From contig JAIXWR010000045.1 in assembly GCA_027491155.1 (NCBI GenBank), forward strand, positions 1 through 64,000: a stretch of DNA of 64,000 nucleotides. Reading direction: 5' to 3'. This document shows, in pieces, positions 1 through 64,000 of this stretch. The stretch is from Verrucomicrobiaceae bacterium. GTDB taxonomy: Bacteria > Verrucomicrobiota > Verrucomicrobiia > Verrucomicrobiales > Akkermansiaceae. Position 1 is the stretch's first letter; every line of letters starts with the position of its first letter. The position numbers and the translations under genes are program-made. The notes under the pieces are model-generated. The model was not told the DNA's origin, did not search any database, and was given only the letters and a program-made list of their open reading frames with translations.

Positions 1-410
1 CCTTCCTCGAAGGCCGGACCACTCCGGCTCAAAACCCGCTCGCCGACCCCTCTGCAGCCTGATAATCCTACCCGCGCCAGAACGTCCCAACTGTCAGGCT
101 AATACGATCACTGTACATCCTCCGCGACCGGATCGCCTCGGGTCCCGGCGGCGGGGCGGGGACGTCGGGTGGCGGCTGGGGAGGGAGATCCATGTCGGGC
201 AGGATGGAGGATCCGGGAGGTGGGCGCAAGGACGCTTGGTGATCGGGTCGGGCGACTCCGGGACGCTGGTAGAGCCGCGGGCGGCCGGATTCGAACCTTG
301 ATTGTGGGGGGGGATCCGGGTATTCACACGCTCCGTAAAAGCTGATTATTTAGCGCTCTTGATTTTCCCGGCGGTCTGCTGCTGCCCGCCGATCGCTTCC
401 TTACCCTCTC

Positions 411-3400
411 ATGAAATCGATCCGGGATCTCGCCCTCGTTCTGTTCGCCCTGCTCGTTCTGCCACTTGCGGCGCAGATCCCCAACGATCCGGTCGCTTGG
501 CTGAAGGCGGACGGCAACGCGCTGGACGCGACCGCCAACGGGAACCACGGCGTGGTGAACGGCACCGTGCCCTTCGTGGCCGGAAAGGTCGGGAGCGCGT
601 TCAGCTTCACCGGCAACGGAGCCAATTCGGTCCGGATTCCCAATTCCGCCAGCCTCCAGTCGTCGCTGCTGTCGGTGGAGTACTGGATCTTTTTCAACAA
701 CGCCCAGAACTCGGTCAATGTGACCAAGCGCAGTTCGACCGGTGCGGGCGACGCCTGGCAGGTGGGCATCAGCTACTCGGGAGGCAATTTCAACCTCCAG
801 TTCGTCGGTTACACCGCCAGTGGCTTGTTCGACTGGTATTCCCCGCCGCTGAGTTCGCCCGTGGGAGTGTGGACGCACGTGGCCGCGACCTACGATGGCA
901 GCACCGTCAGAGGCTACATCAACGGCACCCAGGTGCTGACCCTGGCGGTCGCCTTGCAGCTTGGCTCGCGCAATTCGGACATTTTTGTCGGCGCGTATCC
1001 CACCGGGATCTTTGCCCTCGATGGCAAGATCGACGAGCTTTCGATCTACAACCGCGCCCTTTCCGCGGCCGAGGTCCAGGCGGTCTATCAGGCAGGACCG
1101 GCGGGGAAGGCGGGGTTTCCCGCACCCACGGTCACCGGAGTTAGTCCTTCCAGCGGCAGCACCTTGGGCGGCACGAACGTGACGATCACCGGCACGAATT
1201 TCACAGGTGCCACCGCCGTGACCATCGGCGGCAGTGTGGCGGCCAACGTGACCGTGGTGAATGCCACCACGATCACTGCGACCACCCCGGCAGGTGCCGC
1301 CGGGCCGGCCAGTGTGGTCGTGGCGACGCCCGGCGGCAGCAATGCGGCGAACACGCTTTTCACCTACGTGGCACCCGCGCCCACCGTCACCGAGGTTACG
1401 CCTTCCAGCGGCAGCACCGCGGGGGGCACGGCCGTGACGATCACGGGCACGAATTTCACCGGGGCGACGGCGGTCACCATCGGCGGCAGTATGGCGTCCA
1501 ACGTGACCGTGGTGAATGCCACCACGATCACCGCGACCACTCCGCCCCGAAGCGCCGGGCCGGCCAGTGTGGTCGTGGCGACGCCCGGCGGAAGCAATGC
1601 GGCGAACACGCTCTTCACCTACGTGGCACCCGCGCCCACCGTCACCGGGGTCACTCCTTCCAGCGGCAGCACCGCGGGGGGCACGGCCGTGACCATCACC
1701 GGCACGAATTTCACCGGGGCGACGGCGGTTACCATCGGCGGCAGTGCGGCGTCCAACGTGACCGTGGTGAATGCCAGCACGATCACCGCGACCACTCCGG
1801 CAGGTGCCGCCGGGCCGGCCGGCGTGGTGGTGACCACGCCCGGTGGCAGCAATGCGGCGAACACGCTTTTCACCTTTGGCACCCCGAATGTTGCGCCCGA
1901 TTTCTCTCTGCCTGACGCGTTGACCTCGTGGATCCCGCGGGAGAGCAGTCGCAACTGGCGAGACATCGCCTCATCGGCGGATGGCAGCAAGCTGGCGGCG
2001 GTGGTGTTCGGCGGCCAGATCCACACCTCCACGGACGGCGGAGTCAGTTGGACGCCCCGGGAAAGCAGCCGCGCATGGTTTTCCATCGCCTCCTCGGCAG
2101 ACGGCAGCAAGCTGGCGGCGGTTGCGGGCAGCGGAGAGGTTTACACTTCCACGGATGGCGGGGTCAGTTGGACGCCCCGGACGGTCGCTGCCGGTTTCGC
2201 TTTCAGTTTCACCTCCATCGCCTCTTCGGCGGATGGCAGCAAGCTTGCGGCATCGGAGAGCGGAGGACGGATCTACACGTCCACGGACGGCGGTGCCAGC
2301 TGGACCGCCCGCGAGAGTAGCCGGAATTGGTTCGCCATCACTTCCTCGGCGGATGGCAGCAAACTGGCGGCCGTGGTGCTTGGCGGCCAGATCCACACCT
2401 CCACCGACAGCGGAATCAGTTGGACGCCCCGGCAATCGGTCAGGGATTGGTCCGCCATCGCCTCCTCGGCGGATGGCAACAAGCTGGTGGCCACGACCAA
2501 CGGGCAGGGATACGTCTATACCTCGACGGACGGCGGGGTCAGTTGGACGCAGCGGAACGGGCCTCTGAATTGGCGTTCCGTCGCGTCCTCGGCGGATGGC
2601 AGCAGACTGGCGGCGATGGAAGGCGGCGGCATGATCCACCTCACGACGGACGGCGGGGTGAACTGGACGCCGCGGGCGAACAATCCCAGTTGGTATGCCA
2701 TCACCTCCTCCGCGGACGGACGCAAGCTGGCCGCGGTGGCCTATGGTGGGCGGATTTTCACCAGCCCGCCCTACAATCTGACGGTTGAGGCGAACTCCGG
2801 CCCCTCCACCACGGTAAACTTCGTCACCGCCATCAGTCCGGGTCCGGTGGCGGAGGCGGGGCAAACGGTGAGCCTCGAGGTAAGCAACGACAACAACGGC
2901 ATCTTCGCCACCCAGCCCGCGATCGCCGGCAATGGCACCTTGACCTTCACTCCTAACAACACCGGCGGCGTGGCGACCGTGACGGTCATCGCCCGGGACG
3001 ACGGCGGCACCGACTTCGGTGGATCGGATGCCAGCGTGCCGCAAAGCTTCACGATCAGCGTCAAGCCGACGGTCACGGGCGTCTCACCTGCCAGTGGATC
3101 GACCTCGGGTGGCACCAGCGTCACGATCACGGGGGCCGGATTCACCAGAGCTACGGGCGTGACCTTCCGGGGATTGCCGGCGACGGCATTCACGGTGGTC
3201 GATGCCACTACCATCACCGCCACCACGGCGGCCACCTCGGCAGGTGTGGCCAGCGTGATCGTGACCACACCGGCAGGCAGCAGCGCGCCGAATTCCCTCT
3301 ACACCTTCGTGATTCCGGTTCCCACCGTCGCCGGCGTTTCGCCATCGCGAGGCATCGTGTCCGGCGGCACCAGCATCACCATCACCGGTGCGGATTTCAC

Positions 3401-5198
3401 CAATGCGTACGGGGTGCTTGTCGGCGGGGTGTCTGCGACAGCATTCAGCGTCGTCAATGACACCACGATCACCGCCACCACTCCGCCCAAGGAGGCATGG
3501 ATGCCGAGCAACGTCAGCGTGGTCGTGATCACGGCGGGAGGCGCCAGCGCGGCGAACTCGCTCTTCACCTACGTGACCCCGAACGCGGCACCGAGCTTCG
3601 ACCTGCCGTCATCCCACACGGCAGGGGATTCCTGGACGGCGCGGGAAAGCAACCGGATCTGGGAATGCATCGCCTCTTCGGCGGACGGCCTCAAGCTCGC
3701 GGCGGTGGTGTATGGCGGACATATCTACACTTCCGAGAACGGCGGGATCGACTGGACCGCGCGGATGACCGACGCCAACCGCAACTGGCATTCGATCGCC
3801 AGCTCGGCGGATGGCAGCAAGCTGGTGGCCGGTGCGTTTCCCGGCAAGGTCTACACCTCGACGGATGGCGGCGTTACCTGGACCGAGCGGGGATTTGATC
3901 AATCCTGGATCTCCATCGCCTCTTCGGCCGATGGCAACAAGCTCGCGGCCGTGGGGCCTGGCGGCAGGATCATGACCTCGATCGACGGCGGCATCAATTG
4001 GACCGCCCGGATGACGGATGCCTTCCGGAGCTGGCAGTCCATCGCCTCCTCCGCCGACGGCAGCAAGCTCGCGGCGGTGGTGGAGGGAGGTCAGATCTAC
4101 ACCTCGACCGACAGCGGGGTCAACTGGACGCCCGGTGCAAGCAACGGGCAGTGGCGCGCCATCGCCTCTTCCGCGGATGGCAACAAGCTCGCGGCAGTGG
4201 CCTATGACGGAACGATCGCCACCTCGGACAACGGCGGCCTGATCTGGACGACCCGGATGGGCCTCTACGGGTGGAGATCCATCACCTCATCGGCGGATGG
4301 CAGCAAGCTCACCGCCGTGGCGCAGTTCCACTTTATTTCGACTTCGATCAACAGCGGTGCCACCTGGACGACCCGGATGACCGACAACTACAGGAACTGG
4401 CGTTACGTCGCCTCCTCGGCCGATGGTGACCGGCTGGCAGCAGTGGCGACCAGCGGCCAGATCTACACCAGCCCGATTTACAACGTCGCCGTCGCGGTGA
4501 ATACCGGCCTCTCCACCACGGTGTCGTTCGCGACCAACATCAGCCCCGGTCCGCTCGCCGATGCGGGCCAGGCGGTGAGTTTCAACGTGACCAACGACAA
4601 CCCCGGCCTCTTCACCATCCAGCCCGCGATTTCCAGCAACGGCACCCTGACCTTCGCGCCGGGCAGCACGACCGGCACGGTCAAGGTGACCGTATCCGCC
4701 ACCGACAACGGGGGTAACGAATTCGGCGGCACGGACACCGGCTACCCGAAATTCTTCACGATCACCCTGCTGCCGCCGCCCCTCGAAATGTGGCGGCAGA
4801 CGCACTTTGGCAGCGTCGCCAATAGCGGGAACGGAGCCGACGGTTCTGACTTCGACCGCGACGGCTTGGTCAACCTGCTCGAATACGGTCTCGTGCTTTC
4901 GCCCGTCACAAGTTCCTCCGCGCCTTCCGCGACGGTGGCCACCTACCCCGAGGGCAAGCGCCTGCGGATGTTCCTTTCCCGTGACCCGGCGCGCTACGAC
5001 GTGACCCTGGAAGTGCAGGCCGGCGACGATCTCGTCGGATGGACGACCATCGCCACCAGCGCCCTCGGCGCGCCCTTCTCCGGCCCCGGCTACGTGGGCG
5101 GTGACAGCGCGACACCCGGGGTGAAAACCGTGGAAGTCCGGGATGTGCTCAACATCACGAGTTCGCCACGCCGCTTCCTCCGGGTGCTGGTCCGCTGA
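411..5198 (+). CDS. Large secreted multidomain protein: signal peptide, LamG-like domain, 3+2 IPT/TIG domains, two blocks of seven BNR/propeller-like repeats, C-terminal TSP3/EF-hand-like module
   Basis: 1595-aa ORF; N-term MKSIRDLALVLFALLVLPLAAQ; LamG-like text (KIDELSIYNRALSAAEVQAVY); IPT repeats (PTVTGVSPSSGSTLGGTNVTITGTNFTGA); 14 copies of SSADGxKLAAV..GG.IYTSTDGGVSWT; ends DFDRDGLVNLLEYGL...RRFLRVLVR. Confidence 0.9.
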   Translation: MKSIRDLALVLFALLVLPLAAQIPNDPVAWLKADGNALDATANGNHGVVNGTVPFVAGKVGSAFSFTGNGANSVRIPNSASLQSSLLSVEYWIFFNNAQNSVNVTKRSSTGAGDAWQVGISYSGGNFNLQFVGYTASGLFDWYSPPLSSPVGVWTHVAATYDGSTVRGYINGTQVLTLAVALQLGSRNSDIFVGAYPTGIFALDGKIDELSIYNRALSAAEVQAVYQAGPAGKAGFPAPTVTGVSPSSGSTLGGTNVTITGTNFTGATAVTIGGSVAANVTVVNATTITATTPAGAAGPASVVVATPGGSNAANTLFTYVAPAPTVTEVTPSSGSTAGGTAVTITGTNFTGATAVTIGGSMASNVTVVNATTITATTPPRSAGPASVVVATPGGSNAANTLFTYVAPAPTVTGVTPSSGSTAGGTAVTITGTNFTGATAVTIGGSAASNVTVVNASTITATTPAGAAGPAGVVVTTPGGSNAANTLFTFGTPNVAPDFSLPDALTSWIPRESSRNWRDIASSADGSKLAAVVFGGQIHTSTDGGVSWTPRESSRAWFSIASSADGSKLAAVAGSGEVYTSTDGGVSWTPRTVAAGFAFSFTSIASSADGSKLAASESGGRIYTSTDGGASWTARESSRNWFAITSSADGSKLAAVVLGGQIHTSTDSGISWTPRQSVRDWSAIASSADGNKLVATTNGQGYVYTSTDGGVSWTQRNGPLNWRSVASSADGSRLAAMEGGGMIHLTTDGGVNWTPRANNPSWYAITSSADGRKLAAVAYGGRIFTSPPYNLTVEANSGPSTTVNFVTAISPGPVAEAGQTVSLEVSNDNNGIFATQPAIAGNGTLTFTPNNTGGVATVTVIARDDGGTDFGGSDASVPQSFTISVKPTVTGVSPASGSTSGGTSVTITGAGFTRATGVTFRGLPATAFTVVDATTITATTAATSAGVASVIVTTPAGSSAPNSLYTFVIPVPTVAGVSPSRGIVSGGTSITITGADFTNAYGVLVGGVSATAFSVVNDTTITATTPPKEAWMPSNVSVVVITAGGASAANSLFTYVTPNAAPSFDLPSSHTAGDSWTARESNRIWECIASSADGLKLAAVVYGGHIYTSENGGIDWTARMTDANRNWHSIASSADGSKLVAGAFPGKVYTSTDGGVTWTERGFDQSWISIASSADGNKLAAVGPGGRIMTSIDGGINWTARMTDAFRSWQSIASSADGSKLAAVVEGGQIYTSTDSGVNWTPGASNGQWRAIASSADGNKLAAVAYDGTIATSDNGGLIWTTRMGLYGWRSITSSADGSKLTAVAQFHFISTSINSGATWTTRMTDNYRNWRYVASSADGDRLAAVATSGQIYTSPIYNVAVAVNTGLSTTVSFATNISPGPLADAGQAVSFNVTNDNPGLFTIQPAISSNGTLTFAPGSTTGTVKVTVSATDNGGNEFGGTDTGYPKFFTITLLPPPLEMWRQTHFGSVANSGNGADGSDFDRDGLVNLLEYGLVLSPVTSSSAPSATVATYPEGKRLRMFLSRDPARYDVTLEVQAGDDLVGWTTIATSALGAPFSGPGYVGGDSATPGVKTVEVRDVLNITSSPRRFLRVLVR
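1126..1884 (+). repeat. Three near-identical tandem ~255-bp repeats encoding IPT/TIG domains
   Basis: Motif cccaccgtcacc...agcaatgcggcgaacacgct recurs at exact 255-nt period; minus-strand shadow ORFs begin at 1363/1618, also 255 apart. Confidence 0.9.
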
Positions 5199-5297
5199 GG
5201 AGCGAAGTAGCGCTGCGTTCTTCGCTACTCCGGGTATTTGATGTCCGGCGCCTTCCCGCGCCAGAAGGGCTGGCGTGGGGCGTTCCGGTGGCGGTCC

Positions 5298-7676
5298 TTA
5301 GCGTTGAGCGACCGGCAGGCCGCTCGTCAGGGCCGCGACGACGGCCTTGTGGGCGGTGTCGATCTCGTCGGTCTTGAGCGTCTTGTCCGGAGCGCGGTAG
5401 TGCAGGCGGTAGGCGATCGACTTGCGGTCGGCGGCGAGCTTCTGGCCGCTGGGGTCGCGGAAGACGTCGAAGCATTCGAAGCCGGTGAGCAGGGGTTCCT
5501 TGACCTTGGCCAGCACGCGTTCGATCTCGGCATTCGCCAGCGAGGCGGGGGCTTCGAGGGCGATGTCGCGGGACGAGCCGGGGAACTGCGGGAGTTCCTC
5601 GATGGCCCCGCTGCCGGCGGCGAACTTGCGGAGCTTCGAGAGGTCGAGCTCGGCGACGAAGATCGGCTGCGGGGCATCGAGCTCGCGCTGGCGGGATGGC
5701 AGGATCATCGCGAAGGTGCCGAGGTTCTGGCCGTCGGCCTGGATGTCGGCGGCGAGGGCGAAGCCGTCGCGGGCGCGCGGGACGAGCTGCACGGACGCGG
5801 TCGGGACCAGCGCGGCGATGACGGCCTTCAGGTCGTAAAGATCGGCGGTGGCGTCAGGGCGGGCCCAGCCGGCGGGCAGGGCGTCGCCGGAGAGCAGGAT
5901 GCCGAGCGAGTCGGACTCGAGGTCTTTCGCCTTGCCGCCGCCGGCGTTGCGGAAGACGCGGCCGAGTTCGAAGAGGCGCAGGGCTTTCGCGCCCTGGCGG
6001 ACGTTGCGGGCGGCGGAGGCGACGAGGCCGGGGATCAGGCTCGGGCGCATCACGGCGTGGTCCTCGCTGAGCGGCAGGCTGACGCGGATGCTGTCGCCGG
6101 GCAGCAGCGGCTTGAGCGGCAGGGCGTCGGCGAGCTGGGTGTCGGCGATCAGCTTGATCGTCTGGCACTCGTGGAAGCCGAGGCCGGCGAGGCGCTCGCG
6201 GATCCGCATGTCGGCGTCGTAGGCGGCGTCGACCGGGCTCGACGGGACGAAGGTGCCGCGGAGCCGCGACGGGATGGCGTCGAGGCCTTTCACGCGGACG
6301 ATCTCCTCGACAAGGTCGATGTGGCGCTGGAGGTCGGCGCGGAAGGCGGGGACGGTCCAGGTGTTGTCGGCGTTGCTGGCCAGGCCGAGGCGGGTGAGGA
6401 TGGTCGCGGCTTCGTCGTAGGAAATGCTGCCGCCGGTGAGCTGGTCGAGCTTGGCGAGGTCGAGGGCGACCGCCCCGGTGAGCGACGGGATGCCGCCGGC
6501 CATCATGGTCACGGCTTCGGCGGTGCCGCCGGCGGTTTCGAGGATCAGCTTGATGGCGAGGGCGGAGCCGGCGAGGACGCCTTCGGGATTGATCCCGCGC
6601 TCGAAGCGGTAGGAGGAATCGGACGACAGCGCGGTGCGGCGCGAGGTGCGGCGGATGCGCGACGGCGTGAAGTACGCCGATTCCAGTAGGATGTCGGTGG
6701 TGGCTTCGGTGACGCCGCTGTCCGCCCCGCCCATCACGCCGCCGAGGGCGAGGGCGTGGCCGGCTTCGTCGGAGATCACGCAGTCTTCCGGCAGCAGCCC
6801 GTAGGTCTCGCCGTCGAGGGCGATGAAGGCCTCATTGTCCTGCGCGCTGCGGATCACCAGCGCGCCGCTGACTTTCGCGGCGTCGAAGGCGTGCAGCGGT
6901 TGGCCGATCTCGTGGAGCACGAAGTTGGTGACGTCGACGACGTTGTTGATCGGGCGCAGGCCGATCGATTCGAGGCGTTCCTTCAGCCAGGCCGGGCTCT
7001 CGCCGATGGTGACGCCGGAAATGCGGACGGCGGTGTAGAAGGGGCAGGCTTCCGGGGCTTCGCTGCGGACGCCTTCCGTGGTGAAGCCGTCGCGCGCCGG
7101 GATGTCGAGCGGGGCCAGCGGGACTTCGAGAAGGGTCGCCATCTCGCGGGCCATGCCGTAGTGGCTGAGCAGGTCGGGACGGTTCGGGGTGACCTCGACT
7201 TCGAGCAGCACGTCGTTGTCGAAGAGCTCCTTCACCGGCTTGCCGATCGGCGAGTCGGGCGGGAGGATCATCAGGCCGTCGACGGCATCGACCAGGCCGA
7301 TTTCGGAGGCGGCGGCGAGCATGCCTTTCGACTCGACGCCGCGCATCTTGGTTTCGCCGATGGTGAAGCCGCCGGGCAGGGTCGCGCCGGGCAGACAGCA
7401 GGGGACCTTGTCGCCGACCTGGTAGTTCTTCGCGCCGCAGACGATCTGGCGGAGCTGGCCTTCGCCGGCATCGACCTGGGTGACCTTCAATTTGTCGGCG
7501 TCCGGGTGCTGGACGGCCTCCATGATCTGCGCGACGACGATCTTGTCGGAGGCGATGCCCTTCACCTCGATGCCTTCGACTTCGACACCGGCGAAGGTGA
7601 GCAAGCGGTCCAGCTCTTCAGGGGTCTTGCCCTTGAGATCGACATGGGTGGCGAGCCAGTTAAGAGAGACGTTCAT
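5298..7676 (-). CDS. pheT: Phenylalanine--tRNA ligase beta subunit
   Basis: 792 aa; MNVSLNWLATHVDLKGKTPEELDRLLTFAGVEVEGIE, tRNA-binding domain, C-terminal FDX-ACB-like domain; lies downstream of pheS. Confidence 0.97.
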   Translation of the reverse strand: MNVSLNWLATHVDLKGKTPEELDRLLTFAGVEVEGIEVKGIASDKIVVAQIMEAVQHPDADKLKVTQVDAGEGQLRQIVCGAKNYQVGDKVPCCLPGATLPGGFTIGETKMRGVESKGMLAAASEIGLVDAVDGLMILPPDSPIGKPVKELFDNDVLLEVEVTPNRPDLLSHYGMAREMATLLEVPLAPLDIPARDGFTTEGVRSEAPEACPFYTAVRISGVTIGESPAWLKERLESIGLRPINNVVDVTNFVLHEIGQPLHAFDAAKVSGALVIRSAQDNEAFIALDGETYGLLPEDCVISDEAGHALALGGVMGGADSGVTEATTDILLESAYFTPSRIRRTSRRTALSSDSSYRFERGINPEGVLAGSALAIKLILETAGGTAEAVTMMAGGIPSLTGAVALDLAKLDQLTGGSISYDEAATILTRLGLASNADNTWTVPAFRADLQRHIDLVEEIVRVKGLDAIPSRLRGTFVPSSPVDAAYDADMRIRERLAGLGFHECQTIKLIADTQLADALPLKPLLPGDSIRVSLPLSEDHAVMRPSLIPGLVASAARNVRQGAKALRLFELGRVFRNAGGGKAKDLESDSLGILLSGDALPAGWARPDATADLYDLKAVIAALVPTASVQLVPRARDGFALAADIQADGQNLGTFAMILPSRQRELDAPQPIFVAELDLSKLRKFAAGSGAIEELPQFPGSSRDIALEAPASLANAEIERVLAKVKEPLLTGFECFDVFRDPSGQKLAADRKSIAYRLHYRAPDKTLKTDEIDTAHKAVVAALTSGLPVAQR

Positions 7677-7693
7677 GGTCGGTCGGGAGAATG

Positions 7694-7783
7694 TTGCACC
7701 GCCAAGACGCCAAGTGCGCCAAGGAAGGCAGGGTTGAAGAAGGATTCAGGAAACTTGGCGAACTTGGCGTCTTGGCGGTGCAA
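7694..7783. repeat. Inverted repeat in pheS-pheT intergenic region with internal GCCAAG reiterations
   Basis: ttgcaccgccaagacgccaagtgcgccaagg ... cttggcgaacttggcgtcttggcggtgcaa. Confidence 0.85.
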
Positions 7784-7792
7784 CTTTCTTCC

Positions 7793-8809
7793 TCAAGCGA
7801 ACTGTTTGAGGAAGCGGGCGTCGTTCTCGATCAGGAGGCGGATGTCCTTGATGCCCCAGCGGATCATGGCGAGGCGGTCGAGGCCCATGCCGAAGGCGAA
7901 GCCGGTGACCTTGTCCGGGTCGTAGGCACCGTCCTTGCGGGAGGCGTTGACTTGCGCGAACACGGCGGGATCGACCATGCCGCAGCCGGCGACTTCGATC
8001 CAACGCGGGGCCTGGCCCTTGGCGTGGAGCTTCACGTCGATCTCGAAGCTGGGCTCGGTGAAGGGGAAGAAGTGCGGGCGGAAGCGGACCTCGGTGCCGG
8101 AGCCGAACATTTCCTGGAAGAAGTATTCGAGCGTACCCTTGAGGTCGCCGAGCGAGACGTCGGTGTCGATGTAGAGGCCTTCGAGTTGGTTGAAGACCGA
8201 AAGGTGGGTCGCGTCGATCTCGTCCCGGCGGTAGGCCGAGCCGGGGGCGATGATTCGAACGGGAGGCACCTGGCTTTCCATGGTGCGGACCTGGACCGAG
8301 GAGGTGTGGGTGCGCAGCAGCTTGCCGGAGTCGAAGTAGAAGGTGTCCTTCTCGTTGCGCGCCGGGTGGTCCTGCGGGGTGTTGAGGGCGTCGAAGCAAT
8401 GGAACTCGTCCTCGATCTCCGGGCCTTCGGCGAGGGCGAAGCCCATGCGGCGGAGGATGGCGATCGCTTGATGGCGGAGCAGGGTGAGCGGGTGGAGCGA
8501 GCCGTGGGGGAGGGCGCGGGCGGGGAGGGTGAGATCGATGCCTTCGAGCGCCTGGCGGTCGGCCGCGTCCTGCAGGACGAGCTGCTTTTCCTCAAGGGCG
8601 GCGGTGATCGCGTTGCGGGCGGTGTTGAGCAGGGCGCCGACGGCGGCTTTGTCCTCCTTCGGCACGTCGCGCATGCCGGCGGAGACCTCGGTGAGCGTGC
8701 CCTTTTTGCCGAGTACGGCGACGCGGGCATCCTCCAGCGCGCGGATGTCGGCGGCGACGGCGATGCAGGCCAATGCGTCGGCTTGGATGGCTTCGATCTG
8801 GTCCTTCAT
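7793..8809 (-). CDS. pheS: Phenylalanine--tRNA ligase alpha subunit
   Basis: 338 aa; motifs HPLTLLRHQAIAILRRMGF, GxAYRRDEIDATH.SVFNQLEG, GLGMDRLAMIRWGIKDIR-like C-term. Confidence 0.97.
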   Translation of the reverse strand: MKDQIEAIQADALACIAVAADIRALEDARVAVLGKKGTLTEVSAGMRDVPKEDKAAVGALLNTARNAITAALEEKQLVLQDAADRQALEGIDLTLPARALPHGSLHPLTLLRHQAIAILRRMGFALAEGPEIEDEFHCFDALNTPQDHPARNEKDTFYFDSGKLLRTHTSSVQVRTMESQVPPVRIIAPGSAYRRDEIDATHLSVFNQLEGLYIDTDVSLGDLKGTLEYFFQEMFGSGTEVRFRPHFFPFTEPSFEIDVKLHAKGQAPRWIEVAGCGMVDPAVFAQVNASRKDGAYDPDKVTGFAFGMGLDRLAMIRWGIKDIRLLIENDARFLKQFA

Positions 8810-8905
8810 GGGAAAAGCGGGGCGCAGGGATTAGCCGACGGGGGGAGGGGAGTCAAAGGCTTGTCCGGGGCGGTCGGGGGAAATTTCGGGGGATAGGAAG
8901 GCTTT

Positions 8906-8988
8906 GGGAGCGCTGGCTTCGGCCGGCGAGCCGGGGGGACGAGGCTTTCCTGACGTGCAGATCGATGCCGGCTGAAGCCGGAGCTCCC
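8906..8988. repeat. Imperfect inverted repeat (GGGAGCGCTGGCTTCGGCCGGC...GCCGGCTGAAGCCGGAGCTCCC)
   Basis: Arms readable by eye; same family as 38647-38706. Confidence 0.7.
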
Positions 8989-9049
8989 TTGAACCGGGAA
9001 CGGCTCGCGCCTTGCCAAGCGCCCGCCGGACCGTCTGAATCCGCCGCGC

Positions 9050-9910
9050 ATGGCCCGTTCCGGATTGATCCTCAAGCTCAGTTGCCCCGACCAGGCGGGG
9101 ATCGTCGCGAAGATCGCGAGCTACGTCGCCGGGCACCGGGGGAACCTGATCGAGTTCGCGCAGTTCACCGACAAGCTGTCGCTGAAGTTCTTCGCGCGGC
9201 TGGAGATCGAGACGGGCGAGCTGGACGTCGATCCCGAGGATTTCATCGAGGGCTTCGGCACGCTGGGGCGCTCGATGAAGGCCAACTGGCACTTCCGGCG
9301 GCTGCCGTACAAGATGCGGACCGCGGTGCTGGTCACCAAGACCGACCACTGCCTGAACGAGATCCTGTGGCGGGCGGAGATCGGCGAGATGCCGGTGGAG
9401 ATCACCAGCATCATCGGCAACCGCGACACCTGCCGCGGGATCGCCGAGCGTGCGGGGATTCCTTTTCACCTGATCGACATGGACGGCGGGAAGAAGGAGG
9501 AGGGCTTCCAGAAGATCCGCGGCATCCTGGCGGAGGAGAAGGTCGAGCTGGCGGTGCTGGCGCGCTTCATGCAGATCATCCCGGACGACTTCTGCCGCGA
9601 CTTCGCCGGACGGTTGATCAACATCCACCACAGCTTTTTGCCGGCATTCATCGGCGCGAATCCCTACAAGCAGGCCTACGAGCGCGGGGTGAAGCTGATC
9701 GGGGCGACCTGCCACTACGTCACCGCGGACCTCGATGCCGGGCCGATCATCGAGCAGGAAGTCGAGCGCGTGCAGCATTTCCACGCCCCGCAAGATCTCG
9801 CCCGGCTCGGCCGGAGCTGCGAGCGGATCGCGCTGGCGAAGGGGATCCGCTACCACGTCCACGACCGCACGATCATCGACGGATCGAGGGCGATCGTGTT
9901 CCCGGATTGA
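9050..9910 (+). CDS. purU: Formyltetrahydrofolate deformylase
   Basis: 286 aa; N-terminal ACT domain (LKLSCPDQAGIVAKIASYV), formyltransferase core INIHHSFLPAFIGANPYKQAYERGVKLIGATCHYVTADLDAGPIIEQ. Confidence 0.96.
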   Translation: MARSGLILKLSCPDQAGIVAKIASYVAGHRGNLIEFAQFTDKLSLKFFARLEIETGELDVDPEDFIEGFGTLGRSMKANWHFRRLPYKMRTAVLVTKTDHCLNEILWRAEIGEMPVEITSIIGNRDTCRGIAERAGIPFHLIDMDGGKKEEGFQKIRGILAEEKVELAVLARFMQIIPDDFCRDFAGRLINIHHSFLPAFIGANPYKQAYERGVKLIGATCHYVTADLDAGPIIEQEVERVQHFHAPQDLARLGRSCERIALAKGIRYHVHDRTIIDGSRAIVFPD

Positions 9911-9956
9911 GGGCTTGGGGCTTGCCATCGGAGTCGGTGCCGATTGGGGTGATGGC

Positions 9957-11381
9957 ATGAAGATCGGGGGATGGGTCGGGCTGGGCTTGCTGCTGGTGAC
10001 CTCGGGTCACGGGGCGGAGCGGCCGAACGTGTTGTTCATCGCGGTGGACGACCTGCGGCCGTGGCTCGGCTGTTATGACCCGAAGCTGGCGGTCTCGCCG
10101 AACATCGACCGGCTGGCGAAGGAGGGCCGGCGCTTTTCCCGACACTACGTGCAGGTTCCGACCTGCGGGGCCTCGCGCTGCGCCTTGATGTTCGGTCGCT
10201 ATCCCGGGCACTTCCCGGCGGATGCCGGCAACGACGCGATCCTGAAGACGGCGGCCAAGCAGCCGCTGCCGGCATTGCCCGCCTTGTTCCGGCAGAACGG
10301 CTACCGGACGGTGTCGGTGGGGAAGATCACCCACTATCCCGGCGGCCGGGGCGGGAAGGGCTGGGCCGGGGGTCCGGAAGAGCTGCCCGGCGCGTGGGAC
10401 GAGGCCTTGATGCCGAGCGGCCCGTGGAAGACGCCGGAAGGGGCGATGCACGGTTATGCGAACGGCCTGACCCGGCAGCAGGCGGGCAAGGATCCGCTAA
10501 AGAAGCCGGTCAGCCAGTCGGCGGCGGGCGACGACCGGGTGTTCCCCGACGGATGGATCGCGGACGAGGCGGTGAAGCAGTTGAACGCGCTGGCAGGGAG
10601 CGGAAGGCCGTTTTTCCTCGCGGCCGGTTTCATCAAGCCGCACCTGCCCTTCGCCGCGCCGGCGAGCTACTTCGAGGCGACTTCCGCGATCACCGCGCCG
10701 GTTCCCGTCACCGCGGTAAAGCCGGATTTCCCGACGACCTGGCATGCCAGCGGCGAGTTCCGCCAGTACCGGGCGAACGAGGGGGATCCCTTCCGCGAGG
10801 CGAGCGCGGCGGAGGCCTATCGCAGGGCCTACCTGGCTTGTGTCCGTTATTCCGACGCCCAGATCGGCAAGCTGCTGGCCGCGCTCGATGCCTCCCCGGC
10901 GGCGAAGAACACGATCGTGGTGCTTTGGGGCGACCACGGCTTCCTGCTCGGCGAGCACGCGATCTGGGGCAAGCATTGCCTGTTCGAGGAAGCGCTTCAT
11001 TCCCCGCTGATCATCCGGGTGCCCGGGCAGAGGAAGCCGGGCGAGGCGGCGGATGCCATCGCCGAGACGGTCGACATCTATCCGACCCTGGCCAGCTTGG
11101 CCGGTTTGCCGCTTTCCAAGGAAGTCGACGGGCGCTCGCTGTTGCCGCAAGTGGAAGACCCGTCGGCGGCATCGGACGGAATGGCGGCGGGAGTCTGGCA
11201 AGGGCATGCGACGCTGCGCACGGACGCGCACCGCTTGATCGTTTCGCGGAAGGAGGCGGCGAAGGTGGAGCTCTACGATCACCGGAAGGATCCGGCGGAG
11301 TCGGTCAACGCGGCGGGGGAGCAGAGGGATACGGTCCGGGTGATGAGGGGAAAGCTGGAGGAGATCCTGCCGAAGCCTTGA
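9957..11381 (+). CDS. Secreted sulfatase, iduronate-2-sulfatase-like
   Basis: Signal peptide MKIGGWVGLGLLLVTSGHGA; RPNVLFIAVDDLRPWLGCY; CGASR (C-x-A-x-R sulfatase motif); WGDHGFLLGEHAIWGKHCLFEEAL. Confidence 0.92.
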   Translation: MKIGGWVGLGLLLVTSGHGAERPNVLFIAVDDLRPWLGCYDPKLAVSPNIDRLAKEGRRFSRHYVQVPTCGASRCALMFGRYPGHFPADAGNDAILKTAAKQPLPALPALFRQNGYRTVSVGKITHYPGGRGGKGWAGGPEELPGAWDEALMPSGPWKTPEGAMHGYANGLTRQQAGKDPLKKPVSQSAAGDDRVFPDGWIADEAVKQLNALAGSGRPFFLAAGFIKPHLPFAAPASYFEATSAITAPVPVTAVKPDFPTTWHASGEFRQYRANEGDPFREASAAEAYRRAYLACVRYSDAQIGKLLAALDASPAAKNTIVVLWGDHGFLLGEHAIWGKHCLFEEALHSPLIIRVPGQRKPGEAADAIAETVDIYPTLASLAGLPLSKEVDGRSLLPQVEDPSAASDGMAAGVWQGHATLRTDAHRLIVSRKEAAKVELYDHRKDPAESVNAAGEQRDTVRVMRGKLEEILPKP

Positions 11382-11477
11382 TCCTGGCGGTGGCCGCAAA
11401 AGGAGTGTCGACGCAATTGTGGACCACAGGTCCACACTCCTTATCGATGGGCGGGGCGATGCTCCGGACCGGAAAAG

Positions 11478-11513
11478 AAAAACGCCGCGCGGCACGGGGC
11501 CGGGCGGCGTTTT
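11478..11513 (-). terminator. Rho-independent terminator downstream of rplT (possibly bidirectional)
   Basis: aaaaacgccgcgcggc acggg gccgggcggcgtttt stem-loop with T-tract on minus strand. Confidence 0.8.
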
Positions 11514-11532
11514 GGGAAGCGGATGCTTTTCT

Positions 11533-11910
11533 TCAGGCGGCAGCGGCGGCCTTCTTGTCGAGGGCGGCCTTGGCCTGGGCGACGATCGCGGAGAACGCGG
11601 CGGCGTCGGTGACCGCGAGGTCGGCGAGGATCTTGCGGTCGGCTTCGATGCCGGCGGCGTTGAGGCCCTCGATGAAGCGGGAGTAGGTCAGGCCCTCGTT
11701 GCGGACGCCGGCGCTGATGCGCTGGATCCACAAGCGGCGGAACTGGCCCTTGCGCTTCTTGCGGTCGCGGTATTCGTAGGTCATCGCCTTCCGCACGGCG
11801 TCCTTGGCGTAGCGGAAAAGCTTCGAGCGGAATCCGCGGAAGCCTTTCGCACGATGAAGGACGCGCTTGCGGCGGGCACGGGAGGCCGGGCTGTTGGTGG
11901 CGCGTGGCAT
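11533..11910 (-). CDS. rplT: 50S ribosomal protein L20
   Basis: 125 aa; [26 protein letters not shown]...[25 protein letters not shown]. Confidence 0.97.
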
Positions 11911-12047
11911 GGTATCGTTTCGGGTCGGACAGGCCGTTGGTTGTTCTTACCTCCCGCAGTCTCGCTTGTCCGTTGGTACCCTTGCGGGTCAGGCTGCGAT
12001 GGAGGCCGTCCGAGGCGCGGACGGGGGCGCGGTTTGTTGCTTCTGCG

Positions 12048-12257
12048 TTAGTGGAAGGGGAGGTTCTCCTTCACGTTCTTGATGTCGGCGTCGGAAACGA
12101 GGGCGGAATGGGTGAGATTCCGTTTGCGCTTGCGGTTCTTGCACTGGAGCAAGTGCCGTGCGCCCTGTTTCCGGCGGAGAACCTTGCCGGTTCCCGTCAC
12201 CTTGAAACGCTTTGCAACAGCCTTTCGGGTCTTTGCTTTTCCTGAGACACGTGGCAT
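12048..12257 (-). CDS. rpmI: 50S ribosomal protein L35
   Basis: 69 aa; MPRVSGKAKTRKAVAKRFKVTGTGKVLRRKQGARHLL. Confidence 0.95.
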   Translation of the reverse strand: MPRVSGKAKTRKAVAKRFKVTGTGKVLRRKQGARHLLQCKNRKRKRNLTHSALVSDADIKNVKENLPFH

Positions 12258-12418
12258 GGGGCGGCGAAACTAGGGGGCCGACCCGACTTGGCAAGGGAAA
12301 AGTGGCTCTTTTGCCGGGGCCGGGGGGAGGTTGAATTTTTGAAATTTCCCGGACATCCGGCGATTCGGTCCGAGGTTGATGTTTGACCAAACCGGATTTT
12401 TTGGATATTTGAATCGCC

Positions 12419-13177
12419 ATGATCGCCCAGCAGCAACAGCAGTGGTTCTTCTCCTCCGGCGGCGAGCGCTACGGTCCGGTGGGATTCGACTACCTTCTCG
12501 AACTCGCCCAGCGCGGTGGACTGGACCCGCGCAACGACCTGGTCTGGAGCACCAGCCTGAACGACTGGGAGCCGGCGGGCGAGGTGGCGGGATTGTTCGA
12601 ACGGCGGTCGGTGCGCCGCGACGACGGCTTGCCCGAAGGGTCCCACTCGCTGGCGCAGACCGGGGATTTCACGGCCACGCCGATCCCCAAGGCGCATTTC
12701 CCCGGGACGGGGCGGATGGGTTTCGTGATGGGCAGCAGCGTGGTGCCCTTGCTGATGGTCATCGGCTGGCAGTTCGCGGTGCCGCTGATGAAGCCGCACG
12801 TGCCGGAGGCTTATGTCGGCTACCTGCCCTGGGTGGTCTGGCCGCTGGCCGGTTTCCTCGCGCTGGCGAGCACGGTCAAGCGCCTGACCAACGTGGGAAT
12901 GACGGGCTGGTGGCTGCCGGGCTTTGCGGTTCCGCTGCTCAACCTCTGGCTGGGCTACCGTTGCCTGGCGTGTCCGGCGGGCTATGCCGTGCGCCGGAAG
13001 CTCGATGGCGCGGGCACGCTGGTCGCCTTCCTCTACTGGGGCGCGATCCTCGGCAGCCTGGCGCTCATGGCGGGAGCCATGGCCGGGGCCTTTGGCGAGA
13101 TCAAGGAGTCCGGGGTGATCGGCGATTTCACCAAGCAGTTCGAGGAACTGCGGAAGTCCGCGGTGCCGGAGCGCTGA
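12419..13177 (+). CDS. GYF_2 (DUF4339)-like domain membrane protein
   Basis: QQQWFFSSGGERYGPVGFDYLLELAQRGGLDPRNDLVWSTSLNDW followed by several hydrophobic helices. Confidence 0.8.
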   Translation: MIAQQQQQWFFSSGGERYGPVGFDYLLELAQRGGLDPRNDLVWSTSLNDWEPAGEVAGLFERRSVRRDDGLPEGSHSLAQTGDFTATPIPKAHFPGTGRMGFVMGSSVVPLLMVIGWQFAVPLMKPHVPEAYVGYLPWVVWPLAGFLALASTVKRLTNVGMTGWWLPGFAVPLLNLWLGYRCLACPAGYAVRRKLDGAGTLVAFLYWGAILGSLALMAGAMAGAFGEIKESGVIGDFTKQFEELRKSAVPER

Positions 13178-13192
13178 GCCGGTGCCCCGGTG

Positions 13193-14386
13193 TCAGGGCT
13201 TTGCCGGCTGGATCTTCGCGGCCGGGCGGGCGGGCATGGCCTCGCGGACCCAGCCGGTGAACTGCTCGTCGGTGGGCATCTCGCCTTTTTTCAGGGCCTC
13301 GGCGAAGCGCTCGAAGGGTGCGGCGGGGAAGCCGGTTTTCGCCGAATCCGGGGATTTTGCCAGGTCGGCGGCGCGGGTGGCGGTGGCGACGGCTTCCTCT
13401 TTCTCCCCCAGCGACCATTGGAGCTTGGCGAGGATGTGCAGGAAGCTCGGGTGCGGCCGCTTTTCGATATCGGCGGCAAGGCGGGTCGCGACCGATTTGC
13501 GGAAGCCGGCCGGGGCTTCGGGATTCCTGGCCAGTTCGCGCGCGGTGCTGCTGACCAGGGACTGGAGCATCGGGTCGCCCTCCATCTTGGTCATTGCGGT
13601 TTCTGCGCCGGTCCAGTCCTTCTTCGCAAGCAGGACCTCGAATTCCATCATGCCGAGGTAGCGGCTTTCGGGATCGATCTGTTTCAGGATGCCGATGCAC
13701 TGCTCCATCCCGGCGATCTCTTTCTTCGCCGCGGCCTGGCGGAAGATCTGCATGTTCTTGCCGACGGTTTCCTGCTTTTGCTGGGCCTCCTTGATGCCTG
13801 CCAGCGCCTTGGTTTCCGCGTCGCCGCCGGCCAGCAGGCCTTCGATGACCGGCTCGGTGAGCTGCATCGGGTGGGTGGTCAGCAGGACCTTGCCGTCCTT
13901 GACCACGAAAGCGTGCGGGATGCCGCGGATGCCGGCGGGCTTGAGCCAAGTGTTCTCGAAATCCCCGCCCTTGCCGACGTAGGCGACCGGGTAGGACATC
14001 CCGTCGCCCTTGGTTTTGACGAAGCCGGCGACCTTGTCCTTGCCGTCTTCCCAGACATTCATGCCGATCACCCGGAGGCCCTTTTCCTGATACTTGTCGT
14101 AAAGCTCGTCGACGTGCGGGATGGCGGCGATGCAGGGGCCGCACCAGGTGGCCCAGCACTCGAGGATGTAGAGTTTCCCGGGCTCCCAGGCGGCGGGGGC
14201 GGTGCCGGTGATCCACTCGGCCTTGGCGAGGGCGTCGGGGGTGACGGCGTCACCGGCTTTCTGGGCGAAGGCGGCGGGGGCGACGAGGGTGGTCGCGACA
14301 ATCGAACGAAGGAGCGTTTTCACCCTGCTAAAACGAGGCCGGGTGACGGGTTTGTGAAGCGAATTCTTCCGTTGCCGGGTCTTCAT
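13193..14386 (-). CDS. TlpA/thioredoxin-fold exported redox protein with C-terminal helical region
   Basis: CWATWCGPCIAAIPHVDELYDKY (CxxC thioredoxin motif); ATGA overlap with upstream ABC transporter at 14383-14386. Confidence 0.85.
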   Translation of the reverse strand: MKTRQRKNSLHKPVTRPRFSRVKTLLRSIVATTLVAPAAFAQKAGDAVTPDALAKAEWITGTAPAAWEPGKLYILECWATWCGPCIAAIPHVDELYDKYQEKGLRVIGMNVWEDGKDKVAGFVKTKGDGMSYPVAYVGKGGDFENTWLKPAGIRGIPHAFVVKDGKVLLTTHPMQLTEPVIEGLLAGGDAETKALAGIKEAQQKQETVGKNMQIFRQAAAKKEIAGMEQCIGILKQIDPESRYLGMMEFEVLLAKKDWTGAETAMTKMEGDPMLQSLVSSTARELARNPEAPAGFRKSVATRLAADIEKRPHPSFLHILAKLQWSLGEKEEAVATATRAADLAKSPDSAKTGFPAAPFERFAEALKKGEMPTDEQFTGWVREAMPARPAAKIQPAKP

Positions 14387-16119
14387 GCCGTGACCTCTTG
14401 ATTCAGGAACGACTTCCGGCAGAGGTCGGCGTATTTGCCGTCGCGGGCGAAAAGTTCCTCATGGGTGCCTTCCTCGATCACCCGCCCTTTCTCCAGCACA
14501 TAGATCTTGCTGGCGTTGCGGATGGTCGAAAGGCGGTGGGCGATCACGAAGGCGGTGCGGTTTTCCATCAGGCGGTCGAGGGCGTCCTGGATCTGCCGCT
14601 CGGTCTCGCTGTCGACCGAGGCGGTGGCCTCGTCGAGCAGCAGGATCGGCGCGTTTTTCAAGAGGGCGCGGGCGATCGAAAGTCGCTGCTTTTCCCCGCC
14701 GGACAGCTTCACACCGCGCTCGCCGACGTTGGTGTCGAGCTGCTGCGGCAGTCCCCGGACGAAACCCGCGGCGTGGGCGGCATCGAGCGCTTGCCACATG
14801 TCGGAGTCGGTGGCGTTGCGCCGGGCCAGCGCCAGGTTCTCGCGGACCGTGCCGTTGAAGAGGAAGGGCTCCTGGGTGACGTAGCCGAGCTTTTCCCGCA
14901 GGGAGGTCTTGGCGAGGGTGGAAATGTCGGTGCCGTCGATCGTGATGCGGCCGGAATCCGCTTCGTAGAAGCGGTTGAGGAGGGACAGCACGGTCGACTT
15001 GCCGGCGCCGGTCGAGCCCACCAGTGCGATGGTTTTGCCCGGCGGGGCGTCGAGGTGGACCTCGTGGAGGGTCGGCTGGCCGCCGTAGGAAAAGGACACG
15101 TTTTCAAAGCGGACGTGGGCACGGATTTCGGCCGGCAGCTTGTCGCCGTCGGCCGCGTTCGGCTCGTCGTCGGAGTCCAGGATCTCGAACACCCGGTCAC
15201 CGGCGGCGCGGGACGAGTAGATCATCTGGTTGAGCTGGCGGAGCTTCGAGACCGGCTCGTAGAAAAGATTCAGCAGCAGGAAGAAGAAGACCAGGTCGCC
15301 GATTTCCATCCGCCCTTCGATCACCGCGCTGCCGCCGAGGCCGAGGACCAGCACGTAGCCGAGCATGCTGGCGAAGGACATGCTCGGATTGTAGATCGCC
15401 CACCATTTCATCAGGTAGAGGGTGGCCGTGCGGACCTTGGCGGACAGGCGGTTGAAATTCGCATGCTCCTCGGATTCGGCCGAATAGGATTTGATCTGGC
15501 GGATGCCGGCGATGTTGTCGTGGAGCAGGGAATTCAGGGCGGAGGTGGCGTTGCGCTCCTCCTTGTGGCGGTGGCGGGCGTCCTTCGAGTAGATCCAAGC
15601 TCCCGCGAGCAGGATCGGGATCGGCAGGGTGGCCCAGAGCGAGACCTCCCAGTCGGTGACATACATCACGATCCCGACCGCCAGCAACTGGATCAGGGCG
15701 ACCAGCCCGAGTTCGATGCCGTCGATCAGCACCCGCTCCATCGAGGTCACGTCTTCGACCACCCGGGTCATGATGTCGCCGGTCCGGCGGGAGTCGAACC
15801 AGTTCAGCGGCAGGCGCTGGATCTTGCGGTAGAGATCGGAGCGGATGTCGAAAATGACGTTCTGCTCGAAGTGGTTGTTGACGAAGATCCGGGCGCAATT
15901 GAGGCCGTCCTTGAGGAAGAAGCTTGCCAGGCCGATCAGGACCCAGGCGGTCAGTTCCGCATGGCGGGCGGGGTTCGGCAGGATGTCGTTGAGGACGAAA
16001 CGCACCACCGAGGGGAAAAAGATCACGGAAACCGCCATCAGGGTCGCGCAGAAGAACTGGGCGGCGGCCAGCCCGGGGTAGCGGCGGAGGTAGGAAAAGA
16101 CGCGGAGGACGGAATTCAT
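14383..16119 (-). CDS. ABC transporter, fused permease/ATPase (MsbA-like exporter)
   Basis: MNSVLRVFSYLRRYPGLAAAQF start at 16119; Walker A VGSTGAGKSTVLSLL; LSGGEKQRLSIARALLKNAPILLLDEATASVD. Confidence 0.93.
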   Translation of the reverse strand: MNSVLRVFSYLRRYPGLAAAQFFCATLMAVSVIFFPSVVRFVLNDILPNPARHAELTAWVLIGLASFFLKDGLNCARIFVNNHFEQNVIFDIRSDLYRKIQRLPLNWFDSRRTGDIMTRVVEDVTSMERVLIDGIELGLVALIQLLAVGIVMYVTDWEVSLWATLPIPILLAGAWIYSKDARHRHKEERNATSALNSLLHDNIAGIRQIKSYSAESEEHANFNRLSAKVRTATLYLMKWWAIYNPSMSFASMLGYVLVLGLGGSAVIEGRMEIGDLVFFFLLLNLFYEPVSKLRQLNQMIYSSRAAGDRVFEILDSDDEPNAADGDKLPAEIRAHVRFENVSFSYGGQPTLHEVHLDAPPGKTIALVGSTGAGKSTVLSLLNRFYEADSGRITIDGTDISTLAKTSLREKLGYVTQEPFLFNGTVRENLALARRNATDSDMWQALDAAHAAGFVRGLPQQLDTNVGERGVKLSGGEKQRLSIARALLKNAPILLLDEATASVDSETERQIQDALDRLMENRTAFVIAHRLSTIRNASKIYVLEKGRVIEEGTHEELFARDGKYADLCRKSFLNQEVTA

Positions 16120-16253
16120 CGGCGGGCGGTTGATGCCCTGTCCATCCTTTGTAAATCCACGACACACAATCGCGAAATTTGATGTTGCCGGGGCGGAGTC
16201 AGCCTCCCTAGCTTGCGCCCTAGAACAAGACCCAACCGTCACCTTCAAACCCC

Positions 16254-17024
16254 ATGGCCAACGTTTTCGCGATCCTAAGCGCCCTCGCCCTCGCCGCCGC
16301 CGCCTTCCTTGCGATGAAAAACAAGGATGCCTACGCGGATGAAATCAAGTCCCGGCAGGGCGAACAGGCGCGCCTTGCCAAATCCGAGGCTCGCCTCAAG
16401 TCGCTGCAGGACGATTTCAAAGTGACCGAGGATGACCGGAAGGCCACCGAGGAAGCCACCGTCGGCCTGCGCGAGACCGAGGCCGCCCAGCAGAAGAAGA
16501 ACAAGGCGATCGAGGACGACATCGCCTCCAAGAAGGCCGAGACCGACTCCAATGCCGCCAAGATCGCCGATATCGAGGACAAGCTGAAGGAGTCCGGCAA
16601 CATCGAGGAGCTGGTGGGCAAGGTGAAGCGCCTCGGCGCTGAAGTGGAGCGTCTCACCACCGAAATCGCATCGAACGAAGCCACCTTGGCCGACCTGAAC
16701 GCCGAGAAGACCCGCACCGAAGGGGTGATCGGTGCCTATCGCACCAAGGAGAGCAATTACTCCAACCAGCGCTCTTTCTTCGAGTCGACCCGGATCAGCT
16801 CGATCTTCCCCGCCTACGGTTTCGTCACCCTGCCGATCGGCAACACCGCCGGTGTGGTGTCCGGTTCCTCGCTCGATGTCGTCCGCGATGGCGCCGTGGT
16901 CGCGAAGCTCCGCGTCAGCTCGGTCGAGGCCAGCCGCTGCGCCGCCGCGATCGTTCCCGATTCCCTGGCCGCCGACACCGTCCTGATGGTGGGCGACCGC
17001 GTGGTGCCCTCCGCCGCCAAGTAA
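16254..17024 (+). CDS. Membrane-anchored coiled-coil protein with C-terminal FlgT_C-like beta domain
   Basis: Single N-terminal TM, long Lys/Glu coiled coil, then GFVTLPIGNTAGVVSGSSLDVVRDGAVVAKLRVSSVE...GDRVV. Confidence 0.8.
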   Translation: MANVFAILSALALAAAAFLAMKNKDAYADEIKSRQGEQARLAKSEARLKSLQDDFKVTEDDRKATEEATVGLRETEAAQQKKNKAIEDDIASKKAETDSNAAKIADIEDKLKESGNIEELVGKVKRLGAEVERLTTEIASNEATLADLNAEKTRTEGVIGAYRTKESNYSNQRSFFESTRISSIFPAYGFVTLPIGNTAGVVSGSSLDVVRDGAVVAKLRVSSVEASRCAAAIVPDSLAADTVLMVGDRVVPSAAK

Positions 17025-17064
17025 CTGAAGTTCCCGGAACGCCAGAACTCATTTCCAAACCCGC

Positions 17065-17874
17065 ATGAAAGCCATTTTTTACGTCCTCGCTCTCCTGGTC
17101 ACCGGAGCTGCCGCCTACTTCTCCTACGAGAACCTGACCAAGTTCGAGAAGGAGAAATCCGAGAAGGAGAAGGCGATTGCCACCAACAAGGTGGTCTCGG
17201 GCAATGCCGACAAGCAGCAGATCGCCCTCGACGAGGAGAAGGTCAAGCTTGAGGCCGCCGACAAGGACAAGGCCGACGCCGAGGCCTCGATCGAGAACCT
17301 GGTGGCCAAGGAAAAGACCCTCCGCCGCGACTTGGGCGAGTTGGAAGGTGTGCTCGAGGAGCAGAAGGCCAAGTTTGCCCAGCTTGAGACCACCCGGGCT
17401 CAGCTTGAGGAACTCCTCAAGGAAGCGGGCGAACAGGTGACCCTTGAGAACCTTCCGGAGACGATCAAGGCGATGGAGGATGACAAGGTCGCCAAAACCA
17501 AGAAGCTCGGCGAACTTGAGACCTTGGTTGAAGGCGGGAAGAAGGCTGTCGAAACCAACCAGGCCGAGATCGCCCGCCTTGCCGACCGCTCGGCCTCCCG
17601 CGACGCCCGCATCCGCGCCAACGCGATGGAATCGGTGGTGTCCGCGGTCAACGACGACTGGGGCTTCGTGGTCATCGGCGCCGGCAGCAGCACCGGCTTC
17701 ACCCCGCAGACCAAGCTCCTCGTCAAGCGCGACGGCCGCCTGATTGCCGAGGTCAAGCCCTCCTCGATCGAGCGTTCGCAGACGATTGCCGAAATCGATC
17801 CCGAAACCCTCGCCCCGGGTGCCCGCATCCAGCCCGGCGACCGCGTGATCCTTGCCAATCCGGCGACCAACTGA
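17065..17874 (+). CDS. Membrane-anchored coiled-coil protein, paralogue of preceding gene
   Basis: Same layout: N-term TM, coiled coil, GFVVIGAGSSTGFTPQTKLLVKRDGRLIAEVKPSSIERSQTIAEID...PGDRVI. Confidence 0.8.
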   Translation: MKAIFYVLALLVTGAAAYFSYENLTKFEKEKSEKEKAIATNKVVSGNADKQQIALDEEKVKLEAADKDKADAEASIENLVAKEKTLRRDLGELEGVLEEQKAKFAQLETTRAQLEELLKEAGEQVTLENLPETIKAMEDDKVAKTKKLGELETLVEGGKKAVETNQAEIARLADRSASRDARIRANAMESVVSAVNDDWGFVVIGAGSSTGFTPQTKLLVKRDGRLIAEVKPSSIERSQTIAEIDPETLAPGARIQPGDRVILANPATN

Positions 17875-17895
17875 TCGCGATTCCTTCATTTCCCC

Positions 17896-17930
17896 GCCTC
17901 CGCGAGCTTGCAAGCCGCGGAGGCTTTTTT
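17896..17930 (+). terminator. Rho-independent terminator
   Basis: gcctccgcg agcttgcaag ccgcggaggc tttttt. Confidence 0.9.
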
Positions 17931-17942
17931 ATGTTACCGCCC

Positions 17943-18125
17943 ATGCGCACCATCCTTGCCGCTGTCGTTCTCGCCGCCTTCCTTCCCTCCTGTGCGACGA
18001 AGGAGGAAGAAGTCCGCAAGCCGGCCGGTCCGGCTTCGGCCTCCAGGCAGCTTCCCTGGAACACGCCGGTGCCCGGCCAGGGTGGCGGTGCTTTCGGAGC
18101 CTTGCCGCAGCAGCCGCGTCGGTGA
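17943..18125 (+). CDS. Small putative lipoprotein
   Basis: MRTILAAVVLAAFLPSCATKEEEVRKPAG: lipobox-like LPSC, Pro/Ala/Gly-rich tail. Confidence 0.6.
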   Translation: MRTILAAVVLAAFLPSCATKEEEVRKPAGPASASRQLPWNTPVPGQGGGAFGALPQQPRR

Positions 18126-18130
18126 TCGAT

Positions 18131-18290
18131 TGTAGCGGCGCGTCTAAGACCGCCGCTGACTGTAGCCGAAGCAAGGGAAGGGACGGTTTCAACCCATCCT
18201 GCGGAGGCACCTTGGGTTTGCTTCTTGGCAAACTGCGGCGGTCATCCTTCCCCGCCAAGGCTACGAAGGAAAGGCAGACACGCCGCTACA
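18131..18290. repeat. 160-bp dispersed inverted-repeat element (copy 1)
   Basis: tgtagcggcgcgtctaagaccgccg ... gcggcggtcatcc...ggcagacacgccgctaca; termini complementary; same length and ends as 43827-43986. Confidence 0.85.
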
Positions 18291-18300
18291 TTTTCCGGGC

Positions 18301-18741
18301 TTACCGGTGATACGGCTCGCCCTTCCGCAGGGTGGCCACCCGGTAGAGTTGCTCCAGCAGCACGACCAGCGCGAGCTCGTGCTGGAGGGTCAGCTTCGAT
18401 AGCGACCAGACCGCGTCGCAGGCGGCGCGGAGTTCCGGCGTGTGGCCGTCCGAGGCCCCGATGAGGAAACTCACCGCCTTGATGTCGCCGCGCATCTCGA
18501 GGGCGGCGAACTTGTCCGCCCAGGCCTGGGTGACCAGCGCCTCGCCGCGCTCGTCCATCGCGATGCGGAAGCTGCCGGCGGAGCGCTCCAGCAGGGCGGC
18601 GGAGACGCTTTCGGAGTCTCCGGCCTTGAGAAACTCCAGCTCGTAACTGCCGTAGCGGCCCAGGCGCTTCAGATACTCCTCCACGCCGCTCTTCGCATAG
18701 GCGAGGGCGGGCTTTCCGGCGACGAGGATGCGAATGCGCAC
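18301..18741 (-). CDS. rlmH: 23S rRNA (pseudouridine1915-N3)-methyltransferase
   Basis: MRIRILVAGKPALAYAKSGVEEYLKRLGRYGSYELEFLKAGDSES...FLIGASDGHTPELRAACDAVWSLSKLTLQHELALVVLLEQLYRV; GTG start inferred at 18741. Confidence 0.92.
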   Translation of the reverse strand: MRIRILVAGKPALAYAKSGVEEYLKRLGRYGSYELEFLKAGDSESVSAALLERSAGSFRIAMDERGEALVTQAWADKFAALEMRGDIKAVSFLIGASDGHTPELRAACDAVWSLSKLTLQHELALVVLLEQLYRVATLRKGEPYHR

Positions 18742-18827
18742 GGCGGGAGCATCCGCGCCGGGCAAGCCTCCGGTCAACCCGCTTTCCGGCTTGTCGCGGG
18801 GAAGCCTTTCACGATGATCCGCTGCAG

Positions 18828-19133
18828 ATGAAATCCCTGCTTCCTTTGCCGATCCTGTTCGCCGCGTGTGCCCATCATGACTCCCACGGCGAAGCCGCCC
18901 ACGGCCGCAAGATGATGGGGTTGCTGGAGAAGTTCGACCGATTCGACTACAACGGCGACGGTAGCCTGACCCGCAAGGAGATCGAACTCGGCATCAAGGA
19001 AGCCTCGGTCGTGCAGATCGAACCGGCGGAACTCGACGCCATGATGAAGCATTACGACGTCAACAAGGACGGCAGGATCACCCGCTGGGAAGCCGAGCGG
19101 GTCATCGACCTGCCGGTGCCCGAAGCGCATTGA
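18828..19133 (+). CDS. Small exported EF-hand domain protein
   Basis: Signal-like MKSLLPLPILFAAC; two EF-hand loops DYNGDGSLTRKEIELG and DVNKDGRITRWEAE. Confidence 0.8.
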   Translation: MKSLLPLPILFAACAHHDSHGEAAHGRKMMGLLEKFDRFDYNGDGSLTRKEIELGIKEASVVQIEPAELDAMMKHYDVNKDGRITRWEAERVIDLPVPEAH

Positions 19134-19145
19134 GACGGAAAGGAA

Positions 19146-19173
19146 AGGGCGCGACCCGTTTGGATCGCGCCCT
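19146..19173 (-). terminator. Stem-loop between convergent genes, probable terminator
   Basis: agggcgcga cccgtttgga tcgcgccct. Confidence 0.65.
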
Positions 19174-19200
19174 GACAAAAGACAACGCCGCGATTGCCGA

Positions 19201-20766
19201 CTACCTCACCCGGTCGAGCAACCACGCCAGCAGGGCATCGACCGGCAGGCGCTCCTGCTCCATCGAGTCGCGGTGGCGGATCGTGACGGTGCCCTTGTTG
19301 GCGGGATCGTTCTCGCCGAGGGTGTCGAAGTCGACGGTGATGCAGAAGGGCGTGCCGCATTCGTCCTGGCGGCGGTAGCGTTTCCCGACCGAGCCGCCGT
19401 CGTCGTAGAAGACGGTCATCCACGGCTGGAGCTTCTTCTGGATCTCCCTCGCGATGCGGACCTGCTCCTCGTTCTTCTTGAGCAGCGGGAAGATGCCGGC
19501 CTTGACCGGGGCCATGCGCGGGACGAAGCGCAGGACCTCGCGGGAGTCGTCCTTGCCCTTTTCATCGGTGAGCTTCTCCTCGTCGTAGGCCTCGCAGATC
19601 AGGGCGAGGATGGTGCGGTCGCAGCCGGCGGACGGCTCGACGACATGCGGCAGGAAGCGCTCCTTGGTCTCCTCGTCGAAGTACTCGAGCGGTTTGCCCG
19701 CGCCCTTCTGGTGCACGCCGAGGTCGTAGTCGGTGCGGTAGGCGACGCCTTCCAGCTCCTGGATGCCGAAGGGGAACTCGTATTCGATATCGTAGGTCTT
19801 CTTGGAGTAGAACGCGCGCTCGCCGTCCGGGACGTCGAGGATGTGCAGCTTCTCGCGCGGAATGCCGATCTCGCCGTAGAACTTGAGGCGCTCCTCCAGC
19901 CATTCGTCGGTCAGGCGCATGCCGTCTTCCGGGCGGCAGAAGTATTCGATCTCCATCTGCTCGAACTCGCGGCTGCGGAAGGTGTAGTTGCGCGGGTTGA
20001 TCTCGTTTCGGAAGGACTTGCCGACCTGGGCGATGCCGAAGGGCAGCTTGATGCGGTTGGAGTCGAGGACGTTCTTGTATTGCACGAAGATCGACTGCGC
20101 GGTCTCCGGGCGGAGGTAGGCGATCTGGTCGCCGGTCGCGCCGAAGTTCGTCTGGAGCATCAGGTTGAACTGGCGCGGCTCGGTGAGCAGGCCGCCGTTT
20201 TCCGGATTGAAGGAGGTGCTGCCGGTGACTTCCTCGCGGCGGTCTTCGGTCAGTTCGAGCTCCTTCGGGGAGATCTTCTTGTCCGGCATGTGGTCGGCGT
20301 AGAATTTCCGCGCCGTTTTGTGGGACTCGATCGGGTCCTTGCCCGGGGCCACGAGCACGGCGAAGGGCTTGTCGGACGACCAGCCGCTGGCCTCGTGCTT
20401 CGCGCCGGAGAAATAGACCGCGGTGCCGTCCTGGGCGGGGATCTGGTCGGCGCGGAGGCGGGCCTTGGAAAGGAGGCAGTCGCACATCGGGTCGCTGAAG
20501 CCGCCGACGTGGCCGGAGGAAACGAGGACCTGCTCCATCGTCAGGATCGCGCCGTCCATGCCGAGCACGTCGTCGCGTTCCTGGACGGTCTTGCGCCACC
20601 AGTAGTCCTTCAGGTTGCGCTTCAGCTCGGCGCCGAGCGGGCCGTAGTCCCAGCAGCCGTTGAGCCCGCCGTAGAGTTCGCCGGCTTGGAAGATGAAGCC
20701 GCGGCGTTTGCACAGGGAGACGATTTTCTCCATGCGGGCGGGGTCGGTGTGGTCCTTGTTGGCCAT
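19201..20766 (-). CDS. glyS: Glycine--tRNA ligase, single-chain class II type
   Basis: MANKDHTDPARMEKIVSLCKRRGFIFQAGELYGGLNGCWDYGPLGAELKRNLKDYWW; RPETAQSIFVQYKNVL; FRNEINPRNYTFRSREFEQMEIEYF. Confidence 0.95.
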   Translation of the reverse strand: MANKDHTDPARMEKIVSLCKRRGFIFQAGELYGGLNGCWDYGPLGAELKRNLKDYWWRKTVQERDDVLGMDGAILTMEQVLVSSGHVGGFSDPMCDCLLSKARLRADQIPAQDGTAVYFSGAKHEASGWSSDKPFAVLVAPGKDPIESHKTARKFYADHMPDKKISPKELELTEDRREEVTGSTSFNPENGGLLTEPRQFNLMLQTNFGATGDQIAYLRPETAQSIFVQYKNVLDSNRIKLPFGIAQVGKSFRNEINPRNYTFRSREFEQMEIEYFCRPEDGMRLTDEWLEERLKFYGEIGIPREKLHILDVPDGERAFYSKKTYDIEYEFPFGIQELEGVAYRTDYDLGVHQKGAGKPLEYFDEETKERFLPHVVEPSAGCDRTILALICEAYDEEKLTDEKGKDDSREVLRFVPRMAPVKAGIFPLLKKNEEQVRIAREIQKKLQPWMTVFYDDGGSVGKRYRRQDECGTPFCITVDFDTLGENDPANKGTVTIRHRDSMEQERLPVDALLAWLLDRVR

Positions 20767-20976
20767 GTCTGGTGCGGGTTGGGGCGCGGATGGAATCAGG
20801 GCCGCGGGCGGGCGGCAAGGCGGGATTCGCAAGGGGCCGTTCACCGGGTGCGCGGAGCCGCCGGCCCGCAGAAGCGAGGGTAGGGCTACGAATGGCGATG
20901 CGGGCTGGAACGGGCGACGGGTGCGTGGGGACCGTTCTGCGGACTGAAGTCCGCGGTCCCGGTGGGGCCTGCGGCC

Positions 20977-21798
20977 TTACTCCTCGATCGCCTGGATGCT
21001 GATGCCGTGCTCGTGGCAGAGGCGAAACACGGTCTCGCGCTCTAGCAGGAGCGTCTTGCCGGCCTCGACCGCGATCGCCTTCACCCCGGCGCCGAGGCAG
21101 GTCTCGATGGTTTGCGGGCCGACGACCGGGACGTCGAAGCGGAAGTCTTGGTCGGGCTTGGAGACCTTCACCAGCATCACGTCCTTGCCGCGGCCGAGTT
21201 CGCCACCGCGGCGGATGCAGGCGTTGGTGCCTTCGAAGGCCTCGACCGCGAGCACGGTGCCGTGGCGGACCACGACGGTCTGGCCGATGTCGAGCCGGCT
21301 GGTTTCCTTGGCGATGCGGAAGCCGAACGCTGCGTCCTCGATCTGGCGCTTCTTCATCGCCGGGCCGCAGACGTGGCCGGCGGCGGGCAGGAGGTCCTCG
21401 AGGAAAGTCGTGGCGGGCAGCAGGTGGATGCCGTCCTTGGCCAGCTCCTCGCCGATCCCGCCGAAGAGCGACTCGGCGTTCCGCTCTTTCAGCCGCGCCA
21501 GCAGCATCAGCGTGCGAAGGTCGGGGCGCAGGTCGAAGAGGTTCTTCGGCGCGATCTGCCCGACCATGATCGCCTCGGTCGCCTTCTGGGATTTGAAGAA
21601 CTTGATCAGCTTGCCGAGCTGGCCGACGCGGAACCAGGCGGAGGCGTCGGTGAGATCGAGGAAGGACGCGGAGGTTTCGCCCTCGAAAGCGGCGGCGACC
21701 AGCCGGACATCGGGGCACTTGGCGCGTGCGGCGCGGGCGAAGGTTTCCGGGTAAACCCCGTTGCCCGCGATGATGCCGATGATCCGTGTGTCCGCCAT
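20977..21798 (-). CDS. lpxI: LpxI-family (DUF1009) UDP-2,3-diacylglucosamine pyrophosphatase
   Basis: GIIAGNGVYPETFARAARAK, VGQIAPKNLFDLRPDLRTL, VVRHGTVLAVEAFEGTNACIRRGGELG, GPQTIETCLGAGVKAIAVEAGKTLLLER. Confidence 0.9.
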   Translation of the reverse strand: MADTRIIGIIAGNGVYPETFARAARAKCPDVRLVAAAFEGETSASFLDLTDASAWFRVGQLGKLIKFFKSQKATEAIMVGQIAPKNLFDLRPDLRTLMLLARLKERNAESLFGGIGEELAKDGIHLLPATTFLEDLLPAAGHVCGPAMKKRQIEDAAFGFRIAKETSRLDIGQTVVVRHGTVLAVEAFEGTNACIRRGGELGRGKDVMLVKVSKPDQDFRFDVPVVGPQTIETCLGAGVKAIAVEAGKTLLLERETVFRLCHEHGISIQAIEE

Positions 21799-21875
21799 GC
21801 TGATGTTCTGGGGAAATCCTTTCGCGAGCCAATCAAGTCGTTAATGGTAGGTTTGCCGCGAGCTCTCAGTGACCA

Positions 21876-22259
21876 TCAGACGGGCGATTTCTCCTTGCGG
21901 GATGTGATGACGTAAGCGTGCTTGATCTTGAGGCCATTGAAGGAGCTGTCTCTGACTTCCACCATCCCGTGTTCCACGCTAGCCAGCATGTTCACCGCCG
22001 CGAGCGTAGATGCGGCTTTCTCGACAATCACGATCCTGGACAATTTTGCCAATTCTTCCGGTGTGGCCACGGATTGGAGCTTCGATGCGATGCGACGGAG
22101 GGCGCGTCCTTTGTTGGCTTCGACCCAAGGAGCAGAAACAAGAAGATCCCAATACTCGGCCGGCTCATCCCGAAGAAAGAGCGCGAAAAGGAGAAACGGC
22201 CCCTCCTCTGTCGAAAGGTCGCGCTCCACAAGCCTCATTTTCTCGGCAAAGGAATTCAT
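21876..22259 (-). CDS. Hypothetical protein paired with HEPN gene
   Basis: 127-aa ORF MNSFAEKMRLVERDLSTEEGPFLLFALFLRDEP...; ATG overlaps the stop of the upstream HEPN gene (22256-22259). Confidence 0.7.
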   Translation of the reverse strand: MNSFAEKMRLVERDLSTEEGPFLLFALFLRDEPAEYWDLLVSAPWVEANKGRALRRIASKLQSVATPEELAKLSRIVIVEKAASTLAAVNMLASVEHGMVEVRDSSFNGLKIKHAYVITSRKEKSPV

Positions 22260-22651
22260 AGTTTTTTCAAAAGGAGGCGTGTTGATTCGATCATCAGCTC
22301 CGCGTCCTGCTGGTTTGTCGAGCCGATGAGGCTGTAGCGATCCTCGGGCCTCCAGGCGAGAACCGCCGACCATTCGGCAAGGTATCGAGCTTTTACCATA
22401 GCGGCTCGACCTGAAAGTTTCAAGAGCATCTCAAGGTCGTGCACCTTAAAGGAAGCTAGGCCGCTGAATTCCGATCCCGTCTCCGGATAGCCCGGCCACT
22501 TCAACGTTTTACAAATGCGGGCCTTAAGCGCGAGTTCGATGGCGTAGCCGCAAAGGTAGGACGCGCCGTCGTACCGCTTTGCCGAATGCAGGACTTCAGC
22601 ATCCTTCAAACGGGCGGCCGCAATTCTGAGTATTTCCTGCGTGAGGAGCAT
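22256..22651 (-). CDS. HEPN domain protein
   Basis: 131 aa; AAARLKDAEVLHSAKRYDGASYLCGYAIELALKARICKTLKW...FKVHDLEMLLKLSG, HEPN-type signature. Confidence 0.8.
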   Translation of the reverse strand: MLLTQEILRIAAARLKDAEVLHSAKRYDGASYLCGYAIELALKARICKTLKWPGYPETGSEFSGLASFKVHDLEMLLKLSGRAAMVKARYLAEWSAVLAWRPEDRYSLIGSTNQQDAELMIESTRLLLKKL

Positions 22652-22689
22652 TCAGTGGTTTAGCTGCCTAAAGTTGAAAACACCGAAAA

Positions 22690-22769
22690 TAGCGGCTGTG
22701 GGACTCGAACCCACACTCGTTAGAACTCGATTTTGAGTCGAGCGCGTCTACCGATTCCGCCAAGCCGCC
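22690..22769 (-). tRNA. tRNA-Leu (CAA anticodon)
   Basis: Minus strand GGCGGCTTGGCGGAATCGGTAGACGCGCTCGACTCAAAATCGAGTTCTAACGAGTGTGGGTTCGAGTCCCACAGCCGCTA: acceptor, D, anticodon (CTCAAAA loop), short class II variable arm and T arm fold; no CCA encoded. Confidence 0.95.
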
Positions 22770-22914
22770 GTTCGGTGTGGGGGGATGTAAAGGGCCGCCT
22801 CCCCGGCAGGCAAGCGACAAGTCGCGTCCGGCGGGAAAAGAGGTGCCTCGCCCCGGCGAGCCCGGATTCTCCCCCCAGATCACCCGGGTTCCGACCCGGG
22901 ACGAAGCAGCGGAA

Positions 22915-25900
22915 CTATCGCAGTTCCTGCGGCCGGGGCAACACCGATCCATGCCGGTGCAATGTTTCCGAGACGGCTTGCTCCCGAAAATGGGCCGGAA
23001 CTTCGATTTCACCCGACAAAACCGGCCGGTGATCGACCAGTCGGATCCCGGCGTCGATGGCCGCGGCGATCAGTTCCCGGCCGGTTCCCGGTGCTCGCAA
23101 CAGGCTGCAGCCGCTCGCGGGAAGGCGGCGGACCAGGCTCTCTTCGTTTTCGTTCCGCATTGCGATCCCGGACGCCGCGAAATGCCGGCCGGGCGGGAGG
23201 GAAAGCTCGACGGGCGATCCGGCGGCGCGGGACGCGAGGAGAAGTCGCGCGATCTCCGCGTCGGAAAGTCCTTCGCCGGCACGGATCAGGCAGCGGCCGA
23301 TGGGGCGATAGCGGAAGACGTTCGACTCGCAGGCAAGTCCCGACGGGTCGTGGCTGCGGGCGAACTCGTGCTCCATCCACCAGGCGTCGCTGCCCGCGGC
23401 GGCCGTGAGGCGCTCCACTTCGGCCGGCGGGAGGAATGCGGCGAAGGATTCCAGCAGGGCTGCGACTTCGGATGAAAGCGGGGCCCGGAGTTGCGGCAGG
23501 CCCATGTCGTGCCACGTGGCGAAAAGGGCACAGTAGTTCGGGCCGCCGGCCTTGGCGCCGGGGCCGAAGCAGGAGCGCTTCCAACCGCCGAAGGGCTGGC
23601 GCTGGACGATGGCACCGGTGATCGGGCGGTTGATGTAGGCGTTGCCGACTTCCACGCGTTCGCGCCATTCGTCGATCTCCGCCGGATCGAGCGCGTGGAT
23701 GCCGCCGGTCAGGCCGAACTCCGAGTCGTTCTGGATGCGGATCGCGTGGTCGAGGTCGCTCGCGCGGACCAGCCCGAGCACCGGGCCGAAGCACTCGGTG
23801 CGGCGGAACCAGCTTTCGGGCGTGACGCCGAGCTTGATGCCGGGGGACCAGAGGCAGGGATTGCCGTCGATCATGCGGGGTTCGAGCAGCCATTCCTCGC
23901 CGGGATCGAGGTTGGTCAGGGCGCGGTGCAGCGCTTCGCCGGGTTCGCGGATGACCGGGGTGACGATCGAGTCGTAGTCCCAGGACGGCCCTGCTTTCAG
24001 CGACGCGGCGGCATCGCGCAGGCGGCGGCGGAAGCCCGGGTCGTCGTAAAGCTCGGCCTCGACAATCGCGAGCGAGGCGGCCGAGCACTTCTGGCCGGCG
24101 TGGCCGAAGGCGCTCTTCACCAGGTCCTTCACCGCGAGGTCGGGGTCGGCGGACGCGGTGATGACCAGCGCGTTCTTGCCGGAGGTTTCGGCGTAGAGGC
24201 GCAGCTCCGGCTTCCAGGAAAGGAACATCCGGGCGGTCTCATAGGCACCGGTGAGAACGACCGCGCCGATCCGCGGGTCGGTGACCAGCGAGCGGCCGAT
24301 CTCGTTGTCGGGGCAGGGGAGGAATTGCAGGACGTCACGGGGAATTCCGGCGTCCCACAGCGAGTTCGCCATGACCCAGGCGGTGAGCACGGTCTCCGGC
24401 GCGGGCTTGAGGATGACGGTGTTGCCGGCGGCCAGCGCGGCGAGGATGCCGCCGCAGGGGATGGCGTGCGGGAAATTCCACGGCGGGGTGATCAGCACGG
24501 TGCCGAGCGGTTCGCAGGCGACGCCGTCGAAAGTGCCTTCGCGGAGAAAACTACGGGCATAGTAGTCGGCGAAATCGACCGCCTCGCTGAGTTCCGCGTC
24601 GGCCTCGATCACCGACTTGCCGGCGTCGAGCACCATCGCCGCGATCGCGTCGCCGCGGCTGGCGGCGATCGACGAGGCGCAGCGGGCGATGAGAGCGGCG
24701 CGGCCTTCGAAGCCGGCGGCTTTCCATGCATCTCGGGCGGCGACGGCGGCTTGCAGGGCGCGCTCGACCTGCTCCGGTCCGGCGAGGGCGTGGCGGTAGG
24801 CGACGTGGCCGGGGCGGGAAGGATCGCTGGCGACCGCCTCCGAGGCACCGGGCATCGTTTCGCCGCCGATCTGCAAGGGGACGAAGGCGACCTCGCCGCG
24901 GCGCAAGGCATCGACCTTCGAGCGGATCCAGCGGACGTTGTGCGGCAGCGACCAGTCGGTGTCGGGTTCGTTGTGGAAGGGCGCGTCGAGCGGGTGCGGC
25001 GGGCGGGATTCGGTGCTGCGATCCTGGACACGGCGCGGGCCGGAGGAGGTCGTGTCGATGGCGGCGCAGGCGTTCAGGAAGCGCTGCTTCTGGTGCTCCC
25101 AGGCGGCATCGCCGGGTGCCATCCCGAAGAGGTCGTGCAGGAAATTCTCCGGCGAGGTGTTCTCGTCGAGCCGCCGCACGAGGTAGGCGATGGCGCTGTG
25201 GAAATCCTCGCGCTTCACCACCGGGGCGTAGAGCAGCAGGCCTTCCGCCGCGTCGCGGACGGTGCGCGCCTGGTGGTTGGCCATGCCTTCGAGCATCTCG
25301 AACTCGACCCGCTCCCCGACGCCCTCGCGGGCCCGCAGCAGCAGGCCGTAGGCGATGTCGAAGAGGTTGTGGCTCGCCACGCCGAGCCGCACCGCGCGGG
25401 CGTTCTCCGGCTTGCAGCCCTCGTGGAGCATCCGCTTGAAGTTCGCATCGACCTCGGCCTTCGAGCCGTAGGGCGCGAGCGGCCAGTCGTGGATCTCCGC
25501 GTCGACTTTTTCCATCGCGAGGTTGGCGCCCTTGACGATGCGGATCTTGATCCCCGCGCCGCCGGCATCGACGCGGCGGAGCGCCCAGGCGTTCAGTTCC
25601 TTTTGCACCGGCCAGGCGTCGGGCAGGTAGGCTTGGAGCACGATGCCGGCCTCGAGCCGGTGGAACTCCGGTTCCTCTAGTACTTCACGGAAGGCGCTGC
25701 AGGTCAGGCGAAGGTCGCGGTATTCCTCCATGTCGAGGTTCACGAACTTCACCGGCGAGCTTTTCATCGCGGCGCGGTAAAGCAGGCGCAGTCGCTCCTT
25801 GACCGCGGCCAGCGTCTCGTCGAGGGCGACCAGGTGGATCTGGCTGAAGATGGCGGAAATTTTCACCGAGATGTAGTCGGTGTCCGGATCGGCGAGCCGC

Positions 25901-26442
25901 GCGAGGTTGGCTTCCAGCCGGTGGCGGGCTTCCTCCTCGCCGAGCACCGCCTCGCCGAGCTGGTTGAGGTTCATCCGCATGCCCGCAGCGCGGCGGCGGA
26001 CCAGGTGCTTGCGGAGTTTGTTTTCTTCGGCAGGCAGGATGACCGACGCGCTTTCCTGGCGCATCTTTTCCGCGACCAGCGGCATCACGATCTCCGGCGC
26101 GGCGGCGGAGGCGATCCCGCCGACCCGCATGGCGACCCGGGCGGGGAGCGGCAGATAGACCGGCACGCCGTAGTCTTCGACCAGGTCGCGGAAGCGCTTC
26201 GCCTCGCGGGCTGCGGTCGGGGCGCGGAAGACCTGGTCGGCCATCGCGAAGGTGAAGGCCTTGCCCGGGGCATCGTGCATCATCGCCGCCATCTGGCGCG
26301 CCTGCAGCCTTTCGCCGAGCCGTTGCCCGCGGGTGGCCTCGTCCAGCAGTTCGGCCGCGAGGCCGAGCGCTTCGTGAGCCAGCGCGTCGTCGTCCGGGCG
26401 GATTTGGCGGCAGCGGTCGATGCGGTCCTTGGCGGAAGTCAT
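22915..26442 (-). CDS. putA: Bifunctional proline dehydrogenase / L-glutamate gamma-semialdehyde dehydrogenase with C-terminal extension
   Basis: PRODH core (VKISAIFSQIHLVALDETL, VRLGVASHNLFDIAYGLLL); ALDH core (ITPPWNFPHAIPCGGILAALAAGNTVILKPAPET, FGHAGQKCSAASLAIVE). Confidence 0.94.
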   Translation of the reverse strand: MTSAKDRIDRCRQIRPDDDALAHEALGLAAELLDEATRGQRLGERLQARQMAAMMHDAPGKAFTFAMADQVFRAPTAAREAKRFRDLVEDYGVPVYLPLPARVAMRVGGIASAAAPEIVMPLVAEKMRQESASVILPAEENKLRKHLVRRRAAGMRMNLNQLGEAVLGEEEARHRLEANLARLADPDTDYISVKISAIFSQIHLVALDETLAAVKERLRLLYRAAMKSSPVKFVNLDMEEYRDLRLTCSAFREVLEEPEFHRLEAGIVLQAYLPDAWPVQKELNAWALRRVDAGGAGIKIRIVKGANLAMEKVDAEIHDWPLAPYGSKAEVDANFKRMLHEGCKPENARAVRLGVASHNLFDIAYGLLLRAREGVGERVEFEMLEGMANHQARTVRDAAEGLLLYAPVVKREDFHSAIAYLVRRLDENTSPENFLHDLFGMAPGDAAWEHQKQRFLNACAAIDTTSSGPRRVQDRSTESRPPHPLDAPFHNEPDTDWSLPHNVRWIRSKVDALRRGEVAFVPLQIGGETMPGASEAVASDPSRPGHVAYRHALAGPEQVERALQAAVAARDAWKAAGFEGRAALIARCASSIAASRGDAIAAMVLDAGKSVIEADAELSEAVDFADYYARSFLREGTFDGVACEPLGTVLITPPWNFPHAIPCGGILAALAAGNTVILKPAPETVLTAWVMANSLWDAGIPRDVLQFLPCPDNEIGRSLVTDPRIGAVVLTGAYETARMFLSWKPELRLYAETSGKNALVITASADPDLAVKDLVKSAFGHAGQKCSAASLAIVEAELYDDPGFRRRLRDAAASLKAGPSWDYDSIVTPVIREPGEALHRALTNLDPGEEWLLEPRMIDGNPCLWSPGIKLGVTPESWFRRTECFGPVLGLVRASDLDHAIRIQNDSEFGLTGGIHALDPAEIDEWRERVEVGNAYINRPITGAIVQRQPFGGWKRSCFGPGAKAGGPNYCALFATWHDMGLPQLRAPLSSEVAALLESFAAFLPPAEVERLTAAAGSDAWWMEHEFARSHDPSGLACESNVFRYRPIGRCLIRAGEGLSDAEIARLLLASRAAGSPVELSLPPGRHFAASGIAMRNENEESLVRRLPASGCSLLRAPGTGRELIAAAIDAGIRLVDHRPVLSGEIEVPAHFREQAVSETLHRHGSVLPRPQELR

Positions 26443-26535
26443 AGCCCTCACTTTAGCACGGGCGTCTTGACCGATTGGGACATGCCCCTCGGGGCGAGGG
26501 GCCAATTCGAGCGGTATCCGGGCGTCGCCGCTCCA

Positions 26536-28395
26536 TCATTTCGCGGATCCGCTGAAGAGCGGCCAGCCGATCCAGCCGCCTTCCTTCGACTTGTCGAGGA
26601 TCCTGGTTTCCCCGCCCCGCTTCTCGCGGACCTTGTTGAGGTAGGTGTGGGAGTCGAAGGCGATCTCCCGCAGGCCGGCGACGCTGAACGTGGCATCGTC
26701 GATCTCGAAGCAAGGCCGGGCGTCGGTTTCGACCGGATTGCCGCCGTAGTTGAAGAGCCCGATGATCTCGGTGCGTCCCCGGTTGCGGGTGGCGAAGCGG
26801 ATGCCCTTGCCCTCGTGTTTCACGCCGAGGCACCAGAGGTCGCCGCCATTGTTGGTGACCAGGCCGGTGTCGCTGGTGCCCTCGGGGTTCAACTGGCGCG
26901 CCCAGCATTTCTGGCCGGCTTTCCGCAGGTGGACATGGGCCGGGCAATCGGTGGCGAAGATGTCGCCGCCGCCATCGCCGACGATGGTCACGCCGCAGCT
27001 TTCGACGACGAGGGTGTTGCGGGCGGAGGTGTTGGAAATCGTGACGGGCGGTCCGCCGAAGGAATCGAGGTTGCGGAACTTGACGAGGGGCGATGACGCG
27101 TCGTCCACCACGAAGCCGCCGTTCTTTTCGCCGATCAGCCTGCCCCAGCCGAGGCCGAGCACCATGCGGACCGGCTTGGGCACGCGGATCGGGCGGGAGA
27201 GGTTGAACCAGTTCGGATCCGGCCCTCCGCAGCCGCGGAAATAGACGACCGTCTTCCCTTCGGCGGCGGCGCGGTCCATCGCCTTCTGGATCGCGTCGGA
27301 GTCATCGAGGCCGTCGTCGGACCGCGCGCCGCAATCGTCGGCGCAAAGCCACTTGGCGGGATCGTTCTCCCACGGGACCTCGGGCTCGCGCTTGACGGGG
27401 AGGCCGAGGGACCGGTCGGACGATCCTTCGAAGAGGAACCTGGCGGGAGAGGAAAGGTATTCGCCGATCCTGTCACCTTTGACCTCGCCGTTCGGCGTGG
27501 CGCTCAGCAGCACCTGGCCGAAGCCGCTGCTGGTGACGTCGCGGGCGAAGAGGACGCCTTGGTTCAGGATCGCCGGCTGTTTCGGGTCGCCCCCGCGGAA
27601 CCGGCCGCCGGTCAGCGCGACGACTCCGGACCAGTGGCCCCAGTCGTTCGGCATCTGGTTGTCGATGGCCAGCGGGGTGTTTTCCACCACGAGATCCTCG
27701 ATCGCGGCGACATTGGCGGAGACCACGATGCCGGTCTTGCGGCAGTTGCGGATGGTGACGCGCGACATCGTCTGGCTCCAGATCCACTGGCTGAGGATAC
27801 CGGTTTCGAAGCCGTCGATCTCGACGTCCTGGATCAGGTTCGGGCCGCTCTGGTCGAGAAAGCCGGCATTCACTCCGATCTTCCCGTTTCCCCGGATGCG
27901 CACGTGCTGGAGCGAGCCGCTGTTGGTCGCGTGGTAGCGGATGCCGTCGGTGCCGGGGTTGTTCCCGACATCGATGGTGAAGTGCCGGAGGTTCCGCATG
28001 AACCAATCCGCGGAGGTGGGGCCCTTCTCGTTCGGATGGGTGCGGAGGACGGCGGTCACGTCCTTGGCGCCATCGTCGAGCTTGAGGATCACGCCGTCGC
28101 GCGACTCGCCGTGAAGCCAGGGGCCGAGCGCGGATTTCACGACGAGGGAACGGGTCAGGCGGTAGGTGCCGTTCGGCAGGAAGAGCAGGTTCGAGCGGCC
28201 GCCGCGGTGGTCGTTGCCGCAGCTCGCCTCGATCGCCCGCTGGAGCGCTTCGGTGTCGTCCGTCTTGCCGTCGCCCTTCGCGCCGAAGTCGCGCCTGGCA
28301 TCGAGCACGGAGACATCGGCGGGAAAGGTGAAGCGCTTCGCGGGCTCGGCGGCGGCCAGCGGGAGGAAGAGGGCGAGGAAGGCCGCGGATTTCAT
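26536..28395 (-). CDS. Secreted pectate-lyase-3-like right-handed beta-helix protein
   Basis: Signal MKSAAFLALFLPLAAA; DARRDFGAKGDGKTDDTEALQRAIEASC and a second copy CGARSDDGLDDSDAIQKAMDRAAAEGKTVVYF. Confidence 0.85.
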   Translation of the reverse strand: MKSAAFLALFLPLAAAEPAKRFTFPADVSVLDARRDFGAKGDGKTDDTEALQRAIEASCGNDHRGGRSNLLFLPNGTYRLTRSLVVKSALGPWLHGESRDGVILKLDDGAKDVTAVLRTHPNEKGPTSADWFMRNLRHFTIDVGNNPGTDGIRYHATNSGSLQHVRIRGNGKIGVNAGFLDQSGPNLIQDVEIDGFETGILSQWIWSQTMSRVTIRNCRKTGIVVSANVAAIEDLVVENTPLAIDNQMPNDWGHWSGVVALTGGRFRGGDPKQPAILNQGVLFARDVTSSGFGQVLLSATPNGEVKGDRIGEYLSSPARFLFEGSSDRSLGLPVKREPEVPWENDPAKWLCADDCGARSDDGLDDSDAIQKAMDRAAAEGKTVVYFRGCGGPDPNWFNLSRPIRVPKPVRMVLGLGWGRLIGEKNGGFVVDDASSPLVKFRNLDSFGGPPVTISNTSARNTLVVESCGVTIVGDGGGDIFATDCPAHVHLRKAGQKCWARQLNPEGTSDTGLVTNNGGDLWCLGVKHEGKGIRFATRNRGRTEIIGLFNYGGNPVETDARPCFEIDDATFSVAGLREIAFDSHTYLNKVREKRGGETRILDKSKEGGWIGWPLFSGSAK

Positions 28396-28514
28396 GGCTC
28401 CGGGACTTTACCGGGGCGCGGGGGAAAACATTTCGGCAGGCGAAAGCGGCCGCCGGTCGTTGAAAGGCGGGCTTGTCCGAAAAGCCCTGGCGTGGTTCAC
28501 GTAGGAGCACTTGC

Positions 28515-29459
28515 ATGAAAGCCCTCCGCCTCCTCTTCCTCCTCCCCGCCCTTGCCTCCGCCCAGGAAAGCATCGAGCGGCTCGACCCCGCGCTGGACGC
28601 CATCCTCGATCCCCAGGCGAAGATTGAAACGCTGTGCAAGGGCTTCGACTGGGCCGAGGGACCGGTGTGGGACGAGAAGGAGCAGCGGCTGCTGTTTTCC
28701 GACGTGCCGCGCAACACGATCTACCAGTGGAAGGAGGGCGACACCGAGGCGTCGGTGTTCATGAAGCCTTCGGGCTTCACCGGGATCGGCGCCTACGGCC
28801 GCGAGCCGGGGTCGAACGGGCTGGCGATGGACGCGAAGGGCGTGCTGCATTTCTGCGAGCACGGCGACCGGCGCGTTTCCTACCTCACCCCGGGCGGCGG
28901 CAAGCGGACGCTGGCGGACAACTACAACGGCAAGCGCTTCAACTCGCCCAACGATCTGGCGATCGCGGCCAACGGCGATGTCTATTTCACCGATCCGCCC
29001 TACGGGCTGGGCGGCGAGCAGTTCCGCGAACTCGATTTCCACGGCGTCTATCGCGTGACCCCGCAGGGCGTGGTGTCGCTGGTCACCCGCGACCTCGATC
29101 GACCGAACGGCGTGGCGCTTTCGCCCGACGGCAAGATCCTCTACGTTGCGCAGTCGCACGGCCCACTGCCGGTCATCATGGCCTACCCTCTGAAGGCCGA
29201 CGGCTCGGCCGAGGGGGGGAAGGTGTTCTTCAACTGCAAGGACCTGAAGGGGCCGGGTTTGCCCGACGGGCTCAAGGTCGATGCCAAGGGCAACGTCTTC
29301 TCCACCGGTCCCGGCGGCTGCCTGATCCTCGATCCGCAGGGCAAGCTGTTAGGCCGGATCCTCTGCGGCCGGCCGACCGCGAACGTGGCCTTCGGCGAGA
29401 AGGGCAAGCGGCTTTACCTCACTTCCGACGACCGGATCCTGCGGGTGGCGTTGAAATAG
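28515..29459 (+). CDS. Gluconolactonase / SMP-30 family exported protein
   Basis: FDWAEGPVWDEKEQRLLFSDVPRNTIYQW; NSPNDLAIAANGDVYFTDPPYGL; RPNGVALSPDGKILYVAQS. Confidence 0.92.
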   Translation: MKALRLLFLLPALASAQESIERLDPALDAILDPQAKIETLCKGFDWAEGPVWDEKEQRLLFSDVPRNTIYQWKEGDTEASVFMKPSGFTGIGAYGREPGSNGLAMDAKGVLHFCEHGDRRVSYLTPGGGKRTLADNYNGKRFNSPNDLAIAANGDVYFTDPPYGLGGEQFRELDFHGVYRVTPQGVVSLVTRDLDRPNGVALSPDGKILYVAQSHGPLPVIMAYPLKADGSAEGGKVFFNCKDLKGPGLPDGLKVDAKGNVFSTGPGGCLILDPQGKLLGRILCGRPTANVAFGEKGKRLYLTSDDRILRVALK

Positions 29460-29461
29460 CT

Positions 29462-31414
29462 TCAGGGGCTTTCCGTCACCACGATCCGGTAAAAGCGCCG
29501 GTCACCGGGTGCCGGTGGATCGTCGGTCCAGGTCACGGCGTGCCCGTCGCCGGCAAAAGGGCCGGCGGCTTGCATCCAGTTCGCGAGATCGGGGCTTCGT
29601 TCGACCTGATAGATCCGGCCCGGGCTGGTCGGGAAGTTCACGGTGATCCCGCCAGGCGCCGGTTCGCGGGTGACTTGCCATTCGTAGCGGTCGGGTTGAA
29701 CGGGATCGGTGTCGAAATGGTATTCGTCCGCGTTGGTCCGGCCGTCGCCATCGGAATCGCCGGCGTCCGGGGCGGCGGGATCGGACAGGCGCAGGATCTT
29801 CCAGTTCCGGTAGCGGTCGGAGGCGGTGGCGGAAGCGACGAGGGAGGGCAGGGAGTCCACCGTGCCGTTCAAGGTGATGATGCGGTAATCGTAGCCCGCG
29901 TCTCCCGTCACCGCGGCATCCGGGTATTCCGTCACTCCGGCCGCGACCGTGGCGAGGGGAACCCAGATCGTGCCGCCGGCGTCGCGGCGCTCGATCCTTG
30001 ATCCGCTTTCAATGCCGGATTCGTCGGTCCACCGGACCTCGATGCGATCCAGCCGCGCCATGGCGGTCACGTTGGAAGCGGACCGCGGGCGGACGGGCTC
30101 CGCGAGATGGGTGTGGGACTTCCAGGTGGTCGCAGCGGTCGCCGAGCTGGCGATCCGGCCGTGGTAGGTCGCGCTGACCACGCTGCCATTGTCGGTGATC
30201 TCCAGGATTCCGTAACGGCCGTCACCTTCGCTCACCCCGCCGGAGTAGGGACCGCCCTTTTCGGAGCCGTTGCGCGTCAGCGAGGCCGCGTGGAAGACGG
30301 GAATGCGCGCTCCTCCGGTCACGTAGGACTCGGTGACCCGGCCGTCGTCGTAGGCCAGGGCGTGCATGTCGCCGGAAATGATCACGATGTTGCGGATGTC
30401 CTCGTCGCGGATGAACTCGAGCAGTTCGGTGCGCTCCGTTTGGTAGGAACCCCAGTTGTCGCGCACCGAGGAGATTGAAAGGAAGGGCAGGCCGCTCATC
30501 CAGACGATGAGCGGTGCTTCGGCGTCCCGGGCGGCGACGAGCTGGTCCTTGAACCACTGCTTCTGCGCGGTGCCCATCATCGATTTGTTTTCATCGTCGT
30601 CCCAGGAGTCGGGATCGCGCTCGGAGCGGAGGTCGGAGAGGATGAAACGGACCCGGCCGCATTGGAAGGTCTGCTGGATCGCCGCGTCGGGGCCCCCGGC
30701 CGGCAGCGGGTAATGCGGGACCATTTCCCGATAGACCCGGCGGTGGGCGCTCCGGCCGTCGCTGGTGCGGTCGGAGTTGTTCCCGGAGAAGTCGTGGTCG
30801 TCCCAGATGTAGGCGGTGGGGAGCTGGCGCGCCAGGTCGGCGAACTCCGGGCTTTCGACGAGGGAGTTGATGTAGTTCGAGCGGTAGGGCAGGGGATCGT
30901 CCACGTCGGTGTCCCGGTAGTTGAGGTCGCCCATGTGGATGAAAAAATCGAGGTCCTCGGTGAGGATCGTGCGGTGGACGAACTGGCCGGATTCCTCCCA
31001 GTCGCCGCAGCTGCTGAAGCCGAAGCGGAACGATGCGGGGCCGGTCGGCGGCAGGGTTCGGAAGCGGCCGGTGCGGGCGGGGGCGGTTTGCAGCGAGCCG
31101 TCGAGCTCGATGGCATAGAAATAGGTGGTCCGCGCGGCGAGGCCGGCGAAATCGAGGCGGACGTTGTTGCCCGAGACGGCGGAGGAGACGACCGGCGGGG
31201 AGAACAGCGGGTTGGCGAAGTCCGGCGAGGTGGAAACCGCGAGCCGGGCCTGGATGCCGGGTTCGTTGAGGTGGGCGGTGACGGCGATCGAGCCCGGAGT
31301 CACCGCCCCGCACCAGGGACCGGACACGATTTCCGGCAGCCCGCTGACGGTGGCCGTCAGCAAGAGGGCGAGGCAGGGGGACAGCAGTCGGGGCGAGGGG
31401 GGCGGCCCGGTCAT
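29462..31414 (-). CDS. PhoD-like metallophosphatase with C-terminal TSP3-like module
   Basis: FSFGFSSCGDWEE-type core RFGFSSCGDWEESGQFV, HMGDLNYRDTDVDDPLPYR, YIWDDHDFSGNNSDRTS, IISGDMHALAYDDG; C-term DSDGDGRTNADEYHFDTDP...FYRIVVTESP. Confidence 0.9.
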   Translation of the reverse strand: MTGPPPSPRLLSPCLALLLTATVSGLPEIVSGPWCGAVTPGSIAVTAHLNEPGIQARLAVSTSPDFANPLFSPPVVSSAVSGNNVRLDFAGLAARTTYFYAIELDGSLQTAPARTGRFRTLPPTGPASFRFGFSSCGDWEESGQFVHRTILTEDLDFFIHMGDLNYRDTDVDDPLPYRSNYINSLVESPEFADLARQLPTAYIWDDHDFSGNNSDRTSDGRSAHRRVYREMVPHYPLPAGGPDAAIQQTFQCGRVRFILSDLRSERDPDSWDDDENKSMMGTAQKQWFKDQLVAARDAEAPLIVWMSGLPFLSISSVRDNWGSYQTERTELLEFIRDEDIRNIVIISGDMHALAYDDGRVTESYVTGGARIPVFHAASLTRNGSEKGGPYSGGVSEGDGRYGILEITDNGSVVSATYHGRIASSATAATTWKSHTHLAEPVRPRSASNVTAMARLDRIEVRWTDESGIESGSRIERRDAGGTIWVPLATVAAGVTEYPDAAVTGDAGYDYRIITLNGTVDSLPSLVASATASDRYRNWKILRLSDPAAPDAGDSDGDGRTNADEYHFDTDPVQPDRYEWQVTREPAPGGITVNFPTSPGRIYQVERSPDLANWMQAAGPFAGDGHAVTWTDDPPAPGDRRFYRIVVTESP

Positions 31415-31469
31415 ACGGGCGGAGATTGCCCGGAGCGGGGGGCGCCGGCAAGCCGGGAATCCATGATGG

Positions 31470-32333
31470 TCAGCGGGTCACGCCGCGCTGCGAACCTTCG
31501 ATGAAGGCGATCAGATGCTTCACCGGCTCGTGGTTGGCGGGCCGGTCGGCCTTCAGCGAGCTGAGCTGGCTGGCGAGGTTGCCGTCTTTGCGGAGGAAGA
31601 GCTTCTTGTAGGCCGACTTCAGGGCCTTGATGTCCTCCTCCGCGAAGCCGCGGCGCTGGAGGCCGACGAGGTTCAAGCCGCGGGTGGCTGCCGGGTTGCC
31701 GTCGACGATCATGTAGGGCGGCACGTCCTGCACCACCTTCGCGCAGCCGCCGGTGATCGAGTGGCAGCCGATCCGGCAGAACTGGTGGACCGCGGCGAGG
31801 CCGGAGACGATCGCGTGGTCCTCCATCACCACGTGGCCGCCGAGCGTGCCGTTGTTGGAGAGGATGACGTGGTTGCCGACCTGGCAGTCGTGGGCGACGT
31901 GGGAATAGCAGAGGAACAGGTTGTCCGATCCGATCCGGGTCGGCGTGTGCTCGTGGGTGCCGCGGTGGATGGTGCAGTTCTCGCGGAAGACATTTCGGTC
32001 GCCGATCTCGAGAAAGGTCGGCTCGCCCTGGTATTTCAGGTCCTGCGTCTTGCCACCGACCGCGGCGAAGGGGAAGAAGTGGTTCTCCCGGCCGATCCGG
32101 CACGGGCCGCCGAGGATCACGTGGGAGTGCAGCACGCAGCCGTCGCCCAGTTCGACGCCGGCGGCGATGACGCAGTAGGGCCCGACCTCGACGTTCTCGC
32201 CGAGCCGTGCTTCCGGGGAAATGACCGCCGTGGGATGGATCACGGCGGGAATCACGAACGAGGAGGCCGCCGATGGCGAACGTTTTTTGCGCGGTGGGGC
32301 GGCGGGCGATGAGAGAATCCGCGAACCTTTCAC
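31470..32333 (-). CDS. lpxA: Acyl-ACP--UDP-N-acetylglucosamine O-acyltransferase
   Basis: Hexapeptide repeats; IHPTAVISPEARLGENVEVGPYCVI, FRENCTIHRGT, YSHVAHDCQVGNHVILSNNGTLGGHV, GLNLVGLQRRGF. Confidence 0.95.
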   Translation of the reverse strand: MKGSRILSSPAAPPRKKRSPSAASSFVIPAVIHPTAVISPEARLGENVEVGPYCVIAAGVELGDGCVLHSHVILGGPCRIGRENHFFPFAAVGGKTQDLKYQGEPTFLEIGDRNVFRENCTIHRGTHEHTPTRIGSDNLFLCYSHVAHDCQVGNHVILSNNGTLGGHVVMEDHAIVSGLAAVHQFCRIGCHSITGGCAKVVQDVPPYMIVDGNPAATRGLNLVGLQRRGFAEEDIKALKSAYKKLFLRKDGNLASQLSSLKADRPANHEPVKHLIAFIEGSQRGVTR

Positions 32334-32388
32334 GAAGCGGCGCGGAGCCGGATGCCGCCGGTCTTCCTAGTCTGCGAGCCTTGCCGCC

Positions 32389-32910
32389 ATGCTCGCGAAC
32401 AACCTCCCCACCTTTCACCGCTGGTTCATGGCTGGCGGCGTCACCGCCGCGCCCGGGATCCTGCTGCACGGGGATCCCCTGTTGCCGGCGGGGATCTCCG
32501 CCGCCGTCGCGCGGCACCTCAACGAATTCGACGAGGATTCGCAAGGAAACTGGATCGCCTTCACGCCGGAGCTGATCCAGGCCATTTCCGAAGCTCCCGC
32601 CCAGCGGGGACTGCTCGGCTTGGAAGACTCCTGCCGCAACTGTCCGCCCGGCAGCCTTTGCGGACGCCGCAAGGTGCTGGCCGCGCTGGCGAGCCGCGGC
32701 AACGTGGTGCTGGACGGCCCGCTCGCGGTGGAAGCCTGCGCGCCCTTCGCCAATGTCTTCCGCGTTTCCCTGGGGCCCGCGCCCGGGGAAAGCCCGACCT
32801 TCCACCTCGTCCTCTGCCCGGAGTTGTTCCACGAGCGCTCGATGCCCGCGATCATCGGCGACACATATCTCGAATGGATGGCAGCGCGCGAGATGGCAGA
32901 CACCGTTTGA
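32389..32910 (+). CDS. Hypothetical protein upstream of cco cluster
   Basis: 173-aa ORF in divergent position to lpxA with CRNCPPGSLC Cys cluster. Confidence 0.6.
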   Translation: MLANNLPTFHRWFMAGGVTAAPGILLHGDPLLPAGISAAVARHLNEFDEDSQGNWIAFTPELIQAISEAPAQRGLLGLEDSCRNCPPGSLCGRRKVLAALASRGNVVLDGPLAVEACAPFANVFRVSLGPAPGESPTFHLVLCPELFHERSMPAIIGDTYLEWMAAREMADTV

Positions 32911-32983
32911 GAAGATCCGCGCATCCTCCCGCAATCCACGCGGCGACGATCTCCGGCTCATCCCTTCCACTCGCACCGCTGAC

Positions 32984-33136
32984 ATGAACGTCATCGCCCT
33001 CACCATCCTCGTGAGCTCCTGTCTGGCAGGCATCTTCATCTGCTGCTTCGCCGGCGAGTTCCGCCGATCCCGCCGCTCCTCGCCCGAACGCGACTCCCTG
33101 CTGCCCCTCGACGACGACACGAATTTCCCGAAATGA
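32984..33136 (+). CDS. ccoS: CcoS-like small membrane protein
   Basis: MNVIALTILVSSCLAGIFICCFAGEFRRSRR...; overlaps start of ccoNO (ATGA). Confidence 0.65.
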   Translation: MNVIALTILVSSCLAGIFICCFAGEFRRSRRSSPERDSLLPLDDDTNFPK

Positions 33137-35670
33137 ACACCGCGACCTCAAAGACGACCACCATCACCTATGACGACCGCACCGTGCGGCAGTTCATGAT
33201 CGCCTCCATCGTGTGGGGCATCGTGGGCATGCTCGTCGGGGTGATCTGCGCCACCCAGCTTTCCTGGTGGCAGATGAACGGCAAGTTCATCGAATCGATC
33301 ACCGGAGGCCTGTTCAAGGGCGAGGGCCTCCAGTACATCACCTTCGGTCGCCTCCGTCCGCTTCACACCAATGCGGTGATCTTCGCCTTCGTCGGCAACA
33401 TGATGTTCGCCGGCGTCTATTACTCGACGCAGCGCCTTTGCAAGTGCCGCACCGCCTCGGACCTGCTGTCGAAGATCCACATGTGGGGCTGGCAGTTGAT
33501 CATCGTGGCCGCGGCGATCACGCTTCCCGCCGGCCTGACCCGCGGCAAGGAATACGCCGAGTTGATCTGGCCGATCAACATCGCCGTCGCGCTGATCTGG
33601 GTGGTCTTCGCCATCAACTTCTTCTGGACCCTGGCCAAGCGCAACGAGCCGAGCCTCTACGTCGCCCTGTGGTTCTACATCGCGACCATCGTGACGATCG
33701 CGATGCTCTACATCGTCAACCACCTCTCCTTGCCGACCTCTTTCCTTCACTCCTATCCCGTCTTCGGAGGCTTCGCGGACGGCCTGGTGCAGTGGTGGTA
33801 CGGTCACAACGCCGTGGCCTTCTTCCTGACGACCCCGATCCTCGGGATCATGTATTACTTCCTGCCCAAGGCGGCGAACCGGCCGGTCTACAGCTACCGG
33901 CTGTCGATCGTCCACTTCTGGTCGCTGGTCTTCCTCTACATCTGGGCCGGACCGCACCATCTGCTCAACACCTCGCTCCCGCGCTGGTTGCAGATGCTCG
34001 GGATGCTGTTTTCGCTCATGCTCTGGGCCCCTTCCTGGGGTGGGATGCTGAATGGCCTGCTCACCCTGCGCGGGGCATGGGCGAAACTACGCACCGATCC
34101 GGTGATCAAGTTCTTCGTCGCCGGCATCACCTTCTACGGCATGGCCACTTTCGAAGGCCCGCTGCTTTCGATCCGGGCGGTCAACGCGCTGTCCCATTAC
34201 ACCGACTGGGGCATCGGCCATGTCCACTCCGGCGCCCTCGGTTGGAACGGCTTCATGGCCGCCGGCCTGTTCTACTGGCTCGCGCCGCGGCTGTGGAAAA
34301 CCAAGCTGTGGTCCGCTTCGCTGGCCAACATGCACTTCTGGATCGGGCTCGTCGGCATCCTGCTCTACGTGGTGGCGATGTGGACCTCCGGGATCATGCA
34401 GGGCCTGATGCTCGGGGAGGTCGCGGAAGGCGGCACCACGCTGAAGTACGAGTTCGTGGAAACGCTCAAGGCGATCCAGCTCCCCTACATCCTCCGCTCG
34501 ATCGGCGGAACGCTCTATCTCATCGGCTTCTTCCTCTGCGCTTATAACATCTTCAAGACCGCCCGCTCCGGCCAGCCTCACGACGATACCGTGGAAGTGA
34601 CGGTGCCCGTGAAGGAGCACGACAAGATGCCGCTTTCGCAGGGCCTGTTCAGCGATCCGGTGGCCTACACCGTGGCCGGCCTGGCGGCGATGATCCTGTG
34701 GTTCTTCCTGCCTCCCCACGCCGACAAGGCCGCGCTGCTGGTGGCCATGGTGCTTGGCGTCCAGGCCGTCCGAACCTTCCGCCGCAAGGGCCAGGCATGG
34801 GACCAGTGGCACGAAAGCCTGCTGCGCAACTACCTGCCCTTCACCCTGCTGATCTTCGTGGCCGTGGCGATCGGCGGGGGCGTGCAGATCGTTCCCGCGC
34901 TGCTGGTGAACCGCGCCAAGAACATCGAGGGCCGCCTGCAGGAGCTCTACACGCCGCTCGAGCTGGCCGGCCGCGATATCTATGTCGCCGAAGGTTGCTA
35001 CAACTGCCACTCGCAGATGATCCGCACCCTGGTGCCGGACGTGATGCGCTACGGCCGGGCCGGCGTGGTGGATGACTACTCGCACCTTGGCGAATCCCTG
35101 TTCGACCATCCCTACCAGTGGGGTTCCAAGCGCACCGGTCCGGACCTCGCCCGCGAGGGCGGCCCGCTGGTCGCCGGATCCACCCACGTCCGTTCCGGCA
35201 AGCGCGACAACAAGTGGCACTGGTTCCACTTCATGAACCCGCGCTGGGCGAACGAGGACTCCAACATGCCTTCCTACCCCTGGCTCTACGAGAAGAAGAC
35301 CGACTTCAAGTCGCTGCCGTCCAAGATCGCCGTCCAGAGCCGCCTCGGCGTGCCCTATCCGGCCTGGACCAAGGACGAGATCGACCAGCAGGCCCGCGAG
35401 CAGGGCATGGCGATCGCCCGCTCGCTGTTCGAAGGTACCACGCCGGTCGGCTACGAGCCGATGAAGGGCGCGAGCACCGAGGAACTGGTCCGCCATTTCT
35501 CGGAAAGCCAGGTGGTGGCGCTGATCGCCTACATGCAGAAGCTCGGCAGCTATCAGGTGATCATCAAGGACGGCCTGCCGACACCGACGCCGCTCGATCC
35601 CGACAGCTACCGCAAGGTGGCCGAGAAGACCGAGGCCTTCCGCAAGGGTGAAACCACGACCAATCCCTGA
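33133..35670 (+). CDS. ccoNO: cbb3-type cytochrome c oxidase, fused subunits I and II (CcoNO)
   Basis: CcoN core (WWYGHNAVAFFLTTPILGIMYYFLPKAANRPVYSYRLSIVHFWSLVFLYIWAGPHHLLNT) fused to CcoO with CYNCHSQMIRTLVPDVMRYG. Confidence 0.95.
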   Translation: MNTATSKTTTITYDDRTVRQFMIASIVWGIVGMLVGVICATQLSWWQMNGKFIESITGGLFKGEGLQYITFGRLRPLHTNAVIFAFVGNMMFAGVYYSTQRLCKCRTASDLLSKIHMWGWQLIIVAAAITLPAGLTRGKEYAELIWPINIAVALIWVVFAINFFWTLAKRNEPSLYVALWFYIATIVTIAMLYIVNHLSLPTSFLHSYPVFGGFADGLVQWWYGHNAVAFFLTTPILGIMYYFLPKAANRPVYSYRLSIVHFWSLVFLYIWAGPHHLLNTSLPRWLQMLGMLFSLMLWAPSWGGMLNGLLTLRGAWAKLRTDPVIKFFVAGITFYGMATFEGPLLSIRAVNALSHYTDWGIGHVHSGALGWNGFMAAGLFYWLAPRLWKTKLWSASLANMHFWIGLVGILLYVVAMWTSGIMQGLMLGEVAEGGTTLKYEFVETLKAIQLPYILRSIGGTLYLIGFFLCAYNIFKTARSGQPHDDTVEVTVPVKEHDKMPLSQGLFSDPVAYTVAGLAAMILWFFLPPHADKAALLVAMVLGVQAVRTFRRKGQAWDQWHESLLRNYLPFTLLIFVAVAIGGGVQIVPALLVNRAKNIEGRLQELYTPLELAGRDIYVAEGCYNCHSQMIRTLVPDVMRYGRAGVVDDYSHLGESLFDHPYQWGSKRTGPDLAREGGPLVAGSTHVRSGKRDNKWHWFHFMNPRWANEDSNMPSYPWLYEKKTDFKSLPSKIAVQSRLGVPYPAWTKDEIDQQAREQGMAIARSLFEGTTPVGYEPMKGASTEELVRHFSESQVVALIAYMQKLGSYQVIIKDGLPTPTPLDPDSYRKVAEKTEAFRKGETTTNP

Positions 35671-35683
35671 ACCTCCTGCCGCC

Positions 35684-35860
35684 ATGTTCAAACGACTCAA
35701 CCTGGAAGACTGGGGCGACCTCGTCCCGATGACCGCCTTCGGGGTGCTCTTCACCTTCTTCCTCTTCGCCATGCTCTGGGCCCTGCGCCTGCGGCCGGCC
35801 GAGCGCAAGCGCATGGCGGAACTCCCGCTTCAAGATTCCAAAGACACTTCCGATCCATGA
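35684..35860 (+). CDS. ccoQ: CcoQ-like small membrane protein
   Basis: MFKRLNLEDWGDLVPMTAFGVLFTFFLFAMLWALRLRPAERKRM; operon position; ATGA overlap with ccoP. Confidence 0.7.
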   Translation: MFKRLNLEDWGDLVPMTAFGVLFTFFLFAMLWALRLRPAERKRMAELPLQDSKDTSDP

Positions 35861-36480
35861 ATCCCGAGATCAAACGCGGCAACTACGCCAAGGAAAAGGG
35901 CGAGGTCGTGCTCCGCGAGCACGAGTACGACGGCATCCAGGAGTTCGACCAGAAACTCCCCAACTGGTGGCTCTTCACCTTCTACGGGGCCATCGTCTGG
36001 TTCGTCGTTTACTGGGGCCTCTACTACCACACCAAGATCTACCGGACCGACCAGGAGAAGGTGGTCGCGAGCATCACCGCCCTTCACGAGAAGAAGGAGG
36101 CGGAGCTTGCGGCCCTCATGAACTCGCTCGACGACGCGACCATGATCGGCAAGTTGGCCACCGACCCGGTGGTCGTCGCGTCCGGCGAGGCGATCTACAC
36201 GACGAACTGCGTGGCCTGCCATGCCGCGGACCTGAGCGCCACGATGGAGGTCGCCGGCAACAAGATCCCGCTGCCCGGCATGTCCCTGAACGACGGCGTG
36301 TGGAAGTACGGGTCGAAGCCGATGGATCTTTTCAAGCTGATCAACGAAGGCACCCCGGCGGACTCGCCCGGTCACAACGGCGCGAAGATGGTCGCCTGGG
36401 GCCAGGTTCTCTCGCCGAAACAGATCGCCGAGGTCACCGCCTACATCATTTCAAAGAATCCCAAGGACTTCGGCGGTTGA
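35857..36480 (+). CDS. ccoP: cbb3-type cytochrome c oxidase subunit III (CcoP), one CxxCH motif
   Basis: EHEYDGIQEFDQKLPNWWLFTFYGAIVWFVVYWGLYY N-term domain; single TNCVACHAADL heme site. Confidence 0.9.
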   Translation: MNPEIKRGNYAKEKGEVVLREHEYDGIQEFDQKLPNWWLFTFYGAIVWFVVYWGLYYHTKIYRTDQEKVVASITALHEKKEAELAALMNSLDDATMIGKLATDPVVVASGEAIYTTNCVACHAADLSATMEVAGNKIPLPGMSLNDGVWKYGSKPMDLFKLINEGTPADSPGHNGAKMVAWGQVLSPKQIAEVTAYIISKNPKDFGG

Positions 36481-36518
36481 GCCTCCGTCCGTCTTTTCCC
36501 CCCCCCACCCCGAAACCA

Positions 36519-36719
36519 ATGAACCAAGAGAAATGCAGCCATGACGAAGGTCACGGCACCCTGCGCCAGCGCGTGATGGACCACCTGGTCGGTCTCGTTC
36601 CCAAGGAAACCGCGATCTGCGAGTTCGATTGCTCGCGGACCGAGTGCTCGAACGAGGAATGGTCCCATTGCAAGCGCCGGCTCGCTTCGCTCGAGCCGGT
36701 CGAGGCGACCCCGGGTTGA
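36519..36719 (+). CDS. Small Cys-rich protein in cco cluster
   Basis: 66 aa MNQEKCSHDEGHGTLRQRVMDHLVGLVPKETAICEFDCSRTECSNEEWSHCKRRLASLEPVEATPG, 39 nt after ccoP. Confidence 0.65.
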   Translation: MNQEKCSHDEGHGTLRQRVMDHLVGLVPKETAICEFDCSRTECSNEEWSHCKRRLASLEPVEATPG

Positions 36720-37073
36720 TTGGCCCCTCCGGGGCTGGCAACGGTCTCCTGTCATAGACGCGCCGGGACGGTCAATCCGCCCGGGTGGACTCACTTTGCC
36801 TTGAGATGGCGTAGGTGGGTGAGAGGCGATACTTGGGCGGTTTCGTAGGCATCTCGCCCTAGGGGCTGAAATGGGCGGGCCCGCCTGCCCTGCATCGCTT
36901 CAACGAAGGGGCGGCCCGGGCCCGAGCCGGGTAGGGGGGGCTTGCGGCAGGATGCCGCAGCCACTTCACGGTTCGGACGGGGTCCTTGCTTTTGCAGGAT
37001 TCGCGCATCCTGCGCGATGGAATGCGGAGCGGGCCCGGCGGGGGCAGGGCATCGTGCGGCCGTTCACTCCACC

Positions 37074-38477
37074 ATGTCCGCACCCGCCCAGAAGCAGCCG
37101 AACCTCGATTCCGTCACCACGATCAATCAGGACGGGTCGCGCTTCTTCCTGCATCCCGCGGATGTCAAAGGGCGCTGGACGCTGGCGCGGCGGGTCTTCG
37201 GGATCCTGCTGATCGCGATCTACGTGGCCCTTCCCTGGATTCCGGTCAACGGCAGCCCGGCGCTGTTCTTCGATGTCGAGATGCGGCGCTTCCATGTCTT
37301 CGGGCTGACGCTCGTGCCCCAGGACCTGTGGGTGATGTTCTTCGGCGTGACGGGTCTCGGCTTCACGCTGTTCTTCGTCACCGCGCTGCTCGGCCGGCTG
37401 TGGTGCGGCTGGGCCTGTCCTTACACCGTGTTCCTGGACCACGTGTTCCGCCGGATCGAGCGCTGGATCGAGGGCGACTCGGTGGCGCGGAAGCAACTCG
37501 CCGCCGCGCCTTGGACCGCCGGCAAGGTGCTGCGACGGGTGCTGAAGCACGGGCTCTATGTGCTCTGCGCGACGCTGATCGCCCATGTGTTCCTTTCCTA
37601 TTTCGTCTCGATCGAACGCCTCTACAGCCACATGCAGGAAGGCCCGCTGGCCCATGCCACGGCCTTCGGCATCGTGGTCTTCCTCACGCTGGTCTTGTGG
37701 TTCTGCTTCGGCTGGTTCCGCGAGCAGTTCTGCATCATCATGTGCCCCTACGGCCGCTTGCAGAGCGCGCTGACGGACGACGACACGGTGGTCATCGGCT
37801 ACGACGAGAAGCGCGGCGAGCCGCGCGGCCCGAAGGACAAGGTGAGTGGTTCTTGCATCGACTGCCGGCGCTGCGTGAACGTCTGCCCGACCGGGATCGA
37901 CATCCGCAACGGCTTGCAGCTCGAATGCATCGGCTGCGCGGCCTGCATCGACGCCTGCGACGACATCATGACCAGGATTGGCCGGCCGAAGGGGCTGGTC
38001 CGCTACGACTCGCTCAACGGGCTGTCGGGCAAGAAGCGTCGAATCCTGCGGCCGCGGGTGATTGCCTACACGCTGCTGGGCCTGCTGGGGCTGACGGCGT
38101 TTTCGATCGCCGGCTGGAAGCGGGCCAAACCCTTCACCGCGGATTTCTCCCGGATGCGCGGCCAGCCGTTCTATGCCGACGGCTCGGCGGTGCGAAACCA
38201 CTACCAGGTGCGCTTTCACAACAAGCGCAACCAGCCGGCCCGCTTCAGCGTGCAGCTGGCGGACGCGCCGGAAGGCTTCACGCTCAGCGGGGCGGATGCG
38301 GTGGTCGAAGTCCCGCCGCTCGGCGAGGTGACCCGGCCCGCGATCGTGGTCGTGCCGGCCGGTTCCTACCGGGGCACCACCGCGCTGCAGTTCGAGGTCC
38401 GCGCCGAGCCGGGCGACGTGACGATCCGCCACGAGATGCGTTTCCTCGGCCCCGATCCCTATTCTTCCCAACCCTGA
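37074..38477 (+). CDS. ccoG: Cytochrome c oxidase accessory protein CcoG (polyferredoxin-like)
   Basis: FFLHPADVKGRWTLARRVFGILL; GWACPYTVFLDHVFRRIERWIEG; CIDCRRCVNVCPTGIDIRNGLQLECIGCAACIDACD. Confidence 0.95.
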   Translation: MSAPAQKQPNLDSVTTINQDGSRFFLHPADVKGRWTLARRVFGILLIAIYVALPWIPVNGSPALFFDVEMRRFHVFGLTLVPQDLWVMFFGVTGLGFTLFFVTALLGRLWCGWACPYTVFLDHVFRRIERWIEGDSVARKQLAAAPWTAGKVLRRVLKHGLYVLCATLIAHVFLSYFVSIERLYSHMQEGPLAHATAFGIVVFLTLVLWFCFGWFREQFCIIMCPYGRLQSALTDDDTVVIGYDEKRGEPRGPKDKVSGSCIDCRRCVNVCPTGIDIRNGLQLECIGCAACIDACDDIMTRIGRPKGLVRYDSLNGLSGKKRRILRPRVIAYTLLGLLGLTAFSIAGWKRAKPFTADFSRMRGQPFYADGSAVRNHYQVRFHNKRNQPARFSVQLADAPEGFTLSGADAVVEVPPLGEVTRPAIVVVPAGSYRGTTALQFEVRAEPGDVTIRHEMRFLGPDPYSSQP

Positions 38478-38483
38478 CCTACC

Positions 38484-38639
38484 ATGAATCCCGTAGATGA
38501 AAAGAAGGACGGCTTCCTCGTCCGCCATCCCTGGTTGTTCGTCCTGCTCGCCTTCGCGCTGCTGATCTCGGCGTGGACCGCGCTGATCACCGTGGCGGTG
38601 AAGCATTCGCCGCAGCAGGTGGAGTTGAATCTGAAATGA
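38484..38639 (+). CDS. Short single-TM protein, CcoH/FixH-like position
   Basis: MNPVDEKKDGFLVRHPWLFVLLAFALLISAWTALITVAVKHSPQQVELNLK*, read directly; lies between ccoG and SafE/CcoI genes. Confidence 0.6.
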   Translation: MNPVDEKKDGFLVRHPWLFVLLAFALLISAWTALITVAVKHSPQQVELNLK

Positions 38640-38646
38640 GGTTCGC

Positions 38647-38706
38647 GGGAGCGCCGGCTTTAGCCGGCATGACCTACCATCCAAGCCGGCTAAAGCCTGC
38701 GCTCCC
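38647..38706. repeat. Inverted repeat GGGAGCGCCGGCTTTAGCCGGC...GCCGGCTAAAGCCTGCGCTCCC
   Basis: Near-perfect arms; related to 8906-8988. Confidence 0.85.
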
Positions 38707-38734
38707 TTCTTTGATCCCTTAAGTCGACACGATC

Positions 38735-39436
38735 ATGGACCTGACCCTTGCCGGAGCTTTGATTACCGGACTCGCCACGAGCCTGCACTGCGCGGGCATG
38801 TGCGGGCCGCTGGCCTGCGGCGTCACCGCGCTTGCGAAGAACGAGGGCGAGCGGATGGCCGCAGCCTCGCTCTATCATGCCGGCCGGCTGGCGGCGTACA
38901 CGACCATCGGCGCGATCTGCGGGGCGGTGGGCAAGGAGCCTCTCGGGTGGTTCTTCGATTCGCCCGCGGTGCTGCTGCCGTGGGCCATGGTCGCCGCGCT
39001 GCTGCTGCTGGCGACCGGGCTGGAGAAGAAGATCCCGCGGCCGGCGTTCCTGACGCGGCTGGCGGTGCGGATGCGTTTCAAGGCGCAGCGGATGCCCGCG
39101 GTGGCGGGTGCGGGGATGACCGGCCTGCTCACGCCTTTCCTGCCCTGCGCGCCGCTTTACGCGGTGTTCCTTGCCCTGCTGACCTCGGGATCCGGAGCCC
39201 GCGGGGCGGAGGTCGCGCTGGCCTTCGGGCTGGGCACGGTGCCGCTGCTGTGGGTGGCCCAGCACGGCTTTCACCGGCTGCGCGGCAAGCTCACGCCGCT
39301 CGGCATGGCCCGCTTCCAGCGCGGGTTGGCGCTGGTCACCGCGCTGGTGCTGATGTGGCGCTTGCACGACACCCTGCCCTTCGGCCCGGCGGAGGTCGTG
39401 GGGGAAGAGAAAGAGCTGCCTTCCTGCTGTCATTGA
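38735..39436 (+). CDS. Sulfite exporter TauE/SafE-family membrane protein of cco cluster
   Basis: AGALITGLATSLHCAGMCGPLACGV; GMTGLLTPFLPCAPLYAVF. Confidence 0.9.
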   Translation: MDLTLAGALITGLATSLHCAGMCGPLACGVTALAKNEGERMAAASLYHAGRLAAYTTIGAICGAVGKEPLGWFFDSPAVLLPWAMVAALLLLATGLEKKIPRPAFLTRLAVRMRFKAQRMPAVAGAGMTGLLTPFLPCAPLYAVFLALLTSGSGARGAEVALAFGLGTVPLLWVAQHGFHRLRGKLTPLGMARFQRGLALVTALVLMWRLHDTLPFGPAEVVGEEKELPSCCH

Positions 39437-39440
39437 ATCC

Positions 39441-41843
39441 ATGAACGTTTGCGAACATTGCGGAACGGCTTTCACGCCGCGGGCGGAAGGCGAGAAATAC
39501 TGCTGCCGGGGCTGCGACTACGTGGCGTCGATGATCCGCGACCAGGGCTTCGGCCGCTACTACGAGCTGAAGCAGGACGCGACCGGCACCCCGGTGCGCA
39601 GCCGGCCTTTCGAAGATCATGACTTCGCCTGGCTCGCACCTGCTGCCGAGGCCGCCGAAGCGCAGTCGCGGGACGGCGTGGTGGAGCTGGATTGCGCGGT
39701 CGAGGGCATCTCGTGCATCGGCTGCGTGTGGCTGATCGAGCGCTTGTTCGAGCGCCACGACGGCGCGGTGCGGGCGGCGGCGAACCCGGCGAACGGGCGG
39801 CTGCATCTGGAATGGCGGCGCGGGGCTTGCGACGTCGATGCCTTCGCGCGGGAGCTCGCCGGATTCGGCTACGTGATCGCCCCGGCCACCGGCGGCAGCC
39901 AGGCGCAGGAGCGGCGGAATCTGGCCGGCAGGATGGGCCTGTGCGGGGCCTTCGCGCTGAATGCGATGGCCTTCTCGCTGCCGCACTACCTCGGGATGCC
40001 GGCGGACTTCGAGTATGCCGGGCTTTTCCGGCTGATCGCTTTCGGCTCGGCGTCGATGGCGATGCTGGCGGGCGGCAGTTACTTCATCGTCCGGGCGTGG
40101 CGCGCGCTGAGATCCGGGGCGCTGCACATCGACCTGCCGATCGCGCTCGGCCTGATCGCGGCCTACCTCGGATCGATTGCCGGCTGGATGGCGGGCGAGG
40201 AATCGCTGCTGTATTTCGATTTCGTCGCGACCTTCGTCTTCCTCATGCTGCTCGGCCGCCATGTGCAGACCGCGGCGGTGGAGAAGAACCGGCTGCGGCT
40301 GGTCCGGCGTTCGCCGCTGCCGGAGTCGGTGAAATCGGGGGACGCGACGGTGGCCACGGCCGACCTGGCACCGGGCATGAGTTTCCAATTCGAGCCGGGC
40401 AAGGCGCTGCCGGTCTCGGCCTGCCTGTCGGAGGGCGTGGCGGAAGTTTCGCTGGAATGGATCCACGGCGAGGCGGATCCGGTCACCCTGCTGCCCGGGG
40501 CGCGCTTGCCGGCCGGGGCCATCCTGTTAGGCCGGCAGGCGGTGACGGTGACGGCGGATGAAACCTGGGCCGACTCCCTGATTTCGAAGCTGACCGCGGA
40601 CGCTTCGGGCGACCGGGGGTCGCCGGTCTTCCAGCGGCTGCTCAAGGTCTATCTCGCGGTGGTGATCGTGCTCGGCCTCGCGGTGTTTGCCGGTTGGTCG
40701 GCGGGGGGCGACTGGCGGACCGGCTTGCAGGCGATGATTTCCGTCTTCGTCGTCTCCTGCCCCTGCGCGTTGGGCGTGGCGGTGCCGCTGGCGGACGAAT
40801 GGGCGGCGGCGCGGCTCGCTCGGGCGGGGGCTTTCGTGCGGCGGGCCAGCCTGTGGCCGCGGCTGCGGCGGGTGAAGCACGTGATCTTCGACAAGACGGG
40901 CACGCTCACGCTGGAGCGGCCGGAGCTGGTGAATCCGGCGGCGGTCGAGGGGCTCGACGACCGCTCGGCACTGGCGCTGGCCCGGCTGACCCGCGGGTCG
41001 CTGCACCCGGTGTCGCGGACGCTGCTGGAGGCTCTCGGCGGGCGCGGGCAGCGTTTGTTGGAGACGCTGGGGCCGGTGGCGGTGAACGAGACGCCCGGGC
41101 TGGGGGTGGACTGCCGTTGCGAGGACGGCGGCTGGTTCCTCGGCAAGGGCGAGCGCGGGACCGAGCTGCTCCATGACGGCGAGCTGGTCGCGTGGTTCAC
41201 GTTCCGCGACTCGCTGCGGCCGGGCGCGGCGGAGGCGATCCGGCGGCTGGAGCGGCGCGGGCTTTCCGCGCACATCCTGTCCGGCGATGCCCCGGAAAAG
41301 GTCGCCCGGCTGGCCGCGGCGCTGGGTTTGGAGCCGTCGCAGGCGGTGGGCGGCCTCTGCCCGGAGGAAAAAGCGGCGCGGGTGAAGGCGCTGGACCACC
41401 AGGACACGCTCTACGTCGGCGACGGGGCGAACGACTCGCTGGCCTTCGACGCGGCCTTCGTGACCGGCACCCCGGTGGTGGACCGCAGCCTGCTGGAATC
41501 CAAGGCCGACTTCTATGCCCTGGGATCCGGCCTGGCCTATCTGGCGGAGGCTTTTGCCGCGGCGGACGCCCGGGCCCGCGGGGTGCGGCAGGCCTTCGGA
41601 TTCGCGCTTTCCTACAATCTGGCGGTGGTGGCGGTTTCCGCCGCCGGCCACATGAATCCGCTGATGGCGGCCATCCTGATGCCGCTGAGCTCCGTGGTTT
41701 CGATCCTTTTGGTCGCCTCGGGATCGCGCACACCTTTGGTTGATCTCTCCCGCAGGAGTCCCTACGCTCGGACCGGCACCCCCAACAAGGGGCCGATTCA
41801 CCATGAGCCAGGCGAGCAAGCAATTCGAAGCAACCCTGCATGA
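39441..41843 (+). CDS. ccoI: Heavy-metal P-type ATPase, CcoI/FixI-type copper transporter
   Basis: N-term zinc-ribbon-like CEHCGTAF...CCRGCDYV; SCIGCVW; SCPCALGVAVPLA; FDKTGTLTLERPE; GDGANDSLAFDAA. Confidence 0.95.
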   Translation: MNVCEHCGTAFTPRAEGEKYCCRGCDYVASMIRDQGFGRYYELKQDATGTPVRSRPFEDHDFAWLAPAAEAAEAQSRDGVVELDCAVEGISCIGCVWLIERLFERHDGAVRAAANPANGRLHLEWRRGACDVDAFARELAGFGYVIAPATGGSQAQERRNLAGRMGLCGAFALNAMAFSLPHYLGMPADFEYAGLFRLIAFGSASMAMLAGGSYFIVRAWRALRSGALHIDLPIALGLIAAYLGSIAGWMAGEESLLYFDFVATFVFLMLLGRHVQTAAVEKNRLRLVRRSPLPESVKSGDATVATADLAPGMSFQFEPGKALPVSACLSEGVAEVSLEWIHGEADPVTLLPGARLPAGAILLGRQAVTVTADETWADSLISKLTADASGDRGSPVFQRLLKVYLAVVIVLGLAVFAGWSAGGDWRTGLQAMISVFVVSCPCALGVAVPLADEWAAARLARAGAFVRRASLWPRLRRVKHVIFDKTGTLTLERPELVNPAAVEGLDDRSALALARLTRGSLHPVSRTLLEALGGRGQRLLETLGPVAVNETPGLGVDCRCEDGGWFLGKGERGTELLHDGELVAWFTFRDSLRPGAAEAIRRLERRGLSAHILSGDAPEKVARLAAALGLEPSQAVGGLCPEEKAARVKALDHQDTLYVGDGANDSLAFDAAFVTGTPVVDRSLLESKADFYALGSGLAYLAEAFAAADARARGVRQAFGFALSYNLAVVAVSAAGHMNPLMAAILMPLSSVVSILLVASGSRTPLVDLSRRSPYARTGTPNKGPIHHEPGEQAIRSNPA

Positions 41844-42714
41844 GCGACTCAAGCAGTCGGACCTTTTCCGCGTGTATCAGGACGCGTTCCGGACCGCCAC
41901 CGGCCTGCCGCTGAGGCTGGTCGGCGCGGATCCGGACGACTGGTGCCTCGATTCGGAGGCGGTCAACCGCAGCCCCTTCTGCGAGAAGCTCAACCTCTGC
42001 AAGAGCGCCTGCCACGCGTGCATCGACACCAACCGCCGCCTGCTGGAGGAGGCCAGCGTGAAAGGGCCCTCGTCCTGCCACTGCTTCGCCGGACTGACCG
42101 CCTCCGCGGTGCCGGTGAAAATCGGGGTCACGGTCATCGGCTACCTCAAGACCGGCCAGGTGTTCTCCCGCACGCCCCAGGAAACGGATTTCGACTCCCT
42201 GCTCGGCAGCCTGGGCCGCAAGACCATGGACAAGGCGACGGAGAAGACCCTGCGCGCCGCCTACTTCCAGACCCGCTCGGTGGAGCCGGAGCGCTACAAC
42301 AGCATGATCACCCTGCTGCAAAGCTTCGCCGACCAGCTCAGCCACCACGCGGAGTCGCTGGCCATCATCGAGGAGGGCAGCGAGCCCGCGGCGATCGCCA
42401 AGGCGCGGCGTTACATCCACGCGCACCTCGACGAATCGCTGCCGCTCGGCACCGTGGCGCACGAGGCGGGCTTGAGCGAGTCGCACTTCTGCCGGCTCTT
42501 CAAGGAAGCCACCGGGCTGACCCTGACCGACTACGTCAACCGCTGCCGGGTCGAGTGGGCGAAGAAAGAGCTGCTGAAGCCCGAGAAGCGCGTGTCGGAA
42601 ATCGCGTTCGAGGTGGGCTACCAGTCGCTCTCGCAGTTCAACCGGAGCTTTGCGCGGATCGTGGGGTCTTCCCCGACGACCTGGCGCCGGGACCGCTTCG
42701 CGGAGGTGGTATAA
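41803..42714 (+). CDS. AraC-family regulator with PocR-like sensor domain
   Basis: PocR-like CEKLNLCKSACHACIDTNR...CHCFAGLTASAVPV; HTH_18 AHEAGLSESHFCRLFKEATGLTLTDYVNRCRVEWAKKELL. Confidence 0.92.
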   Translation: MSQASKQFEATLHERLKQSDLFRVYQDAFRTATGLPLRLVGADPDDWCLDSEAVNRSPFCEKLNLCKSACHACIDTNRRLLEEASVKGPSSCHCFAGLTASAVPVKIGVTVIGYLKTGQVFSRTPQETDFDSLLGSLGRKTMDKATEKTLRAAYFQTRSVEPERYNSMITLLQSFADQLSHHAESLAIIEEGSEPAAIAKARRYIHAHLDESLPLGTVAHEAGLSESHFCRLFKEATGLTLTDYVNRCRVEWAKKELLKPEKRVSEIAFEVGYQSLSQFNRSFARIVGSSPTTWRRDRFAEVV

Positions 42715-42726
42715 AAGACAAGGAAG

Positions 42727-42836
42727 GTAGCGGAACCGGCTGCGCCGTTCCGCTAGGGGTGGCGTGATGAGATGGGGCAGGCCCTGGAGTTCGGGCGTCG
42801 CCCTCCGCCGGGGAAGGTCGCAGACCTTCCGCTACG
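42727..42836. repeat. ~108-bp dispersed palindromic element (copy 1), directly 3' of AraC gene
   Basis: gtagcggaaccggctgcgccgttccgct ... ggaaggtcgcagaccttccgctac. Confidence 0.8.
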
Positions 42837-43096
42837 GAACGGCCGCTCATCGCCTTTGGGCCGGGGAATGATGTCGGGAAAGTTCGCATCGGTGATTCCT
42901 CTCCCGCCTCCGTTCCCTCCGTATATCAGGCGCGCACCTCCCCCGGCCAAACCGGCCCTCGCGTCACCCGGATATCAGCACCCTCCTCCAAAGAATCCTT
43001 GTCAGATCAGGGATTTCCGACGCAGTCTCTGAAGAAAGGGACGAGCGGATATCGCCGCCTGACCCGCTAGGAATTCGATTGTTGGGCAAGAATATC

Positions 43097-43618
43097 ATGA
43101 GCACAGCCTTAACCGACCTCGAGAGCCGGGCGCTCAGCGGAGACGATGAGGCCGTCGAGGAGTTCGAAGCGCTGGACGACGTGATCGTGATTGATTGGAG
43201 GGGTACAGAGTTCGAGTCCCTGGAGGCTATTGCTGAGGCCATTCCATCCCAAGACTTCGATTTCGCCATACAGGATCACGCGGATCGCCTAGGATTGAGG
43301 GTGGAGTTTCGAGGCCGTACGCTCACGAAGGATTACGTGCAGGAAGCCCTGAATAATTTTCGCGTCATTCTGGACGCTTCCGAGCTTCTGGCAGGCGACT
43401 TCGAGATTCGAGCATTTCGATCTAGTGCGCGAGACGACACCAACGCCCTCCTGCTCCGATCGAGCGCGTGGTGGAGTGAGGCCGAAGAACGCTATCCGAA
43501 GGGTGTAAAGAAGCTCTTTTGCACCCTGCCCGAGATGCGCCGATATTGGGGATTGCAGCCATCTCCGGCGAAACTGGAGTCACCGACGGGTAAGCCGTGG
43601 TGGAAGTTCTGGGGATGA
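43097..43618 (+). CDS. Hypothetical acidic protein ending in KPWWKFWG
   Basis: ORF with ATG at 43097 (TTG alternative 43079); less GC-skewed codon usage than neighbours. Confidence 0.6.
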   Translation: MSTALTDLESRALSGDDEAVEEFEALDDVIVIDWRGTEFESLEAIAEAIPSQDFDFAIQDHADRLGLRVEFRGRTLTKDYVQEALNNFRVILDASELLAGDFEIRAFRSSARDDTNALLLRSSAWWSEAEERYPKGVKKLFCTLPEMRRYWGLQPSPAKLESPTGKPWWKFWG

Positions 43619-43792
43619 ACCCTCAAGCCCAACAAGGCATGCGTGGACAACCCGCTACCCCGCCGCGAGTCGGAGATTGAACCCTGATGAGAACCTTCTA
43701 CTCCGAGGCGGACTGGCGTTCCCGGTAGCGGGTGGGTGGAATCTGCTCCTCCGGGTGATGCGGGCGGTCAGGGTGGCTTCCTCTACAACATG

Positions 43793-43851
43793 CGGCGGTC
43801 GCAGACGCGCCGCTACAAGCAGGGAATGTAGCGGCGTGTCTGCGACCGCCG
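43793..43851. repeat. Perfect-looking long hairpin: extra end fragment abutting the 160-bp element
   Basis: cggcggtcgcagacgcgccgctaca agcagggaa tgtagcggcgtgtctgcgaccgccg. Confidence 0.85.
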
Positions 43852-43986
43852 GTGGCTGTGAGCGAAGTAGCGGGGAGCTTGTTCCCGACACGGGATGACC
43901 TGGGTTTCGGGGATGGCTCCTTCTGCAAAGTGCGGCGGTCATCCCGCTTCGCCAAGGTAAGAGGGACAGGCAGACGCGCCGCAACA
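43827..43986. repeat. 160-bp dispersed inverted-repeat element (copy 2)
   Basis: tgtagcggcgtgtctgcgaccgccg ... tgcggcggtcatcccgcttcgccaagg...ggcagacgcgccgcaaca; matches 18131-18290 in length and termini. Confidence 0.85.
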
Positions 43987-43990
43987 ACGG

Positions 43991-44027
43991 AAAAAACCCC
44001 GCCCGGCACGGGGCCGGACGGGGCTTT
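43991..44027 (-). terminator. Rho-independent terminator of the 5'-nucleotidase gene
   Basis: aaaaaaccccgcccggc acggg gccggacggggctttgg; T6 tract on minus strand. Confidence 0.85.
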
Positions 44028-44043
44028 GGGGAGGGGGAATCGT

Positions 44044-47000
44044 TCAGTCGGGGAGGATCACGCGGTAGAACTCCTTGTTCGCGATCTTCGGGAAGGTGAG
44101 TTCGAGGTCGTCGAAGTCCTCCCAGCCGCCGAGGTTGTCGCTCTTCTCAAGTGGCAGGCTGAGCGTGACGTTCGTGGCCCCGGCCTGGATCAGCAGGTTG
44201 CCCGCGCCGCGCAGGTCCTGGATGGAGCTGGCGGTGTAGAGGCTGAAGGCGGAGGGGTTGGAGGTCACGTCGGCGCGGCCGGCGGTTCGCAGGCCGAGCA
44301 GGGCGGCGTTGATCTGCGACGAGGTGTTGGCGACGTCGGGATCGAGGCCGAGGGAGGCGACTTCGATGGCGTTGCTCAGGCCGTCGAGGTCGCTGTCGGT
44401 CGTGCCCTGGAGGATGCGGCGGTCGAGGCCGACCGCGGTGTCCGCCGCGCCGTAGCCGGTGGTGGAGTGGAAGGCTTTCACGTATTCGGCGAAGGCGTCC
44501 TGCTCGGTGCCCGCGGCGGAGAAGGTGAAGGCGTTCGTGCTGCCGTCCGTGGTCATGTCCACACGGTTGGTGAAGGGGGCGCCGTTGAGGCGGGCGAGGT
44601 AGGGGATGGGATAGGTGTCGCCGCCGAAGTCGGAGCCCGTCGCGCCGGGATTGGCGAGGAAGGTCAGGGTGACGAGGCGGACGGGGGCGTTCGGGGTCAC
44701 GACCTCGCCGTTGTTGACGATGACGGTGGTCGGGTCGCCGTTGGCGTCGACCAGGGCGGCGTAGCGGATGCGTGTGCCGCCGTTGACGGCGCTGATGACG
44801 TTTGAGGCGGAGGTGAAGCTGACCGGGGTTTCCGCGAGGTCGGCGACGACCATGACGCCGCCGAGCTGGCAGAACTGGCCGGGGGTGTTGTTCGCCGCGC
44901 CGGTGCCGTTGCTGCCGGCCACGCCGTGCTCGAGCAGGAGCTTGAGCTGGGCGTGGGTGACGGTGAGCGAGGTCAGCGCGTTGTTGAACTTGAGCGAATC
45001 CTCCACGTCGAGGCGGGAGATGTCGCCGGCGAGCTTGCCCGCGGAGGGGTTGGCCGCGGTGATGCCGGGAACGCCGAGGGGGCTGACGGCACCGATCGAG
45101 TTGCGGATGCCGCCGCCGTTCTTCAGCGAGACCGCGACGGTGGGATCGACGTTCTTCGCATACCACAGGTTGGCGTCGGCGGAGAGGTTGCCGAAGTTGG
45201 TTTCCTGCTGGCGGACGTTGGTGCGGCGGCCTTCGAGATAGACCGAAGATTTGCCGAGGATGAGGCCGTCCTTGGCGTTGATCACGGCGCCGACGGCGTC
45301 GGTGACGGCTTTCACCGCGCCGCCGCGGGTGCCGGTGGCGTAGGGATCGGCGGCACCCCACTGCGCGGTGACCGCGGCCGGGGTGACGGCGATGTTGTCG
45401 CTGGCGCTGTTCACGGCGGTGATGTGGCCGGCGGCATTGAAGTCCACGACCAGGCGGCCGAGGTATTGATACTGGCCGTCGCCGCTGACCACCGCGACCG
45501 TGCGGCCGTCGAGGTCGCTGGCGGTGAAGGGATAGGCACCGGCGGAGGTGTCGCCGGGCTGGAGGATGCCGGAGTTGCTGTAGATCGTGCCCGAGCCGCC
45601 GGCGACGATGATGTCGACGTGGCGGAGCTTGGTGGCGAGCAGCTTCTCGTTGTCGATCTGCTGGAGCTGGGTGGCCATCACGATCTTGTTGCAGCCGGCG
45701 GCGACCAGCGCGTCGATGGTCGGCTGGAGGTGGGCCGCCAGCGCGTCGATGTCGTAGGTGCGGGGCGAAACGGAGACCGCGCCCTGGGGGCCGGTCACGG
45801 TGACGAGACCGGGTGACGAGATGTTGGCGAGGTCCGGCGGGGTCACGCCGAGCACGCCGATCTTCTCGCCGCCGCGCTCGATGATCGCGGACTTGGCGAG
45901 CTTGGCATTGGTCGGCGAGGCGTTGATGCCGGGGTAGTTCTCGTTCGGGTGCGGGGCGAAGGCGCCGGTGTTGCGGATCTGGCTGGTGTAGCGGGCGTTC
46001 AGCGTCGAGTCGCCGCTGAAGTTGAGGTTCGCGCTGAGGAAGGGGAAGGCCGCACCGTAGTGGCGCATGGTGGTCCGGCTGGTCTGCGGCACGGGCAGCA
46101 CGATGTTGGCGAACTCGGTCGGGCCGAGGTCCCACTCGTGGTTGCCGATGCAGGTCGCGTCGAAACCGATCGAGTTCATGATCGCGATGTCCGGGCGGCC
46201 GGGGTTTTCGCGGAGGTCGACGGCGCTGGCATTGTAGCCGAAGGCGAAGCCGAGTGCGGTCTTCAGCGCGTTGCGGGTCGAGACGTCGTTGCCGGCGGAG
46301 AGGAAGGCACCGGGGATGAAGCAGTCGCCCGCGCCGAGGGTGATCGAGGCGTTGTTGCCGGGGGCGTCCTCGATCTTGTCGACCAGCGCCGCGAACTGCG
46401 GGGCGGCGGCGATGGAGGAGGTGTCGGCTTCCATGTCCGAGGCATGGAGGACCTGGAGGCGGAAGGAGGCGGGATTGATTTCGTAAACGCCGACGCCGCC
46501 GGCGACGGAGTTGTCGATGTTGCCTTCGTAGCCGACCACCGCCAGCACGGTGCCGGTCGGACTGTCGGGGGCATCGATGATGGTGACCGTTTCCGGCGAG
46601 ATCAGGCCCGCGCCGCTGTCGTTGATGTAGCGGAGCACCTGCGGCGAGGCGGGATTGGTGATGTCGACGACGATCACGCCGTTCTGGCGTTCCATCCCGG
46701 CGACGGCGATCACGGTGCCTCCCGCGAGCGTGGTGACGGCGACGGCTTCCGGTTCGGGGCCCTTGTCGTCGGAGCGGGCGTCGAAGGCGGTCTTGAGGCC
46801 GCCGTCGTTGGCGTTGTGGCGCTGGGGGTCGCGGTTGAAGAGTTCGGTCTCCAGTGGCAGGTGGGACACGAAGCTGAAGCTTTGGTTGGCTTCCTTTTTC
46901 CACAGCGTGAGACCGCGGCTGCCCATGCTGACGATCTTGTCGATGTCGGAGTTGGGTGCCGTGGTGGGGAAGACCGGGCCGTTGAGCGACTGGTCCCTGA

Positions 47001-48156
47001 GGATGTTGAGGCGGCCGTAGTCGTTGTTGTTCGTGGACGGCGTGAAGCCGGCGGCGAGGCCGTAGGTCGTGACGGCGGCGGCGAAGCGCTGAAGGTCGCC
47101 ATCGTCCACGCGGGCGTCGCCTTCGTCGGCGGTGATGACGTAGGTCTCGCCGGCGGCGGACCAGGTGGCGAGGGCGTCCGGCATGTGGAGGCCGAGGGCG
47201 GGGTTGGTCACGTCGAAGACGTCGTCGTTGTCGGAGGCGTCGATGGTGATCGCGCGCTGGCCGAGGCTGCTGACGGCGTCCCAGGTCAGGGTGGCGAGGT
47301 CGAGCGTGGCGATGGCGTTGTTTTCCTGGAGCGTGACGAAGAGTTTCGAGTTGTCCGGGCTGAAGGCGAGGTATTCGGGCTCGATGTGGAAGTGCTTCGG
47401 CTTGGTGTTGGCGGCTTCGAAGGAGGTGTGGTCGCGCAGGCCGGCGATCAGGGCGGGCACGCCGCTGAAGTCGATGGTGTTCACGGTCAGCGAGCCGAGC
47501 GCGGCGGCGAGGGTGGAGGCGTCGTTGCCGGCGAGATCGATCACGGTCACCGAGCCCGGCTGCTGGTGGGCGTCGAAGTCGGCGATGTTCACGGCACCGG
47601 AGCCGGCCCAGGCGTGCTGGGCTTCATTGGCGACGGCGACCTTGCCGTTCTTGATGGTGACCATGTCCGGGTGGTAGCCGGCCGGCAGCGAGCCGATCAC
47701 GGCACCGGTTTCGAGGTTAAAGAACACCAGGCGTCCCTGCTGCGGCACCGAGGTGGTGAAGTTGGTGGGCGTGCCGCCGACACTCACGGAAACGGTCGAG
47801 CCGTTGATCGCGGCGGCGACGCCGATGCCCGAACCCGAGCGGTCGAGCGCCACGCCGGTGACGTCGCTGTAAACGAAGCCGGGCACCGGATTGGCGGCGA
47901 ACCACGCGGCGGCATCGACCACGGCGTGTGCGGAGAACGCGGTGCCGTTGTGTCGATACAGGCGGATGCCGCCGGCGGAGTTGTCGGTGACGGCGAGGGT
48001 GTCCTGGGTGGGGGAGAAGGAAACGACTTCACCGGAGCCGACGGACATCGGGATGGCCTGGTGCTGCCGGAGTCCGGTGACCTGGGCCTGGGTGGACGCG
48101 AGGAGGGCGAGAAGGAAGGGCGTGCCTGCGAGTTTCGGGCTGATGCGGAGTTTCAT
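44044..48156 (-). CDS. Exported choice-of-anchor-I domain / 5'-nucleotidase fusion protein
   Basis: Signal MKLRISPKLAGTPFLLALLASTQAQ; GPEPEAVAVTTLAGGTVIAVAGMERQNGVIVVDI; LQVLHASDMEAD, CIGNHEWDLGPTEFA, ETNFGNLSADANLWYA; C-term DSDLDGLSNAIEV...FYRVILPD. Confidence 0.9.
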   Translation of the reverse strand: MKLRISPKLAGTPFLLALLASTQAQVTGLRQHQAIPMSVGSGEVVSFSPTQDTLAVTDNSAGGIRLYRHNGTAFSAHAVVDAAAWFAANPVPGFVYSDVTGVALDRSGSGIGVAAAINGSTVSVSVGGTPTNFTTSVPQQGRLVFFNLETGAVIGSLPAGYHPDMVTIKNGKVAVANEAQHAWAGSGAVNIADFDAHQQPGSVTVIDLAGNDASTLAAALGSLTVNTIDFSGVPALIAGLRDHTSFEAANTKPKHFHIEPEYLAFSPDNSKLFVTLQENNAIATLDLATLTWDAVSSLGQRAITIDASDNDDVFDVTNPALGLHMPDALATWSAAGETYVITADEGDARVDDGDLQRFAAAVTTYGLAAGFTPSTNNNDYGRLNILRDQSLNGPVFPTTAPNSDIDKIVSMGSRGLTLWKKEANQSFSFVSHLPLETELFNRDPQRHNANDGGLKTAFDARSDDKGPEPEAVAVTTLAGGTVIAVAGMERQNGVIVVDITNPASPQVLRYINDSGAGLISPETVTIIDAPDSPTGTVLAVVGYEGNIDNSVAGGVGVYEINPASFRLQVLHASDMEADTSSIAAAPQFAALVDKIEDAPGNNASITLGAGDCFIPGAFLSAGNDVSTRNALKTALGFAFGYNASAVDLRENPGRPDIAIMNSIGFDATCIGNHEWDLGPTEFANIVLPVPQTSRTTMRHYGAAFPFLSANLNFSGDSTLNARYTSQIRNTGAFAPHPNENYPGINASPTNAKLAKSAIIERGGEKIGVLGVTPPDLANISSPGLVTVTGPQGAVSVSPRTYDIDALAAHLQPTIDALVAAGCNKIVMATQLQQIDNEKLLATKLRHVDIIVAGGSGTIYSNSGILQPGDTSAGAYPFTASDLDGRTVAVVSGDGQYQYLGRLVVDFNAAGHITAVNSASDNIAVTPAAVTAQWGAADPYATGTRGGAVKAVTDAVGAVINAKDGLILGKSSVYLEGRRTNVRQQETNFGNLSADANLWYAKNVDPTVAVSLKNGGGIRNSIGAVSPLGVPGITAANPSAGKLAGDISRLDVEDSLKFNNALTSLTVTHAQLKLLLEHGVAGSNGTGAANNTPGQFCQLGGVMVVADLAETPVSFTSASNVISAVNGGTRIRYAALVDANGDPTTVIVNNGEVVTPNAPVRLVTLTFLANPGATGSDFGGDTYPIPYLARLNGAPFTNRVDMTTDGSTNAFTFSAAGTEQDAFAEYVKAFHSTTGYGAADTAVGLDRRILQGTTDSDLDGLSNAIEVASLGLDPDVANTSSQINAALLGLRTAGRADVTSNPSAFSLYTASSIQDLRGAGNLLIQAGATNVTLSLPLEKSDNLGGWEDFDDLELTFPKIANKEFYRVILPD

Positions 48157-48288
48157 GGTTGGCGACGTGGAATCGCCGGGAACCCATCAGAAAGCCCGTC
48201 GGCTGATCTGCCCAAATGTCGCGACAAGATTGCCACGCGACATCTTCGTCACCTTCGGAGTGACTGCGGGGATATGGTCGTGCCTCAA

Positions 48289-48396
48289 GTAGCGGAACCG
48301 GCTGCGCCGTTCCGTTGGGAGAGTGATGGAGAGCGGGCGGGCCGCGAGGTTCCGGCGGCGCGTTCCCCGCCGGAAGTTCGCAGACCTTCCGCTACG
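48289..48396. repeat. ~108-bp dispersed palindromic element (copy 2), directly 3' of porin-like gene
   Basis: gtagcggaaccggctgcgccgttccg ... ggaagttcgcagaccttccgctac. Confidence 0.8.
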
Positions 48397-48407
48397 GGAA
48401 GGCCCGA

Positions 48408-49700
48408 TCAATGATCGTGGCCATGCTCGGCGGCACCGAAGTTCAGCACGAACTGGAGCCACACGCTGTGCTCGTCGGCATAGCCGCCGAGGCGGTCGTA
48501 GGAATACTGGAGGCGCACGTGGGCGTCGGTGTTGTCGGCGATGTGGAAGGCGCGGCCGACGTTGGTCGAGGCACGCCAGCGGCGCTCGTTGCCGGACATG
48601 CGGTTGCCGGACGCCCATTCGAGGCGGCCGCCGAGGGTCCAGTCCTTCACGAACTCGAGGCCGCTCGCGAGGTAGATCCCGAGTTCGTCGTAGTCGCCCT
48701 TGATCCCGGCTTCGTCGCGCGCTTCGACGGCGCGGTAGAAAACCTCGCCCTGCCACCAGATCGGTCGTCCGCCGAGCTGGTCCTCGCCGTGGACATCCGC
48801 CCCGGCGGTCCAGGTGGTGCGGCCGAAGCCGTTCTTGCCGGCGGCGAAGGACAGGCCGGCTCGGTCGATGCCCGCGATGCCCGGTTTGTGCTCGAGGCGG
48901 CCGAAGAAGAATCCGTCGCCGAGGTAGGCTTCCTCCGCGTCGTAAACCCCGCCGTCCCCTGCGAAGCCGTGGCCGTGGTGGTGTTCTTCTTCCTCATGAT
49001 CTTCCTCTTCCTCCTCGTGGTCCTCGCCGGCGTGTTCGACCGCTTCTTCGTACGCCTCGCGTCGTAGTTCGCGGGTCGCGCCGTGACTGTGCTCGCGGGC
49101 CTGGCCGTAGCCGAAGCGAACGATCCAGCGCTCGTCGGTGCCGGGCAGGGCCCAGGCGAGTTCGCCGCCTTGGACAATGAGGCCCTCCTCGCCGAGCAGG
49201 CGGATCATCGAAATCGGCGGCTCGACGAAGGGCCGGTCGTGGAGGTGGTAGCCGTTTTCCTGGCCGAAGGGCGCGAAAAACTGTCCGCCCCGCAGGGTCA
49301 CGCCGCCGGGAAGATCGAGCGCCGCGTAGGCGTCTTCCCACTCGCTGTCCCAGCCGTCGAAGCGGTCCCAGAAGACGTTGTGGTTCGCGTGGACCGAGAG
49401 CATTTCGCCGAACTCCATCACCGCGCCGATCTCGATGCCCTGGAGATTGAAGCCATCGTCGACCGGCGCGTGGCTGCCGGGGATCAGGCCGAAGTTTTTC
49501 TCGGAAGTCGAGCCGCCGAGGGCGATCGCGGCGTTCAGGTGCGGATGGAAGTGGAACCAGCCTTCTTCCTTGGTTCCGAGATGCGGATGGTGCGGGCTGC
49601 CGGGAAGGTGGGCGGGGTGTCCGTGGTCATGGTCGCAGACCGGCTTCGGGGCGGCAGGGAGCAGCGTGGGAAGGAGCAGGAGAGTGGCGGCGCGGATCAT
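48408..49700 (-). CDS. Exported porin-like outer-membrane protein with His/Glu-rich loop, possibly metal-related
   Basis: Signal MIRAATLLLLPTLLPAAPKPVCDHDHGHPAHLPGSPHHPHLG; loop HAGEDHEEEEEDHEEEEHHHGHGF; C-term HSVWLQFVLNFG typical of OM beta-barrel. Confidence 0.75.
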   Translation of the reverse strand: MIRAATLLLLPTLLPAAPKPVCDHDHGHPAHLPGSPHHPHLGTKEEGWFHFHPHLNAAIALGGSTSEKNFGLIPGSHAPVDDGFNLQGIEIGAVMEFGEMLSVHANHNVFWDRFDGWDSEWEDAYAALDLPGGVTLRGGQFFAPFGQENGYHLHDRPFVEPPISMIRLLGEEGLIVQGGELAWALPGTDERWIVRFGYGQAREHSHGATRELRREAYEEAVEHAGEDHEEEEEDHEEEEHHHGHGFAGDGGVYDAEEAYLGDGFFFGRLEHKPGIAGIDRAGLSFAAGKNGFGRTTWTAGADVHGEDQLGGRPIWWQGEVFYRAVEARDEAGIKGDYDELGIYLASGLEFVKDWTLGGRLEWASGNRMSGNERRWRASTNVGRAFHIADNTDAHVRLQYSYDRLGGYADEHSVWLQFVLNFGAAEHGHDH

Positions 49701-49815
49701 TGATGCGAAAAAGTCACGGGTGCAATAAAAGTGCAAGAGCGATTTTTCAGCAGAAATAAATTTGCAGTCGAGTTGCGTTAGTGGAGCTTGGGGCGGTCTT
49801 TGGCGACCTCATCTG

Positions 49816-50442
49816 ATGAACCGGCCTACTCACACTTTAACTGGGTCTCGTCCGCCTCTGAAGCCCGGCTCCCGCCTTGGCGGGCTGCTGCGCGACCTCA
49901 CCGCGGGGCTCAAGCAGCAGATGTTCTTCTGGGGCAAGGACGTGGTGCATCCGGACGGCAACCTGCTGATCCGGCAGGGCTTCACCAAGTCGCCCTCGGC
50001 CGGGCTCCAGGGCACCAGTTGCTACGGGCTCGACTGGCAGGGCGGGCGGATCGAACTCCACGGTGCCTGCGTCGGCTGGTATCCGCGGGATGGCGGCGAA
50101 GGCTTCATCTTCATCCGCCCGCTCGGCAAGTGCCACGTCTGGCTCGGCCGGAGCGCGCCGGTGCCGGGCGAATGGCCGGCGGATCTCATCGCGCCGACCG
50201 ATTTCGAGAAGCTGCACGCCTGCGCCGCTCCCTTCCTCGACTGGTGGCTGCAATCCGAGCGCTGGATCGATGAACTACTAGGTGGATCGTACCGCACCAA
50301 CTGCTTTCGCCACTTCAAGCGCCTGCCGAAGGCGAAGCCCTGGCTGCCACCAGGGGATGCGATGCGTTGGGTGGCAAGACTGCGTCGGGATCCGTCAGGG
50401 GTCGAGCGGGCAAAACGCTTCTCCCCCGGGCCCGCCGCCTGA
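49816..50442 (+). CDS. Hypothetical protein
   Basis: 208-aa ORF with coherent W/aromatic-rich composition: MNRPTHTLTGSRPPLKPGSRLGGLLRDLTAGLKQQMFFWGKDVVHPDGNLL. Confidence 0.65.
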   Translation: MNRPTHTLTGSRPPLKPGSRLGGLLRDLTAGLKQQMFFWGKDVVHPDGNLLIRQGFTKSPSAGLQGTSCYGLDWQGGRIELHGACVGWYPRDGGEGFIFIRPLGKCHVWLGRSAPVPGEWPADLIAPTDFEKLHACAAPFLDWWLQSERWIDELLGGSYRTNCFRHFKRLPKAKPWLPPGDAMRWVARLRRDPSGVERAKRFSPGPAA

Positions 50443-50453
50443 GGGTGCAGACT

Positions 50454-51926
50454 TCAGGTTCCACAGAAAGTCCGGTAGCGGGGCGAGCCGGCTGGCGGGG
50501 GCGTGGTGAACTCGTCGTCCTCGGGTTCGTCGTAGGGCCGGGTGATCGCGGCGAGGAGCTTGTGGAATGGCGCGAGGTCGGCGTGCAAGGTCGCGGCGCT
50601 CAGCGCTTCCTCGACCTTGTGATTGCGCGGGATGACCCGGGGATTGGCGGATCTCATCCGCCGCAGGACTTCCGCCGGGCCTTCGGCCTGCCGGGCCAGG
50701 CGGGACTGCCAGGCGGCGTGCCAGTCGGTGAAGACGGGATCCGGGAACGCGGGAGCTTCGAGGGACGCGGCGCGGGAGAGGGTGCTGAAGGTGCCGGTGA
50801 AGTCCTGCTTGTTCTCCTGCATCCAATCTAACAGGCGCTGGATGAAGGCGAGGTCGTCGGGTTCGCAGTTGTGGATGCCGAGCTTCGCGCGCATGCCGTC
50901 GAGCCAGTGGTTCTGGAAGATCCCCTGGAACTGGTGGAGGGCCTCGTTGGCGAGTTCGACGGCCCGCTTCCCGTCGTCGTGGAGCAGGGGGATCATCGCT
51001 TCGGCCAGGCGGGCGAGGTTCCAGCGGGCGATCGATGGTTGCTGGGCGTAGGCGTAGCGGCCGCCGTGGTCGATGGAGCTGAAGACGGTGTCGGAATGGT
51101 AGGCATCGAGGAAGGCGCAGGGGCCGTAGTCGATGGTCTCGCCGGACAGCGCCATGTTGTCGGTATTCATCACGCCGTGGATGAAGCCGACCTGGAGCCA
51201 CTTCGCGACGAGGGCGGCCTGTCGCTCCATCGCGGCATGGAAGAAGTCGAGGTGGGAGTCTTCCGCGAGATCGGGGAAGTGGCGGCGGCGGGTGTGATCG
51301 GCGAGGGCGAGAAGGGCGTCGTGGTCCTCATGGGCGGCGGCCCATTGGAAGGTGCCGACGCGGATGTGGCTGGCGGCCACGCGCGTGAGGACGGCGCCGG
51401 GGAGTTCTTCGCTGCGGAAGACGCTTTGCCCGGTGGTGGCCACTGCGAGGCTGCGGGTGGTGGGAATGCCCAGGGCGTGCATCGCCTCGCTGATCAGGTT
51501 TTCGCGGAGCATCGGACCCAGCGCCGCGAGCCCGTCGCCGCCGCGCGAGAAGGCGGTGCGGCCGGAGCCCTTGAGCTGGATGTCGAAGCGCCCGCCGGCG
51601 GGTGTGATCTGCTCGCCTAACAGAATCGCGCGGCCATCGCCGAGGGTGGTGAAGTGGCCGAACTGGTGGCCGGCGTAGGCCTGGGCGATCGGGTTCGCGC
51701 CGGGCGGGAGGAGGTTGCCGGTGAAAAGGGCGGCCTGATCCGGTTGCCGGAGGGCTTCCGGATCCAGTCCCAGCGCGACCGCCAGCGCGTCGTTGAAGAC
51801 CACCAGGCCGGAGCTTCTCACCGGGGCGGGCGCGGCTTTCCTGAAGAACAGTCCGGGCAGCCGGGAATACGAATGGTCGAGTTTCCAACCGGCGGCGGTG
51901 GAGGATTCCAAAAAATCGGCGCTCAT
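50454..51926 (-). CDS. selO: Protein adenylyltransferase SelO (YdiU/UPF0061 family)
   Basis: AQAYAGHQFGHFTTLGDGRAILLGE, DIQLKGSGRTAFSRGGDGLAALGPMLRENLISEAMHALGIPTTRSLAV, GFIHGVMNTDNMALSGETIDYGPCAFLDAY. Confidence 0.96.
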   Translation of the reverse strand: MSADFLESSTAAGWKLDHSYSRLPGLFFRKAAPAPVRSSGLVVFNDALAVALGLDPEALRQPDQAALFTGNLLPPGANPIAQAYAGHQFGHFTTLGDGRAILLGEQITPAGGRFDIQLKGSGRTAFSRGGDGLAALGPMLRENLISEAMHALGIPTTRSLAVATTGQSVFRSEELPGAVLTRVAASHIRVGTFQWAAAHEDHDALLALADHTRRRHFPDLAEDSHLDFFHAAMERQAALVAKWLQVGFIHGVMNTDNMALSGETIDYGPCAFLDAYHSDTVFSSIDHGGRYAYAQQPSIARWNLARLAEAMIPLLHDDGKRAVELANEALHQFQGIFQNHWLDGMRAKLGIHNCEPDDLAFIQRLLDWMQENKQDFTGTFSTLSRAASLEAPAFPDPVFTDWHAAWQSRLARQAEGPAEVLRRMRSANPRVIPRNHKVEEALSAATLHADLAPFHKLLAAITRPYDEPEDDEFTTPPPAGSPRYRTFCGT

Positions 51927-52131
51927 GGGTGCAAGGGCTACGCTTCCTTGCTGAGCCCGCGCCAGCATTTTCCGCTAACCAAGTCCGGCTGCGCGGAATA
52001 GAATGGAGAGGTTCGCTTGGGTGTCGCAAATCCGGACTCCAACGGCATTTGCCGCGGGTCGATCAAAGAAAACAACCCTTGATGCGCCAACCGATCCTCC
52101 ACCCGCGACCAGCCCGGTAATTCCTGAAAAA

Positions 52132-55100
52132 ATGAAAACCCATCCGCTTCTTGGCGCAATTCTCGCCGCCATGGCCTTGGCCATCCTTCCAGCTTCGGCC
52201 GCCACCGTGAGCGCCAGCGCGGCAGCCCCCGTGATCGACGACGAGGACATCTCCAATTTCGCCTCGCAGACCGCCACCGACAAGTGGTGGCCCGAAAACA
52301 CCGCCGCCGGGGCCGCCAAGGGCCAGACGTTCCGCACCCGCAACGAGGCCCTCCGGTTCAAGGCCGTGACCTACCGGATCACTACCAACGTTCCCGGGAC
52401 CAAGGTTTACACCATCCGCATTGGCAGGATTTCCGGCAACACGTTCACCCCGGTCTATACCGAAACCGCCACCCAGACTGCTACTTGGGCCGCGAATAAT
52501 CACGTCACCTGGCGGCTTGATACTCCTTTCATCCTGCAGCCGAACACGTTTTACGGCGTGGACGTGGCGCTGACGAGTTCCACCACCACGTGGCAGCAGG
52601 GCATTCCCTATATCTCCATGACGGCGGACGAGTTTTCCGATGGGGTGAGCTATGGTTCCGGCACCAACGGCGTGGGAAATACGACGATCACCGCCGGCGA
52701 TGACGACCGCCGCTTTCATCTCGACATCGAGAAACCCATCGGCGGCTGGTCGCTCGTCGCCACCCACCCGGCGGACAATGCCACCAATGTCTTCGCCTCG
52801 AATCCGCTCTTGGCCACTTTCAGCCAGAACATCGTGCGCGGCACCGGAAACATCACCCTCAGAAATCTCACGGACAACACCAGCATCGTCATTCCCATCA
52901 CCGATCCGCGGGTCGTGATTTCCGAGAACCTGCTCACGGTCAATCCCGGCAGCGGTTTTGTCGCGAGCAAAGCCTGGGCCGTGCGCATCGACCCCACCGC
53001 CATCACCAGTGCTCTCGGCGATGCTTATCCCGGCATCGCCAACGACACCACTTGGAACTTCAGCACCGGCTTGGGCGACCCGCTGTTTCTCGCGCTCGTC
53101 GCGCTCAGGAACCACATCACCGGAGCCACCCCGCTCACGGCCGCGCAGATCTCCGCGCACAAAACGACCATCGATCAGCAGAACGCCCGTCTTGCCGACA
53201 GCGCCGCACTCATCACCGCAGCGTTCGACTTGGTGAGGGCGTACGACGCATCCACCGGAAACCGCTGGTATGTCAACGGCCTGCCCGCCCGTGCTTCCGT
53301 CACCAACGATATCCACTGGACGCTTTGGAACGTGCAGCAATACATCATGGACGTGGTTTACAACGAGACCATACTCGCAAACCACGAGAGTTTGCTGAAC
53401 GGTTTCAAGTTCGGCAGCGCTTCAACATTCCCCGGCGCATGCAACCCGCCGGCAAATCCGGCGGACACCACACGCACCGTGACCATCAAGGCCAGCTACG
53501 CGAATACGGTGGGCTGGACGACGCAGGGAGATGGCAGTGGCACTTTCGCGCGCAAACCGACGGGCTGCTATCTAGCGCCCGGGTCGATTGCCACCGTCAC
53601 CGTGCCGGCGGCATTGGTGGGCAAGGGCTTCAAGATCCGGGTCGGCGCGCACTCGTGGGATTTTTCCAACAAACCCTCGATCAAGCGACTGGATCGTTCG
53701 ACGGTTCTCTATCCCATCAACGCAGTGGAAACCAAAGTCGCCTGCCCGCATGGCGGCGGCATCTACATCGAGGTGCCATGGCTCGCCAACCAGGGCAATG
53801 TGAACGTGTCCGTGCGCAATGCCGTCCGCTCGCCCTACTTCTCCGCGAAGAGTTTTCACCAGACGACGTCGGCGGAATGGCTGGCCGAACGCACCAACCC
53901 CGGGCCTTGGGCGGATTTCCAGTCGGACAAATTCATGATGCAGGTGCCAAAGAGCTGGATCTACGCGATGCCCGACCCGACCCAGGTGATGAAGGATTGG
54001 GACGCCGCGATGGATGCCTTCAACGACCTGCTCGGCTTTCCGCAGATCCGCGGCAAGGAATCCTTCTACCTTCAGGCCGATGTGCTGATTCGCGCTTCCG
54101 TCTTCGCACCGGGCTATCCGGCCGTGAACGTCGGAGGCTTCAGTGCCACGGCCAATTACAACAACGGCTATCATACCCACTATCTGATCCGGGGTCCGCA
54201 GTATGGCATCGATGACGCGCAGGTGGAGTTTCACGAGCAGGGCCACGGCTACTTCTTTGACAAGTTTCCCGGCGAGACCGAGTCGAACGTGAACCTGCCG
54301 TTTGTGCCCGTCCTGCACCGGAAATTCGGGGTCAATCTGGACACCGCCTTCCGGGCGTCGCTGGGCGAGGGCAATACCTACCGCACGCTGGAGACGACTG
54401 CGATGGCGTGGATGACCGTGTTCAATTTCTCACCGAACAAAGTCGAGATGGCCGATGGAGAAAAAGCTTACCAGCTCAAGGGCCACGCGAAGTTCGTGGA
54501 CATCGCCCGCATCTACGGTTGGGGCGTTCTCGGCAACTACTGGAAGTCCTTCGTGACCGATTCCGAGAATGGGATCAATTACGCGACGGACACGGATAGC
54601 CTCCTGCTGCGCTTGTCCAAAAACGTGGGCGCGGACATCCGACCCTTGTTCCACTTCTGGGGCATCTACCCGCAGAACGCCACCAACTTGCGCAATGCCA
54701 TCAACACTGCCGGGCTCGTCGCGCCTGTGGAAATCTACGACCGGCTCGTGCGTTACAAATCCCTCGCGCCGGCCAACAATACCGCCTTCCGGGACTTCGC
54801 CACCAAGTGGTGGACCCGGCAACCCAGCTCCAGCGGTTTCTGGGAGGAGCGCGAGCACGCCACCCAGTGGAACAACTACAATGAGAATTCCGCCCTCGGC
54901 ATCACCAACCGGGTGCAGGAACTCCTCGACCTCTACTACCCGAACGGCCGCCCCACCACCATCACCGGGCCCGTCGTCGGAAGTTTCAGCCCCACCGACA
55001 ATTCCACGAGCGTCGCTCTGGACGCCAACCTGGTGGTGACCTTCAACAAGGCAGTCGTTCGCGGCACGGGCAACATCACGCTCAGGAACCTTACCGACGG

Positions 55101-57363
55101 CACCTCCACCAACATCGCCATCACCAACACAACCCAGGTTTCCATCGCTGGCGAAGTGATGACGATTAACCCAACGGCGAATCTTCTCCCCAACAAAACG
55201 TATGCCATCCAAATCGATCCAACGGCGCTGGATGGCGTGGTCACCAACAGTTTTGCCGGGGTCACCGACACCACGACCTGGAACTTCACCACCATCACCC
55301 CACCACCCGCTGGCGTGACTGGCCTCGCCCTGTGGCTGGATGCCTCGCAGCTCACGGGCTTGAGCGACGGGGCCACGCTCAATACTTGGAACGAAATGTC
55401 CGGGCTCGGCAATCATGCCACAAGGACTACCGGTGCACCCACCTATGAGACCAATGAACTTAACGGGCGACCGGTCGTGCGTTTTCCCGTTGGCAACGGA
55501 GCCAGCTTTGGTTTTCCACGCATGACCAACATCCGCACGGTTTTCTGGGTGATGAAACAGCAGAACCCAGGCGAACTGCGGTTCTTATTGGGTGACACTT
55601 CCAATTTCCATTTTCATCGTGGCACCGCTTCTCCCTCGACGATCTGGCATTCCGTGCATACTTCGTCCAATATCAGAAACGGCACGACAAGCTTGAACGG
55701 ACTGGCCGTCAATGGCACCACGACCAATTTGCCTGGCGGTTGGAATTTGCTCTCGGTGACAACCACGGATGTCGTCACGGCCAGCACCCTGAGTAGCGAT
55801 CGCACATTCAACCGATCCTGGGAAGGCGACATCGCTGAGGTTCTCGTTTACAACAGAGCTTTAAGCGCGGTTGAGATCGAACAGGTCGGCAGCCATCTGA
55901 CGGCAAAGTATGCCATGACCACCGCCTATGCCGCGCCCTTGATCTCCACTTACAGCCCCGACGACGACGCGACCGGCGTGGCCATCGACGCGGACCTTGT
56001 GGCCACTTTCAGCGAACCCATCGCCAAGGGCACCGGCAACATCACGATCAAGAACCTTACGGACGGAACGACCACAAACATCGCGGTGACCGATTCCCAA
56101 GTGACGGTCTCGGGAGTAACCCTGACGATCAACCCGACGGCAGACCTCATAGCCGGAAAAAACTACGCCATCCAGATCGCAGCGACCGCCATTGATGACC
56201 TCGCCGGGAACAGCTTCGCTGGCATCACCAATGACACCGCGTGGAACTTCGAAACTGAAGCGCCGACGCCCGTTTTCGTCATGTTCGCTGACAACTTCGA
56301 CCGGCCCAACAACACAGGCCTGAATGCCTCGGCCATCGGCAAGTCGGGGTCACTTGGTGCGTTGAACTGGGTCGAGAAGGCCGGCTCTGGCGGAAACGCG
56401 TCAATCTCGGGCAATTCGCTCTTCGCCACCGGCTCCACCAGCGGCTTCTCCATGTCTTATGTCGATCACAACTTCATCAATGCCTCAATTTCCAGCGGCG
56501 GTGGCTTCAGCATCAGCATCGACCTCGAGCATTACTCGACGCAGGGCACCGTGCGACTCGCCGGGATTGCCATGGGCATGTCGAAAGCCGAGGCAGAGGG
56601 ATGGGCGCATAACGTTCCCACCAGTTTCACTTACGCGGATTTGTTCGTCGGCTACCGCGGCAATCAAAGCGCGATCCAGGTTTTCGAAAACGGAACCGAA
56701 GTGATCAACAATGCGACCGCAGGGGATGCATCCACGCTCCCGAAGAAGCTCAAGATCGATTTTACCTGCTCGGACTTCAATGCCGGCTCGACGGTGAACT
56801 ACAAGGTCAGCTTCGGCGGTGCAGCGATGGGCTCCGGATCATTCACATGGAGCGGCACCAACGAGAACTACATCGGAGTCTATTCCAACTTGTTCCCTGC
56901 GAGCGGCACGACCGGTCAATTGGACGATTTTGCTGTTAGCGCGCTGGTTCCCGAGCTCTCGTCCTACGAAACTTGGGCCGCCACCAACACCCTTGGCAGC
57001 ACTCCGGAGGAGGACTTCGACAGCGACGGCGTGCCCAATGCCATCGAATTCGTGCTCGGCGGCGACAGGAACACCAACGACCTCGGCAAGCTCCCCGCCG
57101 CTGCCACCAATGGCGGCAACATGACCTTCACCTTCGTGCGCGACCGGGATTCGGTTGATCCGGGCGTGAGTGTCGCGATCGAAGTCGGCCCCAGCCTCGG
57201 CACATGGCCGAATGTCTTCACGGTGGGTCCCAACACCGCCGGCTCCTCAGCCGGCGTCACCGTCAGCGATAATGGCAACGGCACCGACACCATCACTCTA
57301 ACCGTTCCCCAAGCGCCGGACACCAGGAAATTCGCCCGGCTCAAGGTGGCCATCACGGAATAG
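52132..57363 (+). CDS. Large secreted M60-like metallopeptidase with three SbsA/Big_5-like Ig domains, LamG-like domain and TSP3-like C-terminal module
   Basis: Signal MKTHPLLGAILAAMALAILPASA; HEXXH in VEFHEQGHGYFFDKFPGETESNVN; three copies of RGTGNITLRNLTDG(T)...I.PTA......AGI.NDTTWNF; C-term DFDSDGVPNAIEFVLGGD...RKFARLKVAITE. Confidence 0.88.
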   Translation: MKTHPLLGAILAAMALAILPASAATVSASAAAPVIDDEDISNFASQTATDKWWPENTAAGAAKGQTFRTRNEALRFKAVTYRITTNVPGTKVYTIRIGRISGNTFTPVYTETATQTATWAANNHVTWRLDTPFILQPNTFYGVDVALTSSTTTWQQGIPYISMTADEFSDGVSYGSGTNGVGNTTITAGDDDRRFHLDIEKPIGGWSLVATHPADNATNVFASNPLLATFSQNIVRGTGNITLRNLTDNTSIVIPITDPRVVISENLLTVNPGSGFVASKAWAVRIDPTAITSALGDAYPGIANDTTWNFSTGLGDPLFLALVALRNHITGATPLTAAQISAHKTTIDQQNARLADSAALITAAFDLVRAYDASTGNRWYVNGLPARASVTNDIHWTLWNVQQYIMDVVYNETILANHESLLNGFKFGSASTFPGACNPPANPADTTRTVTIKASYANTVGWTTQGDGSGTFARKPTGCYLAPGSIATVTVPAALVGKGFKIRVGAHSWDFSNKPSIKRLDRSTVLYPINAVETKVACPHGGGIYIEVPWLANQGNVNVSVRNAVRSPYFSAKSFHQTTSAEWLAERTNPGPWADFQSDKFMMQVPKSWIYAMPDPTQVMKDWDAAMDAFNDLLGFPQIRGKESFYLQADVLIRASVFAPGYPAVNVGGFSATANYNNGYHTHYLIRGPQYGIDDAQVEFHEQGHGYFFDKFPGETESNVNLPFVPVLHRKFGVNLDTAFRASLGEGNTYRTLETTAMAWMTVFNFSPNKVEMADGEKAYQLKGHAKFVDIARIYGWGVLGNYWKSFVTDSENGINYATDTDSLLLRLSKNVGADIRPLFHFWGIYPQNATNLRNAINTAGLVAPVEIYDRLVRYKSLAPANNTAFRDFATKWWTRQPSSSGFWEEREHATQWNNYNENSALGITNRVQELLDLYYPNGRPTTITGPVVGSFSPTDNSTSVALDANLVVTFNKAVVRGTGNITLRNLTDGTSTNIAITNTTQVSIAGEVMTINPTANLLPNKTYAIQIDPTALDGVVTNSFAGVTDTTTWNFTTITPPPAGVTGLALWLDASQLTGLSDGATLNTWNEMSGLGNHATRTTGAPTYETNELNGRPVVRFPVGNGASFGFPRMTNIRTVFWVMKQQNPGELRFLLGDTSNFHFHRGTASPSTIWHSVHTSSNIRNGTTSLNGLAVNGTTTNLPGGWNLLSVTTTDVVTASTLSSDRTFNRSWEGDIAEVLVYNRALSAVEIEQVGSHLTAKYAMTTAYAAPLISTYSPDDDATGVAIDADLVATFSEPIAKGTGNITIKNLTDGTTTNIAVTDSQVTVSGVTLTINPTADLIAGKNYAIQIAATAIDDLAGNSFAGITNDTAWNFETEAPTPVFVMFADNFDRPNNTGLNASAIGKSGSLGALNWVEKAGSGGNASISGNSLFATGSTSGFSMSYVDHNFINASISSGGGFSISIDLEHYSTQGTVRLAGIAMGMSKAEAEGWAHNVPTSFTYADLFVGYRGNQSAIQVFENGTEVINNATAGDASTLPKKLKIDFTCSDFNAGSTVNYKVSFGGAAMGSGSFTWSGTNENYIGVYSNLFPASGTTGQLDDFAVSALVPELSSYETWAATNTLGSTPEEDFDSDGVPNAIEFVLGGDRNTNDLGKLPAAATNGGNMTFTFVRDRDSVDPGVSVAIEVGPSLGTWPNVFTVGPNTAGSSAGVTVSDNGNGTDTITLTVPQAPDTRKFARLKVAITE

Positions 57364-57827
57364 TCGCCCGCAAAGCGACTATCCTTCCATCATCCAAACT
57401 CCGCCAACATGTCCACCAGCTGAATGGCAGGGGATTGAGCGCCGTTTCGTTGAAGGCCGGCCGTCCGGTGAACCGCACCTCTGAGTCGGCGGGGCACACC
57501 CATCACAATTTGAATCTCAGGTTGAAGCCTGCCCTCCCTCACCTGTTCCCGCCTACACCGTGCCATTCAGACCCCGCGTGCTGATGGACGCCCACGACAC
57601 TGCGCCTAAAGCATTCCGCAGGAACATCGGGGAAATCAATGTTCCGAGGGAGAGAATCGATTGGGGGGCGGTTCGATTCAAGCCATACTTCGAACGCCCT
57701 GCTCGAGCGCCGTCCCGGATGACGTTCCGGGGTGGCGGCCCAGCCTGGAAGCAGCGGTCGATGCCATTGCTCGAGAACACGAACCGGAAATGTGAGTATC
57801 AAGCCCCAAATAGGAAGATCACCATCC

Positions 57828-59078
57828 ATGAAACTTCTCCATTTTGCCCCACCCGTCCTTGCCCTAGCCATCTGCGCCACATGGCTCGGTTCGCAGCGCA
57901 GCTCGATCGAGGACATGGAAGAGGAGAATGCCAGGCTCTTGGGAGAAGCCACACCGGCACGCGCATCATCCGTCTCCGGGGATGACCGGATCAGCGGAGA
58001 GACTTGGAGATCCCGATCCGGCGACTGGAAGAAAGTCGCTGCGGATCTAGGCGATCTCGAAGGTCGAGGTCAACTGCCTGACATGCGAGACACGAAGCGG
58101 CTCGAGCAGCTCATTCTGGAAATGGACGCACCCGGAATCATCGCCGCGCTTGGGGAAATTGATGCCCTTGAACTCCCCGACTCATCGAGGCGAGAGCTGC
58201 AGCGCATGCTGCTCGACGCCCTTGCCAGGAAGGATCCCGGGCTCGCTTGCCAACATTTCATCGAGAATGCCCATGGGCAGCCCGCCACACTCACATGGCC
58301 GATCAAACATGCCTTCGAAGCATGGCTGAAGCGCGACCCCGCCACGGCCAATGAATGGCTGGATCGGCAGCTCGCTGCGGGGACCTTGGACGGCAAGTCT
58401 CTTGATGGGAGAAACCCGATCCGCCTTCAGATGCAGGCGGCAAGTCTCTATTCCCTGATCGGATCGGACCCTGCCGCCGCGAGGCGCAGAATGAGTGACA
58501 TACCACTCGACCAACGCAGGGACATGCTTTTGGCATCGCACTACAGTGTGGTGGAGAAGGATCATGAAGCCTTCGCGGATCTGGTTCGGGGCAGCCTGCC
58601 CAGGGAGGATCAAAGCAAGGTTTTATCAAGCCAGCTCTCACTTTATGGAAATCAGGATGATCTGAAGAGAGTGAGCAGCTACCTGTCGCGCATCGATGCA
58701 ACGAAAGAGGATCGCGTCGCCTGCTTGGAGGTGGCCACCTTGAGTCTCTTTACCTTGATGCCCAGGGAACGTGAATTGACTCGCGAGGACTTCGATCAAT
58801 TTCACCAATGGGCCGGATCCATCGACCCGGAGTCTGCGGATAAAGTGACCGGAACCGCCCTTGCGGTCACCCTTTCGTCTGGGAAGAATGTGTCCTTCGA
58901 TGAATTGGCCGGTATCGCCTCCGATTACCATGGGGCAGGTGCCGGGGACGACATCCTCGTGGCGTTCATTGAGCAGAGTGTCGCCAACGAGAGCGTTTCG
59001 AAAGCCAAGGCCCGGGATGTCGCCATCAGAATCAGAGATCTTGAGCGGCGTGAGGAACTCCTTGAACAGCTGAAGTAA
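57828..59078 (+). CDS. Membrane-anchored helical-repeat protein, array type A (A1)
   Basis: MKLLHFAPPVLALAICATWLGSQRSSIEDMEEENARLL; EAWLKRDPATANEWLDRQL; DYHGAGAGDDILVAFIEQS; resembles 60498-61844. Confidence 0.8.
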   Translation: MKLLHFAPPVLALAICATWLGSQRSSIEDMEEENARLLGEATPARASSVSGDDRISGETWRSRSGDWKKVAADLGDLEGRGQLPDMRDTKRLEQLILEMDAPGIIAALGEIDALELPDSSRRELQRMLLDALARKDPGLACQHFIENAHGQPATLTWPIKHAFEAWLKRDPATANEWLDRQLAAGTLDGKSLDGRNPIRLQMQAASLYSLIGSDPAAARRRMSDIPLDQRRDMLLASHYSVVEKDHEAFADLVRGSLPREDQSKVLSSQLSLYGNQDDLKRVSSYLSRIDATKEDRVACLEVATLSLFTLMPRERELTREDFDQFHQWAGSIDPESADKVTGTALAVTLSSGKNVSFDELAGIASDYHGAGAGDDILVAFIEQSVANESVSKAKARDVAIRIRDLERREELLEQLK

Positions 59079-59088
59079 GCTTTTGCTC

Positions 59089-60381
59089 ATGAAGCCATCC
59101 ATCATCATCACCGCCATCACTCTGATCGTTGCCGCCACATTCGGTTGGCATCGCCACCAGGAAATCGTCAGCTTGCGAGCGGGAAATGCCAGGCTTGTCG
59201 AAGGAGCCGCCGCGCACGGCAAATCGCGAGATGGTGAAGGCGGCACACGGCACCGTGAGCGTCAGGATGAAGGCGCCTTGGCCGCGGAGTTCATCGCCCT
59301 TGCACGGGAAGGGGGAAAGCTCCTGGGAGACGGCGTCGGTGCCGATGCGGAAACCGCGCAGAGGAGCGTGGATCTTATCGATCGGATGATGAGGCTCAAC
59401 GCTCCGCAACTGGAGAGCTTTCTCGCCACGCTCCGGGCCGAGCCCGGAATCAACGAGATTGCACGCAAGGATATGCTGATGGACTGCGTGTTGGCGCTCT
59501 CCACCAGGAACCCGCGCGCCGGATTGGAACTCCTCATCCAATCGCCCGAACTACTGGGCGAAGGTTCGATTACCAAACAGTACATCGGGGAGTTGCTCGG
59601 GAACCTGGCGAAGGAGGATCCTCAGATCGCGCTCGAATGGATTCGTGCCAACAAGGAAGCGCATCCCGATCTTGTCACGGACGATCTCATCGCCTTCCTC
59701 GTTGCTGGAGTGTCAGCGAATGACCCGACACATGCCTTTCAGTTGCTTTGCGATGTAGAGCCATCGAAACACGTGGCGACGGTTTCAAAGATCATCGAAA
59801 CGGCGGCCAATCCCGCACAACGTGATGTGACGCTCACGGCGCTGAGGCGGTTCGCGGCGGCCCAACAGAACCCGCAGGTTTTGAAGGATGGCATCAGCGA
59901 CCTCGTTTTCGGTGGGGTCTACAAAGAACGGGGCTTCGAGGAGACGTCCAGTTGGCTCGCCTCCGTGCAGTTGTCAGGCGAAGAGCTGGCATCCGCCACG
60001 GGGAACATGGAACACCGGGTGAAACCCGAAGAAACGGCTCGATGGCTCGAATGGCTTGGCGCCAGCGGCTTGCCCGAAGAAGTCGTAAGGGATCGCGCCT
60101 ACAACCTCAGCGCGGAGTGGACGGAGAAAGACTACCAGGCCGCCGGCAAATGGCTCGCCAGCGCCCCCGATAGTCCCGGGAAATCCGCAGCCGTTGGTGC
60201 CTTCGCTGCCAAAGTGCATCCCTTCGAACCCGAGATCGCCATGCAATGGCTGGAAACCCTTCCGCGGGGCCCCGACCGCAACAAGGCGCTCCAGGCGATC
60301 CATCGAGGGATGCGGGAGAACAGGAGCTACGAGAAGGGTGCTGTTGACGCTTTCGCGCGAGAGCATGGCTTTTCAGAGTGA
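59089..60381 (+). CDS. Membrane-anchored helical-repeat protein, array type B (B1)
   Basis: MKPSIIITAITLIVAATFGWHRHQEIVSLRAGNARL; WTEKDYQAAGKWLASAPDSPGKSAAVGAFAAKVHPFEPEIAMQWLETLPRGPDRNKALQAIHRG. Confidence 0.8.
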   Translation: MKPSIIITAITLIVAATFGWHRHQEIVSLRAGNARLVEGAAAHGKSRDGEGGTRHRERQDEGALAAEFIALAREGGKLLGDGVGADAETAQRSVDLIDRMMRLNAPQLESFLATLRAEPGINEIARKDMLMDCVLALSTRNPRAGLELLIQSPELLGEGSITKQYIGELLGNLAKEDPQIALEWIRANKEAHPDLVTDDLIAFLVAGVSANDPTHAFQLLCDVEPSKHVATVSKIIETAANPAQRDVTLTALRRFAAAQQNPQVLKDGISDLVFGGVYKERGFEETSSWLASVQLSGEELASATGNMEHRVKPEETARWLEWLGASGLPEEVVRDRAYNLSAEWTEKDYQAAGKWLASAPDSPGKSAAVGAFAAKVHPFEPEIAMQWLETLPRGPDRNKALQAIHRGMRENRSYEKGAVDAFAREHGFSE

Positions 60382-60497
60382 TCCGAAAACACCATGCCAA
60401 GCTTTCCCCTCGCTTTGACGACTTTTTTGAATCCGGGACGAGGGCTTTAGCGAACCACTTGATGAAGCCGATCCTCCCCTCGGAATCTCAACAGAAC

Positions 60498-61844
60498 ATG
60501 AGAGTCGTTCACTACGTCCCGCCCCTCTTTGCGCTGATCATCGCTGCGGCATGGCTGACCAGCTTGCGGGCCTCGAATCGCGCCTTGGAGCAGGACAATC
60601 GCTCTCTTCAGGAGAAGATCGCGGAGTCCCGCAGTTCCCCGGGCTCTCGGGATGAGCGCGCCAGATCCGGTGCGAAAAGCGACAGAGCCAGCGCGAACAG
60701 CGCCAGGGCGAAGCGCGAGACGAAGCCAGCGGACGTTGAGGTCAAGCCCTTGTCCGAATTCAAGCCCACCGCCGGTGATTTCAACGAACTCGTCCTCCTC
60801 AACAACAATGAAGGGGTAAGATTCAATCTTACAGAAGCCTGTCGAAGGCTCGAAGCGTTGGCTTCCGAGATGAGTGGCGACGAACTCGTAAGAGCCTACA
60901 CGCAAATGGGCTCACTCCCGGTGGATGCGCCATTTCGCAATTACCTCGAATGGCTGATGCTGAACCAACTCAAGAAGAAGAATCCCGAGTTCGCGTTCAG
61001 CCAACTCATTGCGAAGTGCCAGAATGAAGATACAGGACCGATCAAGATGGGCGATTTCAATGAATGGCTCGCGAGGGATCCTTCCGCCGCCACGACCTGG
61101 TATGAGAACCAGCTCGAGGCTCAGGTCTTCGATAAGACCCTTGATGGAAAAACTCCCAACATGGTGCCTTTTGAAGCTGCATTCATCATGTCCTTGCTCG
61201 CATCCGACCCGGCCGCCGCGGAGCAACGCATGAACAATATTCCGCCCGATCTCCGCGCCAGTTTAGGTGATTACGTTTGGAAAGTCTCCAAAGAGAACAG
61301 CAAGGCTTTCGTTGAATTGCTTCGAAAATCAATGCCGATGGAAGATTATATCGCCATACTGAAGGACAACAGTCTGACGGAGTATCATTTCAGGTTCGAC
61401 AGCGATAGCGATCCCCAAGCTGTCCAGAAGAACCTTGATAGCCTCGGATTCACGCCTGAGGAATGCTCCACCCTTATGACGCAGCACTTTGCGGAGATTG
61501 CGAAGGCTCAAGCGATGAGAGACAAGTTCGGTATGCCGTCTCGCGAGAAATTCGACGAAGATCGCGCACGGATTCAGGCGATCGACCCTTCCTCCGCTGA
61601 CCGGGCAACAGGATTTGCACTCCAGAGTTACCTCGCGGAATCCAAGACGACCAGCGCACAGGACTTCGTCGAGAAGGTCGCTTTGGACTACCATGGTTCA
61701 GGTGCGGGAGACGAAATCCTGCTTCCATTGATTGAGGGCAGTGCGAAGGGGAGTATCCCTTTTCCGAAAGAAAGAGCGCGAGTGCTGGCAGATAAAATCA
61801 CGGATGCCAGGCTCCGTGAAGAGATGCTGCAAAAGCTCGATTGA
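60498..61844 (+). CDS. Membrane-anchored helical-repeat protein, array type A (A2)
   Basis: MRVVHYVPPLFALIIAAAWLTSLRASNRALEQDNRSL; NEWLARDPSAATTWYENQL; SADRATGFALQSYL; DYHGSGAGDEILLPLIEGSA; alternative ATG at 60462. Confidence 0.8.
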   Translation: MRVVHYVPPLFALIIAAAWLTSLRASNRALEQDNRSLQEKIAESRSSPGSRDERARSGAKSDRASANSARAKRETKPADVEVKPLSEFKPTAGDFNELVLLNNNEGVRFNLTEACRRLEALASEMSGDELVRAYTQMGSLPVDAPFRNYLEWLMLNQLKKKNPEFAFSQLIAKCQNEDTGPIKMGDFNEWLARDPSAATTWYENQLEAQVFDKTLDGKTPNMVPFEAAFIMSLLASDPAAAEQRMNNIPPDLRASLGDYVWKVSKENSKAFVELLRKSMPMEDYIAILKDNSLTEYHFRFDSDSDPQAVQKNLDSLGFTPEECSTLMTQHFAEIAKAQAMRDKFGMPSREKFDEDRARIQAIDPSSADRATGFALQSYLAESKTTSAQDFVEKVALDYHGSGAGDEILLPLIEGSAKGSIPFPKERARVLADKITDARLREEMLQKLD

Positions 61845-61847
61845 AGC

Positions 61848-63071
61848 ATGAAACATTCCCTTGTCATTTGTGCTCTCATCTTCACCTTCGCCGCTTTTCT
61901 GGGCTGGCGGGAGGAACAGCAGATTTCAAGAACCAGAGAGATCAATGCAAAACTGGCGACAGAAGCCGCGGCCATTCCCAACGAGGGTATCCAAGGGCCA
62001 ACGTCCTCTGTAGTCTCCGATAAACGCGTGGATCGGCGAAAAGAAGATCTCGCCATGAAGAAAAAAGTAAAAGCCCTCGTGAGCGACTATTTTGCCTTAT
62101 TGCGCAATGAGGATGAGGCATCCGCGGAAGAAATCGCCGCTTTGCGAGAGAACATCAAGAGTCGCCTGGAGGAACTCGACCCATCGGCGATCCGAGAATT
62201 CATGGGTGAATTCAGCAGCCTTCCCGGTGTGAACTCCGGGATGAAGAGTGACGTGAACGAGTACGTCATGAATGTTTTTATCAAGAAATACCCGGTGGAG
62301 ATGGCCTCAATGATGAGCAAGGCTCCCGAGCTCTTTAGTCTCAGTGGTCAATCCGTGCCCGAGAGAGTGATTTACGATCCGTTCAAGTTCCTCGTTTATT
62401 ACTATTGCTGGATGGAGAAGGATCTCCCGCTTGTTTTTGATTGCCTCGCAGAAGCATCGCCGGAATTTCAATCCAAATATATCAGTGGAACGTTAGAACA
62501 TTATGCGGATACCCCTCTTCGCCGAGCCGAGTTGTTCGAAGAGATGAGAGCCTTCGCCTCGACCCCGGAACAAGTGGATCTTGTGAGAGCTCAGATGAGC
62601 GATCTCCTCTTCGTGCGTCCCGACGCAAAGGTGACGTTCGTTGAGGTGTCCGATTTGCTCCAATCGGCGGATTTATCCAGTGATGAACTTGTCGCTGCCA
62701 CCAAGGGCATGGAGAACAAAGTGCGGGTTGGCGAAACGGGCCAATGGCTTGACTGGCTTAGGACGACCGGGATACCTGTCGAGATCGCGAAGGAGCGTGC
62801 TTTCGATCTCGCCGACCGGTGGACAGAGAAAGACTACCTCGCCGTCGGCAAATGGCTCAATAGCGCACCCGAAGGTCCGGAGAAGTCCGCGGTGGCGAGT
62901 GCCTACGCGGCCAAGACCTATCCTTACGATCCGGAGGGCGCCATGCAATGGATTGAGACCCTCCCTCAGGGGCCCGACCGGAACAAGGCACTGGAAACCA
63001 TCTATCAAGGTCTGCCGAAAGACAGTGATGAAGCAGAAGCCTTCGCGAGTGAGTTTGGCCTCGGGAAGTGA
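61848..63071 (+). CDS. Membrane-anchored helical-repeat protein, array type B (B2)
   Basis: MKHSLVICALIFTFAAFLGWREEQQISRTREINAKL; WTEKDYLAVGKWLNSAPEGPEKSAVASAYAAKTYPYDPEGAMQWIETLPQGPDRNKALETIYQGL. Confidence 0.8.
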   Translation: MKHSLVICALIFTFAAFLGWREEQQISRTREINAKLATEAAAIPNEGIQGPTSSVVSDKRVDRRKEDLAMKKKVKALVSDYFALLRNEDEASAEEIAALRENIKSRLEELDPSAIREFMGEFSSLPGVNSGMKSDVNEYVMNVFIKKYPVEMASMMSKAPELFSLSGQSVPERVIYDPFKFLVYYYCWMEKDLPLVFDCLAEASPEFQSKYISGTLEHYADTPLRRAELFEEMRAFASTPEQVDLVRAQMSDLLFVRPDAKVTFVEVSDLLQSADLSSDELVAATKGMENKVRVGETGQWLDWLRTTGIPVEIAKERAFDLADRWTEKDYLAVGKWLNSAPEGPEKSAVASAYAAKTYPYDPEGAMQWIETLPQGPDRNKALETIYQGLPKDSDEAEAFASEFGLGK

Positions 63072-63234
63072 CCGATCCTTGTGAGTCCATTTTCCAGAAT
63101 GCACGTTCCTGAGACTCGGCGTCGCTGTGTTCCGGAATCTTCCGGGGTCGTTTTTTCGCATAAATTTCCAAGGATTTCCCGGTAGCTGTGTCTTGATCTC
63201 GTGGGTCTTTTGCCGCCCAATAACTCATAGGCCG

Positions 63235-64000
63235 ATGAAATCCACGACCAACATTTGTCTCGCGACGCTGCTCATCGCCGCCGTGCCTCTTGGGTTGCTG
63301 TGGAAAGAAAACGCCTCACTCCGCGCCCGGATCGCCGCGCAATCCCCGGCTGCGCCGCCGCCCGCTGACGGGGAGCTGGCAAAGTCCGATCGCCGCGGAC
63401 CGATTCGCGTCGCAGGGACTGAGAAGCTGTCAGCCCAGAAGAGTGTGACCGGGGAGATCCAATGGAGGTCCGTTTTGGAAGATCCGGACCCCGTGCGCCG
63501 GGCGGGGCGTTTCTACGCCTTCGTCAGCAACATGACTCCCGAAAGCGCGCGGGCGGCGGCGGAGTCGCTGGAGGACATGCGCAACCGCAACGCGCTGAGC
63601 GACGACGAGTGGAGGCATTTTTTCCTCGGCTGGGGTGGCGTCGATGGAAAGGCCGCCCTTGCCTACTTGGATGCCGTACCGGAGAACTCCGCCGCCCGCT
63701 GGAAGAATCGAGAGGCGGCCCTCACTGGCTGGGCCTCTCGCGATGTGGCGGGTGCCCAAGCGTGGCTGAAAGATCATGTTACCAGGAGCTGTCACACGCG
63801 CAAAGACGAGCCCTATTTCGCGGAGGATCTCTTCAAAGCGGTTTCCGAGTGCATGCGAGTCACGGACGAGGACGCGGCGCGCGACTATCTGGTGGCGCAG
63901 ACGGTGGCGGGCCATGTGACGAACGCTGAGGCTGTCGATTGGATTGCAGGCGAATGGAATGATGCCGATGCCCATGACAAAGCGGCGACCCTGCTCGCCC
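63235..64000 (+). CDS. Membrane-anchored helical-repeat protein, fifth array member (type C), truncated by window end
   Basis: Open frame read directly from ATG 63235: MKSTTNICLATLLIAAVPLGLLWKENASLRARIAAQSP...ALTGWASRDVAGAQAWLKDHV...; no stop before 64000. Confidence 0.75.
   Translation, partial: MKSTTNICLATLLIAAVPLGLLWKENASLRARIAAQSPAAPPPADGELAKSDRRGPIRVAGTEKLSAQKSVTGEIQWRSVLEDPDPVRRAGRFYAFVSNMTPESARAAAESLEDMRNRNALSDDEWRHFFLGWGGVDGKAALAYLDAVPENSAARWKNREAALTGWASRDVAGAQAWLKDHVTRSCHTRKDEPYFAEDLFKAVSECMRVTDEDAARDYLVAQTVAGHVTNAEAVDWIAGEWNDADAHDKAATLLA

Follow-up and report, generated by a model that had tools for sequence, protein, structure and literature searches.

Membrane-tethered ECF sigma factors have been described before. 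In IutY of Pseudomonas putida (ECF243) and in the ECF48, ECF52 and ECF53 proteins, such as SCO4117, the ECF sigma factor carries a fused C-terminal regulatory part that is transmembrane (PMC8999054). ECF43-type sigma factors are activated by Ser/Thr kinases, as in the pairs EcfP-PknT and EcfK-PknS (PMC8999054). Both arrangements are thus already known. New here are a pair of solenoid proteins, A and B, and the fact that this pair has been joined to sigma factors repeatedly; the most surprising lead is a possible two-product design of the sigma-bearing genes. It seems probable that A and B are the extracytoplasmic sensory or regulatory pair of verrucomicrobial membrane-anchored ECF sigma systems, represented in the locus described here by sigma-less copies. 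The whole analysis was computational, and from it we infer the function of the pair.

The locus lies at 57828-64000, the end of the window, by which we mean the whole 64,000-nucleotide stretch of DNA that was analysed. An earlier note had reported five tandem genes on one strand at this place, and they are present, with the motifs it quoted:

A1, 57828..59078, + strand, 416 aa: N-terminal membrane anchor and all-helical solenoid; the sigma-less A type.
B1, 59089..60381, + strand, 430 aa: the partner of A, with a membrane anchor and helical solenoid (TTG at 59083 is a possible alternative start).
A2, 60498..61844, + strand, 448 aa: second A-type protein (earlier in-frame starts are possible at 60378 and 60462).
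B2, 61848..63071, + strand, 407 aa: second B-type protein, 3 bp beyond A2.
Fifth gene, 63235..64614, past the window end at 64000, + strand, 459 aa: divergent B type without its own A.

All five proteins start with a hydrophobic anchor, as expected from the proposed N-terminal transmembrane (TM) segments. The A-B unit is indeed present twice, A1 and A2 (31% identity) and B1 and B2 (34%) being true homologue pairs (35% in another comparison). The fifth gene is divergent, as had been claimed, but is not a third kind, as the B profile finds it (E 1e-20) and the A profile gives no match. The repeat motif is also there, but "recurring" overstated it: the strict form [DEN]P..A..W occurs only once or twice in each of the five proteins, and the repeat is more visible as predicted helix hairpins. 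As the A profile often matches B and vice versa, A and B are distantly homologous to each other. The array genes are under purifying selection, with dN/dS of about 0.2-0.37 against orthologues. Upstream of the array, window 52003-57363 encodes a large secreted protein whose HEQGH motif is metallopeptidase-like. Several scattered B-type relatives without a recognised A partner at loci L031-L036 and L038 of the same genome form a broad paralogous repeat family.

The note could name no characterised family, and Pfam, NCBIfam and PDB sequence searches agree. None of the array's five proteins matched a Pfam or NCBIfam family, an alignment of 16 A members had no Pfam match at E 0.01, B1 and B2 likewise had none, and these Pfam searches gave no significant match to the TPR, HEAT or Sel1 repeat families. 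The PDB sequence search returned no convincing relative of A or B, and weak matches (XPC-binding, DivIC, designed repeat proteins and similar) were discarded as family assignments. We found no description of an A-B family in the open-access literature. AlphaFold models of A and B (mean pLDDT 73 and 74, from input alignments of 5 and 4 sequences) have one N-terminal membrane anchor and an all-helical solenoid, with an N-terminal helix followed by helix hairpins; the stretch proposed as a coiled coil is drawn as a single long low-confidence helix. Foldseek against the PDB returned generic solenoids only (spliceosomal HAT proteins, importins, LGN TPR), with the periplasmic TPR-like proteins LbcA and AlgK low-ranked and TM-scores of 0.3 or lower, and we therefore read no function from these matches. 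A and B thus share an all-helical repeat fold with TPR/HAT/Sel1-like alpha solenoids such as LbcA, but differ from them in having neither a convincing sequence match nor a higher structural score.

We ran A and B HMMs on the predicted genes of the own-genome regions, 60 same-family regions around A matches and 20 control regions. A was followed by B on the same strand in 73 of 78 cases (5/5 in the window's genome and 68/73 in relatives), with a median gap of 3 bp and many 4-bp overlaps, and 71 of 73 B genes were preceded by A. The 20 control regions yielded no strong A or B, three of them having weak single matches. The A and B distance matrices correlate (r = 0.92 over 67 A-B pairs), a value that none of 2000 permutations reached (maximum 0.14). 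The adjacency counts and correlated distances show that A-B is a co-inherited unit well beyond the window, so the adjacency that the note saw here is conserved in other genomes. A 16-row A profile matched 50 of 289 genomes of the order, in three families, and in a sample of the phylum all 10 matches belonged to the family that the window comes from; sigma-TM proteins whose C-termini differ are spread across the phylum. Given the distribution of A-profile matches, A-B seems to have arisen within this order.

The link to sigma factors came from the relatives. Ten of their 73 A genes are sigma-TM-A fusions of 631-672 aa, with B next in every case and a common layout: an ECF sigma region at about residues 4-189, a TM segment near 235-260, then A. 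Five more have a sigma gene immediately upstream, giving 15/73 A genes with a fused or immediately upstream sigma factor, compared with 3 sigma genes among 339 control genes. We found 16 further fusions with B next in three families of the order (the window's and two others), of which 15 come from regions fetched largely for open-frame length and so give no frequency estimate; weak A matches in long frames, chosen by length, nearly all had the sigma-TM-A architecture. In 26 sigma-TM-A relatives, own-genome locus C19 included, an ECF sigma domain, a TM helix and an extracytoplasmic extension are in one protein. Sigma can also be fused to repeats of the B type, as in one 871-aa protein (L203:9769-12384) that combines an ECF sigma factor with several stretches of them.

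As the cytosol is where the sigma domain acts, and a single TM helix comes after this domain, the A solenoid of the fusions must lie outside the cytoplasm, which favours the periplasm-facing of the two orientations first considered. The free A proteins align from the same TM segment and should share this topology. In a tree of 61 A domains, whose deep nodes are weak and some of whose rows are very long, fused and free forms are interleaved and need 8-9 changes, suggesting that sigma and A have joined or parted repeatedly. Like IutY and the ECF52-type proteins, the fusions start with an ECF sigma, continue through a membrane helix and end in a regulatory part outside the cytoplasm, and those proteins offer a model of how the fusions may work. 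The fusions differ in that the extracytoplasmic part is a solenoid without a Pfam match and has a nearly constant neighbour, B. In addition, no zinc-finger anti-sigma was seen, and sigma domains are missing from the A proteins of the window itself.

Within 10 kb of four of the five A loci in the window's genome lies a sigma factor (p about 0.003 if the 5.7 Mb hold some 45 sigma genes, of which PF04542 accounts for 41 and the remainder allows for PF07638 types):

C14, the window array: ECF sigma and kinase (PF07638, PF00069).
C2: A in a sigma and kinase cluster.
C9, L030:8376-11983: ECF sigma, then a 575-aa A, then B.
C19: sigma-TM-A-like gene of 683 aa, then B.
C27: A alone, without a sigma neighbour.

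The 575-aa protein of C9 has a cytosolic N-terminus of about 115 residues, then a TM segment and an A-like solenoid. Its N-terminus has no Pfam or NCBIfam match, and we take it to look like an anti-sigma domain. The order of sigma gene and then a protein with a cytosolic N-terminus, membrane helix and solenoid recalls the FecR-type transmembrane anti-sigma factors. A1 and A2 differ from that type: they have no cytosolic anti-sigma domain and no family match, and A1 begins MKLLHFAPP right at the TM segment.

The note had proposed looking beyond 64000 for further members. The fifth gene ends at 64614 as a B type; what follows is a 300-aa protein whose start resembles a signal peptide, a DUF3592 protein and two regulatory genes:

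ECF sigma-Ser/Thr kinase pair, contig 66234-69857, side by side: a PF07638 ECF sigma (66234-66791, E 6e-46) and a Ser/Thr kinase with LRRs (66855-69857, PF00069, E 5e-44).

The link to ECF sigma factors and kinases lies outside the window, and the note hence missed it. This pair following the array is reminiscent of ECF43 loci, where a phosphorylated Thr replaces DAED; read by eye only, the downstream sigma has roughly DTCG (LDTCGLLHEAW), a degenerate acidic motif. In contrast to the ECF43 pairs, the kinase near the array carries LRRs and extra domains, and the review PMC8999054 does not mention A-B genes at such loci. The 300-aa protein (L002:9765-10667) and the post-TM region of the kinase (L002:11855-14857) have a related domain (LQGYWQ and LTGYWQAEM, phmmer E about 1e-11) with no Pfam name, and a 304-aa protein without a Pfam match (L002:14875-15789; L101:18037; L107:12266) recurs beside A-B and ECF-kinase genes in several genomes.

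Some relatives of the array itself have a sigma gene alongside. In L100, L101 and L181 a sigma-TM gene (515-525 aa) stands directly before the A2-B2 orthologues; in L101 and L181 (JAIPKB010000141.1, Akkermansiaceae) it has 515-519 aa. The order in L100 is A1'-B1'-120 aa-sigma525-A2'-B2'-A-B, flanked by a homologue of the window's large upstream protein. At 57300-64000 there is no sigma domain or sigma remnant beside A1 or A2; the TM segment alone matches. ABC-transporter genes, considered as a recurring A-B neighbour, were partly explained by closely related loci.

The sigma-TM genes have a second conserved feature. A Met lies shortly before the TM segment in 33 of 35 sigma-TM proteins, mostly by 3-9 residues, against a frequency of 0.33 in same-size windows elsewhere; in one A fusion that lacks it, a Val encoded by GTG takes its place. 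Free A proteins have their first Met at the position that matches this junction Met of the fusions. RNA structure is almost lacking in the 42 nt surrounding the junction Met (MFE -3.2 vs about -10); the called starts of free A and B gave -5.2 and -3.6. With the protein sequence fixed, synonymous codons were biased towards openness (z about 0.9), with a peak at the codon that was gone by 45 nt. Kinase TMs (n = 11) and other internal TMs (n = 21), handled like the sigma-TM genes in this TM-based comparison, had neither signal (Met 0.18 and 0.19; MFE -10.3 and -10.8). A second set of 43 sigma-TM genes, mostly of other families, repeated the pattern, with Met in 37/43, z of 0.66 +/- 0.18 at the codon and near 0 elsewhere, and MFE of -6.6 at the codon vs -12 to -13 upstream. 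In both sets the codon-bias window was centred on Met where one exists; the loci carrying the signal are L037, L100, L118, L137, L139-L143, L145, L146, L153, L194-L209 and L221-L268. No Shine-Dalgarno sequence was found at 24 junction Mets, but this is uninformative, as they are rare at called A (12%) and B (4%) starts too.

A conserved start codon and open RNA before the membrane helix suggest that one gene can make both forms. We found no description of an internal start in such sigma factors in the open-access literature. Verrucomicrobial sigma-TM genes may be two-product genes, an internal start giving a sigma-less membrane sensor beside the tethered sigma, and the window's free A the short product standing alone; we put this forward tentatively, at somewhat less than an even chance. 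An alternative is selection tied to membrane insertion of the sigma-TM helix.

It is the fusion or adjacency of A-B and sigma factors in relatives that makes the outside-sensing half of a gene-control system the most likely role for the pair. The model builds on observed pairing, fusion, adjacency and purifying selection. A and B would be co-inherited single-pass membrane proteins with large C-terminal helical solenoids outside the cytoplasm. In the plainest form sigma would be the N-terminal domain of A, with B following, and would be kept inactive at the membrane, to be released or exposed when A-B responds to an envelope signal. With a cytosolic part of only a few residues, the window A proteins would have to work via the membrane or the envelope. 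They might do so on a sigma encoded by a gene of its own, for which the downstream ECF sigma-kinase pair offers the nearest candidate, or by rivalling sigma-bearing A proteins for B or the signal. Against this sensory role count the sigma-less window A proteins, the three genes standing between B2 and the sigma and kinase genes, and the relatives' pairs, most of which have no sigma within five genes unless fused (16/73 have one); comparing regions, sigma presence is only marginally higher (23/60 vs 3/20, p 0.045).

Those free pairs, with the generic solenoids returned by Foldseek, would equally fit a structural or assembly scaffold of the cell envelope, to which some lineages added sigma as a stress sensor and whose window copies are non-regulatory. 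We think this unlikely, as the interleaving of fused and free forms makes them look interchangeable rather than one late side branch, and a sigma factor is near most A loci of this genome. A more specific version of the sensory role is that free A proteins are competitors, replacing sigma-bearing A at B or at the signal and so damping those systems. Free A starts where the part of the fusions after the junction Met starts, and the same genome has the sigma-TM-A-like gene at C19, but A1 and A2 are very distant from that fusion, making direct cross-pairing doubtful, and we rate this option, too, as rather unlikely. Sigma factors often control adjacent genes, and neither A nor B of the window has its own cytosolic domain, so A-B could be regulon members, outputs of the neighbouring sigma factors and not regulators; direct fusion of sigma and A is hard to explain if A is merely an output, and this seems improbable.

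The ancestry of the array bears on the note's own interpretation. A1 has an orthologue 77% identical in L179 and another, its tree sister L100_9910, at 56%, while the tree sisters of A2 (L100_4777, L101_15428 and L103_9236) are about 75% identical. As these figures exceed the identity between A1 and A2, the two are not recent local duplicates but old paralogues with separate orthologues elsewhere, both units being old before they became neighbours here. Hence the note's independent two-protein module of unassigned role, multiplied by recent unit duplication, is scarcely credible despite the two tandem units here and further tandem A-B arrays in L112, L113, L118 and L134, since for this array the tree contradicts such duplication. 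The note's observation is confirmed and its interpretation partly supported.

With A-B most probably the sensory half of ECF sigma systems, a nameless gene cluster becomes a testable signalling system, in which paired unrecognised extracytoplasmic solenoids are tied to membrane-anchored ECF sigma factors. Genomes of Akkermansiaceae and their relatives often carry several copies of the A-B family. Should the internal start prove true, a single gene would compactly encode both a membrane-tethered transcription factor and a counterpart of it that lacks sigma, a design that seems widespread across Verrucomicrobiota.
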